Source: Mya arenaria
Lineage: Eukaryota; Mollusca; Bivalvia; Myida; Myidae
Direction: 5' to 3'
DNA: 64,000 nucleotides
Assembly (NCBI RefSeq): GCF_026914265.1
Contig: NC_069133.1
Span: forward strand, 49,660,182-49,724,181
In this document: positions 1 to 64,000 of the stretch, in pieces
Layout: each line of letters opens with the position of its first letter
Numbering within the stretch: the stretch's first letter is position 1
The notes under the pieces: model-generated
The model's database searches: none
The model's input: only the letters and a program-made list of their open reading frames with translations
Told to the model about the DNA's origin: nothing
Program-made: the position numbers and the translations under genes

Positions 1-795
1 TAGCATTAATTTTGTTTATTATGTTTGATTGAATAATAAATACCAAGACAACGCGATTCAGAAATTGGCAACACATACGAAAATGGTAACACAAATAATA
101 CCAAACTGAAAAATAAATATGCGTTAATGACACAAATCTATGAATTATTATTATTATCAATGTCGATAATAAATACATGAAACCAATCAGTGTTTATTAT
201 AATCCGCTAGTGTATTAGTGACATATTAAGAATTCACGATTGATTCTTTAACACCTGTTAATTGAGTTTAAGTACATGCCGAATATTTGCAAGAATTGAT
301 ATTTTTGAGTTTTCTTCTTATTTGACCTGTCAACACCTTGTATATTGTTGGACTATATGCGTAGCTTTTATATGCCAATTTTGCTGACATTATGCCAAAT
401 TCAAATAAGAAGCATATATTCAGATATTTACATTAAACTCTTACTTAAAAACATTTTCCTTGTTGACATTCTCAAAAGGAACAATTTAAAACGGTAAACT
501 GGACTTAATCCATCTGTGTGTTTTTTTTGGGAAAATTATATTTGTAATTAAAACATTTAAAAACAATAGATGTAAAAATCTTTTCTTCTAAAGTTACTGA
601 ATTATAATAAAAAAATGGATATAATTTTTATCAACCCTTGTTTACCGAAGTTTACAAGTTCTGGACCTTGGAACATATTCAGGGTTAACGATTGATTTTT
701 GAAAAACGAACAACAGTGAAATAAACAGTACACGTTGGCAAGGTTTGATTTAAACAATTGCCGAAGATTGTTTAACGTGACACGTAAAATACGTT
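1..795. other. 3' flank of the FReD gene, non-coding
   Basis: AT-rich, with no convincing ORF. About 300-790 resembles 12,060-12,560 downstream of the second FReD copy: both contain a GGA-TATATGCGTA stretch and an ATTTTGCTGACAT stretch in the same order. It also resembles gene-less sequence at about 8,100-8,300. This marks it as part of a duplicated unit that includes the gene. Confidence 0.6.
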
Positions 796-1668
796 TTAGT
801 TTCGTGGTGCGCGTCGAATTTTCATTTCAGTCATAGAAAGGGAACCATAATGGTCAGTCCAGGTGTACCAGTTCATCCCTTTGCCGAATACTGTATTTCC
901 ATAGTCACCGTTCATATTTGCATAATGGCAACTGTTATACCACCATCCTCCTAAAAATCTTTTTGCACAGTCGGTTACACTAGCATCGTTGTCTCGGTCA
1001 TTTGTTGAAAACTCTCTGTTATCGTGATACGCTAAACTATCCCCTGCGGTGCCATTGTATCCATCCACGTGAAGCGTGTAGTTTCGAGATTCTTTTTCTA
1101 CCGAAAACCTACTATACTGTGCATAGCGAGTTTCGCCGCCCCACTCCATGTCAATCCTCAACATACAGGGTTCGTCACTACATAAGGAGACAATTTTGTC
1201 ATTGCCGAGCCAAAAGTTGCCATCCAAGTCTCCAAAGCCATGTTTGTACTCATCCCATGTTTTATTGAAGTCTGAAGCAGACACCCGCCTTTGGAAAACA
1301 GTCCATCCTCCATTGTCGGTCTCCATGTCACATCGGACGTCGAATGCAGATGTTTCCGATCCCTCTAGATAGACGGTATATACGCCAGTTTCGATATTTC
1401 CCTGCTCCAATACGCCTTGACAATCACCTGGAAATGTCACGGGAGAAGAAGAAGGTGTAGGACCGGCCGTATACTTCGTCCTAGCGATGTACTCGTCCAG
1501 CACAGACCTCGTCGCATTTTCAACAATATCCTTCAAATTTTCACAGCAATATGTTTTTGTGTTTGTCACGACGACCTGCTCATTGCTGCTACATTGATCA
1601 ACGTTGATCAAAACCTTGCAAAAAGTGGAGCCCACAACCACGAGAAAAATGGAAATTCTTAGGAACAT
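796..1668 (-). CDS. secreted fibrinogen-related (FReD) protein, single exon, intact
   Basis: Encodes 290 residues from the ATG at 1666-1668. The open frame extends 27 nt further upstream, but only to a TTG, so this ATG is the first usable start. A hydrophobic signal peptide (MFLRISIFLVVVGSTFC) is followed by a Cys-containing linker, a short helical stretch, a Pro/Ser spacer and a C-terminal fibrinogen domain from about residue 82 to the end. Visible FReD hallmarks are [17 protein letters not shown], a calcium-site-like DRDND near residues 224-228, GGWWYNSCHYANMNG, and terminal MTEMKIRR. The family binds carbohydrate or acetyl groups and in bivalves is secreted and highly expanded, acting in recognition and immunity. 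That role is inferred here, and the ligand is unknown. An acceptor-like TTCAG just upstream of the ATG suggests a possible intron in the 5' UTR. Confidence 0.9.
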   Translation of the reverse strand: MFLRISIFLVVVGSTFCKVLINVDQCSSNEQVVVTNTKTYCCENLKDIVENATRSVLDEYIARTKYTAGPTPSSSPVTFPGDCQGVLEQGNIETGVYTVYLEGSETSAFDVRCDMETDNGGWTVFQRRVSASDFNKTWDEYKHGFGDLDGNFWLGNDKIVSLCSDEPCMLRIDMEWGGETRYAQYSRFSVEKESRNYTLHVDGYNGTAGDSLAYHDNREFSTNDRDNDASVTDCAKRFLGGWWYNSCHYANMNGDYGNTVFGKGMNWYTWTDHYGSLSMTEMKIRRAPRN

Positions 1669-2032
1669 GGTGCCTTGTCCGACGCTGAAGATCAACTGAA
1701 CTATTTTTCGTTTTAATCATATTATGTTGCAGATTTGTTTGTATTATTTTCCTCAATGATTGTTATCAGCACAAAGCTTTTTAACAAGCAAGACTGATAT
1801 CAATAGGTATGGTAAGGAGTGAATACACGAACGATGAGTTTCAGCTTAAATGGCAAACAATCAATAGGGAAATATAATGTATATATTGGATCGTCAACTA
1901 CTATTTTGTTGAATATAAAGAAGGCAAACGCAAACCACTAAAGAAATACGGTTTTCACCATTTTAGGAGCTAACACTGCAACAAAATAATAATGTCGGAA
2001 CTGTAAATGTTGCATCAATAACACCATAAGAC

Positions 2033-3060
2033 CTCTCAATCGGTAGCGCAACTTAAAAGAAATATAGTTGTAAGGTTTAGTACTTCCTTTCATGGTTCAT
2101 GTGATTTTTTTATTACAACTATTTAATCAAAAAGGCAAAATCAAAACACTAAAGAAATAAGGTTTTCACCATAACACCGTTCAATCGGTAAGCGCACCTG
2201 AAAAAATATATTTGTAAGGTAAGTACTTCCTTTAATGTTTCATGTGATTTTGTTTATAATAACTGTTTAATAAATATGTCTCGTTCTAACACAAACCATT
2301 ACCTTTGTAATACACATGCATATGTGTATTCTAATAGATCATGAAAGATGCGATCGGACCTAGCTGCCAGAATCCAAACTATGAGAACGGAGCCAGACAT
2401 GAACGAAACAAGAAACCGAACATCGTAATACACACAGATATATACATTACTAATCAAAACACTAAAGAAATAAGGTTTTCACCATAAGACCTCTCAATCG
2501 GTAGCGCAACTTAAAAGAAATATAGTTGTAAGGTTTAGTACTTCCTTTCATGGTTCATGTGATTTTTTTTATTACAACTATTTAATCAAAAAGGCAAAAT
2601 CAAAACACTAAAGAAATAAGGTTTTCACCAAAAGACCTCTCAATCGGTAGCGCAACTTAAAAGAAATATAGTTGTAAGGTTTAGTACTTCCTTTCATGGT
2701 TCATGTGATTTTTTTTATTACAACTATTTAATCAAAAAGGCAAAATCAAAACACTAAAGAAATAAGGTTTTCACCATAACACCGTTCAATCGGTAAGCGC
2801 ACCTGAAAAAATATATTTGTAAGGTAAGTACTTCCTTTAATGTTTCATGTGATTTTGTTTATAATAACTGTTTAATAAATATGTCTCGTTCTAACACAAA
2901 CCATTACCTTTGTAATACATATGCATATGTGTATTCTAATAGATCATGAAAGATACGATCGGACCTAGCTGCCAGAATCCAAACTATGAGAACGGAGCCA
3001 GACATGAACGAAACAAGAAACCGAACATCGTGATACACACAGATATATACATTACTAATA
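2033..3060. repeat. local tandem duplication, period about 603 bp
   Basis: The block 2158-2455 recurs almost unchanged at 2761-3056, including the GATCGGACCTAGCTGCCAGA motif. A shorter block beginning CGCAACTTAAAAGAAATATA appears three times, at about 2047, 2501 and 2651. It is non-coding, and the near-identity indicates recent duplication. It lies upstream of the intact FReD gene, which is transcribed away from it. Confidence 0.85.
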
Positions 3061-3753
3061 TGAACTAAGGCGCTGTAGTCTAAGTTTTATAATTGCATCA
3101 AGTAAAGCATACAATCAGTGAAAGGAAAACGTTTGTAATACATACACAAACATGGACGATTATATTGTTTACATTTACATGATATCTTTTTCAAATGTTA
3201 AACTTTATTTTTTTTATTTTTAAAGGTGTTTTAATAAGTTCAACAATCGCAACATGTGTACATGTATTGTCTTTATCAATCACTTTATATAAACATTATA
3301 ACACAAATTAATTTACGTTTATTTTCATAAACAAATGCAGTTAACGTGTTGTGTCATCTCCTAACTTTACAATCAAATCGATGTCAAAGACTCGTCAGTT
3401 GTAACTAAAAGTGTAGAAACAATCCACATGAATTAGCCAGAGATGTACCTTAAATTAAACAATTTGGCAAGGTTGTTTACGTACTTCAAAGAATGTTCTT
3501 GTAATGAAAGGAAAATTGTTTAGAAATAACCACAATTAGTGAATAATATTCCTAACGAATAAAACAACATTTCTGTCTTAAAAACATGAATATTTCGTCT
3601 AACAAATTCATCAGTTTTAGATATAATGAACAGTGACGAAAACTACAGGAACAAACCCGGTTACCAGAATTTGTTCAATGTTACAAAGTTAGTCCTATCA
3701 TAAACCAAACAAGACAACAACACAGACAGACAAAACACATGAACAACAATATA

Positions 3754-4494
3754 CAGTCGAAACTCGATGGCTCGATATTCTAGGGACCGGCCAAAGTACT
3801 TCGAGCCTCGAGAATATCGAGCCAATCGGGATTGCTAACAGAATGTTATATTTTCATTTGTTACATAAAGTCTTGTTTACCTCGTATGTTATTGGCTAAG
3901 CTATCTCCGCAAGAGAAGGAAGAGTATTTATTTGGCATAGTTACGCACCCTAAATTTCGTAATATGACTTATTCGATTATTAGAAAATATCATTTTATTT
4001 TTTTATTTATAATAAAAATACATTTATGCGAAAACAAGCAATTGTAAACAGCGGGTAACACAAACATAGCTTTAAAGTTATATCAAATGCATAGTAATTT
4101 AGGGATGGATAACAATTAGAGACATTACTTAAAGTGATGGCATGTTTATTCAAACTGTTAAACCATTCAAATTCGATAATAATTATAATATCAGTCAAGC
4201 AATTTTAATCAATTACCTTGTGCTAAATGAAGCCAATCAAATAAATCAAGGAGTGAGATTCTAAATTGAACCCGCGAAAATGACATCGACACAAGCAACC
4301 AAATCAAAGTGTGAAATTCTTGTTTGGGACCGTGAAAACGACTTCGAGCGTGGAGAAATATCGACCCTCAAGATATCAAGCCATCCGATCGAAATTTATA
4401 TGAACAAAGAGTAAATAAAAATCGGTCCTTTTAATTTGGTTCGAGCCAACGAGAATATCGAGCCATGAGATATCGAGCCAACGAGTTTCGACTG
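3754..4494. mobile_element. non-autonomous TA-flanked TIR element, Tc1/mariner-pogo type (741 bp)
   Basis: It begins CAGTCGAAACTCGATGGCTC and ends with the inverted match GAGCCAACGAGTTTCGACTG. Both ends are flanked by TA (3752-3753 and 4495-4496). Sub-terminal TATCGAGCCA repeats occur inside both ends. No transposase was recognised. A 71-codon internal ORF starting at 3832 has no recognisable motif. The family assignment rests only on the TA duplication and TIR form. Shorter relatives lie at 5,693 and 38,208. Confidence 0.8.
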
Positions 4495-4496
4495 TA

Positions 4497-5692
4497 TATA
4501 CTAATAAATGGCGTTGTTGTTAACGCCTTGGAACGCTCAGCAAAACATATTAGCTGAACCGCACACTTTTCCCAATAGTTAACAACAACTGCAAAAGTGT
4601 AAGCCTTGTCGGAGCCAAAGTTCCAATCTTTGTTATACAGTCATCGTCCAACAAAAACAAAAAATTTGTAAGCCACCTTCAGATTCTGATAGAATAACGA
4701 TAGCCGTGCAATCACTATAAAATAAGAGAAACAATTTCAACATAAAAACTCCAATACCCATTTAAGTGGTGCCATAGCATTTAAATACATACAATACAAA
4801 AAAGAAAGACAAAGATCCACCAAGTATTCATAGAAAGTGATCAATGCAATAAGTTGTGAAAATACTAAATGAAATAAACACCACCAACACTTAACATTAC
4901 GTACATTATGCGAAATGTCATTGATGAAAAAGGTGGCAGATTCAAAAGCTTGTTGACTTTTGATTCAAATCTTCTATTCAAATGCCAATTATTGTCATAT
5001 AGTTAATCTTACACATAAACCTAGACTTGTTACGTTATACATGTTTGTACAATGATCTTGTCGCTTTAATAGATAATTTGCATATAACATTGCAGCTTAG
5101 TACATTACGATGCTAAAGACAGTTTCATAATCCCAAAACAATGACAGACAACCCATTAATCATGACACAATATATTGAAAATTCACAAACAGTTAACTTA
5201 AATATTCACTTCATATTTTGCTACAAATACGTCTTAATTATTTACATTTTTCAAATATTTATATTTTACTTATTCAAGTCATTGCGGAGATGGAGATAGG
5301 GCACAAAATTATGTGAAAAATAAAAAATATTGTTTACTCTTTCTATCTGACCAGGATTAAAATACATGTACGTTATAACTACGGCAATCTTAACTTAATT
5401 TATGAATCCCTCATGCTAGAGTTCACTTATCTAACTGACCAGTTACGCCAACGTCGTATATCTGAAAACTTTAGAAAAATTCTGCATAACGTCTTTACGC
5501 TCATATTCAGGATTTTACACTGTATGTGTCTTTTCATCTTTCGGATACAAATCAACCGTTGAATGATATTTTATTTATTGAAAAAAAAAACACCTGAGAT
5601 GAATTTAAAACACAAACCAATTATAGTCCTTCTTTAATTTACTTCATTGACACCTCACCATATAGCATGAAGACAGACAACAATTAGACGTA
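4497..5692. other. intergenic, no gene seen
   Basis: AT-rich sequence with frequent stops in all frames. No RNA gene, repeat array or recognisable coding exon was found. Confidence 0.4.
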
Positions 5693-5867
5693 CAGTCAAA
5701 CCACGTTGGCTCGAACTCGCTTGGCTTGACCTCTTCATTGACTCAAGCTGGATGTAAAGGACCGATTTCAATTTACTAAAGGTAAGCATTCCCGCTTGGC
5801 TCGAATATTTGGGAGCTTGACGCATATTTGCCGGTCCCTTGGAGTTCGAGCAAACGGAGTTTGGCTG
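5693..5867. mobile_element. short TA-flanked TIR element (MITE, 175 bp)
   Basis: Starts CAGTCAAACCACGTTGGCTC and ends with an inverted match finishing GGAGTTTGGCTG, with TA on both sides (5691-5692 and 5868-5869). The same CTCGAACTCGCTTGGCT core is shared with the copy at 38,208-38,370, so the two are members of one MITE family related to the element at 3,754. Confidence 0.75.
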
Positions 5868-5973
5868 TATTTCAAAATCAATTCGTGACTTAATAATTGT
5901 GCTCGATACTGCAATTTAAGTCATCAAAATACACATTATTTGATAATATGTATACGCTGATAGTTTTTGAGCC

Positions 5974-8400
5974 GTGTAGGAAGAGTTTCAGTTTACATCA
6001 GATTGAACAAACGCAATAAACAGGAATATAATGTCAAGTTGTGTATGGACACGCAATGTTTTGGTAATGCTCAAGTTCTTTCGCTATACAATAGGAGAAC
6101 AAATACACTGCATATTGCAAAAACAAAAATAACAGAAACCAATTGTATAACAGTGAGTTAAGTTGTCCGCTCGTTAGTGTGCACATTAATGTGACTGAAC
6201 TGTTCATAGAAAATACTTAAAAATTAAACAAATTCTGAACACTATGCCTAGCGTTTACCGAACCAATGATTTTACCAGTTCTATAAAAATTGCTGCAGGT
6301 TATTGAATAATATTGCCCATCCACCTTCAAGTCCTGAGAGTCACGTTGCTCAGGGTAGGGACTGCAAAAGGTGAAATGATCGAATTTTGAAAATGAAACG
6401 GGGCATAAACAAAGTGGTATGGCTCGTTGTTTCGATACAAATATTGATAAACATCATGCCTATAACGAGTGTACCCACGTTTGGTAAATATTGAGAGGGA
6501 GATGATACAGTTAAGGAGAAGACGAGATCCTTTTGTCTGGCCTTGCGCAAATATATATATCATTGCAATGATCTTCAACACAACATGATTGCAGTTTTAA
6601 ATTAATTCAACTTACGATAGAACATGCATAGTTTTTATTTGACCGAAACAATGATCGAATAGGATTGGCAACTTCTGTTTTTATGCCAATTTGCCATTGG
6701 TGTCCCATTTGTATTTGGTTTCCCGGATAGACGTACAAAACTAAAAAAAAACAGGTCGTCACATTTCATTGTGCAAGTTAACAAACAAGTATCGATGAAT
6801 ACTAAGCACAAGGTGATTATTAACCTACTTGAAATCAATGTTTTTGACAACAAAACAAATCAGAAACGCAATGGTGCATGATTGCCGAACTTATCGTGAT
6901 TGATAAATCATTGGATATAGTATTATTCAAATAAGTATTATAGTGACAAAGTGAACACTGTAATAATGTCTGCTGCATGGTATATATTGATTATGCATGA
7001 CGTACAGTCAAACGCAAATACTTGGAGGAAGACTTTCGGTTTAAGCAAAATAATGAAACAGGAATATAATGCGAAATCGAATAGACACGCTTTGTTTTAT
7101 TAACTTCCTTTTTGTAATAACATATGTACAACCTTTGATGACACAGCAACTTTTCATTATATGAGTTCCTGCTACAGATGGTTTAAAATATTACGTAGTG
7201 AACATTTGTTACATGTATATGTATTTGAATTCAGCATAAACATTATCTACAGGCTAAGGAACAGGGTTGCAAGCATTTTGCAACTTCAAATATCATGCAA
7301 TAAAAAATCCTTATTGATTTAATGAAATATATCAAAACAAATACCAATCAGAAATTGAAAATCATATTTATTAAGGCATAAGGAAATGTCAAACATAACA
7401 TAAATTTCTGTATATGTGGCAAAACAATTTGGAAAGGCGATCCTTCGAAAGTATTAACTACACACAAAGTTTGAACATAGCAGTTTCAGTCGACGTCCCC
7501 TACCAACGCCAGTTTTCTAAGAATTCATTTCATTTGAGCTGATATATGTTTATTCTTACAATATTTCAAAGATGTTAATTACAATGTAAGATTCGTAAAC
7601 AAATATAGTGTTATACTAGTTTAAATACATTTCTGTACATGCCATATATGTATGAATAAGCTGCAATATTTGAATGTATGATAAGGTTCAACCACATAGA
7701 GGATTATTGTTTGTTACAGTACAGGATAAACAATACTATTCACTGAGTGAGCACCTAAAGTTACATTTTACGAGTTAAATATGTTCATTGTGTGTTCACG
7801 ACGTAACAATTTTTGCAATCTGACACTGAAACAAATTATGTTCCTTTTTGTCATGCTTACAATCAATAAAAAACAATACTAAATCAAACTTTAAGTGGAA
7901 AATCGTAGCAAAATTAGGTAAATAATATCTTAATCGGAAATGACGTCTTTGATTATTCTTCCCGTTTTCGATCATTCAGAGTTTTATTTTCATCGTTAAT
8001 TTATCAATGTCATATTAGGAATCCATTACTGTTTGTTCAAAACACCTGTTAAAGGATTTGAACACTTGTTGAATACTAGGAATACATCTGTTTATCTTCT
8101 TATCCAATCTTCCAGAGCCTTCCATTTGTTCAGGTTTATACTACTTAACAAAAGTGAAATACTGTTGGATTATATGGGTAACTTTAAATATGAAGATGAT
8201 TGCAAGATGACATATGAGATATAGACGAAAACGTGCAGATACAAACAAATATTTCACTTATATTTTGCTCGTAAACATTGCTTTTTTTATCATTCTAAAA
8301 AGAGGTAATTTAAAAAGTTGAAATAGATGCTATGTATTAGTGTTATATTTGGAAATATTAGTTATCAGTACATTGGAAAAAGTACAAATCAACACTGCCC
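5974..8400. other. gene-less vestiges of the duplicated FReD unit
   Basis: Two segments (about 5,974-6,035 and 7,023-7,080) keep a GGAAGA-TTTC-G-TTTA box followed by CAGGAATATAATG, which otherwise sits upstream of the FReD copies (1,821-1,884 and 13,488-13,545). About 8,030-8,320 resembles the 3' flanks at 300-620 and 12,060-12,360. No fibrinogen-domain coding remains between them. These look like units that have lost the gene. No other gene is visible. Confidence 0.5.
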
Positions 8401-11150
8401 TTTCTGATATTAGTGAAAAAACATAACAACATCCATAAACAATGTGTTAACTCTTGCATGCAAATGGATATTTTGGACAAGCGAATATATGTGTTGTTCA
8501 TGATTGTTACCTAAGGCAACCGTGTGTCATCACTTCAAAGGCCTTACGGCAGCAGCAGGTTTTCTGTCTCGACATATTTAAAGTACGGCATACGCTATTC
8601 CACAAGGTGTGACTGTTACAGTCTGTGACTATGGGATTGATGCGGCGGGCCTATAATTGCTATTAGTCGTAGATAGTTTAGACCCCACAAATATTGCGGC
8701 CCTTATTGTTTTCCATAGCACACATTGATTTTGAAATTCATTGCTAAAACCGTATTTACTGCCTTGACACCTTTCAGGTACTTGGACCGTAGTTAACACA
8801 CGTCTTATAATTTAATTAAGGTAAGAAATATAATGAAAACCATATGTTGTTGACCTTTAACGAAACTTAAACTGGACTGTACATTGAATGATATCCGATA
8901 TCACGCTCTAGTCCGTTTCCTGGCTTGAAACCAGTACTGGTCTCCATTTTGAGAAACAGTGTTGGATACCTTGGTTGGATGTGGAACCTACAGTGTCTTG
9001 AGTGCGTGAGGGACACATATACTACTTAATCTCTTTCACTCTGAACAAGTTGCATTTGTGTAAAAAGTAAGAATATAAATTGCTCAATTGACATGCTCCC
9101 ATTTGGTGTAACTTAATAATTCATGATTTCAAAAAGGATATAAGTTATAATATTTATATAAATTGTATGGCTGATATCTTGCGATTGATGAAAATTGTAC
9201 TTAACAGTTTCATCTCCCTAACAATATTTTAAACCTTTGCAAGATTTATTTATCAAGATATGTTGTTAAACTATTTTTATTACATCAAAAAGTATATTTT
9301 CACACACGTTGACCTTTATTTAAGTTTCTGAATATGAAACTCTTAGCTCTTGATATCATACTTTCAGGGGAAATACTTTTTTGGAGATCGGCAGTCATTT
9401 AAACACTTACATTTTGAATCAGTGTCAATGACTGGCATTCAGGACATTATGTTTGAATCTTTACGCTTATGGTTAATAATTGGCTGATTATCAGTTGTCT
9501 GACCGTCATTCATTACAGGGCATAGAGCTTTAAACAATAGGCCCGTATGTTGTTTTAAAAAAGGTGTACATTTGGGGTAGTATACGCAAGGACAAAAGCA
9601 TGCATAATTTTCATCTTAATTGGTCTCCTGAAGTTTAATGGAAGATTGTCGCTGTTTTGTGTCTAATAGCTTAACTGCAGTTTATCGGCTATATTTTATC
9701 GTCATCGATGTGGTGCAAAATCAACATACTTGCGGGTTTGATCGAACAGTGACGACAGTTCTTTCTATATTTTTTAACGGAAACGACATAAGTAATGAAT
9801 AACAATTGCTACTAGATTAATCATTGCCAGATTCTAGTTAAGTTTTATGATCGATGAAAAGCAAAAACGATTACATGAAACACCAAATACAAACACTTTT
9901 GTGATCCGTTCAAACAAAATAATCGCGTTTCCTTGCTTATCCAAAAGTTTTTTTTATTGCATAATTGTTATACCATGTGTATCTCATATTTTTCGTTTAA
10001 CGGATCGCCCATATCCTAGACTGGTTTCAACTCATTATTCGTCGTGTTGTTCACAATTAAAATGTTTGGATTAAACTTAAAGTATCAGAAATTGCATGAT
10101 CCAATTGAACTCAATTATCTATTTCAACCCTCAAGTCAAAGGCTTAACGTAAGTCCTAGGGAAAGATGTAATGCCCAAAAGCTCTCCCTAAACTGTATTA
10201 ACCTGCATACGCCTATGTTTATACATATACGTAATATGAGTTTAACCGGTATTTACGTAGTCTGTTTAACAAAAACAACCCATCGAATCGAGGAAGGCGT
10301 CGATTTGTTTTGTTTTGTCCAGGGCTTTCAAATGTTTCAATAATTTACATTGGTTAAATGTTCATTAATATCGGCTAGATATCAGTCAGATAGGGAGCAA
10401 GCTTGTCACTTTCAGGAAAGATCGAAGTGTGAATAAACAGCATGCACATATAGTTTCTGTAAAAACTTCAAACGTTGACCAATTTCATATAAAATGAAAA
10501 ACAATAAATATTAGGGAGAGTAACGATGGCAAGTTATGAAGGCAAGGCTCGTTTCAAAACTACTTTGAGAAATAATGCCCTTACAAATTATGCCTAGTTC
10601 ATTATAAATTAGCACAGCAATGGCAAACTAAGAAAACAATCTATTCTTGCGCAATTTACTTAAAACTACATTATACAATTTCCTATAGGATTATTCGAGC
10701 CGAACGCCAAGACAAGACATTAAATTCATCCTTGGGATTATACACTTACAAACAGTTTCCAATTATGGTATGGTAGGCTTTTTTATTGATATGTACGATA
10801 GCGGACGATGGATTGTTGGTAAAATTGCGATATTAAAGGGCCAAAACTCAGACATGTGATACAGAATATATTAGACTTGTTTGGCAACTGTATGTGAGTT
10901 TGTTTATAAATGTGTTTTTCATCTTCTGGTAAAGATATTATACAAAATGTTGCTAGAACATGTAATCGTGTCTTAATCTTTGTGTTAAAACATTCAACAT
11001 CATCACAATAAGCTCTCAGAACAAAGTTTGATCTATCAATACATTATTCGTTGCATATTTTTTGAAACTCGATTAATGGTTCTGAGAACTTTCGTTATTT
11101 AAAAATGATTCAGGTTTTTACTGTTTCAAAATACGTTTAACTACAGGATG
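8401..11150. other. intergenic, no gene seen
   Basis: AT-rich. Short ORFs at 9,847-10,343 show no family motif, no codon structure and no splice-site context that would support them. No arrays or TIR elements were noted. Confidence 0.4.
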
Positions 11151-12555
11151 CGTAACAGGGTTGCAAGGTTGAAAGGTCACATCTTTCCTATTTCACAGAT
11201 GTAAAGGTTTTGAAATATTTACAACCTTGCTGCAGTTTATCATGATTGATTGAATAAAATAACAATACAAGGCAAATCAGAAATTGAAACACATATTGTA
11301 TGTAGGTATACATATGTCTTATGTAGCATGTATTTCTATATAAATGACGATGTGTTTTGGAAAGGTGATCCGGTGATCCGTTAAAAGTACAAACTACATC
11401 AAAAAAAATCGGACATAGCAGTTTCAACGCCCCCTGGCGCCGCACTAAGCGGTTATTTTTCCCAAGAGTCCAGCTGACATATCCCCGACGGACCAGACAA
11501 TAACCAACCCTATGTTAAAATATATTTATTAAAAGCGTGAACATATTAAGTACATTCATTTAAACTGACATAAGCTTAATAATACAAGTTTTCAAACATG
11601 TGTTTTACATTCACAATTATAATGTTGTTGGTGTTATAGGAGCTTTACATTTATGCACAAGATATGTCTGCAAATAAAAATGCACTACTTCTTTAAAAGA
11701 ATGATAAGGTCCTCACACATGGAGGATATATTTTGCACTTTTGCACTGTACAACTTTATTTTTCCCTTTTTCCCCCTTTTTTGCTAAATGGTTCAGATAG
11801 TAAGCACCTACACACATAGTACCACTATGAATAATTGAAATTATGATAAACAAAAATCAAATAACACGCAATTGTATTTGTAAAAGTAATATCTTTAAAT
11901 CATTGTTACCAATCAGAGTTTATTATTGTCCGCTAGTCTATTTTTGACATATTAAGATTTTACAATTCGAATGATTAACACCAATTAATGGATATTAAGT
12001 ATATCTTGAATACTCGATATATTTGATACATTTAGCTTCCTATTCGATCTTCAAGCGCCTTGTCATTGTTGACGATCAAACTACCTGAAAAATTAAAAAA
12101 AAAAATGTTGGATTATATGCGTAACTGTAATATGAAAATTTTGCTGACATGTTGACGTATTCAAATCAGAAACAAATGTACAGATATATATTAGACGTTC
12201 ACTTGAAAACATTTCCTTTGTTGTCATTCTAAGAGGAAACATTTTAACATGATAAACTGGAATTGATCTTTTTGGTGATTTTTTTTGTAAATTAAAGTGT
12301 AATAAAAACGTTGAAAAAAATCGTCATTAAAACTGTTCTTTTAAAGTAACTGAATTATCATACCACTGTTGTGTATCATTTTTTTATTAACCCTTGTATG
12401 CCGAAGCAGTTGTTTGAGAAGTTATGGAAAATATCCAGTGGCAATGACTGTACATTTAATAACAATTTTGAAAATAACAGTAAAAATAACAGAACATTTA
12501 GACAATGTTTTATTTAAACAATTGCCGATTATTTACGCGACACGTTAAATACCTT

Positions 12556-13316
12556 TTAGTTATGTGGTGCCCGTCGAATTTTCATTTCAGTCATTGAAAG
12601 ATAATGTATGCTTTCAGGCCAGGTGATCCACTTAATTCCTTTGGTAGTTACGTTACTTCCGTACAACCCGTTAAGATTTGACTTATAGTATCCTTTATAC
12701 CACCATGCTCCCGAAGATATCTCTGCACAGTTTCTCTCACTAGCATCGTTGTCTCGGTCGTTTGTTGAAAACTCATAGTTATCGTGAAACGCCAGACTAT
12801 CCCTTGCAGTACCACTGAATCCATCACGTGAAGCCTGTAGTTTTGTGATTCATCTTCTACCGAAAAACTGCTGTACTGTGCATAGCGAGTATCGTCGCCC
12901 AACTCCATGTCAATCCTCAACTCAAATTGCTCGTCGTTACATAAGGAGACAATTTTGTCATTGCCGAGCCAAAAATTGCCATCTAAGTCTCCAAAGCCAT
13001 GTTTGTACTCATCCCATGTTTTATAGAAGTCTGAAGCAGACACCCGCCTGCTCCCTGCTCCAATACGCCTTGACCTGGAAATGTCACGGGAGAAGAAGAA
13101 GGTGTAGGACTGGCCGTATACTGCGTCCTGGCGATGTACTCGTCCAGCACAGACCTCGTCCCATTTTCAACAATATCCTTCAAATTTTCACAGCAACATG
13201 TTTTTTGTGTTTGTCACGACGACCTGTTCATTTCTGCCTCATTGATCAACGTTGATCACAACCTGGCAAAAAGCGGAGCTCAAAACCAAGAGATAAAATA
13301 CAATCTGTAAGAACAT
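12556..13316 (-). pseudogene. FReD pseudogene, copy 2
   Basis: Clear paralog of the intact gene at 796-1668, with the signal-peptide region near 13,316 and the end of the domain near 12,560. Retained pieces include the KDIVEN-G-TRSVLDEYIAR segment, [30 protein letters not shown] and, in a shifted frame, the C-terminal MTEMKIRRAP. At least three lesions are visible by comparison. One extra T lies in the T-run near 13,201-13,206. About 120 bp is missing near 13,050, which removes the GGWTVFQRR core and breaks the frame. One base is missing near 12,823. Flanks on both sides match the intact copy, so it arose by tandem duplication rather than retroposition. Confidence 0.88.
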
Positions 13317-14859
13317 TGTACCTTGCCCGTCGCTGAAGATCAACTGAATTACTTTTTTTCTGTTCTTATCGTTTTATGTTGTAGAACAAAAGAATGTTTG
13401 ATAATTATTTTCCTCCATTACTGGTATCAGTACATTTTTTTAACATGCAAGACTGATAGCAATGAATATTGTGAGGAGTAAATACACGAAGGAAGAGTTT
13501 CAGCTTAAATGAAAAACAATCAACAGGGAAATATAATGTATATAATATTTTTTTCAATTACTTTTTTGTCTGATATAGACAATGCAAAGACAAAAAACTA
13601 AAGAAATAAGGCTGTCACTATTTTGGGAGCTGAAATTGCAGTCGGTACCGTAAATAATGCACCAATAACAACATAAGACCTTTTAATCGGTAGCGCACCC
13701 GAAAAGAAGAATATTTGTAACGTTTAGTACTTTCTTTAATCACAAAATCATTATTTTTGGAATACATGTATAGATGTGATTTACTCGTAATAAAACTCAA
13801 AAATAGGAAAATGTGTACTGAAATAAATAAATTTGCAAAATTGTTAAACTATTGAATTTGAAAAAAAAAACACACTTATGAGTGTAAGCTTTATACAAAA
13901 ATATTGTTGAACCTTACTTTAAAGTAAGTTGAAAATACATTTAAAGATATCATTCATGAAAAAATGTAGATAAAACAAGGTAGTAGAAGACGTATTAATT
14001 TTTGCCATATTGCGCATTTTCTTGAGCTGACAATAAAACACAGGAAATGACATTGTAGGTCTATGTCGTGTGATTTATCAGCTCTGTTTTACGAGATAGA
14101 TATTTTGGTTACAAAAATTGTAAACTCTTGAAAAAGAAACTCTGTTTAGACTTTGTCAATATTTAATGGTATCAGAAATAAAGTAAAAAATATCAAAGTA
14201 AGATCTTAGCTGATGGGTTTGTCCTGTCATTATAGCAAACAGCTTTACATAGGAAATGGAGCTGCCGTACACCATTGGTAAATTAGAGAAGATTTGCGCT
14301 TTGAATTGGACCGTTGTTAAATTGTTATAAACAGGATTTCTACCTGTTATTTCATTGTACTGTTGTATTTTTTGGATCTATAATACTCAATGCAACATAT
14401 CAAGACAACACAAATAGTTTGGAGTACAAATTGTAATATGTTTGACATGTAGCAAATTCTAATCGATTAAAAGACCCAGCTTTGAAGTAATAGTAGTTTA
14501 ACCATTTTGATAAATATTTACACTTTGTCAATAATGCCAAGCAAATCATCTGATATAAACAGAAATGGAAAATGTACGCACATGTATATCATTATATATC
14601 AAACATTAATCCATTAACAATCGTCTTCTAAAATGCTGTCCGTAGTATGCAAACAATAATTTTCCTTTCCGAAAAAATACTCTGACAATCTTCATAAAAT
14701 GAACTTAAGGATAACATAAATATGAATGCACTGTCCACAATATGTAACTTTGAATTTATTATAGAATCAATTTCTTGAAAGTAACAAAACAACGATGTTT
14801 TCATTATTATTATGCCCGGCTCAATAATATTGATATTATTTTGACACACACACATACGC

Positions 14860-14918
<59 letters not shown>

Positions 14919-17900
14919 TTGCCATGTGTTATTAAAATAATGTCAATTGTCTGCTATGTTGTTATATTTTCCAGTCCGACTTAGACTGAGTCCGGTAGTT
15001 CTTCATCATCGTGGCCATGTTGAATGCCTTTCGCACAATATGGATTTTGAAAAGTACTCTGACTAATCTGGGGTTATTATTTGGGTATCTTGGAGTCTAA
15101 ACTTGGAAATCATTAAGCAGAAGCTAGCATGTGTGAGTGTGTGAGCTTATAGTCATAGACGGGCTTTAAGATATTATATTTGTTAAAAAACAACTAGATG
15201 TTAAAGATCTTTTTACAAAGTCCCTGATATCGCTCATAACGTTATTGTTGACTCCATGTATATTTGCAGACAATTGCTGTTGTTTGATATAATACAATAC
15301 ATATTAGATGCCATGGAGGGTGATAGCATATAATGTTAACCCTCGAGGCATAAATGTCCATTAACGTTATTGGGTTAACATTATATTAATATTGACTGCC
15401 TTGAAAGTGCGTATTGTTTTTTAAATGCAATTCTTCTTTATTTCTTTTATTGTTTCTTGTATTCTTTTTTTCCTCCTGGTTTGTAAAATGGTTCTTTCAT
15501 AATAAGACTATATATAGACAATGTTTAATGGTTGGCGTTGAATAACTCTACGAACCCTTTTAAGAGCTTCCATTTTGCTTCGGCTTGATTCATTTGTTTG
15601 AAGGTTGTATCAGGGCATTGACTTCTGAAAATTACTTTATCAGTTAATACGTTTTTTCCTCATTTCTTTAAGTTCGTTGCTTGTTTCTCTTTCTCCGTTG
15701 CATGTTGTGGTCGTAACACAATGTTATGACATAATGACATATAGCACAACTAATTTATGTGAGATAGACACCAATTTTACAGTTGTAGCTTTAAAAACAA
15801 CGCTTGGTCGGGTTGGTAACGAAATTAGTTTGAACAATTATGCTCTTACGACCGAAATGACAGTTAAACCACTGCTGAAGTTTGAGAACGGATAAATCTA
15901 AGTTGACAATTGATTTCAAGTTTTACAGCATAACTAAAATATGTGTCGGACGAAAGGGTAGTTTCCCGTGTTAAACATAAATGCATTTCAAATTTCTTTG
16001 CAATTATTGTAAAATTATTGTGTAATCATAGACACAGTTAATATTATAATTCATCAACTGGAACAGTGCTTCCTAATATCAAGTATTGTTTTTCCATCTG
16101 CTTGGACAGGGGTTTATTTTTATGTTAAGGTATTCATTTAATGAATGCTATTTATAATGTGATTATCATTTGAGTGATTCAGAAAATATTAGAAATAAAG
16201 TTAAGTTTAGAGACAAAGACACGTTATCCATTATCTATTTTGTTGATATTTGAACTTTGGAAGATCAATAACGTTATAACATATTTGATTTCGAGCTAAA
16301 AATGCCCTTTTGCTACAAGTTTTACAAATATTATTGGCAATATCAGCAACACAAAAGCCTTTGGCAACGTACAGTTGTCATAATTACAGATATAACATTG
16401 TCAGAAAAATGAGAGTTTTCAGACTTTTTCCTGAAAAAAATATATCAAAAAATATATTTCGCTAAGAGTTATTTTCAAGAATTAATTTGCTTGAAATCAT
16501 TTTTGACCCCAGTGCAAAATACTGTGAAAAAAAGCGTTTGTGTAAATGCTCTGTCTTTCACCATAATTAGCTCACAGTACCAAGTGAATTAAATCAATGC
16601 ATCGGAGATTGCAACTTTTAATTTTAAGAAAACCTGAAAAGCGGCCCTGAAAATCGTTTTTATTCAAGGTCGGTGGTTTGATACACTACAAGTCATGTTA
16701 TTTGTTTCCCAACAAAATCCAATATTGTTTTGAATAACATAGATGCAATAATGCAAACATAGTAAGGTGAGGCATTTGTATTTCTTGCTCTAGTTCTATA
16801 TTGTACAGATTCTTAATCATTTGTAAAAAAATTTGTTCAATATTGCATTTCATGTTTCATGTATTTAAATCACCTATATTTGGCTAAAATGTATTGGTAT
16901 TACCTTAACCTTTTTACAAAAGGAGAGGTGAAAAGAAAGACAAGCAATAAGAAAATTTAGAAGATAAACGATGATAAGCTATAATAGTCATAACAGTACT
17001 AGTAGTGCGGACAATTCTGTAAACTTTTAAGTTATAGTATGAATATGAATATTGACTTACTATGCTAATTGTTGAAAGCCTAGAATTTGCACTGATATAT
17101 AAAATGGTTTAAGTAAACTAGACTTAAGAGCAAAGCGTTTCCAGACAAAATTGTTACAACGCAATGTTCTAGTATGTATGCGGATTTTATATTGTCTGCA
17201 AGTATGATATATTAGAAAATCCTAACTAATAGAGTCCGAGTAATACCAGCTAATGCAGAGAGCAATACAAAGGAACTCACTGTACGTCTTTGAACGTTTT
17301 TCGGTATGTGTTGATATGACTCCGTAGGAAATTAAACCATTTTTCTCCGTGCCAAAACCTTATTAAAATATACTTATCGTACACGTTGAATCCTATGGTT
17401 TATAAAATTTCTCAAAATTGTCCCGCATTGCCTCCATTTTGTTATTTTATCTGTTAAATTTGGTAAATACAATACGGTTCGTGGTACACCTCCTATTTGT
17501 ATTAAAATCAGGTTTGGTCAAATACAAGTACTTTGAGGAAGACTTTCGGTTAAAACACATATAGTAAGCAGGAATATAATGAGATGTCGCACAGAAGTGT
17601 TTAATTGTTTAAAAAATGTGGCCATGACGCATACATTGCTTTTTTACTACTCAATTTCATATGTGCGTATGAATGGCTTTAACCGGTAGTTTCAAATTAT
17701 GCTTAAGAAATTAAAGTTCGCTCAAAGGTTCTAACTTTTAAACATATAATATACATATTCATTGAGATTTAACATCGGATGTCACTTTGTAGAAAAACTG
17801 TTTCAAAAATCAACTTGCTCAGGCAACAAATTAATCTAACAAACGACTTGCCTAGCTTGTTTAATTCAAAGTGATGGAAATCCATCCTTTATTAGAACAT

Positions 17901-19328
17901 TTTAAATTATATAATAGGCAGAACTATATTAATTTATCTTAAAAACTATTCCAATCGTATCAAAAATAATTTCTGTATATTTCTTGGGCTCAAATATCTG
18001 ACACATGTTTTACGCTGTTAAATTAAAAAGAACAGACTCTTCTTGGACATTAAGTGGAATAAGTGGAATAATTGGTGGTTTGGTTTAAACCTGACCTAGT
18101 TTGAAATATTATGACCCTATATAGTGTAGCCTACAATAGAGGTAGAAATGAAACACGTCCGAGTAAATATAGCCGTTATTATTGTATCCATGGTTGGCGA
18201 TAATGGGTTTGGAAATGCTCAGGTATGAAATTAAACAAGGTACCTTTGATCGAACTTTGAAATATAAATAGCCATAACTCAGGTGTGACTGATGAGACAT
18301 GACTGATGGCTTTCGGAAAGAAGTATTATGTATGGATTGTACTACAGCTTGGTCGATGTTGGATGGGAAATGGTACAGTTCGAGAGCAGAATATATCGTG
18401 TTTTGTCTTTGTATCAAACATACTCCTCAATACTGCCTGTCATTATTATCAGCTCGCAGCACTTATACATGCGTTAAAAGCTGAAGCTACTAATTTTAAA
18501 GAAATTATTAAAACGGCTATAGAATAATTAACAACATGGAATGGAGCAAGTATGAACTTCTGTAGTCCGATTCTTCAAAATAAGCCGAAGCCACAGAGAG
18601 AGCTGAGGAACAAAGTAGCAAGAACATTATCAAGAAAAAAGTTGTAAATATCAATGCAACATTCCTGAACTATAAAAACACAATTCAATAAATAACAAAC
18701 AATGTTATTAAGTATCATCATATGTAGCATATTTATGTATGTATGTATATAATTATTTTTATGCATATATATTTAAAGTGACAATAACGTTATTGTTTTT
18801 TTTGTCCGCTCATACGCAATTGGATATTCGCAATATATTGTTCAATATACCTAGTGATAGATGTTTTAGGCACTTGTGAAGTATAACGCAAAAGGAAATC
18901 ATTAAGTCAATCTCTGAGTTTGTAGAACTTTCAAAAGGTGAAGTAGAATTATTTCATTGTCTAAATATGAAGATAAGACAACACATGTACATATTGAAGA
19001 ACAATAACCAACACATGTTTTTAAAAAAAAATGTTTTATTCCAAAATGGGCAACAGGAAGAAAAAGCGTTTAACTTCAAATGAAGAGTGTGAGTGAAATT
19101 GATATTTTCAACAATTAATAATATCTTTCTGACTTTATGACAATAGTTTCTGAAGCAAAACCTTAAAATACACTACAAAGCAACAAAGTTCGGTATTTCA
19201 AAACTACTGATTATATGAAACATAAGATAATATAATCCTTCTTTGTAGCATGTTCTAATTATTTTAGAAATAGAAAAAAAAATATTATAACATAAAATTG
19301 TTTTTGTCGCGGAGAATTTCTCACGTAT
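13317..19328. other. intergenic, one microsatellite, otherwise no gene seen
   Basis: AT-rich sequence between two FReD pseudogenes. It carries a CA-repeat run at about 14,843-14,920 and a degenerate FReD-upstream box (GGAAGACTTTCGG then CAGGAATATAATG) at about 17,534-17,586. Several ORFs of 60-100 codons at 18,109-18,766 have no recognisable motif and overlap each other on opposite strands, so they are not called. Confidence 0.45.
14843..14920. repeat. (CA)n microsatellite
   Basis: A run of CA dinucleotides with a few CG interruptions. It produces spurious HTHT and VCVC open frames on the two strands. Confidence 0.95.
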
Positions 19329-20240
19329 TTTTCAGTCACATGGTATCCGACGAATTTTCATTTCAGTCATAGAAAGGGACTCACGCCAGCCGGACCAGGC
19401 ATGCGAATTAGTTCCCATGCCAAATTCTGTATTTCCGAAGCCTCCGTTTAGATTTGATAAATGGCAGGCGTTATGCCACCACGCTCCAAATAAAGCTGTG
19501 CGCAATTGGATCCACTTTTATCATTGTCTCGGTCTTTTGTTGTAAACTCAAAGTTATCGTGATACGTCAGACTATCCCCTGCATTGCCACTGTATCCATC
19601 GACCTGAAGCCTGTAGTTTTCGGATTCATTTTCAATCCAAAAACTGTCGTATTTTAAATAGCGAGTTTCTCCTCATCTGTCCATATCAATCCTTAGCACA
19701 CAGGGCTTATCGCTACATAAGGAGACAATTTTGTCGTTACCGAGCCAGAAGTTGCCATCCAAATCACCAAAGCCTGCTTTATATTCATCCCAGCTCTTGT
19801 AGAAGTCTGAATACGACATACGTCGTTGGAAGACGGTCCAACCCACTTGATAGTTCCTGTTTCATCGAACGTCAAATCCGAAAGTTTCTGGCCCCTCTGG
19901 GTAGACAGTGTAAACGCCTGTGGAGGTGCTTCCCTGCTCTAGTACCGGTTGACAGTCGTCGGGAAATGTCAAAGGAGGAGTCGTTGAATTGACAGATAGT
20001 AGCTGGGTCTAGGAAACGTGTTCCTTTAACACCGACCACGTCACATTTTTAAGAATATCCTTAAGATTTCTATAGGAAGAATTTTCAGTTTTTGTGTTGT
20101 TGGCACTCTCATTGCTACCAAATTGACAAAGATTGATCATAACTTTGTAGTCAGGGGAGCTAAGAACCCCTTGGCAGTGAATGTAACTAAAAAAACACAA
20201 ACAAAATTGAAATAAGTAAGAAAATGTTGTCTTGCCCGTC
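19329..20240 (-). pseudogene. FReD pseudogene, copy 3
   Basis: More diverged fibrinogen-domain paralog. Readable segments include NLKDILKNVTWSVLKEH, the spacer [56 protein letters not shown], a calcium-site-like KDRDND, and GAWWHNACHLSNLNGG followed by SLSMTEMKIRR. The position of the start ATG in copy 1 reads ACATT here. In-frame stops lie near 20,010, near 19,865 at the equivalent of the VRCDMET segment, and near 19,676 (RIDMDR-stop-GETR). A one-base frame change lies near 19,492 between CAQLY and the GAWWH block. It cannot make a full FReD. Confidence 0.85.
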
Positions 20241-20260
20241 CCTGACAATCGACTAAACAA

Positions 20261-21849
20261 CTATGTTCCTGTTTCAACATATGAATGAATGTTTAACGAT
20301 AGCTTAAAATGGTTTGGTTATTTATTTTCCTTCAATTTTAGTCACAGATTAAAACCATTTTTTCAAGTGAGACAGATAAACATCGGCAAGGTAATATGTG
20401 AACACTTACAGGGTGTGTCTTGGCTCAAAAGAAAAATAAACAACAGGAAAATATGTAATGTAATAGAACTTATTCTACTGCATTACTGTTTGGTCAGACA
20501 TAAACAAAGCAAAGATAAACCACTATTGAAATCTGCAGATTATGAATCGAAATTGCAACAAAAGACAAATTAAAGCCAAAAGCAAAACACACTGTATGAA
20601 TAACATTCAAGATCTTTCTATCAGTATTCGTATCTAAACATTTGCACTACTGAATGTAATTATTTGTGAAGTAAACTACTGACCTTCCTTGAACCGGATA
20701 TTCTGCGCTGGCAGGTTTTATCAAGTGTTCGCGTATCGGATGTCGGAATAAATGTGAAGTAAGGTGTTCAAATACCCTTTTACGGACCACCCCTCTGATC
20801 ACAGAAATGTATTACTAAGGGAACTATAGTGGTTGCTACTGTTGTGTGTACAGTGTATACTGTGGATATATGTGATACATCGAAGGATCGCCCTCCCGGA
20901 AAGTATATACTGAAACAACTTTTTAAACTACAGGTACGAGTAGTCTTCAATTCAGCTAAGAGCTGGTTAAATGGCACGAGGATGAAAGACTAACAGACAC
21001 GAAGCATCTAGGCAAAATGCAAAGATTACTTACACATTATACCTATACGCTATCGCCTTGGGGAGGACAGTGACGTTTTTTGTTTCCATCATCGTACAAA
21101 TATTTTAGAACAACAGCCCGTTGTACAAAATTAGGTTATTGAACAGAATTTATAAAGAATCGGCTATTTTTAGTCACGAACTTTTTCTTTGGACACTCAA
21201 AACTCAGCCGAAATGAACCAGGTATATTATATGGCATCGACACAAGTGCATGGCTGATTAACCCCTTGTTTAAAGTACAAATAACGATGATCTACATGGA
21301 GGCACTTAAAACCGCATTTAAAGCGAACAAATCATTTTCCACCCATTTTTATTTACATGTTGCTGAACAATTTACATGGCGTGGCACATCTTATCCTTCG
21401 TATTTCAATGAAATTGTTAACATATTACAGTTTAATACTCATCCCAACTTAATCAGGTGGATAACCGAGAAGTGTAACTGTTGGGTATCCTTTTCATGCG
21501 ATAACCTTTTAATTTCATTCGTTTAGTATACGTCACATTTATGGCGTCACACAAATATAGGCACAGATACGTTACTAATTCAGTTTCAAAATGTTTGGAA
21601 AATTACCAAAAAGACACTAGAATGATAGTATAAATAGTTAAGATCAAGTTTATCATGCTCGGCACGAAAAATAGAAAATATATTTTATTTTCTAATCTTC
21701 GCAGAAACTTGATCAAAATTGAAAACTTATCCATTATTCTCTATAGAGCCAAGTTGCTACTGAGTGACAACTTAACTTCTATGGTACATTCTATAAAGTA
21801 ATCAGCGAAAGTGTGCATTTAAATAACTTAATAATTCCAAAAAACGAAC
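20261..21849. other. intergenic, no gene seen
   Basis: Contains one degenerate AAACAACAGGAAAATAT box near 20,440, similar to those upstream of other FReD copies. Short ORFs at 20,289, 20,780 and 21,266 have no recognisable domain. Nothing else is supported. Confidence 0.4.
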
Positions 21850-21851
21850 TA

Positions 21852-21853
21852 GT

Positions 21854-21906
<53 letters not shown>

Positions 21907-21955
21907 AGGGAGGGAGGGAGGGAGGGAGGGAGGGAGAGAGAGAGAGAGGGGGGAT
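21852..21955. repeat. (GA)n/(GGGA)n purine microsatellite
   Basis: About 100 bp of GAGA followed by GGGAGGGA repeats, a strand-asymmetric homopurine tract. Confidence 0.95.
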
Positions 21956-22383
21956 TGACGAACGGTAAATAATCCCATTATCATTGTGAGACCGTGGTAA
22001 CGTCTAGTTATCGGTCTAACGCTTAAAGCAATATATATCCATGTTCCAATCTGGTTTCGGTGATTTCTGATGGAATCTGCTTTGAGCCAAATTCAATTTC
22101 TTAAGGAGTGACGTGAAGGAATGGCATCAGTTAACATGCAACTGAAAACCTTCTATGAAGGTTTTTCCATTCAAAATTGAACAACTTACAAAAATGAGAC
22201 TTTGCTGAGTTTTGGGTGTCACCCTCCCTATACTTCATGTTCTTATGAAAGACTTGAAGTTTTTTTGACGTGATTTTTTTTAAATTTGAGCTGAAGATGT
22301 ATAGTATGATATACACTTCGGAATATCAAATTCACACCTCTAATTACTCTATATCGAATAAAAACACAATAAAAGACCGTGGG

Positions 22384-23460
22384 ATGAACCTGTCTTACAC
22401 GAGCGGCTATGGTAGATGCTTTTTCTCCCACATCAGTAAAACAAAATTAAGTAAAAATGTATTTTTTTTGCTGGTACTCTTTTGTGCTTAGTGAAAATAA
22501 TTGGGTATGGATATGCGTTAAAATGCGTTCGTGGTTGTCATGGATATGCGCGCAGAGATTCAGATTATGTTAATAGTCAAATCGGTCTTTAAATAGTTTT
22601 AAGGAGAGTGAAGCATTATTTCTTGAAAGGTGCGTGAAAACTGTTCTATGGTGACATTTGAAGCGAGAAATAATTAATAAGCGTTCGAAATATTGCCACA
22701 AGACAAGGTTTCCATGATCCTACAGACGACAGTCTTTAACAAGGGGGGTAATTTCAGTGTGGTGACCATTAAAAAGGAGTTCCATACGGGCATTTTATAT
22801 TTGCCCGTGGGCAAGATTAAAAGTATCTTCCATGGCCGAGAGTGTAAGATAGGTTCATTCCGACTTGAGCGTAGTGTGTTTTGCGGAAACGAGGTTTACC
22901 GAGGGTCGGGATGAACCTATCTTACACGAGCGGCTATGGTAGATTCTTTTTCTCCCATGTCAGTTAAACAAAATTAATTAAAAAGATGTATTTTTTGCTG
23001 GAACTCTTTTGTGCTTAGTGAAAATAATTGCGTATGGTTATGCGATAGCAAGTGGTTGTCATGGATATGCGCGCAGTGATCCAGTTAATGGTAATGGTCA
23101 ATTCGGTCTTTTTAAATAGTTCTAAGGAGAATGAAACATTATTTCTTGAATGGTGCGTGAAAACTGGTTTATGGTGTCATTTGAAGCGAAAAATAATTAA
23201 TAAGCGTTCTAAATATTACCATAAGACAAGATTTCCTTGATGCTGTTGACGACAGTCTTCAACAAGGGAGGTAATTACAATGTGGTGACCATTAAAAAGG
23301 AGTTCCAAACGGGCATTTTATCTTCGCCGGTGGGCAAGATAAGAATATCTAGCATGGTTAAATTATCGGATCTACTTATCTGAGGCGGGAGAAAAGAATT
23401 TCTAGCATGATTAAATTATTGAATCTACTTATCTGAGGTGGGAGAAATACCAGTCTAAAA
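22384..23460 (+). mobile_element. unclassified interspersed repeat with internal tandem duplication
   Basis: About 520 bp starting GGGATGAACCTGTCTTACAC at 22,381 recurs from about 22,909 with the same order of landmarks: GAGCGGCTATGGTAGA, TTTTTCTCCCA, GCGCGCAG, GACGACAGTCTT, then a GGGCATTTTAT block. The unit opens with TTTCTCCCACATCAG, and the downstream end carries the inverse CTGAGGTGGGAGAAA, suggestive of TIRs. A third, inverted copy is at 36,020-36,415. No transposase was recognised. The ORFs inside (22,270-23,240) are short and lack motifs. Confidence 0.6.
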
Positions 23461-24550
23461 GGTGAGAGAAATTTGTGTCCCTGTAATAAATGGGGGACAA
23501 GTGATGAAGCAGAAGTAATCATTTACCAACAAAATGATAAAATTAAATATCAAAAATAAAGAGAAACAAAACATGCCTAAACAAACACAAAACATGCACC
23601 CACCTTCCTGAATGTCTCAGATAACATGATGTATAATACAAGGATACAAAACAATCAAGATTAGAGAAAGAACGGAGTACCCGGAGGAAGACCCCTTGGT
23701 GACCACAGACTAAACTCAGCAAAACTGGTAGGCTCCCAGGCTTTACTCATATTTATATTATTTAGATAATTCAGCTGTAGAAAATCATATTCCTGTGCTA
23801 AATAAAAGTTTTGCTAAATGGTGTTGTTGTTTTCTAATTACGAAGGCTGAAAAGCTATCCGTTCGTTTAGCGTAACCTCGATGTGTCATGACATATTATA
23901 TATGTGATGCAAAACCTGTCCCAAAATAAACACTTTCAACGCCGTACAAACAATACAACGAATGAAATCAGGAATAAATAACTAGACAATATCGATATCG
24001 CCATTTATTATCTGTAATGACATTATCAAAGTGAAAGTTAACCAACGATCTCTGCTGGTTCCCTGGAAAGAGACAGAAATCAATACCATCGCATCAACGT
24101 CTTATATAATTCCCTTAGTGCATTAAATGGAGTATGCAATCACTGACTAAACAACAATGTCAATGCTTTTTTTTCATTATATTAACATGCATGCACAGAT
24201 AATAATGTATTTTATTTTATGTGGCAATTTAAAGGCCGAAATTATTACGTCGGCACCCATTAATAATTAATGAATATATCTGCATTTACTAGACCAATCT
24301 AATAACAGAACATCCAGTATCCCCATAATTAAACAATGGTGATATTTCGATAGTTGCTTAATGTTTGTTGCATTGTAGCGTGTCTTGTTTTGAGATTGTT
24401 TGGCCTTAAACTTAGTGAGTTAAAACACAACACTCTTAATATACTCTTTTTAATCCTGCTTATCTAGTTCTGTAGTAATATACGCCTTTCTAAGTTGATA
24501 GTTTAAGTGACGCGTCCACAGTACGTTATATCTCCCGTCTGGTGGTGTGT
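23461..24550. other. intergenic, no gene seen
   Basis: AT-rich sequence between the repeat block and the SINE. No supported gene, RNA or array. Confidence 0.4.
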
Positions 24551-24559
24551 GTAAGCTTA

Positions 24560-24838
24560 TTTATACTCGCACTCGGGCCTTGCCCAATCGGCGTTTGGTC
24601 CGATAAGATTGTTAGTAAGTTTAGACTTTTAGGGCAAGTGCACAGACATAATTTTACCCTGGCTAGCGCTACCCTGGTTCTTTAACGTGCACCAGTGTAT
24701 AGCACTGTCCCACCGGGGACCCCAATTGAACGTCCCTCACGGAATACAATTATTATTTATAGTGGTGCGGCGGGGAATCAAACCTGCGACCACAGGATTT
24801 ACAGTCCAAGTGTGTTACCATTTGACCACGGATCCGTA
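24560..24838 (-). mobile_element. tRNA-derived SINE
   Basis: On the minus strand the head reads like a tRNA. It has an A-box-like GTGGTCAAATGGTAACAC near 24,830, a B-box GGTTTGATTCC near 24,775, and the expected spacing and pairing arms. It is followed by a body containing GGGACGTTCAATTGGGGTCC and GTGCACGTTAAAGAACC, a body type shared by the element at 32,055. It lies about 35 bp beyond the C-type lectin stop codon and could form part of that gene's 3' UTR. It is too degenerate and extended to be a functional tRNA gene. Confidence 0.7.
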
Positions 24839-24871
24839 TTTCTCATCTATATGTTTAAATGTGTTTTATAC

Positions 24872-27800
24872 TTACGACGTTTTTTGACAAATGTAACGCT
24901 GGGCGTGTGAACACGCCTCGTCATTCCAATTTGTACTGTGATGAAACTCCAGACAGTTTTCATTTCCACCGCTGTTACTGAGGAATATCTTGTTCTGCGC
25001 ACTGGCGTTGAGCACAGGGTCACCGGATGAGACCCATTTCCATTCACCTTCTAACAGAATATCGTCTGCTCCAATCCAAAAGTCAGCTGCAAGCAAGTGA
25101 ATGTTTAATTCATGTATATTATAAATATTTCAATAAATACAACAGGGACAAGCGCAGTAGTCTGATGTTCATATATAAACCTTTTTCAGAGACACAAATG
25201 CATCATAATACCCTTACCGACTTATGATGGAAATACCAAATTAAATCTGTCAGTGCAACTCGAGTACACTGGAACACACGTTACTGGGGGTTGAAAACAT
25301 TTATATCATTGTACCATTAACCTCACAAATTTCCCTGCTTTTATCAATTATTACAAATTTAAAATTATAACCCAGATTCAAGTTTAAAACAATGATGTTA
25401 TTTTGGTTATTGATATTGACAGAGCTTAAGGCGTTCATGTTATCATCATACCGAATATGTGTTAACTTTAGATGAAATATCGCAAGAAAATGTACATTAA
25501 AGGCAATACTATTTAGCTTCACGATTTCCTGTGCGAGAAATCTGTATGCTGCTGGGTCTGTAATCTCGGCGAGACGGCCATCTAATAGAGTGTTGCACAC
25601 ACTCTGAAAGTATTTATCATTCATGGAGTCGGATATACATGTTCTATAAACCAGTCAAGTTTCAATTTTTTTGGTATGTTTAAATGTTGCATAGCCTTAT
25701 ATTTGTGTTTAGGTTATCGCTTATTAATTTAACAAATCAAACATTCACATTAATAGGAAATAATAAAATGTGCTTTATTAACGCCATTGAAAACATAAAC
25801 TTAATTTGTCATCAACCTAAAATACTTTGAAATCAATCAAGATTTCAAATCAACAATCCAGTCACGCAGATAATTAAGCATTAGTACAAGTGTCTTACTT
25901 ACAATGTACCCCACTAACCTTAGCATAAGTCCAAGTTTAATGGTATCGATCGAGGTCTCCAACTTACGGCGCCATCAATCGAGGTCTCCCACTTACCTAG
26001 GCATCAATCGAGGTCTCCAACTTACCTTGACATCAATCGAGGTCTCCCACTTACCTAGGCATCAATCGAGGTCTCCCACTTACCTTGGCATTAGTCGGGG
26101 TCTCCCACTTACCTTGACATCAATCAAGGTCTCCCACTAACCTTGACATCAATCGAGGTCTCCAACTTACCTTGGTATCAATCGAGGTCTTCCATTTACA
26201 TTGTCATCAATCGAGGTCTCCTATTTACATTGGCATCAATCGAGGTCTCCCGATTACCTTGGCATCTATCGAGGTCTTCCACTTACCTAGGCATCAATCG
26301 AGATCTCCCACTTACCTTGGTATCAATCGAGGTCTCCCACTTACCTAGGCGTCAATCGAGGTCTCCCACTTACCTAGGCATCAATCGAGGTCTCCCACTT
26401 ACCTAGGCATCAATCGAGGTCTCCCACTTACCTATGCGTCAATCGAGGTCTCCCACTTACCTAGGCATCTATCGAGGTCTCCAACTTACCTAGGCATCAA
26501 TCGAGGTCTCCCACTAACCTTGACATCAATCGAGGTCTCCAACTTACCTTGGTATCAATCGAGGTCTTCCATTTACATTGTCATCAATCGAGGTCTCCTA
26601 TTTACATTGGCATCAATCGAGGTCTCCCGATTACCTTGGCATCTATCGAGGTCTTCCACTTACCTAGGCATCAATCGAGATCTCCCACTTACCTTGGTAT
26701 CAATCGAGGTCTCCCACTTACCTAGGCGTCAATCGAGGTCTCCCACTTACCTAGGCATCAATCGAGGTCTCCCACTTACCTAGGCATCAATCGAGGTCTC
26801 CCACTTACCTATGCATCTATCGAGGTCTCCAACTTACCTAGGCATCAATCGAGGTCTCCCACTTACCTAGGCGTCAATCGAGGTCTCCCACTTACCTAGG
26901 CATCAATCAAGGTCTCCCACTAGCCTTGGTATCAATCGAGGTCTCCCACTTACCTTTGTATCAATCGAGGTCTTCCATTTACCTTGTCATCAATCGAGGT
27001 CTCCCATTTACCTTGGTATCAATCGAGGTCTCCCACTTACCTTTGTATCAATCGAGGTCTCCCACTTACCTAGGCGTCAATCGAGGTCTCCCATTTACCT
27101 TGGTATCAATCGAGGTCTCCCACTTACCTAGGCATCTATCGAGGTCTCCAACTTACCTAGGCATCAATCGAGGTCTCCCACTTACCTATGCGTCAATCGA
27201 GGTCTCCCACTTACCTAGGCATCTATCGAGGTCTCCAACTTACCTAGGCATCTATCGAGGTCTCCAACTTACCTAGGCATCTATCGAGGTCTCCCACTTA
27301 CCTAGGCATCAATCGAGGTCTCCCACTTACCTAGGCGTCAATCGAGGTCTCCCACTTACCTAGGCATCTATCGAGGTCTCCCACTTACCTAGGCATCTAT
27401 CGAGGTCTCCCACTTACCTAGGCATCAATCGAGGTCTCCCACTTACCTAGGCGTCAATCGAGGTCTCCCACTTACCTAGGCATCAATCAAGGTCTCCCAC
27501 TAGCCTTGGTATCAATCGAGGTCTCCCACTTACCTTTGTATCAATCGAGGTCTTCCATTTACCTTGTCATCAATCGAGGTCTCCCATTTACCTTGGTATC
27601 AATCGAGGTCTACTACATACCTTGGCATCTATCGAGGTCTTCCACTTACCTTTTCATCACTCGAGGTCTCCCACTAACCTTGGCATCAATCGAGGTCTTC
27701 CACTTACCTTTTAATCACTCGAAGACTACCCGTACTTTAGTATGATTCGAGGTCATCCACGTACCTTGGTATCAATCGAGGTATCCCACTTATAAAATTA

Positions 27801-28280
27801 CATTTATCAGTTAAAGTGCCACCATACCTAGAAATTGACGGCGGTATCCCTCTTACCTTGGCATCAATCCATGTCTCGCGATCATGGCTGAAGTGGTAGC
27901 AAAACTCGTGGTATCGGATAAACCCGTCTCCACAATCTCCATTGACTGGATAGAGAAATTAAAACTGTATTGCAAACTTAAGGGATGTTTTCTGACAGCA
28001 CAAAGTTATTTTAAGATATCTGAGGTATATTTATGCAGGGGATCCAACGTGTTTTGTGTTTTCACACACAATATTCATTTTCTTGAGTCTTCTTGAAAAT
28101 CATTCTCCTTTAGCCATATATCTCCTTACTCTAGCAATTTTCAAAAGCAGGAAACGATACACGCTTAAACGTAAACTCAAAACATTAACTAGTGGGTAGT
28201 GTCAAGAACTTATAACATGCATACAAAATACCTGCTGCCGTTACAACTCCAAACAATACAAGAACTATCACTTCTTTCAT
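24872..28280 (-). CDS. secreted C-type lectin, four exons, 148 residues
   Basis: Proposed exons (minus): 28,280-28,232, 27,945-27,857, 25,603-25,510 and 25,086-24,872. Every intron has GT/AG ends and the phases match (1, 0, 1). Exon 1 encodes a signal peptide (MKEVIVLVLFGVVTAA). Exon 2 opens the CTLD (GDCGDGF then FCYHFSHDRETWIDAK). Exon 3 gives SVCNTLLDGRLAEITD. Exon 4 gives DFWIGADDILLEGEWKW, NENCLEF and NWNDEACSH then YICQK. Six cysteines (21, 32, 49, 122, 136, 144) fit the long-form CTLD with three disulfides. The WND motif is present, but no EPN or QPD tripeptide is visible at the sugar-specificity position, so the ligand is uncertain. Small secreted bivalve CTLs bind microbial glycans; that is a family inference. 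Intron 2 (25,604-27,856) holds a minisatellite cloned from its own donor site. The TAA stop overlaps a GTAAGT donor-like sequence. Confidence 0.88.
25936..27795. repeat. 29-bp minisatellite of splice-donor replicas (about 64 units)
   Basis: The consensus on the plus strand is ATCAATCGAGGTCTCC followed by CACTTACCTAGGC, 29 bp. On the minus strand, the direction of lectin transcription, each unit contains TAG|GTAAGT or AAG|GTAAGT preceded by a copy of the end of exon 2. The genuine exon-2 end plus donor, GAGACATGGATTGATGCCAAG then GTAAGAGGGA, differs from the commonest AAG-type unit at only about three of 31 positions. There is higher-order structure: a 13-unit block at 26,143 recurs at 26,520 (377 bp), and a 20-unit block at 26,926 recurs in part at 27,506 (580 bp). 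Plus-strand peptide-repeat ORFs here are by-products of the repeat. Confidence 0.92.
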
Positions 28281-28588
28281 AGTGCATGTGGCTGTGTTTA
28301 ATTATTACTCTCTGTTTAAAAGCAATGATTTTCTACTGATAAGACAAATAACACATGATAAAGTATTTTTGCCTCAAATGCAATGAATTTAAGTACATTC
28401 CGTCGTTATCTAGCAATTCAGACGAATTTAGTCAACGAGATCATTTCAATGGTGTGCAATAATGCACCATTTAACAAGAGCATCGCAATCTTATTTGTAA
28501 ACGCTGATTTACTGTTCAGATTATTAAAGAATATGTCCTCATCACTTATTTTTTCCAGTCATGGAGTTATCTGAAATCCTCCATATAT

Positions 28589-29489
28589 CACGGCCTCTAA
28601 ACGCCAGCTCCACCACTTTACAGTGGTGCAAAGAAAACGAGCTGTCGACACTTCCGTGGTGCAGCTGTGTCCGAATCGGACTTGTGCATATTTTGAGATC
28701 TGATTGCATAGCAAGTACATTTCGGTGCTTACACACCCCGTAAGAACTTTCTCACGCATGCAAACATAACTGTTATGTATAGTACCTATGCCGGAACAGC
28801 ACCTAGCCATTTGTTTTCGAAATAGTTTTCAGTAAGGTTAAGGTAGTTCGCGTAGAGTTTTGTTTCTGCAAGTAGTATGCATAACCAGCATAATGTTCAA
28901 TGAATGATAAACATAGCAACTTTTGTATTCATTCCAAAAGCGTTTATTTTTTTATATTACTTCAAGCGCAAAACATACTCGATAGCGCCACCACTAGGGC
29001 AACAGCGCCACCACTAGGGCAACAGCGCCACCACTAGGGCAACAGCGCCACCACTTTTATAATATGTGCCTTTTTTCCTTTTTAAGAAGTGCTTATCAGT
29101 TTTGTTGTGTTCCGGCATAGGTACTATACATAACAGTTATGTTTGCATGCGTGAGAATGTTCTTACGGGGTGTGTAAGCACCGAAATGTACTTGCTATGC
29201 AATTAGATCTCAAAATATGCACAAGTCCGATTCGGAGAAAAGCTCCTGACACCACAGTTTGCACAATATTGAAACGAAATAGAAACCAGCCTACAGTAAA
29301 AGTGTTCTTACGCGGTACCACATTCTCCGATTTTCGAAATATGTCCGTTAAATGAAATTATCAAATAAAATATAAATCATACTCACGTTTGTTCATGTAA
29401 ACATAGGGCACAGCTCCACCACGGAAGTGTCGACAGCTCTTTTTCTTTGCACCAGCGTAAAGTGGTGGAGCTGGCGTTTAGAGGCCGTG
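28589..29489. mobile_element. fold-back DNA element with about 205-bp inverted arms
   Basis: The left arm (28,589-28,795) starts CACGGCCTCTAAACGCCAGC and matches the right arm read in reverse. The right arm is split into 29,408-29,489 and 29,108-29,241 by roughly 165 bp of unrelated sequence. Candidate target duplications TATAT adjoin both ends, though the site is AT-rich and this may be chance. The loop holds a short tandem array. No transposase was seen. CAC termini with a 5-bp duplication are known in Transib-like elements, but the sequence beyond CAC gives no further support for that family. It lies about 300 bp upstream of the lectin start codon, within its likely promoter region. Confidence 0.8.
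28984..29056. repeat. 20-bp tandem repeat, about 3.5 copies
   Basis: GCGCCACCACTAGGGCAACA is repeated head to tail within the loop of the fold-back element. It is GC-rich against an AT-rich surround. Confidence 0.9.
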
Positions 29490-30025
29490 TATATGCACTC
29501 TTGTAAACCTTAAAACGAAGAATTTAAAAGCGTTTAGGTTATGACCATGGCACTTTGTTCAAACGCCTATGACGGAAGGTGCATGACGACACCATTACCA
29601 TGACACTACCGATAAAAAATTCTTATTGTTTGTAATAATACTTTTGAGCTAAGGGATTACACAAATTACGTTAACCAGTTAGTATGTTACTTATTTAGTG
29701 GAGTTCGCAAACCATAACTAGTCAACCTGTTAGTGTTTCACAGCTAAAAAGGTAATCAGTGGCAGTTCTGGGCACTGTCAAGCCTGTTTTTAGTCTTATG
29801 ATATTTCTCTTACCAAAAAGGTAAGTCGAATATTTACTAGATAGCTAGATAATTATTGCCAAAATTAAGTGGTTGACATGAAACAATTCGCGAACGTTAA
29901 CAGGTTATCTAAGGGCAGTTATATGCCACCATAGATAACAGATATATCTCTCTAGTTAAAGTGTGTGTTTTTTTTGTTTCAAAATATTTAAGGCCATAAG
30001 GCTGAGACTCGATGGGGGGAGCCTG

Positions 30026-30182
30026 ATGACCGAAGAAGAGTCTCAAAATCGTGGACTTCCCCCTAAGCGCCGACCCGCAGGTCTAAGTGAAGGTTCCATC
30101 AGTTGCAGACAATATACAATGTCATCAGCTCAGCGTGTCCCGTGCCCGCCTTTCAACATACACGTGCCAGCGGATGGAAAAG
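30026..30182 (+). CDS. possible isolated first coding exon, function unknown
   Basis: Opens with ATG at 30,026 and stays open for 52 codons to a donor-like AAAAG|GTATGC, leaving phase 1. The stretch is clearly more GC-rich than its surroundings. The peptide begins MTEEESQNRGLPPKRRPAG and is hydrophilic, Pro/Ser/Arg-rich, without a signal peptide or membrane segment. An acceptor-like TATTTAAG occurs about 35 bp upstream, so it could also be an internal exon. No partner exon was identified downstream and no family was recognised. It could be a lone fragment. Confidence 0.25.
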
Positions 30183-30364
30183 GTATGCCGTTTTTCGGTC
30201 ACTCTCTCGGGTTTTAAATGATCAGATATTGAAAACTTTCTCGAGTAATGACAACAAACTGCTTGTAACGATTGTGAATCGTCATAAGAAATATAAAAAA
30301 ATGAGTTTTAACTTTGACTACATAGAATTTACTTTCAAGCGTTTTGATGAAATATGGAGCCTTA

Positions 30365-30706
30365 GGCCTAAAAAAAAAATACATTTGGTTCGGGTTACCC
30401 GACCCTACCTACGGAATAGGCGCCGACCCTACCGTTTTTATAGTCAGTTTGAAAAAAAAATGAAAAACTAAAAAAAAAAAAAAAAAAAAAAAAAATTCGT
30501 TTTTTTTTTTAATTGCTTTTTAATATTAAGTTTAAACCTTAAATGCTTGTACAGAAGATAGCTTTAACACCATTCTCCAATGATGAAAATTATATTCTTA
30601 TATAAAACCTAATAAAAAAAATAAATAAAAAAAAATTAAAAAGCCTACCTACCCTACCTATTTTTGTTTAGGATGTAACCCTAACCAAACAATTTTTTTT
30701 TAGGCC
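30365..30706. mobile_element. PIF/Harbinger-like MITE (342 bp)
   Basis: Ends are inverted copies: GGCCTAAAAAAAAAATACAT near the left and ATTTTTTTTTAGGCC at the right. Next inside is a GGTT-C/A-GGGTTAC match and its inverse, GTAACCCTAACC. TTA flanks both sides (30,362-30,364 and 30,707-30,709), the 3-bp duplication typical of PIF/Harbinger. The interior has a poly-A/poly-T hairpin-prone core and no transposase. Confidence 0.75.
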
Positions 30707-31079
30707 TTATCAACGAACGAAATAACAACAGCGAGCTTGATATCTACCATGAAAACTAAGGTGTGAAAATATCAACTTTTAAAACTTCTTTTAAAGATCA
30801 TTGTTGTGACTACCTATTGATTAAAACTAAACATATCACTTCTGAACGCGAAAATGTTGCCAAAAGTATTACTTAAAAAGGTTGCATAAGTTTGTAGAAA
30901 GATGTAATTTGAAATAAATAACTACTGTTTATAATAAAATACAAGCGTGCATTTACGTTTGATATTAAACGAAGATGCATAGGTAAAAGTTCATTGGTGA
31001 ATACTCATAAAAGGTTTGCACTGAAACACGAGTAGATAATTCACTATAAACAACCTCTTGGAGAATTATTTCTCAAAAA

Positions 31080-31850
31080 TATTTTTCTAGTGCACTATTT
31101 CTCCAAGAGCCGGAGTAGAAATGACGATTACGTCACCAGCCAACAAAACAATGCGTAAGGGGCGTCCCACGGGTATTGGCATAGCAAACACTTTTCGTAA
31201 AGGGGGAAATCAGACAATAAACTAAAATACCAATAAAACCGAAAATGAATATAAAAATTAAACTTGTTGAATTCGATGTAAGATCGTATTGATATCACTC
31301 TATGACACCCGTGAAATATAAAATATTAGCTTACAGTGAAATAAAAAAAAATCATCTTTATCTTTATTATTCGAAAATATGATGGACACTACTTCATTCC
31401 GCCAAAAATCGTTAATAAAGCAATTAAAATCAGCAATTCCGTCAATTAGTCTTTGACAGTTACTGTTTGATGTTTGTTCGAAATAAATAAAGAAAATACT
31501 AAAAATTGAATTCATTTCGAATGGATTGAAGGGACTCCATTTAATATCCATAAAGTTCCCTTTATGTTCTTTCGGTATTTTTTTTTTCTTGAAATACAAT
31601 GCTAAGTGTTTTCTAACTTCATCAATAGTTTGATCCACTGGCTTATAGATAGAGTCGCAAAGTGTGCTATACCCGTCAATCATTCTAGTAAGTTGTATTG
31701 TTATGCGTTGTGAAAACGTATATGTAGAATATACGAGTATACATCGGGTAGTGTTTTAAATGTACAAATACGTTTTGCTTTATATTAATCTTTATCGCAT
31801 TGTGGTCCCATTGAGGGTTATGAACGTATTATGCACCAGTCAATTGTATA
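31080..31850. other. no supported gene; one unassigned minus-strand ORF
   Basis: A 127-codon open frame (31,683-31,300, minus) begins MIDGYSTLCDSIYKPVDQTI and is Lys, Phe and Asn-rich. It has no recognised domain, and its codon content matches AT-rich background, so it may be chance. An ATTTCTCC-AAGAG inverted pair is seen near 31,053 and 31,110. A C-run lies at about 31,852-31,865. Confidence 0.3.
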
Positions 31851-32054
31851 CCCCCCCCCCCCCCAAGGTACGGGGGTATACCGGGGATAGTGGGGGGAAT
31901 GGGCCATGTGTTACCTACCGGATGGCCCTGCAGTGCCGAGTGAATGCGGCGGGGTTTATTTTCGCGCATAAACTAGCGGGGAATGGGTCTTATCTAGGAT
32001 GTCCCCGGGGGGCGAGGGCATTTGGCGGGGACTGTGTCGACAAATCAACGACAT

Positions 32055-32215
32055 AAGGCTGATCCGTGGTAAAGTGGTAAGTCACACGACAGTCAACCCA
32101 GGGGTCGCAAGTTCGAATCTCCGCATCACCATGTAAATACTAACCGTCTTCCGGGAGGGACGTTTAACGGGGATTCCGCCTGTCGGTGCTATACTGTTTC
32201 GCGTTGATGATGAAG
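32055..32215 (+). mobile_element. tRNA-derived SINE
   Basis: Plus-strand tRNA-like head: an A-box-like GTGGTAAAGTGGTAAG near 32,067 and a B-box-like AGTTCGAATCTCC near 32,110, ending CATCACCATG. It is followed by GGGAGGGACGTTTAACGGGG, matching the body of the SINE at 24,560. The resemblance of head and body in two separate places supports a dispersed SINE family rather than a tRNA gene. Confidence 0.7.
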
Positions 32216-32375
32216 GAAAGTTCAAACATAACATTTCATAGTGTCTGTCCACAATGCCTCACATTTTTTTAAAAAATAGCTCATCTACCTTATGTTTACT
32301 TATCCATGTGTCCAAATTGTTAAAATAATAAAATGTATAAATATAATTATATCTTTAATTATTATTTGTTTTTTT

Positions 32376-32377
<2 letters not shown>

Positions 32378-32438
<61 letters not shown>

Positions 32439-32486
32439 ACTAATAATAATAATAATTATAATAATAATAATAAAAATGAAAATGAA

Positions 32487-32547
<61 letters not shown>

Positions 32548-32655
32548 GTAATAATAATAATAATAATAGTAATAATAGTAGTAGCAGTAGCAGAAGCAGA
32601 AGAAATAGTATAGTAGTAGTAATAGTATTAGTAGTAGTAGTTTTACTAGTTAACT
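32378..32655. repeat. (AAT)n microsatellite with AGT/AGC variants
   Basis: About 280 bp of trinucleotide repeat, mostly AAT, grading into AGT and AGC. It lies about 340 bp upstream of the fucosyltransferase-like start codon, and the poly-Asn open frame over it is spurious. Confidence 0.95.
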
Positions 32656-32996
32656 AGACTTATATAAAAGTAGAATAATAGAAATAATACTAGAAGTAAT
32701 AGTGGTAATGTTTGTGTTTGGCCAATGTCATGTATTTGACGATATTGCCATTCAACTGAAACTAGTAAATAGTAGTGAAAACATACGTCTTAGGTTTCAA
32801 AAACAAAACAATAAGTTGCGAAAAAATAGTTGTAATTGTTTTGTAGTGGTACTCAATAAATTAGAAGAATCCGTCAATATTTTAAGTTTGACTTCAACCT
32901 GTCAACTGAATGTATTAAATGTTTATTGCCTGAGGTCATCGCTAAAGTCAACGCTTAGTTTACTTCCGTTTAACCACGTGACTACTCGCGTTAAAC

Positions 32997-34658
32997 ATGG
33001 CGGTAATGAATGGATTTCATAAAAAGGTATTTGAAAAATAATATATTACAAATAAAAAATAATAACTTTTTATATTTATACAAAATGCATATCTGTTATA
33101 ATATATATCAACGTAATATATCTACACTCAGTGACGTAGTTTAATTCAATAATAGTGTATATACAAAGTATTGACCGCATTTTAAGACGCATCAAACTTA
33201 TGCCAGCATGTATATATATCCATTACTATTCCTTATTGTTGAGTGCAAAATTGTCATGAAAATCGTTCAAAAAATATTACAAGCAAAACAATAACAATAT
33301 TGACGTCCGGTAAGGTTCACTAACCCAAATCAAGTCACCCAAAATTTCCGGATAGCATATTTTTTAACCATTTCTATAGACAAAAAATATAATACCAGTA
33401 ACGTAATTCTAAAATTTATCTCTGCGATACCGAAATGATGTTTATCTACTTTCAGACAATTGCGTGCTTGCTTCCGTTTGCGATATTGGTCAGTCTTGTA
33501 TACATCGCGCCTCCAGAAGTCCCTACTGCTGAGCTTCCCTCCGACGACATCCCTCGAATGGACAGTAAAACTAACCACTTCCGGTATAAAGATCCCGAGT
33601 TCAGCTACCAACAAACTAAAGAATATGAAACCAAGTTTGCAGAGATATTCAAAACTTTTCCGAATCATCAAAATTCCACGAAGTACCTGATTTATTTCTG
33701 TGATATTGAGTGTGGGGGATTAGGAGACCGTCTTAAAGGTATTGTAAAGGTGTATATGCTATCAATATTATCGCGACGAAGATTTGGGATACGTATGAAA
33801 GAACCTAGTGATATTGAAAACTTCCTCCAGCCTCACGTGATAGACTGGCGAGTAAATGAGGCGGAAATTGCCGGAAAAGACCGAAAAACGGTGGATTATA
33901 AGACGTTGCATGATTTTATTGCGATTGACTTAGAAACGCATGATCGTGATCCTGAAAAAGTGTTGAAAACCGATGTCATATTTATGAGGGCAAATCAAGA
34001 TTGGACAAAGACTTTAAGGAAACTGAAAGTAAGCCCAGAGAGGTTCCCCCAGATCTACCAACATCCGTCCAGTGATCTAACACGTATCATTTACAACGGG
34101 TTATTTAAACCTACAGACACGCTACAAAGACTCGTCCACAATTTCTTCGAAGAAAAGGTTGGAGGGAAAAAACTCGCGTGTCTTCATGCCAGAATGGGAG
34201 AAAGCAATCACACCCGTTATTCATTTGATGTGATAAAAACTCCCTTAGATTTTCTCAAACAATACGACTCACAACCAAACTATAAGATTATGATTGCAAC
34301 TGACAACGATCATGTCAAAAACTACTCCAGAACATTCTTCAAAAACTTCATTGATACTGACTTTAGTGGTTCTATAATGCATATTGACTACATGCAAAAC
34401 AATACAGTGGACGCACGGACGAGGGAGACTGGTTTTATGCACAGCTTATTGGATCACATGATTCTCGCGCGTTGTGACACTTTGATTCTCACAATGAGCG
34501 GTTTTGGCGTCACCGCCGCCTCGCTCCGCTACACTTCCGCCGAGCTGTTTGTCTATATGAAGAATGAAGTATTTCCGGTTCGTCGTGAACTACTGCGAGA
34601 GGTTTTCCAATGGCGGTGCATCTCCCACGCTAAGACTGGTTATGTCTGCGATGGATAA
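32997..34658 (+). CDS. type II membrane fucosyltransferase-like protein, two exons
   Basis: Best model: exon 1 at 32,997-33,026 (MAVMNGFHKK) with donor AAAAAG|GTATTT, joined in phase 0 to exon 2 at 33,456-34,658 after CTACTTTCAG, giving 410 residues. This yields a short basic cytosolic tail, a membrane anchor (TIACLLPFAILVSLVYI) and a lumenal domain, the usual Golgi glycosyltransferase layout. An unspliced start at 33,435 (MMFIYFQ) is the alternative. Motifs: CGGLGDRLKG near residue 97, HARMGE near 254, IATDND near 290 and LTMSGFG near 355. These resemble the GGLGNR and H-x-R motifs of alpha-1,2/1,6-fucosyltransferases and NodZ-like folds, which bind GDP-fucose. Donor and acceptor are inferred, not shown. 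Its last codons and stop are amplified downstream as a minisatellite. Confidence 0.78.
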
Positions 34659-35075
34659 ATATCATTTACACGCTAAGACTGGCTATACCTGCGATGGATA
34701 AATATCATTTACACGCTAAGACTGGCTATACCTGCGATGGATAAATATCATTTACACGCTAAGACTGGCTATACCTGCGATGGATAAATATCATTTACAC
34801 GCTAAGACTGGCTATACCTGCGATGGATAAATAGCATTTACACGCTAAGACTGGCTATACCTGCGATGGATAAATAGCATTTACACGCTAAGACTGGCTA
34901 TACCTGCGATGGATAAATATCATTTACACGCTAAGACTGGCTATACCTGCGATGGATAAATATCATTTACACGCTAAGACTGGCTATACCTGCGATGGAT
35001 AAATATCATTTACACGTTACCTGTTTATGCCTGCGATGGATTTATGCCATCTACATGTTAAAACCGGCTATGTCT
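34628..35075. repeat. 43-bp minisatellite derived from the end of the preceding gene
   Basis: Nine near-identical 43-bp units, CGCTAAGACTGGCTATACCT through the following TGCGATGGATAAATATCATT, are followed by about two degenerate units. The first unit is the coding end of the fucosyltransferase-like gene itself (AKTGYVCDG plus TAA), so every later unit repeats a version of the C-terminal codons and the stop codon. Confidence 0.95.
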
Positions 35076-35408
35076 CATATAGATACATGCCACATAGTTT
35101 TAAATTGAATTTAAGACTGTACATATATATGTATTACTTTCTTAGGAGTTGTTTCAATTTGCGCTGTGTCTCCAAGACTACTTTATCTTGATTGATAGAT
35201 GTTACTGGTAGTATTGTTTATGCAGTGTAGTTTATAGCAATAACATAACCGATATACTTAAAAAGTGAATGTCTCGGTCGTCGTCATAATTTACCAAGTG
35301 TACAACAGATATGTCAAGTGTATTTGTGTGTAGAGTGTACAAGCTAATATAGGGGATGTCCCTGTCGACGGTGAGATTAACAAAGTCAGCGACGGATATT
35401 TATCACAT

Positions 35409-36505
35409 GATCTATTGTATAGAGTATATAGGCATCACGTCTCGAGATAACTGTTATATACTTGAATGCCTTGATCTATAGTATAGAGTATATAGGCATC
35501 ACGTCTCGAGATAACTGTTATATACTTGGATGCCTTGATCTATTGTATAGAGTATATAGGCATCACGTCTCGAGATAACTGTTATATACTTGGATGCCTT
35601 GATCTATAGTATAGAGTATATAGGCATCACGTCTCGAGATAACTGTTATATACTTGGATGCCTTGATCTATTGTATAGAGTATATAGGCATCACGCCTTG
35701 AGATAACTGTTATATACTTGGATGCCTTGATCTATAGTATAGAGTATATAGGCATCACGTCTCGAGATAACTGTTATATACTTGGATACCTTGATCTATA
35801 GTATAGAGTATATAGGCATCACGCCTTGAGATAACTGTTATATACTACGATGTCCTTGATATATCGTATAGGTAACATGCCGTAAGATACTTTTATGTAC
35901 TTGATGTATCTAAAATAGTGCATAGAGTATATAGGCATAACGCATTGAGACACTGTTATATACTAGGATGTCCCTGATATATGGTATAGAGTATATACGC
36001 ATATCGTCTTTAGATACTGTTTTCTCCTAAGTCAGATAAGTAGATCCAAAAATTTTACCATGCTAGAAATTCTTATTTTGCCCACGAAACTCCTTTTAAA
36101 TGTTACCATAAAAAAGTGTTCACGTTCCTTTCAAGAAATTATGCTGCACTCGCCTAAGAACTATTTAAAGACCGTTTAGACTATTAACATAATCTGAATT
36201 ACTGCGCGCATGTCCATGACAACCAAGAATTATTACATATCCATACGCATTTATTTTCATTACGCACAAAAGAGTTCCAGCTAAAAAATACATTTTTACT
36301 TCTTCTAATAAAACCCTCGCGCAGGATGTTTTTTTGGAATTTCGGTAAACCTCGTTTCCGCAAAACACCCTATGCTCGGGTCGGGATCTTACACTCTTGG
36401 CCATGGCGGATACTTATAATATACTGGGATGTTCCTGATATATTGTATTGAGAATAAAGGCACCACGCCGTGGGATATGGTTATATACTAGGATGTCCCT
36501 GTCTA
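35409..36505. repeat. 64-bp tandem repeat array, split by an inserted element
   Basis: About seven regular units of 64 bp (GATCTATAGTATAGAGTATA, GGCATCACGTCTCGAGATAA, CTGTTATATACTTGGATGCC) run from 35,409 to about 35,860. Degenerate units follow to about 36,015 and resume from about 36,420 to 36,505. The gap is filled by an inverted copy of the repeat seen at 22,384. Confidence 0.9.
36020..36415 (-). mobile_element. inverted copy of the unclassified repeat at 22,384
   Basis: In reverse it repeats landmarks of 22,384-23,460: GGATCTACTTATCTGA, the GCGCGCAG segment, AAAGAGTTCCAGC in the plus sense, and CCTCGTTTCCGCAAAACA. It sits inside the 64-bp array, so it inserted after the array formed. 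It reads as interspersed, hence mobile, but no coding capacity was recognised. Confidence 0.6.
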
Positions 36506-36909
36506 CAAACATTTACTATGTCTACATATAAATATTGTCAATCGAGTTATGGAACTGAACAGTTCAAACTTATACTATTTCTAATGTTTCTTCTATTTTC
36601 ATATAAAACGTCTTTTGTTCTTATTTGCGATAGATGTCATATATATTATATTGAAAAAAAATTATTATGTTGCGTGTCTCTCAGTGTTGTGCCATATGAA
36701 CATTCTTTAATTAGTTTGTACTTTTATAATGCTGAATTTATGTTAAGAACATTTATGTTATTTCTAAAGCGTCTTTAGAATTGACGTATCATTTGAAATT
36801 ATTAAATGTTATTCAATATAACTGTACGTTTGTTAATGATTGGCCGGTGTGACTCGCATGTACGAATTCGTTATGTACAGTGAGCTAGTGTGCGCAAACG
36901 AGTGAGTGA

Positions 36910-36945
36910 TTGAACGAACGAACGAACGAACGAACGAACGTACGA

Positions 36946-36976
<31 letters not shown>

Positions 36977-36995
36977 AACGAGCGAGCGAACGAAC
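36910..36995. repeat. (AACG)n tetranucleotide microsatellite
   Basis: A run of GAAC units with a few G-for-A variants. It generates Arg-Thr-Asn-Glu and Phe-Val-Arg-Ser repeat frames that are not genes. Confidence 0.95.
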
Positions 36996-37755
36996 GAATG
37001 AATGGATGCATGCATTAGAAGTGAACAGAAAACGTCCTAACATATGGAAATGTATTATATCCATACACAATGGACATGAAAATTCTCATGGAAGCAATAA
37101 TGTAGAATGCGAACATTTCAATTAAACTTGAACACAAAAAGAAACCCATTATAGATGGATACAAATGATAACATAACAATTGCTAAAAGATTTACAAGTC
37201 CACGAATAATTTTCTTTCTTTTTTAAAGAATATCTATAAATATTAAACGTTGAACTTTAACAAATCGTCATATTATTTGATACCCAAAAGATCAAGAACT
37301 TGAAAGTGACATAGCTCATTAATAGTATTTTAAAGCAAACTCAATACATTTCACGGGGTATGGGAAGTAACTGTAAATAAAAAATACAGATATTACAAAT
37401 TGATATGCCAATTATGTCAGTGAAATTCGCTCACCCTAGTGGCGGGCGGCTAGCTTGGATATTCCTACGAAGGTGTGAAAATAATTCACTCAATACAAGT
37501 ACCGCTATCCTTTCAAAAGCTGACAATCAAACAATCATAATCACTCAACTTCTGACTAAATCATATATATATCGCCTGATTGGGTGTTTATTTTAATTCA
37601 CTTGCATCATCACACCTATGCGAGGACATTCTGATAATAGGAATTTATGAAAGCACTACATATCTTTTCTGGTGAAATAGAGCAATTCGGATATAAGTTT
37701 AAAAACAAAACCTATTAAATTTAAAAGGTGAAATAGTTTTATTTGGTGGGAGAGG

Positions 37756-40523
37756 ATGCAGCGGTTTACGATCGAAAACCTGGCCAAAGGGAAACAGACC
37801 TGTAGCCCTCGCCCCGTTAATATTGCAAAGGTAAATAATGATTTTGTTTTTTCTCAGTATTTTAAGTACTCACAGATGAATATATAATTTACCATTCACC
37901 GCCTATACATTTGATAGTACAAGTGAATATACCGCTATACAGTTAGCGATTGTGACTTCATCCCTACCCTAATCTAGTACTTTTTTGTATAATTATGATA
38001 TTTTGGCCGTTTCAAGAAAACAATCAATGTAGAGATTCTTACCAAAACTCGTTTCTGAACGTGTGACAGTTCGTGTTTGGTTTACTAGACAGACAAACAG
38101 AATTGTTTATGGTCGTAAAGATGTTAATTGCAGTTTCTTTACTTATGTAATTTAATCTACTGTGTATATTATTTGATCAAAATGAAAGGTAAATGTCAAT
38201 TGTATGTAATTTCGAACCCCTTCGGCTCGAACTCGCTTGGCTCGATTTCCTCGTTGGCTCGAATTAGATGTTGGAGGACTGAGGGTCAGCATTCCCGCTT
38301 GACTCGAACTCCACGAGGCTCGAGGTTTTTTCGCCGGTCTCTGGGAGTTCGAGCCAACGGGGTTCGACTGTAAAACATATTAGGAAAATAAATTTAGATT
38401 TTGATTACTGATTTTTCAGATTATGTTTGCCAACCATGACGGTGTGGTCGCACGTGATGGCGCTAACTATTTGAACAGTAGCCTGCATCTAGATGATGTA
38501 TACAGTATTATAAGCAAAGACGTCCCCCTCTCTGCACTCGCCAAGGACGTCACGACACCGGAAGTGACGCAACAATATTGTCATGATACCACATCGACAT
38601 ATCACGCAATGGACGTCCGAAAATTAGACCAACCAAATCAGGCGTTCAGCACCGTGCCAATCGAGAATAATTTTCAACCAGAAGAGAACGTCACCACGGT
38701 CGACCACGATCTCTCTCCACTGTGTTCTCCCATTGACGAATCACGCGGTCGAGGGACCCCCTCACCACCCCTACACGACAGTGGTATCGAATCAGATAAC
38801 TCTCCGACTGCTAGCCAGCTGTCAAAGGTAAGGCCACCTTCCACTTCTGTGAGAGGTTTTTAATGAATTGGAATAAATGTACATTTGTTTATATCGAGTA
38901 TCGCTACTGTTCAGTTGGTTTCAACAAAATAATAAAAAGCAGCTTTGCTTCAGACATCTTATCAGACAACTATTATTGAAAGAAACGTTTACGACAGTGT
39001 AATATGCAAGTAAACTTGTATGAGAACAGGGGATATGCATTCTTTGATTACAATCTGAAGGAATGAACATAAAGCTAAATGTAAAGAAAAGAAAAACTTG
39101 TTAGATGCCATTTTCGGACGGTATCAAAATGGACAGATTTTACTCTACGGTCGTTTTTTTTTTATTTATTTACCGTTTACAAATAGATGGTATAGAATCG
39201 AATTATTTTTGTGAATGTTATTCACTTGTTCATATTTTTTGTACACTTTTTTTTTGTTTTCTGTCAACAACCAACTTGCTCTTTCAGACGTTAAAGACGC
39301 TAAACAAGAAAGCAGCCGCGGTACAGTCGAGAAAAGTCACACATTCAAAATCGTCCTCATCAGATTTCTCACCTGACGCTGAGGAAAAGGAGAAACCCCG
39401 ACAGTCCTACATTTCCCTGATTGTTCAGGCAATCCTGAGCAGCCCCGACAGTAGGATGACCTTGGGCGACATTTACCGGCATATTTCAGACAACCATAGT
39501 TACTATGACAACGAGGAACGCTCATGGAGAAACAGCATCCGGTATAACCTTAGCATCAACGAGTGCTTCATGAAAAACGGGAAGGAAGAGAGTGGTAAGA
39601 TTTCTTCTGGCTCTAGGCATTTGTACAAATCGAAATTGTTTGAATGTAATCGCATGTGTTAAGTTATTTGTTTATTTGTCATCATCATCACCACCACCAC
39701 TTGGCACAACTGGAACCTAACAATGTTATAAAGACTGTCCAGTGTTAATTCGGTTTGATATCCGGTGTATAATCTGTTTGATCCATCCTTATCACGATAT
39801 AAAGATTAAATGACACTCACATTAAAAGTCAATAGTTTTATAATCTCTGAGATTAAATGTACAGTACATGTCATTTCGCGATGGTTTAGCAATAAAATAT
39901 CCCTATCGATAAGAGACAATATTTTGCCTTTATTAGCACACCTTTATAGATGAAATGAAAACTACTGTTGTGATATTTATCTTAAGCTACTTAACATTAA
40001 TATTTCAGGCAAGGGTAACTACTGGACCATTCATCCTGCCTGCTTGGATGACTTCCGAAAAGGAGATTATCGCCGACGGCAGGCGCGGCGCCGTGCCAAA
40101 CGGAATGTAAAGACTGTTAATTCAGCGTCTGCGACGTCATCAGTCCACATGGGCAGCTATGTACCCATGACGTCATGCGTCACCGGCTACCAAGGTCAGC
40201 AAGGACTCTCTGACTTGCCGGGTCATCGATATGGCGCACATCAATTCGCGTCTGCGCAGACGACACTTCCGCATACGGTGCCACAGAACAATATTCCATA
40301 TTACAGCATGATGCCGCCTTACGGTTCTGTTCCGGTTTACGCTTCACCGTATCACGCTTTTCCACCCATGCCGTACGCCTTTACCGGAAGTTCCGCTCAA
40401 CCGGAAATGGACAGTAGAGGAATTGTGCCAGCTCGCACCTGGTACACACCTACCACGAACACCGGAAGTGCCTACGAACCGGAAGGGGTCTCGGATAGCA
40501 ACACTGTTGTGATAGAAACGTGA
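37756..40523 (+). CDS. foxQ2-like: FoxQ2-like forkhead transcription factor, four coding exons
   Basis: Exons 37,756-37,830, 38,420-38,827, 39,288-39,594 and 40,009-40,523, all with GT/AG ends and consistent phases (0, 0, 1), give 434 residues. Exon 1 encodes MQRFTIENLAKGK, an eh1-like F-x-I-x-x-L motif of the type that recruits Groucho co-repressors and is reported near FoxQ2 N-termini. The forkhead domain spans about 197-292: PRQSYISLIVQAILSS, TLGDIYRHISDN, SWRNSIRYNLSINECF, GKGNYWTIHPACLDDFRKGD, then basic YRRRQARRRAKR. The HPA-DF-GD-RRR ending favours FoxQ2. Recognition-helix position 247 is Tyr where almost all forkhead proteins have His. The C-terminal region is Pro/Tyr/Ser-rich. FoxQ2 genes act in anterior and ectodermal patterning and are expanded in spiralians. 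The paralog group cannot be set here. Confidence 0.85.
38208..38370. mobile_element. TA-type MITE in FoxQ2 intron 1
   Basis: Shares CTCGAACTCGCTTGGCTCGA and GCATTCCCGCTTG with the element at 5,693, and ends GAGCCAACGGGGTTCGACTG followed by TA. The first few bases of the left terminus are degenerate. It lies in the first intron of the forkhead gene, about 50 bp before the exon 2 acceptor. Confidence 0.7.
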
Positions 40524-42634
40524 AGTTTTAAATCACCGAAGTCAATGTGCTCACACATGGATGATTTATGTGCTTATTTTATGTCTGTACAGAACATTTG
40601 TATAGTATATATATGTATATTGTAAAGTGCGCAGTTGTTTATATGTTAGATGCTTTGTTTTATGCAGTTTTAGACATGCAAAAGTTCTGTTTTTTATTTT
40701 AAGTTTGTATTGAATTGTTATTCTCAATGTAACACAATTACTTATTTTTATTTTACTCATTTTAAACGGATAACACACCAGCTACATTAGTCAAAGTGTG
40801 AATTTTGGTTTTAACGTTCAATTTAATTGTTTTATTAATAAATAATGGTATTATTATCCCTGAACCAATATATAAAGTGTCAATTGTGAAATAAATAGAG
40901 CAATTCAGATAAGTTTTATTACTATTCCAATGCATACATTAAGTCAATTGAATGCTACAGAAATCTCAGTTTACATTTAAACAATCCGCCCTTGATGGAA
41001 AGACAAGCTTTGAATGTTAATAATAAGAATTAAGCCTTTTAATAACAGGATCTCTTGAGTAATCCTATAATCAGTTCTTCAGATCAGTTGACTTCGATCA
41101 ATTGATTTGTTATTCTATTCAAAGGGAACTTCATTTTGATTCTTACTGTAAAGTATCGCTAGTTCGTAAGTTGTCGGTAGACGCTTTAAAAAGTCAAGTG
41201 GTTTGCGGTTAAGAGAAAGAAGATCACAGGTTATCTTTTAAACCATGGTTATGACAGTAAATTAAGATAAAAAGAGAAATCTGTAGTTCTGTTATAAAAT
41301 TAATGATCTCAGGGAAATGGACAAAAAAGTTCTGTCAGAGGAATAGGCAAATGCACCGACAGAAAAAGTTAATGTACGGAAATACATAAAAAATGTCCAC
41401 GCCCTTTAAACTTGTTATAAATACTAATTGTTTGAATTACTTAAAGGAGAATACACACTTTATCTCGTTTTCTTTCTTAATAGGCGTGCACTTGAGATAC
41501 ATAATAAAGTTAAATAACAAGACCATACAAAATTGTTTTATGCTAAGCGTCAAAGTCTATCTAGCTATCCTGAAAAAATAACTTAGCCCGAAATCAAAAA
41601 GAATACTAAATGGGTGATATCTTATGTAGAATATAGTCATCAGAGCCTCCTTAATCCATTCTCAATTATCAGATAGATCACGGGAATCACACATAACTCA
41701 TTATTTTCTGATATCAATTGCAAAAAAAACACCATTACCAAGGGTAAGGAACTGCTGTTTATACTTGCTGTGATTCACTTTACCAATAGTTTCATTTTAT
41801 ATATATTTTAATGAGTCATTAATTTTTTTCAGAATTAATAATTATTATCAATATGATCAGTTCGAAAAAGTGATCGTACGGAATTCCACATAAATTCTTT
41901 CTAAACGTTCGGTTTTTTTTTCACAAATGACCAGAGTAACACAAGCAAAGGGGCATAACTCAAACACCATTTAAGCAGTATTTATGGGCCTTGCGTGTGC
42001 GTTTTATATTTGGCAACACTTGATATGTTGTATTCGTTAACGATTTAATAGTTATTACCTATGTAAAGGTTTCTACACGTACCCCCCGACGACGACGACC
42101 ACCACGCCATTTATATTATCACAACACATCAACATCGTTTTCTCTACGAAAAGAACAACATCAAGAAACGACCATCTTAGTGTACACAAGAGCTACAAGG
42201 TTAGATTTAAGCAGTGTATATGTCGTGAAATTTATTTGCTTACAACATCTGTTACTTTACGGTAAAATCCCACAGATGGCTCTGTCGACTGACAACTGAA
42301 GATAACAACCCTCAATCAAGTTCATAATTAAATTCAATAATACCATACAATTTGATACACTGAAATACATTATGTTAAAATAAGTGTACCTATGTTTCGG
42401 CTTTAAATGGCTGCAAAGCATTCTTTAAATATTATTGTTTAGACCCGAAAAGCAGAAATTTGATGTTTTATCTTGGATTTAATTAACTATACAGCCAAAC
42501 AACATAACATCACTGGATATGCCCGTATATCTCTGGAAGAAAATATGACTGAAGAATGATTTAATTAGTGTTTTTGAGGATAACAAATAACACACATAGA
42601 AAAGAAGTAACCTCTTTTCTATGACTCAAATGCA
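40524..42634. other. 3' flank of foxQ2-like and intergenic, no gene seen
   Basis: AT-rich. The first few hundred bases are likely 3' UTR of the forkhead gene; AATAAA occurs at about 40,891. No other gene, repeat array or RNA was recognised. Confidence 0.4.
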
Positions 42635-43447
42635 ATGAAAACTGAACGGACGTCAACGATGGCCAAACATCAGTACTATCAGACGTCTGGAACGTCACAT
42701 CCGTATGCGCATCGGTTATGTCTTAAACCAACGATGTCATACATCCAACGCATGTCGCCGGAACGTTCCCTTACGGTGACGAACCTTCAAATAACACCGC
42801 AGACGGCATTTGAAATGGAACGCCCTCAAACTAAAGGATCACCGCGTCTCGTAGTTATCAATACGTCAATTAGAAGAGCCTTTCCAGAACGCGTGGCTCA
42901 ACGTAAACATGTGCCGACGTTTCCGAAATTGGCGACAGATCCGCCCAATAGACACACAAACGTTTCGCGTCTTACTACCTCATCTGTCAATACCGTAAAT
43001 CTCAGACGAAGCAGTGCACAATCGTTTAGACGCGAGGCTTCATCAGCTAATCGATTAAGTGCGCGCATGAATCAAGCCGAGCGTGAACATTCATCACGAT
43101 TGGATCAAAATAACGATCAAGGTCAAAGTCAAGGTCACCAGAGAACTTTTCTAACTCAGAGACAAAGCAACACGTTCGCCGCATATGCAAAATACAATGA
43201 GATAGTTAATTCGACTAAATTGAAAGAAAAGACAACTGAGAGTCCCATCACTTCAAACAATAATGACCTGAGTGCCTTGACCCCTCAGCGGTTGTTAAGG
43301 GCAACCACGGATATGGTCTTGTCAAATGAAAAACACGTATGGATATCTGATTGGATAGCTAGTACGTCAGCGGCTATGAACACGGATGACTCGAAAAACG
43401 GAGAGTCGAAAGTGAATAAAGCTCTTTCTGTGATACATGAACACTAA
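42635..43447 (+). CDS. unknown 270-residue Ser/Arg/Gln-rich protein, copy A
   Basis: An open frame from ATG to TAA without introns begins MKTERTSTMAKHQYYQTSG. It has no signal peptide or membrane segment. It is basic and low-complexity through the middle (NDQGQSQGHQRTFLTQRQ), with a more ordered C-terminal part (LTPQRLLRATTDMVLSNEKH, then WISDWIAS). Its length and GC content above the surround favour real coding, and it is the only full copy. Only the part from about residue 129 onward is present in the tandem copies B and C, where it is fused to new upstream sequence and differently deleted. No family was recognised. It lies tail-to-tail with the transporter, about 1.5 kb away. Confidence 0.55.
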   Translation: MKTERTSTMAKHQYYQTSGTSHPYAHRLCLKPTMSYIQRMSPERSLTVTNLQITPQTAFEMERPQTKGSPRLVVINTSIRRAFPERVAQRKHVPTFPKLATDPPNRHTNVSRLTTSSVNTVNLRRSSAQSFRREASSANRLSARMNQAEREHSSRLDQNNDQGQSQGHQRTFLTQRQSNTFAAYAKYNEIVNSTKLKEKTTESPITSNNNDLSALTPQRLLRATTDMVLSNEKHVWISDWIASTSAAMNTDDSKNGESKVNKALSVIHEH

Positions 43448-44958
43448 TGAAAAACTCTGTACATAAATTGATTAACATATCGATGTGATAAGGGACAGTT
43501 CCTGCTGGTTATTTCACCGACTGCTAGGCGCTCTTTTGTGTAAACAAAATCAACCATTGATCATGCGTAATCTATGACATTGGATACTTGCTCAAGTAAT
43601 TTGTAATATTAATTTATGTTATTCAAACAGTCTATACAACTTTTGCAGAAAAATACCGCACATCTGTCATATGTCTATGTTTGTAAAGATCAACACATTC
43701 ACCTCTTTAGTTTCTATGTTTTAATTGTTTATCAAACTGATCTTACATTCCTTCGGAAATCCTCGGCCATTTCCCATTGAAAACAAAATCGGATGTATGC
43801 CGGTATGTCAGTAAAAGAAGTTCGTAAAAAATACATAATGATATAAGTTAATAGTAGTGTTTTAATGTGTTTCTTAAGTCATCAAGTTTAACTGCTTCAT
43901 TGAAATTACTACGCGATCTACTTACAGCGTAGTTAATTGTAAAGATTTCTGACATTGTAAACCGTCAATATAATTCCGAGGTTGTTTTCGATAGAAAATG
44001 GCGTAGGCGTTCCGAATAAGGTAAATAGATAATGAAGTATGACGTCACGGCCAATGAAGGGAATCGACGTGTTAACGTAAGCTAACACACGAAACACTGT
44101 GGACGAAATGTTTTACAATTTGTGACTTAGTATACGTCTTATTTAAAAAGACACCGATGCCTTCGTAAAACTGTTGTTATATCAACAAGAATTATTAAAC
44201 ATAAAGTCTACAACACTAATTGATTCCGAATACTTATTTTATTGGCACTACCTTTAACTGATATCTATAGGTAATCGATCGTAACAGTATAATTTAAATA
44301 TTAGGAATTTTAATTATGCAGGTTAACGTTATGACTCAACAGTTGGGAATCTTAATCATGTATCCAATTATACACCACACTGGCGATCAAATTAAACTTA
44401 GATATACAAAATACACATGAAAACACAACATTTAGTTTCAAATATTATTCAAAATTTTACGAGCTACTTCTTCTGATGTCCCGGCATACATCCGTGGTTG
44501 TTTTCGACGGAAAATTACCGAGGAGTTCCGAATGCTACTTACCTGAGTTTCATTGAAAAACCATTTTTTGGTTAATAGCTTAAGTATTAAAAATCACACT
44601 TATTCCAGCGATCGCTGTTGGTCCCTTGGACTAAATTCGTAATACATGGACAATAACTAAAACTGTCGGCTGTACAGTGCAGAACTGTACATCGGGTGTT
44701 TTATCCATCCATCATAATGCCCATTTAAACTTCCATAGCGTCTGTGTTTTTAGCATTATGAGGACAACCATCATTTTATGAACAGAATGTATTCAACACC
44801 TGAAATGAATGGCATACTTTTTCAACTGCGTCCACTTATCATTGATATTTAAAATCATAAATAAATAGAAAACCATATTTTAATAGTCAATATCATATGC
44901 GGTATTGGGAATACTTCTGGTACACAAGGGTAATATTCCGCATGGTTAGTCATGCTCT
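43448..44958. other. spacer between unknown ORF and transporter
   Basis: Non-coding. About 44,590-44,830 resembles 50,035-50,290 downstream of the decayed transporter, marking the 3' flank of an older transporter duplication. No other feature was seen. Confidence 0.45.
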
Positions 44959-47900
44959 TCAAAGATACGGGGTTTCATTTTCTGTATTCTCATCCATCAA
45001 ACCGCTTTGGTGAGTCGGATTCGGAACATGTGGAAATTTCTTGATCGGAAGACACACCAGAATAATTCCAAATACTGAACTGATAAGTAAACTGGCTCCT
45101 TTGTATGAAAAACAAAACAAAACATTTCTTTAAGTAAACATCTGCATATTATTTAAACAAAAATATAGGCAGATCTGATATTTTTTAACTTAAAAATACT
45201 TCTTATTGAAAGACAATAGCTCCATTATCAGGAAAAATATAGTAAAAAGGATTAGAAATGAAGAAGAAGAAGAAGAAGAAGAAGAAGAAGAAGAAGAAGA
45301 AGAAGAAGAAGAAGAAGAAGAAGAAGAAGGAGAATATAATGATGATGATGATTAGAAGGACGAGGACGAGGAAGAAGAAGAAGAAGAAGAAGAAGAAGAA
45401 GAAGAAGAAGAAGAAGAAGAAGAAGAAGAAGAAAAAGAAGAAGTGCGTGAGATAAGTCGACTTGACCAATGATCAAACATGTTAGTGCAATACAATGCAC
45501 ATTTTCATTTTGGATGGACATATACGAAACGATTTCACATGCTACATATTATACATAATTGTCATAACTTATTTATGAAACAAAATGTTTTGAAGTATCT
45601 ATGTAATCTGATGAACATGAACATACCTGCAATAAACATACTGTGGGTATAAGTCAACCCGCTGTCGAGAACAATTCCTGAAACATTTGTCAATGTGTTA
45701 TATGAAAATTATTAAACTTTCTTCTTTAACTGAAAGAAAATCAGAAATTGCAAGTAGATGTGTTTTCATTAAAAGCTTTCTGGTGATTTTTAGAGTTTAA
45801 TCAGAAAATGAATATTAAATCTTCCTGTTTAAAACTGTACAGTGAATTAACAATTTGACATTTTTCACTGTTTTTCCCGCACTCCCTTCCAAATGGTCAA
45901 TAGTAAAACTGTTTTGGTGATCACTCGTTAGACTTTCTTACACTGGTACAAACCATTATTCTTTGTTTAATAATGTTAATAAAGTGTTTGAGGTTTAACC
46001 GTAGCATTTCATCCCAAACAAATTAACCTCTTTACGTGAAATAATAAAAGAACAATATTATGAAATCAAAATATACAATGAGCTAGTCCATTCCGCCATA
46101 TCTTTAAATGACTTAGAAATTCGGATAAAGAAATGCTCAATGAGGTTTAATTACTATAATATAAGCTAGTTATTATTTTTCAATGCTTACCTCCTACAAT
46201 TGGACCTAAAACAGAGCCTAATCCATTGCCGAAGTGTACAACGCCCAAAGCTGCCGAGATAAAGTGGGTACTGACAAATCTTCTATTGATAGCAACCACA
46301 ACCACGTGACAGCACCCGTATAACATTCCAACCAGAGTTCCATACACCACATGCCCGCTGTAGACGTTGGCCATAAGCGGATAAAGACATGTGGCAATAC
46401 CCAGAAGGCATATTGTCACACTGTATATGTATACTTCATTGACGGCCGAAAAATTTGCTAACACCCCTGTCAGTAATCTACTCGGTATACTGACTATTCC
46501 TGTCAAAGACACTATAAATGTAGACTGCATTGCTGTAAAGCCGCTATGTTGAATGTATGCTGGCATATACATGTAAATTGTAGCAATTCCCAATCCATAC
46601 ATAAAGTAAGAAACGAAGCACAGCATTGTTCCATTATTAAAAAGAGATTCCCAGTAGTTTTTAAGCAGACCTCTCATATTCGAACCATTTTCGTTATCAT
46701 TAACTCCTTTCACACCAAGTTTTCGTCCTATCTTAGCATGTTCTTCAGCCTTATTCGGCTTGCAAACCATACCACATGTAACAATGTTCGCAGAAATCCC
46801 CGCCATAATAATGAACATTCCCGCGATGCCGTAGTGATCACGTGACACTTGTAATAGAAAGGAGCAGGCAAGAGTTCCGAATCCGACACCGACAAGAATT
46901 ACTCCTTGAGCAAGATTAGTGCTCTTCTCTTTGAAGTGGAAAGCAATGGTCACATATGACGCTGACATAGCAAGTGTTAGTCCAAGGCCTGAAATTATAA
47001 AGGGCATAGAAAAACCTCATTTAATTATGAATGGTTATAATTCATAGGTTTGTTTTAGATTTTGATAAAAAAATAACCGATTTGTAATTATGATGTGTAT
47101 AATATCCAAGAAGCTAAGCTATATACAAAATAATACTGATTTGTTTTATGTTCAATAGCATTTGATTCAGCTTTCTCTTTCTACCTCTGTACAAGCGGCA
47201 TGTTCTTGTCTCATTATTAGCAAAAATGTCATGTCGTTTAGTCTGAAACATGAACAATACAACTGATTGCAAAAACGTTAATGGAACCCATATAAACATG
47301 TCTTACCACAAATAATGCCATAGGTAACTATGGCGACGTAGATGTTGTCTGCGAATGCCGTGGCCAAGTTCCCAGCAGTAAGCAGAAAACCGGAAGTCAC
47401 CATTGCTGTTCGGCAGTCAAAGCGGTCAATAACGACACTCGACAATGGTGCTGTCGAAATTTGAAATCATTTTTTATTAAATACTTTAGTAAAGAATGTG
47501 TAAATGTGTTCATGGCAATTCATGGTTTATGCAAAATGTATTATGCTTGATGAGCCAATATGCTTATAAGCTAACAAGTGTAATTGTGTACCAAATGGTG
47601 GTACGTATTATTCGCTCAATCGTTAATGATATTATCTGCATATACTAAGATGTTCTAAGATAAAACCTTTGATCGAACTTTAATGTCCAATGAGACAAAT
47701 TCCAGTTTATGTATACCACGTGACAAATTGCGGCATAAATGCTACGATGGAAGGCAATATTTTGCTTCGAATAAAGGATTTGAACAAAGATAACTTCGTT
47801 ATTTATTTACCATTTTGAATGAAATATAGCGCAGTCTACGCCGCTTACAGTGCCCGCATTCTATTTTTTACCAAAGTTCGATTGAGAATTTAGTTTCTTA

Positions 47901-48400
47901 AAACACTTCGACAAACCTTTTCACATTACGGCCGTCTGACCGAGCACTGTCAAAACATTATTTTGGAAACAGGTGAGTCGAATTTTTTGATAAAACTAAG
48001 CACCTTATCAAACTCCGGTAATAAAACGCAGGCGGGAAAGACTGCCCTTTGTTTCAATTAAATATGTGTAGTAAAGGAAACGTTATCTTTGTTTTAAGTC
48101 TTCATTTAAAGCAAAATGTTGCCTTCCTACGTAGTATATATGACGCAATTTATCACGTGTTATACAAACACTGAATTCTGTGTCATCTATTTTTCATAAC
48201 CAGAAACAGTAATAAAAACATCTCATACCTCCAAGCATGAACAATGCGGAATGAAGCGCACCTGCCCATGACGTCAGAGCCGCTACCTCGTGATACCTCT
48301 CGAGAAGTACGGCGTGCACGAGACCTACACAGTTTACCAGTCCGCCAAACATTACGTTTGCTAGAAACGTGGCTATTAATACATCAACTGGTAAATCCAT
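44959..48400 (-). CDS. SLC16/monocarboxylate-transporter-like MFS protein, copy A, five exons
   Basis: Exons (minus) 48,400-48,229, 47,450-47,307, 46,988-46,191, 45,677-45,627 and 45,098-44,959 all have GT/AG ends, and every junction is phase 1. They give 434 residues with about 12 membrane segments. The N-terminus is MDLPVDVLIATFLANVMFGG (TM1), then SWAGALHSALFMLGAPLSSV and VIDRFDCRTAMVTSGFLLTA, TYGIICGLGLTLAMSASYV, a central hydrophilic loop at about 181-219 (KPNKAEEHAKIGRKLG), SIPSRLLTGVLANF (TM8), GSVLGPIVGGIVLDS, and a short cytosolic tail (HQSGLMDENTENETPYL). The family carries lactate, pyruvate and other organic solutes with protons. The usual PDGGWGW signature before TM1 is not visible, so the substrate is open. 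Upstream in-frame methionines exist, and the start at 48,400 was chosen for its context (TCAATGG) and fit to TM1. Confidence 0.85.
45257..45445. repeat. (GAA)n microsatellite in transporter intron 4, unit A
   Basis: Two GAA runs are separated by GGAGAATATAATGATGATGA and a GAC/GAG stretch. The copy in unit B is at 54,663-54,855 with different run lengths. The poly-Lys, poly-Phe and poly-Leu frames over it are not genes. Confidence 0.95.
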
Positions 48401-48984
48401 TGATATTTTAATGTTATCAGTTACAGTACAGAAGCTCTCATTTCGTTCTAACGTAAAGTATCCTTCGATATAAGAAACTTTTAAAGCACTCCGGGTAAAA
48501 ATGTAAAAATGCCCACATGTGTTGCAAAGTTTATGCCACATCACGATAATAGTTGTATTTTAATGCACTATATCATGTATATTGAGCATCGCGTTCACGT
48601 GAAAATAACCCACTGACTTACTTTTGCCAAACTGCTTACAGAGACAGTAACTACATAACCCACTTATTTGTTATGATAGTTGAGTCTTACTGATGTATTA
48701 GGCAAACAGGTTTTACGATGCGCTCAGTTAACATTGATAGCGAAATTTATAAAGGCCCCATTTCAAGATCGCGGTTTTCAAATTATTTGATAAAATATGG
48801 TGATTTAATTTACCTGTTAATGATGAGATGGTTTGCATACAAACATAATAAACACAATCTTCCTCGAGTGTATTAAACATCACATGTAAGTCCTAATGCA
48901 GCTTTTACCATTGATGGAAGTTTAGTTCAAGTGTTGTTGTGAAATTGAGACCTGAATAACAAACAATACAATAGGGTTATTAGT

Positions 48985-49122
48985 ACTGCGTTTTGATCCG
49001 GGAGGTTGTATTTGACTCGAGTGGATTTTTGCAGATTCGGATGTCACGAAGCGCAAGCCGGATAAAAATCAAAATCTGCAAAAAATCCACGAGAGTCAAA
49101 TACGACATTCCGGATCAAAATG
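48985..49122. mobile_element. small hairpin (MITE-like) element, unit A
   Basis: Long inverted arms: TTTTGATCCGGGAGGTTGTA then TTTGACTCGAGTGGATTTTT, answered by AAAAATCCACGAGAGTCAAA then TACGACATTCCGGATCAAAA. The interior is about 50 bp. Unit B keeps most of it (58,312-58,432) but lacks the outer end of the left arm. Confidence 0.65.
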
Positions 49123-49589
49123 TAGAACGAATATCCCTTTTATCATACACATTGCTTGTTAGATCACTTAAAAGCCACATGTTTTCATAATAAATGTCAT
49201 ATTAACGACGCACTATTTTGTTTTATGACGTCATTTTAACATCGCGCAACGATACTTGTTATGACGTGACTTCACAGGGGTGGAATACGGCCGTATTGCA
49301 CTGGAGTGGAATACGGACTACCGTATTTTGCGATATGTATTGCGTGTGGATTTATGATGGGTGTATAATAAAAACAATGTCTGCTTCGGAGTATGTACTT
49401 GTACATAAACCAATGTAAGCGTAATTCTGAATAGCAGTCAAAATAAATTCAGCTTAATCCAGAACGTCAACAAAATTAAAGCCATGCCTGAATAAACTGT
49501 GTGAATACCTGTTTAAACCAACGGATAAATCCAAAAGGAATACCTTTGTGAAACAATGTAAACTTAATCCTTTACATCAGTACAGAGAA

Positions 49590-49815
49590 ATGTAAGGTTA
49601 ATTCTGAATAACAGCAGAAAGCAATGTTAGCTTCATTATGCATATCGATAGATAGCAATGTCAGGTTAATTCTGAATAACAGCAGAGAGCAATGTTAGCT
49701 TCATTATGCATATCAATAGATAGCAATGTCAGGTTAATTCTGAATAACAACAGAGAGCAGTGTTAGCTTCATAATGCATATCAATAGATAGCAATGTCAG
49801 GTTAATTCTGAATAT
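49590..49815. repeat. 68-bp tandem repeat, about 3 copies, unit A
   Basis: Unit core AGCAATGTCAGGTTAATTCT followed by GAATAACAGCAGAGAG and TTATGCATATCAATAGAT. The equivalent array in unit B is at about 58,903-59,120. Confidence 0.9.
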
Positions 49816-50343
49816 CAATACAAAACAATGTAGGCTTATTCCTGAGAGTCAGTGCAGAGTAATTTCTACCTATCCTTTAATACAGCTTAGTTCACCCCTT
49901 CCTGTGGTTGTCGTCCAATGAGCACGTTATGAGTTTAGAAATATTGGCTGAATTATTCGTTTATATTTACTTTGTGCAAATCATCTATTTAGTTTATTCA
50001 TGAAGTAAATCTAGTAAGATTCATTTATTCCAGCTATCTCTAAATACCCTCTGACTAAATACGTAATGTATGGACTATAACTTACACTCTCGGCCGCACA
50101 GCGCAGAGCTGAAGATTAAACGGGAAAGCTAGTCACGTCTCACTCAGTGATTAATTCATCTGATAGAATGCCCATTCAAACCTTCCATTCTTTATTTTTA
50201 TTAAGCATTATTGGGTTGAGGATGTGGTTTGTATAGAGATCATTTCACAAACATAATGTATTCAACGTTGGAGATGAATGAAATTCATTTCAACTGCGTC
50301 CAATTTCTCGTAAGGAAACATGTATTATTTTTATTCTCCAATC

Positions 50344-51500
<1,157 letters not shown>

Positions 51501-52586
51501 TATTAATACAATAAATGGTAAATCCATTATCATTGTTTAAGTTTTATAATATTAGCTTTCTTTTATTTTCTTCTATGAATCCATTTCTGACTGATCATTA
51601 AAACTTCTGTTAAAACGAAAACAGTTTACTGATAATCAAATTGGTGACCATATTCATCCGTAAAGTAAATCGATTTTGTATGGAAATGTAAATGCGTTTA
51701 TGTTGGTTATAATACGTGTACTGTCGTGTGTATGTATTTATACGCTCACATGTCCTTTTACATTGACAGAACTATTGGCTTGTTCCAAGGGGAAATAACT
51801 CCACGATTTTGTTTCCTTTGTGCAGACAGCGCAGATACTTGTATTTTGTCAGAGATTAGAGATGACTTGCATTTATCCGTTTATCGAGTATAAACATTTG
51901 GCGGTCGATGTGGAAAACACTTTACTTAGGCAATTCGTACAGCTGTTGCAACTACCAAATCGATATCTCATTCGGTTTTGCGCAGTCAAGCCTTTTTGTT
52001 ATCTCCAAGGCGACTGTTACCCTGGCAGGCAATGAATTGCGATCTATGAATTCACTTATGAGATAATTAAATTAAACCATTCGATTCTTTCGTCTAACTA
52101 AAATCAGAAGAAGAGTGTTCTGTAAAACTGCAATATTGGCACTGCATTTATTCATAAGGTTAACAGGCTAAAGTTATAACTATGTTCAAAAGAAATGTTG
52201 TGTCAGTTTTGTTGTGCTTTGTTACAAGTATTCGACTGTTTTATCGGTTTGAGGAAAAGGCATTTAGTAAACATTTGCTAAGATCCAACAGAAGCTGAAA
52301 TTAAAATCTGTTTAGAGTATCACTACTGTGTCACAGTCTAAACGTACTCTGTCAACGTGAGATCTTTTTCGGTTAATTTATACCATTTGTTCATTGTTAA
52401 CTTATTAGCGCAATCAAAACATCTCATTCATCTTCGATCACAAACATAAAGAAAATTGATATTCTGAATAGATAATGAATGCCAATAACAAGGAAAACAC
52501 ACTGTATATCAGACAAGTTCCAGGTAGCAAATACATTAAATGATTTTGATATTTCGAAATCATATACCATTTATGTTTGATAACAG

Positions 52587-52844
52587 ATGATCATTCCAAA
52601 ATGCAATTCGACTAAATTGAAAGAAAAGACAACTGAGAGTCCCATCACTTCAAACAATAATGACCTGAGTGCCTTGACCCCTCAGCGGTTGTTAAGGGCA
52701 ACCACGGATATGGTCTTTTCAAATGAAAAACACGTATGGATATCTGATTGGATAGCTAGTACGTCAGCGGCTATGAACACGGATGACTCGAAAAACGGAG
52801 AGTCGAAAGTGAATAAAGCTCTTTCTGTGATACATGAACACTAA
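52587..52844 (+). pseudogene. unknown Ser/Arg/Gln-rich ORF, truncated copy B
   Basis: Carries only the C-terminal 79 codons of the 270-residue protein (from STKLKEKTTESP onward), joined in frame at the duplication junction to a new upstream ATG (MIIPKC). A TAACAG acceptor-like sequence precedes that ATG. It could be expressed as an 85-residue chimera, but more likely it is a truncation by-product of the duplication. Confidence 0.6.
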
Positions 52845-54363
52845 TGAAAAACTCTGTACATAAATTGATTAACATATCGATGTGATAAGGGACAGTTCCT
52901 GCTGGTTATTTCACCGACTGCTAGGCGCTCTTTTGTGTAAACAAAATCAACCATTGATCATGCGTAATCTATGACATTGGATACTTGCTCAAGTAATTTG
53001 TAATATTAATTTATGTTATTCAAACAGTCTATACAACTTTTGCAGAAAAATACCGCACATCTGTCATATGTCTATGTTTGTAAAGATCAACACATTCACC
53101 TCTTTAGTTTCTATGTTTTAATTGTATATCAAACTGATCTTACATTCCTTCGGAAATCCTCGGCCATTTCCCATCGAAAACAAAATCGGATGTATGCCGG
53201 TATGTCAGTAAAAGAAGTTCGTAAAAAATACATAATGATATAAGTTAATAGTAGTGTTTTAATGTGTTTCTTAAGTCATCAAGTTTAACTGCAAACTGAA
53301 ATTACTACGCGATCTACTTGCAGCGTAGTTAATTGTAAAGATTTCTGACATTGTAAACCGTCAATATAGATCCGAGGTTGTTTTCGATGGAAAATGGCGT
53401 AGGCGTTCCGAATAAGGTAAATAGATAAGTATGACGTCACGGCCAATGAAGGGAATCGACGTGTTAACGTAAGCTAACACACGAAACACTGTGGACGAAA
53501 TGTTTTACAATTTGTGACTTAGTATACGTCTTATTTAAAAAGACACCGATGCCTTCGTAAAACTGTTGTTATATCACCAAGAATTATTAAACATAAAGTC
53601 TACAACACTAATTGATTCCGAATACTTATTTTATTGGCACTACCTTTAACTGATATCTATAGGTAATCGATCGTAACAGTATAATTTAAATATTAGTAAT
53701 TTTAATTATGCAGGTTAACGTTATGACTCAACAGTTGGGAATCTTAATCATGTATCCAATTATACACCACACTGGCGATCAAATTAAACTTAGATATACA
53801 AAATACACATGAAAACACAACATTTAGTTTCAAATATTATTCAAAATTTTACGAGCTACTTCTTCTGATGTCCCGGCATACATCCGCGGTTGTTTTCGAC
53901 GGAAAATTACCGAGGAGTTCCGAATGCTACTTACCTGAGTTTCATTGAAAAACCATTTTTTGGTTAATAGCTTAAGTATTAAAAATCACACTTATTCCAG
54001 CGATCGCTGTTGGTCCCTGGGACTAAATTCGTAATACATGGACAATAACTAAAACTGTCGGCTGTACAGTGTAGAACTGTACATCGGGTGTTTTATCCAT
54101 CCATCATAATGCCCATTCAAACTTCCATAGCGTCTGTGTTTTTAGCATTATGAGGACAACCATCATTTTATGAACAGAATGTATTCAACACCTGAAATGA
54201 ATGGCATACTTTTTCAACTGCGTCCACTTATCATTGATATTTAAAATCATAAATAAATAGAAAACCATATTTTAATAGTCAATATCATATGTTTTATTAA
54301 TCAGCGGTATTGGGAATACTTCTGGTACACAAGGGTAATATTCCGCATGGTTAATCATGCTCT

Positions 54364-57300
54364 TCAAAGATACGGGGTTTCATTTTCTGTATTCTCATCC
54401 ATCAAACCGCTTTGGTGAGGCGGATTCGGAACATGTGGAAATTTCTTGATCGGAAGACACACCAGAATAATTCCAAATACTGAACTGATAAGTAATCTGG
54501 CTCCTTTGTATGAAAAACAAAACAAAACATTTCTTTAAGTAAACATCTGCATATTATTTAAACAAAAATATAGGCAGATCTGATATTTTTTAACTTAAAA
54601 ATACTTCTTATTGAAAGACAATAGCTCCATTATCAGGAAAAATATAGTAAAAAGGATTAGAAATGAAGAAGAAGAAGAAGAAGAAGAAGAAGAAGAAGAA
54701 GAAGAAGAAGAAGAAGAAGAAGAAGGAGAATATAATGATGATGATGATTAGAAGGACGAGGACGAGGAGGAAGAAGAAGAAGAAGAAGAAGAAGAAGAAG
54801 AAGAAGAAGAAGAAGAAGAAGAAGAAGAAGAAGAAGAAAAAGAAGAAGTGCGTGAGATAAGTCGACTTGACCAATGATCAAACATGTTATTGCAATACAA
54901 TGCACATTTTCATTTTGGATGGACATATACGAAACGATTTCACATGCTACATATTATACATAATTGTCATAACTTATTTATGAAACAAAATGTATTGAAG
55001 TATCTATGTAATCTGATGAACATGAACATACCTGCAATAAACATACTGTGGGTATAAGTCAACCCGCTGTCGAGAACAATTCCTGAAACATTTGTCAATG
55101 TGTTATATGAAAATTATTAAACTTTCTTCTTTAACTGAAAGAAAATCAGAAATTGCAAGTAGATGTGTTTTCATTAAAAGCTTTCTGGTGATTTTTAGAG
55201 TTTAATCAGAAAATGAATATTAAATCTTCCTGTTTAAAACTGTACAGTGAATTAACAATTTGACATTTTTCACTGTTTTTCCCGCACTCCCTTCCAAATG
55301 GTCAATAGTAAAACTGTTTTGGTGATCACTCGTTAGACTTTCTTACACTGGTACAAACCATTATTCTTTGTTTAATAAAGTGTTTGAGGTTTAACCGTAG
55401 CATTTCATCCCAAACAAATTAACCTCTTTACGTGAAATAATAAAAGAACCATATTATGAAATCAAAATATACAATGAGCTAGTCCATTCCGCCATATCTT
55501 TAAATGACTTAGAAATTCGGATAAAGAAATGCTCAATGAGGTTTAATTACTATAATATAAGCTAGTTATTATTTTTCAATGCTTACCTCCTACAATTGGA
55601 CCTAAAACAGAGCCTAATCCATTGCCGAAGTGTACAACGCCCAAAGCTGCCGAGATAAAGTGGGTACTGACAAATCTTCTATTGATAGCAACCACAACCA
55701 CGTGACAGCACCCGTATAACATTCCAACCAGAGTTCCATACACCACATGCCCGCTGTAGACGTTGGCCATAAGCGGATAAAGACATGTGGCAATACCCAG
55801 AAGGCATATTGTCACACTGTATATGTATACTTCATTGACGGCCGAAAAATTTGCTAACACCCCTGTCAGTAATCTACTCGGTATACTGACTATTCCTGTC
55901 AAAGACACTATAAATGTAGACTGCATTGCTGTAAAGCCGCTATGTTGAATGTATGCTGGCATATACATGTAAATTGTAGCAATTCCCAATCCATACATAA
56001 AGTAAGAAACGAAGCACAGCATTGTTCCATTATTAAAAAGAGATTCCCAGTAGTTTTTAAGCAGACCTCTCATATTCGAACCATTTTCGTTATCATTAAC
56101 TCCTTTCACACCAAGTTTTCGTCCTATCTTAGCATGTTCTTCAGCCTTATTCGGCTTGCAAACCATACCACATGTAACAATGTTCGCAGAAATCCCCGCC
56201 ATAATAGAAAGGAGCAGGCAAGAGTTCCGAATCCGACACCGACAAGAATTACTCCTTGAGCAAGATTAGTGCTCTTCTCTTTGAAGTGGAAAGCAATGGT
56301 CACATATGACGCTGACATAGCAAGTGTTAATCCAAGGCCTGAAATTATAAAGGGCATAGAAAAACCTCATTTAATTATGAATGGTTATAATTCATAGGTT
56401 TGTTTTAGATTTTGATAAAAAAATAACCGATTTGTAATTATGATGTGTATAATATCCAAGAAGCTAAGCTATATACAAAATAATACTGATTTGTTTTATG
56501 TTCAATAGCATTTGATTCAGCTTTCTCTTTCTACCTCTGTACAAGCGGCATGTTCTTGTCTCATTATTAGCAAAAATGTCATGTCGTTTAGTCTGAAACA
56601 TGAACAATACAACTGATTGCAAAAACGTTAATGGAACCCATATAAACATGTCTTACCACAAATAATGCCATAGGTAACTATGGCGACGTAGATGTTGTCT
56701 GCGAATGCCGTGGCCAAGTTCCAGGCAGTAAGCAGAAAACCGGAAGTCACCATTGCTGTTCGGCAGTCAAAGCGGTCAATAACGACACTCGACAATGGTG
56801 CTGTCGAAATTTGAAATCATTTTTTATTAAATACTTTAGTAAAGAATGTGTAAATGTGTTCATGGCAATTCATGGTTTATGCAAAATGTATTATGCTTGA
56901 TGAGCCAATATGCTTATAAGCTAACAAGTGTAACTGTGTACCAAATGGTGGTACGTATTATTCGCTCAATCGTTAATGATATTATCTGCATATACTAAGA
57001 TGTTCTAAGATAAAACCTTTGATCGAACTTTAATGTCCAATGAGACAAATTCCAGTTTATGTATACCACGTGACAAATTGCGGCATAAATGCTACGATGG
57101 AAGGCAATATTTTGCTTCGAATAAAGGATTTGAACAAAGATAACTTCGTTATTTATTTACCATTTTGAATGAAATATAGCGCAGTCTACGCCGCTTACAG
57201 TGCCCGCATTCTATTTTTTACCAAAGTTCGATTGAGAATTTAGTTTCTTAAAACACTTCGACAAACCTTTTCACATTACGGCCGTCTGACCGAGCACTGT

Positions 57301-57750
57301 CAAAACATTATTTTGGAAACAGGTGAGTCGAATTTTTTGATAAAACTAAGCACCTTATCAAACTCCGGTAATAAAACGCAGGCGGGAAAGACTGCCCTTT
57401 GTTTCAATTAAATATGTGTAGTAAAGGAAACGTTATCTTTGTTTTAAGTCTTCATTTAAAGCAAAATGTTGCCTTCCTACGTAGTATATATGACGCAATT
57501 TATCACGTGTTATACAAACACTGAATTCTGTGTCATCTATTTTTCATAACCAGAAACAGTAATAAAAACATCTCATACCTCCAAGCATGAACAATGCGGA
57601 ATGAAGCGCACCTGCCCATGACGTCAGAGCCGCTACCTCGTGATACCTCTCGAGAAGTACGGCGTGCACGAGACCTACACAGTTTACCAGTCCGCCAAAC
57701 ATTACGTTTGCTAGAAACGTGGCTATTAATACATCAACTGGTAAATCCAT
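54364..57750 (-). pseudogene. SLC16-like transporter, copy B, frameshifted
   Basis: All five exons of copy A are present at 57,750-57,579, 56,800-56,657, 56,338-55,587, 55,082-55,032 and 54,503-54,364, with splice sites kept. Exon 3 lacks 46 bp relative to copy A, around 56,206, between short TAATA repeats. This shifts the frame after GTLACSFLL and ends the protein within about 26 residues. Otherwise the copy is almost identical to A, so the loss is very recent. An unannotated alternative exon could in principle bypass it, but none is visible. Confidence 0.85.
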
Positions 57751-58902
57751 TGATATTTTAATGTTATCAATTACAGTACAGAAGCTCTCATTTCGTTCTA
57801 ACGTAAAGTATCCTTCGATATAAGAAACTTTTAAAGCACTCCGGGTAAAAATGTAAAAATGCCCACATGTGTTGCAAAGTTTATGCCACATCACGATAAT
57901 AGTTGTATTTTACTGCACTATATCATGCATATTGAGCATCGCGTTCACGTGAAAATAACCCACTGACTTACTTCTGCCAAACTGCTTACAGAGACAGTAA
58001 CTACATAACCCACTTATTTGTTATGATAGTTGAGTCTTACTGATGTATTAGGCAAACAGTTTTTACGATGCGCTCAGTTAACATTGATAGCGAAATTTAT
58101 AAAGGCCCCATTTCAAGATCACGGTTTTCAAATTATTTGATAAAATATGGTGATTTATTTTACCTGTTAATGATGAGATGATTTGCATACAAACATAATA
58201 CACACAATCTTCCTCGAGTGTATTAAACATCACATGTAAGTCCTAATGCAGCTTTTACCATTGATGGAAGTTTAGTTCAAGTGTTGTTGTGAAATTGAGA
58301 CCTGAATAACAAAGGAGTTTGTATTTGACTCGAGTGGATTTTTGCAGATTCGGATGTCACGAAGCGCAAGCCGGATAAAAATTAAAATCTGCAAAAAATC
58401 CACGAGAGTCAAATACGACATTCCGGATCAAAATGTAGAACGAATATCCCTTTTATCATACACATTGCTTGTTAGATCACTTAAAAGCCACATGTTTTCA
58501 TAATAAATGTCATATTAACGACGCACTATTTTGTTTTATGACGTCATTTTAACAACGCGCAACGATACTTGTTATGACGTGACTTCACAGGGGTGGAATA
58601 CGACCGTATTGCACTGGAGTGGAATACGGACTACCGTATTTTGCGATATGTATTGCCTGTGGATTTATGATGGGTGTATAATAAAAACAATGTCTGCTTC
58701 GGAGTATGTACTTGTACATAAACCAATGTAAGCGTAATTCTGAATAGCAGTCAAAATAAATTCAGCTTAATCCAGAACGTCAACAAAATTAAAGCCATGC
58801 CTGATTAAACTGTGTGAATACCTGTTTAAACCAACGGATAAATCCAAAAGGAATACCTTTGTGAAACAATGTAAACTTAATCCTTTACATCAGTACAGAG
58901 AA

Positions 58903-59120
58903 ATGTCAGGTTAATTCTGAATAACAGCAGATAGCAATGTTAGCTTCATTATGCATATCAATAGATAGCAATGTCAGGTTAATTCTGAATAACAGCAGAG
59001 AGCAATGTTAGCTTCATTATGCATATCAATAGATAGCAATGTCAGGTTAATTCTGAATAACAGCAGAGAGCCATGTTAGCTTCATAATGCATATCAATAG
59101 ATAGCAATGTCAGGTTAATT
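58903..59120. repeat. 68-bp tandem repeat, about 3 copies, unit B
   Basis: Counterpart of the array at 49,590-49,815, with the same core and small substitutions. Confidence 0.9.
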
Positions 59121-59656
59121 CTGAATATCAATACAAAACAATGTAGGCTTATTCCTGAGAGTCAGTGCAGAGTAATTTCTACCTATCCTTTAATACAGCT
59201 TAGTTCACCCCTTCCTGTGGTTGTCGTCCAATGAGCACGTTATGAGTTTAGAAATATTGGCTGAATTATTCGTTTATATTTACTTTGTGCAAATCATCTA
59301 TTTAGTTTATTCATGAAGTAAATCTAGTAAGATTCATTTATTACAGCTATCTCTAAATACCCTCTGACTAAATACGTAATGTATGGACTATAACTTACAC
59401 TCTCGGCCGCACAGCGCAGAGCTGAAGATTAAACGGGAAAGCTAGTCACGTCTCACTCAGTGATTAATTCATCTGATAGAATGCCCATTCAAACCTTCCA
59501 TTCTTTATTTTTATTAAGCATTATTGGGTTGAGGATGTGGTTTGTATAGAGATCATTTCACAAACACGATGTATTCAACGTTGGAGATGAATGAAATTCA
59601 TTTCAACTGCGTCCAATTTCTCGTAAGGAAACATGTATTATTTTTATTCTCCAATC

Positions 59657-60805
<1,149 letters not shown>

Positions 60806-61907
60806 AGTGGTATTAATACATTAAATGGTAAATCCATTATCATTGTTTTAGTTTTATAATATTAGTTTTCTTTTATTTTCTTCTATGAATCCATTTCTGA
60901 CTGATCATTAAAACTTCTGTTAAAACGAAAACAGTTTACTGATAATCAAATTGGTGATCATATTCATCCGTAAAGTAAATCGATTTTGTATGGAAATGTA
61001 AATGCGTTTATGTTGGTTATAATACGTGTACTGTCGTGTGTATGTATTTATACGCTCACATGTCCTTTTACATTGACAGTACTATTGGCTTGTTCCAAGG
61101 GGAAATAACTCCACGATTTTGTTTCCTTTGTGCAGACAGCGCAGATACTTGTATTTTGTCAGAGATTAGAGATGACTTGCATTTATCCGTATACCGAGTA
61201 TAAACATTTGGCGGTCGATGTGGAAAACACTTTACTTAGGCAATTCGTACAGCTGTTGCAACTACCAAATCGATATCTCATTCGGTTTTGCGCAGTAAAG
61301 CCTTTTTGTTATCTCCAAGGCGACTGTTACCCTGGCAGGCAATGAATTGCGATCTATAAATTCACTTATGAGATAATTAAATTAAACCATTCGATTATTT
61401 CGTCTAACTAAAAATCAGAAGAAGCGTGTTCTGTAAAACTGCAATATTGGCACTGCATTTATTCATAAGGTTAACAGGCTAAAGTTATAATTATGTTCAA
61501 AAGAAATGTTGTGTCAGTTTTGTTGTGCTTTGTTACAAGTATTCGACTATTTTATCGGTTTGAGGAAAAGGCATTTAGTAAACATTTGCTAAGATCCAAC
61601 AGAAGCTGAAATTAAAATCTGTTTAGAGTATCACTACTGTGTCACAGTCTAAACGTACTCTGTCAACGTGAGATCTTTTTCGGTTAATTTATACCATTTG
61701 TTCATTGTTAACTTATTAGCGCAATCAAAACATCTCATTCATCTTCGATCACAAACATAAAGAAAATTGATATTCTGAATAGATAATGAATGCCAATAAC
61801 AAGGAAAACACACTGTATATCAGACAAGTTCCAGGTAGCAAATACATTAAATGTTTTTGATATTTCGAAATCATATACCATTTATGTTTGATAACAGATG
61901 ATCATTC

Positions 61908-62112
61908 CAAAATGCAACAATCGTTTAGACGCGAGGCTTCATCAGCTAATCGATTAAGTGCGCGCATGAATCAAGCCGAGCGTCAACATTCATCACGATT
62001 GGATCAAAATAACGATCAAGGTCAAAGTCAAGGTCACCAGAGAACTTTTCTAACTCAGAGACAAAGCAACACGTTCGCCGCATATGCAAAATACAATGGT
62101 CTTGTCAAATGA
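61908..62112 (+). pseudogene. unknown Ser/Arg/Gln-rich ORF, broken copy C
   Basis: Contains the middle of the 270-residue protein (QSFRREASSANRLSARMNQA onward), placed after the junction sequence ATGATCATTCCAAAATGC. A 116-bp deletion between two ATG triplets (equivalent to 43,197-43,315) then shifts the frame to an early stop. The remaining C-terminal codons follow out of frame to 62,230. Confidence 0.65.
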
Positions 62113-64000
62113 AAAACACGTATGGATATCTGATTGGATAGCTAGTACGTCAGCGGCTATGAACACGGATGACTCGAAAAACGGAGAGTCGAAAGTGAAT
62201 AAAGCTCTTTCTGTGATACATGAACACTAATGAAAAACTCTGTACATAAATTGATTAACATATCGATGTGATAAGGGACAGTTCCTGCTGGTTATTTCAC
62301 CGACTGCTAGGCGCTCTTTTGTGTAAACAAAATCAACCATTGATCATGCGTAATCTATGACATTGGATACTTGCTCAAGTAATTTGTAATATTAATTTAT
62401 GTTATTCAAACAGTCTATACAACTTTTGCAGAAAAATACCGCACATCTGTCATATGTCTATGTTTGTAAAGATCAACACATTCACCTCTTTAGTTTCTAT
62501 GTTTTAATTGTATATCAAACTGATCTTACATTCCTTCGGAAATCCTCGGCCATTTCCCATCGAAAACAAAATCGGATGTATGCCGGTATGTCAGTAAAAG
62601 AAGTTCGTAAAAAATACATAATGATATAAGTTAATAGTAGTGTTTTAATGTGTTTCTTAAGTCATCAAGTTTAACTGCTTCATTGAAATTACTACGCGAT
62701 CTACTTGCAGCGTAGTTAATTGTAAAGATTTCTGACATTGTAAACCGTCAATATAGATCCGAGGTTGTTTTCGATGGAAAATGGCGTAGGCGTTCCGAAT
62801 AAGGTAAATAGATAAGAATGACGTCACGGCCAATGAAGGGAATCGACGTGTTAACGTAAGCTAACACACGAAACACTGTGGACGAAATGTTTTACAATTT
62901 GTGACTTAGTATACGTCTTATTTAAAAAGACACCGATGCCTTCGTAAAACTGTTGTTATATCACCAAGAATTATTAAACATAAAGTCTACAACACTAATT
63001 GATTCCGAATACTTATTTTATTGGCACTACCTTTAACTGATATCTATAGGTAATCGATCGTAACAGTATAATTTAAATATTAGGAATTTTAATTATGCAG
63101 GTTAACGTTATGACTCAACAGTTGGGAATCTTAATCATGTATCCAATTATACACCACACTGGCGATCAAATTAAACTTAGATATACAAAATACACATGAA
63201 AACACAACATTTAGTTCCAAATATTATTCAAAATTTTACGAGCTACTTCTTCTGATGTCCCGGCATACATCCGCGGTTGTTTTCGACGGAAAATTACCGA
63301 GGAGTTCCGAATGCTACTTACCTGAGTTTCATTGAAAAACTATTTTTTGGTTAATAGCTTAAGTATTAAAAATCACACTTATTCCAGCGATCGCTGTTGG
63401 TCCCTGGGACTAAATTCGTAATACATGGACAATAACTAAAACTGTCGGCTGTACAGTGCAGAACTGTACATCGGGTGTTTTATCCATCCATCATAATGCC
63501 CATTCAAACTTCCATAGCGTCTGTGTTTTTAGCATTATGAGGACAACCATCATTTTATGAACAGAATGTATTCAACACCTGAATTGAATGGCATACTTTT
63601 TCAACTGCGTCCACTTATCATTGATATTTAAAATCATAAATAAATAGAAAACCATATTTTAATAGTCAATATCATATGTTTTATTAATCAGCGGTATTGG
63701 GAATACTTCTGGTACACAAGGGTAATATTCCGCATGGTTAATCATGCTCTTCAAAGATACGGGGTTTCATTTTCTGTATTCTCATCCATCAAACCGCTTT
63801 GGTGAGGCGGATTCGGAACATGTGGAAATTTCTTGATCGGAAGACACACCAGAATAATTCCAAATACTGAACTGATAAGTAAACTGGCTCCTTTGTATGA
63901 AAAACAAAACAAAACATTTCTTTAAGTAAACATCTGCATATTATTTAAACAAAAATATAGGCAGATCTGATATTTTTTAACTTAAAAAACTTCTTATTGA
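61917..64000. repeat. segmental tandem duplication, unit C (continues past the window)
   Basis: Starts at the equivalent of 43,018 and runs to the window end inside transporter intron 4. It shares with B, against A, the TTTTATTAATCA insertion, GTATATCAAACTG and ATAGATCCGAGG, so B and C are closer to each other than to A. Confidence 0.93.
63751..63890 (-). CDS. SLC16-like transporter copy C, last exon only (partial)
   Basis: Equivalent to exon 5 of copy A, with the same acceptor (CATACAAAG) and TGA stop. It encodes the final membrane segment (SLLISSVFGIILVCLPIKKF) and a short cytosolic tail. The rest of the gene lies beyond 64,000, so whether copy C is intact cannot be judged here. Confidence 0.8.

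Follow-up and report, generated by a model that had tools for sequence, protein, structure and literature searches.

A mirage-type minisatellite, probably seeded by the exon 2 splice donor, in a perlucin-like lectin gene of Mya arenaria

Most of intron 2 of a perlucin-like lectin gene of Mya arenaria consists of a 29-bp tandem array, and the unit of this array spans the exon-intron boundary of the gene that carries it. The gene lies in the 64-kb stretch of DNA analysed here (the window). We consider the array to be, with good probability, a minisatellite of the mirage type, which was seeded by the donor of exon 2, grew by ordinary repeat turnover and is tolerated because the authentic donor stands first in the series.

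The host gene is on the minus strand and has five exons, with coding sequence from 28,280 to 24,038: exon 1 (coding part, with the protein start, 28,232-28,280), exon 2 (27,857-27,945), exon 3 (25,510-25,603), exon 4 (24,876-25,086) and exon 5 (coding part including the stop, 24,038-24,062). The translation of this model is identical to the "perlucin-like protein [Mya arenaria]" (P0001) at 155/155 residues, showing the gene model to be correct, and Pfam assigns a Lectin_C domain to the product (E 1.3e-17). The exon 2/3 junction in the database protein is the authentic one, although the entry may itself be a mere prediction. Exon 2 ends with the residues WIDAK and the donor AAG/GTAAGA, and is followed by intron 2, of 2,253 bp (25,604-27,856, minus strand); the remaining introns have 286, 423 and 813 bp. 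A second copy of the lectin, by which the array might be dated, was not found within the 64-kb window. Intron 4 carries at 24,650-24,850, on the minus strand, an element with a box-B-like GGTTTGATTCCC and the look of a tRNA-derived SINE; no intact tRNA gene was found in the window by ARAGORN.

Tandem Repeats Finder places the array at 25,945-27,792, with a period of 29 and 63.8 copies. Segmentation in register gives a clean array at 25,931-27,785 (minus strand) of 64 units, one of which has 28 nt; the count refers to intronic units in register and leaves out decayed edge copies. The original prediction of about 64 copies in this intron is therefore confirmed. Two decayed copies at 27,786-27,848 join the end of exon 2 to the clean array. 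The one directly adjoining the exon (27,848-27,819) is clear, with none of 1000 shuffles aligning equally well, and the other (27,818-27,786) is marginal, with 6 such shuffles in 1000. The distal edge of the array (25,820-25,930) is also decayed, and includes a stretch near 25,846 that is a decayed copy of the unit (1/1000 shuffles as good).

Exon 2 contributes its last 21 bases and intron 2 its first 8 to the founder, or repeat copy no. 1 (27,877-27,849, minus strand). In a gap-free comparison, the founder agrees with the AAG unit form at 26/29 positions and with the TAG form at 25/29, in agreement with the earlier claim that the unit is, on the sense strand, the end of exon 2 plus its donor with about three bases changed. 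Outside the array, no place in the window matches the unit better than the founder. Next come a place at 25,846 (19/29), itself a decayed copy, and one at 34,341 on the plus strand (18/29); once the array and its decayed edges are set aside, the other matches listed for the window reach at most 18/29. A chance likeness between unit and exon was rejected, as 1000 shuffled units reach no more than 21/29 anywhere outside the array, and the maximum at the founder site alone is 18/29 in 20,000 shuffles. Copies in register follow the founder, beside the authentic boundary, and because the decayed copies follow it directly, the exon end reads as copy 1.

Unit position 8, which in the exon is the first G of a TGG codon, is C in 61 and T in 3 of the 64 units, whereas the exon keeps TGG. 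The tryptophan encoded there is conserved in, and typical of, C-type lectins. It is likely that the exon, and not the array, has the ancestral state at this codon, and since TGG is held by the exon and by none of the units, the direction would be from exon to array; on the same ground the array is thought unlikely to be the source of the exon sequence. When the array was sought elsewhere, a plus-strand ORF of part of it gave no protein at E ≤ 0.001 among 1488 candidates. DNA words of the unit match 22 viral and 13 prokaryote records, one match each; by description both collections are without molluscs, and these matches are taken as chance.

The 61 regular units comprise 29 distinct sequences, and some of the array has been copied in blocks: a run of 10 units recurs unchanged 13 units away, and a run of 5 recurs 20 units away. 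Adjacent units differ at five or more positions in eight of the first ten comparisons at the upstream edge (the 28-nt unit is involved in two of the eight). At the other end, the final five comparisons give 4, 3, 3, 5 and 11 differences, against a mean of 2.9 in the middle. The edges thus diverge more than the middle, as in the concerted-evolution pattern of mirages. To judge from the units in this one assembly, the turnover of the array is ordinary minisatellite behaviour.

The original prediction knew of no described array of this sort, a statement that does not hold, as the amphioxus mirages and the repeats of human F7, ABCA7 and CBS are such arrays. Mirages are minisatellites whose tandem repeats span exon-intron boundaries, reported in Adh3, TnC and the globin genes BflGb6 and BflGb9 of amphioxus (PMC3087553). 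Regular splicing reportedly goes on undisturbed in genes with mirages (PMC3902484, PMC3087553), and imperfect repeats are also described over the splice sites of PGBD5 (PMC3902484). The clam array shares with mirages its intragenic boundary repeats, many AG/GT signals, a concerted middle and diverged edges (PMC3087553). Unit lengths differ, being 10-72 bp in Adh3 and 150-160 bp in the globins as compared with 29 bp in the clam (PMC3087553). The repeats of BflGb6 are on the acceptor side, one haplotype having 6 units and another 3, and BflGb9 has a donor-side duplicate (PMC3087553), whereas the clam, a mollusc, has 64 donor-side copies of 29 bp.

In intron 7 of human F7, repeats of 37 bp lie on the donor side, and normally only the most upstream donor is used. 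This is a vertebrate case with a longer unit, in which splicing has been tested, whereas the clam array is known from sequence; the available part of PMC3778950 holds nothing on the F7 repeats. The 31-bp VNTR of human CBS, c.1444_1467+7(16_21), covers, according to its coordinates, 24 bases of exon and 7 of intron, near the 21 and 8 of the clam unit, and differs in its human host and lower copy number of 16-21 (PMC2630376). The 25-bp VNTR in intron 18 of human ABCA7 flanks exon 18, includes its donor and has about 12 to 427 copies, and its length reportedly goes with splicing and expression; the ABCA7 unit starts at the donor GT and has no exonic part, in contrast to the 21 exonic bases of the clam unit (PMC5954066). 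No mollusc case was found among the literature matches listed, which comprise titles and the starts of abstracts. We class the clam array as a new, long and clean member of the known, little-studied mirage kind.

At the donor place, GT is kept by 61 of the 64 units. TAG/GTAAGT is present in 31/64 units and AAG/GTAAGT in 12/64, and none of these 43/64 units falls below the real donor AAG/GTAAGA in strength, whether judged by PWM or by the energy of the duplex with the U1 5' end. The PWM is of human type, and its scores are approximate for a clam. The statement that every unit carries one of the two forms was therefore too broad, while the close match to U1 stands for these 43, and the intron does offer, as predicted, dozens of donors in the sense orientation. 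In the whole window, 47 minus-strand sites equal or exceed the real donor in strength: the 43 of the array, that donor itself and three others. The plus strand has eight, none of them in the array. Among the four donors of the gene, that of exon 2 is the strongest by PWM (7.07 versus 1.80, -4.91 and 1.47), and that of exon 3 is weak (-4.91). The first strong copy, an AAG/GTAAGT, follows the real donor at a distance of only 149 nt. Extra conservation of the donor columns across units was not seen: with position -3 left out, the mean number of variant unit types per column is 2.75 in the donor versus 2.40 elsewhere, and with this position included the donor block is the 9th most variable of 29 rotations, in a crude test that treats related unit types as independent and that weak constraint could escape. 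The donor columns are thus as variable as the rest, which gives no sign of selection for donor function.

Besides the real donor, intron 2 has 54 sites with a PWM score of at least 4, of which 53 are in units and one is in the decayed edge (25,919). Splicing from any of them leads to a premature stop, after 85 residues for 53 sites and after 83 for one (in exon 3), and for these 54 sites the stop is 286-2,126 nt upstream of the last junction. With score disregarded, a premature stop is likewise reached from every one of the 61 GT units, after 85 residues for 60 of them and after 83 for one. The common stop is a TAA at 27,739-27,737, inside the second clean unit of the array, and in TAG-form units all three reading frames contain a stop. 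As every GT unit leads to a premature stop, the array donors are predicted to be incapable of diversifying the protein, with non-productive mRNA as the only possible outcome; extensions of exon 2 in 29-nt steps, each changing frame, had been proposed as products and are not supported by this result.

The array would have begun with a 29-bp tandem duplication across the exon 2 5' splice site, as the match at the junction suggests, and slippage or unequal exchange would then have enlarged it within the intron, block duplications included. The near-consensus donors of the units would be there because the founder contained a donor. Tolerance is probably due to the authentic donor being first in the series, by analogy with human F7, and to the intronic location. 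Two observations go against this explanation. The first strong copy is close to the real donor, and 43/64 units have GTAAGT whereas the real donor has GTAAGA, a difference that pure decay would not yield. We propose that homogenisation from a founder with T at +6 explains the excess of GTAAGT. Being the first donor would also not guarantee sole use, as the retention reported for ABCA7 suggests. Use of a downstream copy gives a truncated mRNA, probably a target of NMD, and the array should therefore be neutral to slightly harmful, possibly with a mild cost through non-productive splicing. Its likeliest effect, judging from ABCA7, would be length-dependent mis-splicing. The array is most likely tolerated rather than functional.

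A different reading is that the copies compete with the true donor as a splicing rheostat, where array length sets the share of stop-bearing mRNA and lectin expression varies among individuals. We regard this as unlikely, even though it would make use of the strength of the 43 units, of the premature stop reached from all 61 GT units and of the weak donor of the next exon (PWM -4.9). For ABCA7, retention of one unit is given as 2 ± 1% and longer arrays have lower expression and more skipping of exon 19, but unit retention itself is unchanged with array length (PMC5954066). Mirages, moreover, reportedly leave splicing undisturbed (PMC3902484, PMC3087553), F7 normally uses its most upstream donor only, the real exon 2 donor is the strongest of the four in the gene, and the donor columns have no preferential conservation. 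A still smaller chance is given to the more specific proposal of a rheostat of an immune-type lectin, in which more than 40 donors would divert a tunable share of transcripts and rapid change in copy number would make lectin levels differ between individuals.

The many U1 sites could alternatively recruit U1 snRNP, either protecting the nascent transcript (telescripting) or titrating U1, and the fact that 43 of the 47 strong minus-strand sites in the 64-kb window fall in the array is in line with this. The U1-site copies of one intron are, however, few relative to cellular U1, and the lack of extra conservation in the donor columns leaves titration, which the original prediction had raised, unsupported. 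Protection against premature polyadenylation, raised with it, fares no better. Poly(A) signals are present, a point in favour of such a role, but in this short intron they number three, namely an ATTAAA in the initial part of the array (27,715), another in its final part (25,941) and an AATAAA beyond it (25,779), so that there is probably little to protect. Among the papers listed by a search of the U1 snRNP literature, not aimed at telescripting, no such array appears by title or abstract, and altogether we consider a role of this kind highly improbable. We give even less credit to dual-specific or recursive sites, for which T at -3 would make the TAG/GTAAGT units (31/64) both acceptor and donor, allowing stepwise intron removal or 29-nt micro-exons. 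AGGT can serve both ways, and human UBC reportedly carries a tandem array of such sites; compared with the UBC type, most clam units do have AGGT, but in a weak acceptor context, as the 20 nt upstream average 44% pyrimidine and 19% T versus 50-80% and 35-60% in the four acceptors of the gene. RNA structure was also considered and rejected: in the one piece that was folded, 291 nt or about ten units long, folding was no more stable than in shuffled versions (z = +1.15).

Other repeats and ORFs occur in the window. A Fibrinogen_C ORF is found at 796-1,695 and another, partial, at 12,648-13,043, while a further related stretch at 19,330-20,168 is detected by DNA match only; the matches among these regions have 71-81% identity. 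The region 43,208-64,000 contains a tandem duplication of about 9.4 kb whose copies are 97.8% identical, with a third, partial copy reaching the end of the window; the first copy carries an ORF for an MFS transporter. Besides the 29-bp array there are one of 43 bp and six other minisatellites, and the link to a coding edge was examined for the 29-bp and the 43-bp arrays. The 43-bp array, at 34,626-35,041, has 9.7 copies, the first of which consists of the last 33 bases, including the stop, of an ORF at 33,435-34,658 plus 10 downstream bases. It has no donor motifs. The ORF has no Pfam match and its status as a gene is unproven; if it is real, an array can be seeded at a coding edge and grow outward with no donor involved. 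It may just be that exon-derived repeats are able to expand at exon edges because the protein is left intact there.

As natural series of competing 5' splice sites go, the array of the lectin gene is unusually long and clean, and it could be used to test outside mammals whether the first donor wins. As far as the literature was searched, it extends exon-boundary minisatellites of the mirage kind to a mollusc. Since a second coding-edge array, that of 43 bp, is present in the same window, seeding of repeats at coding edges may be common in the genome of Mya arenaria.
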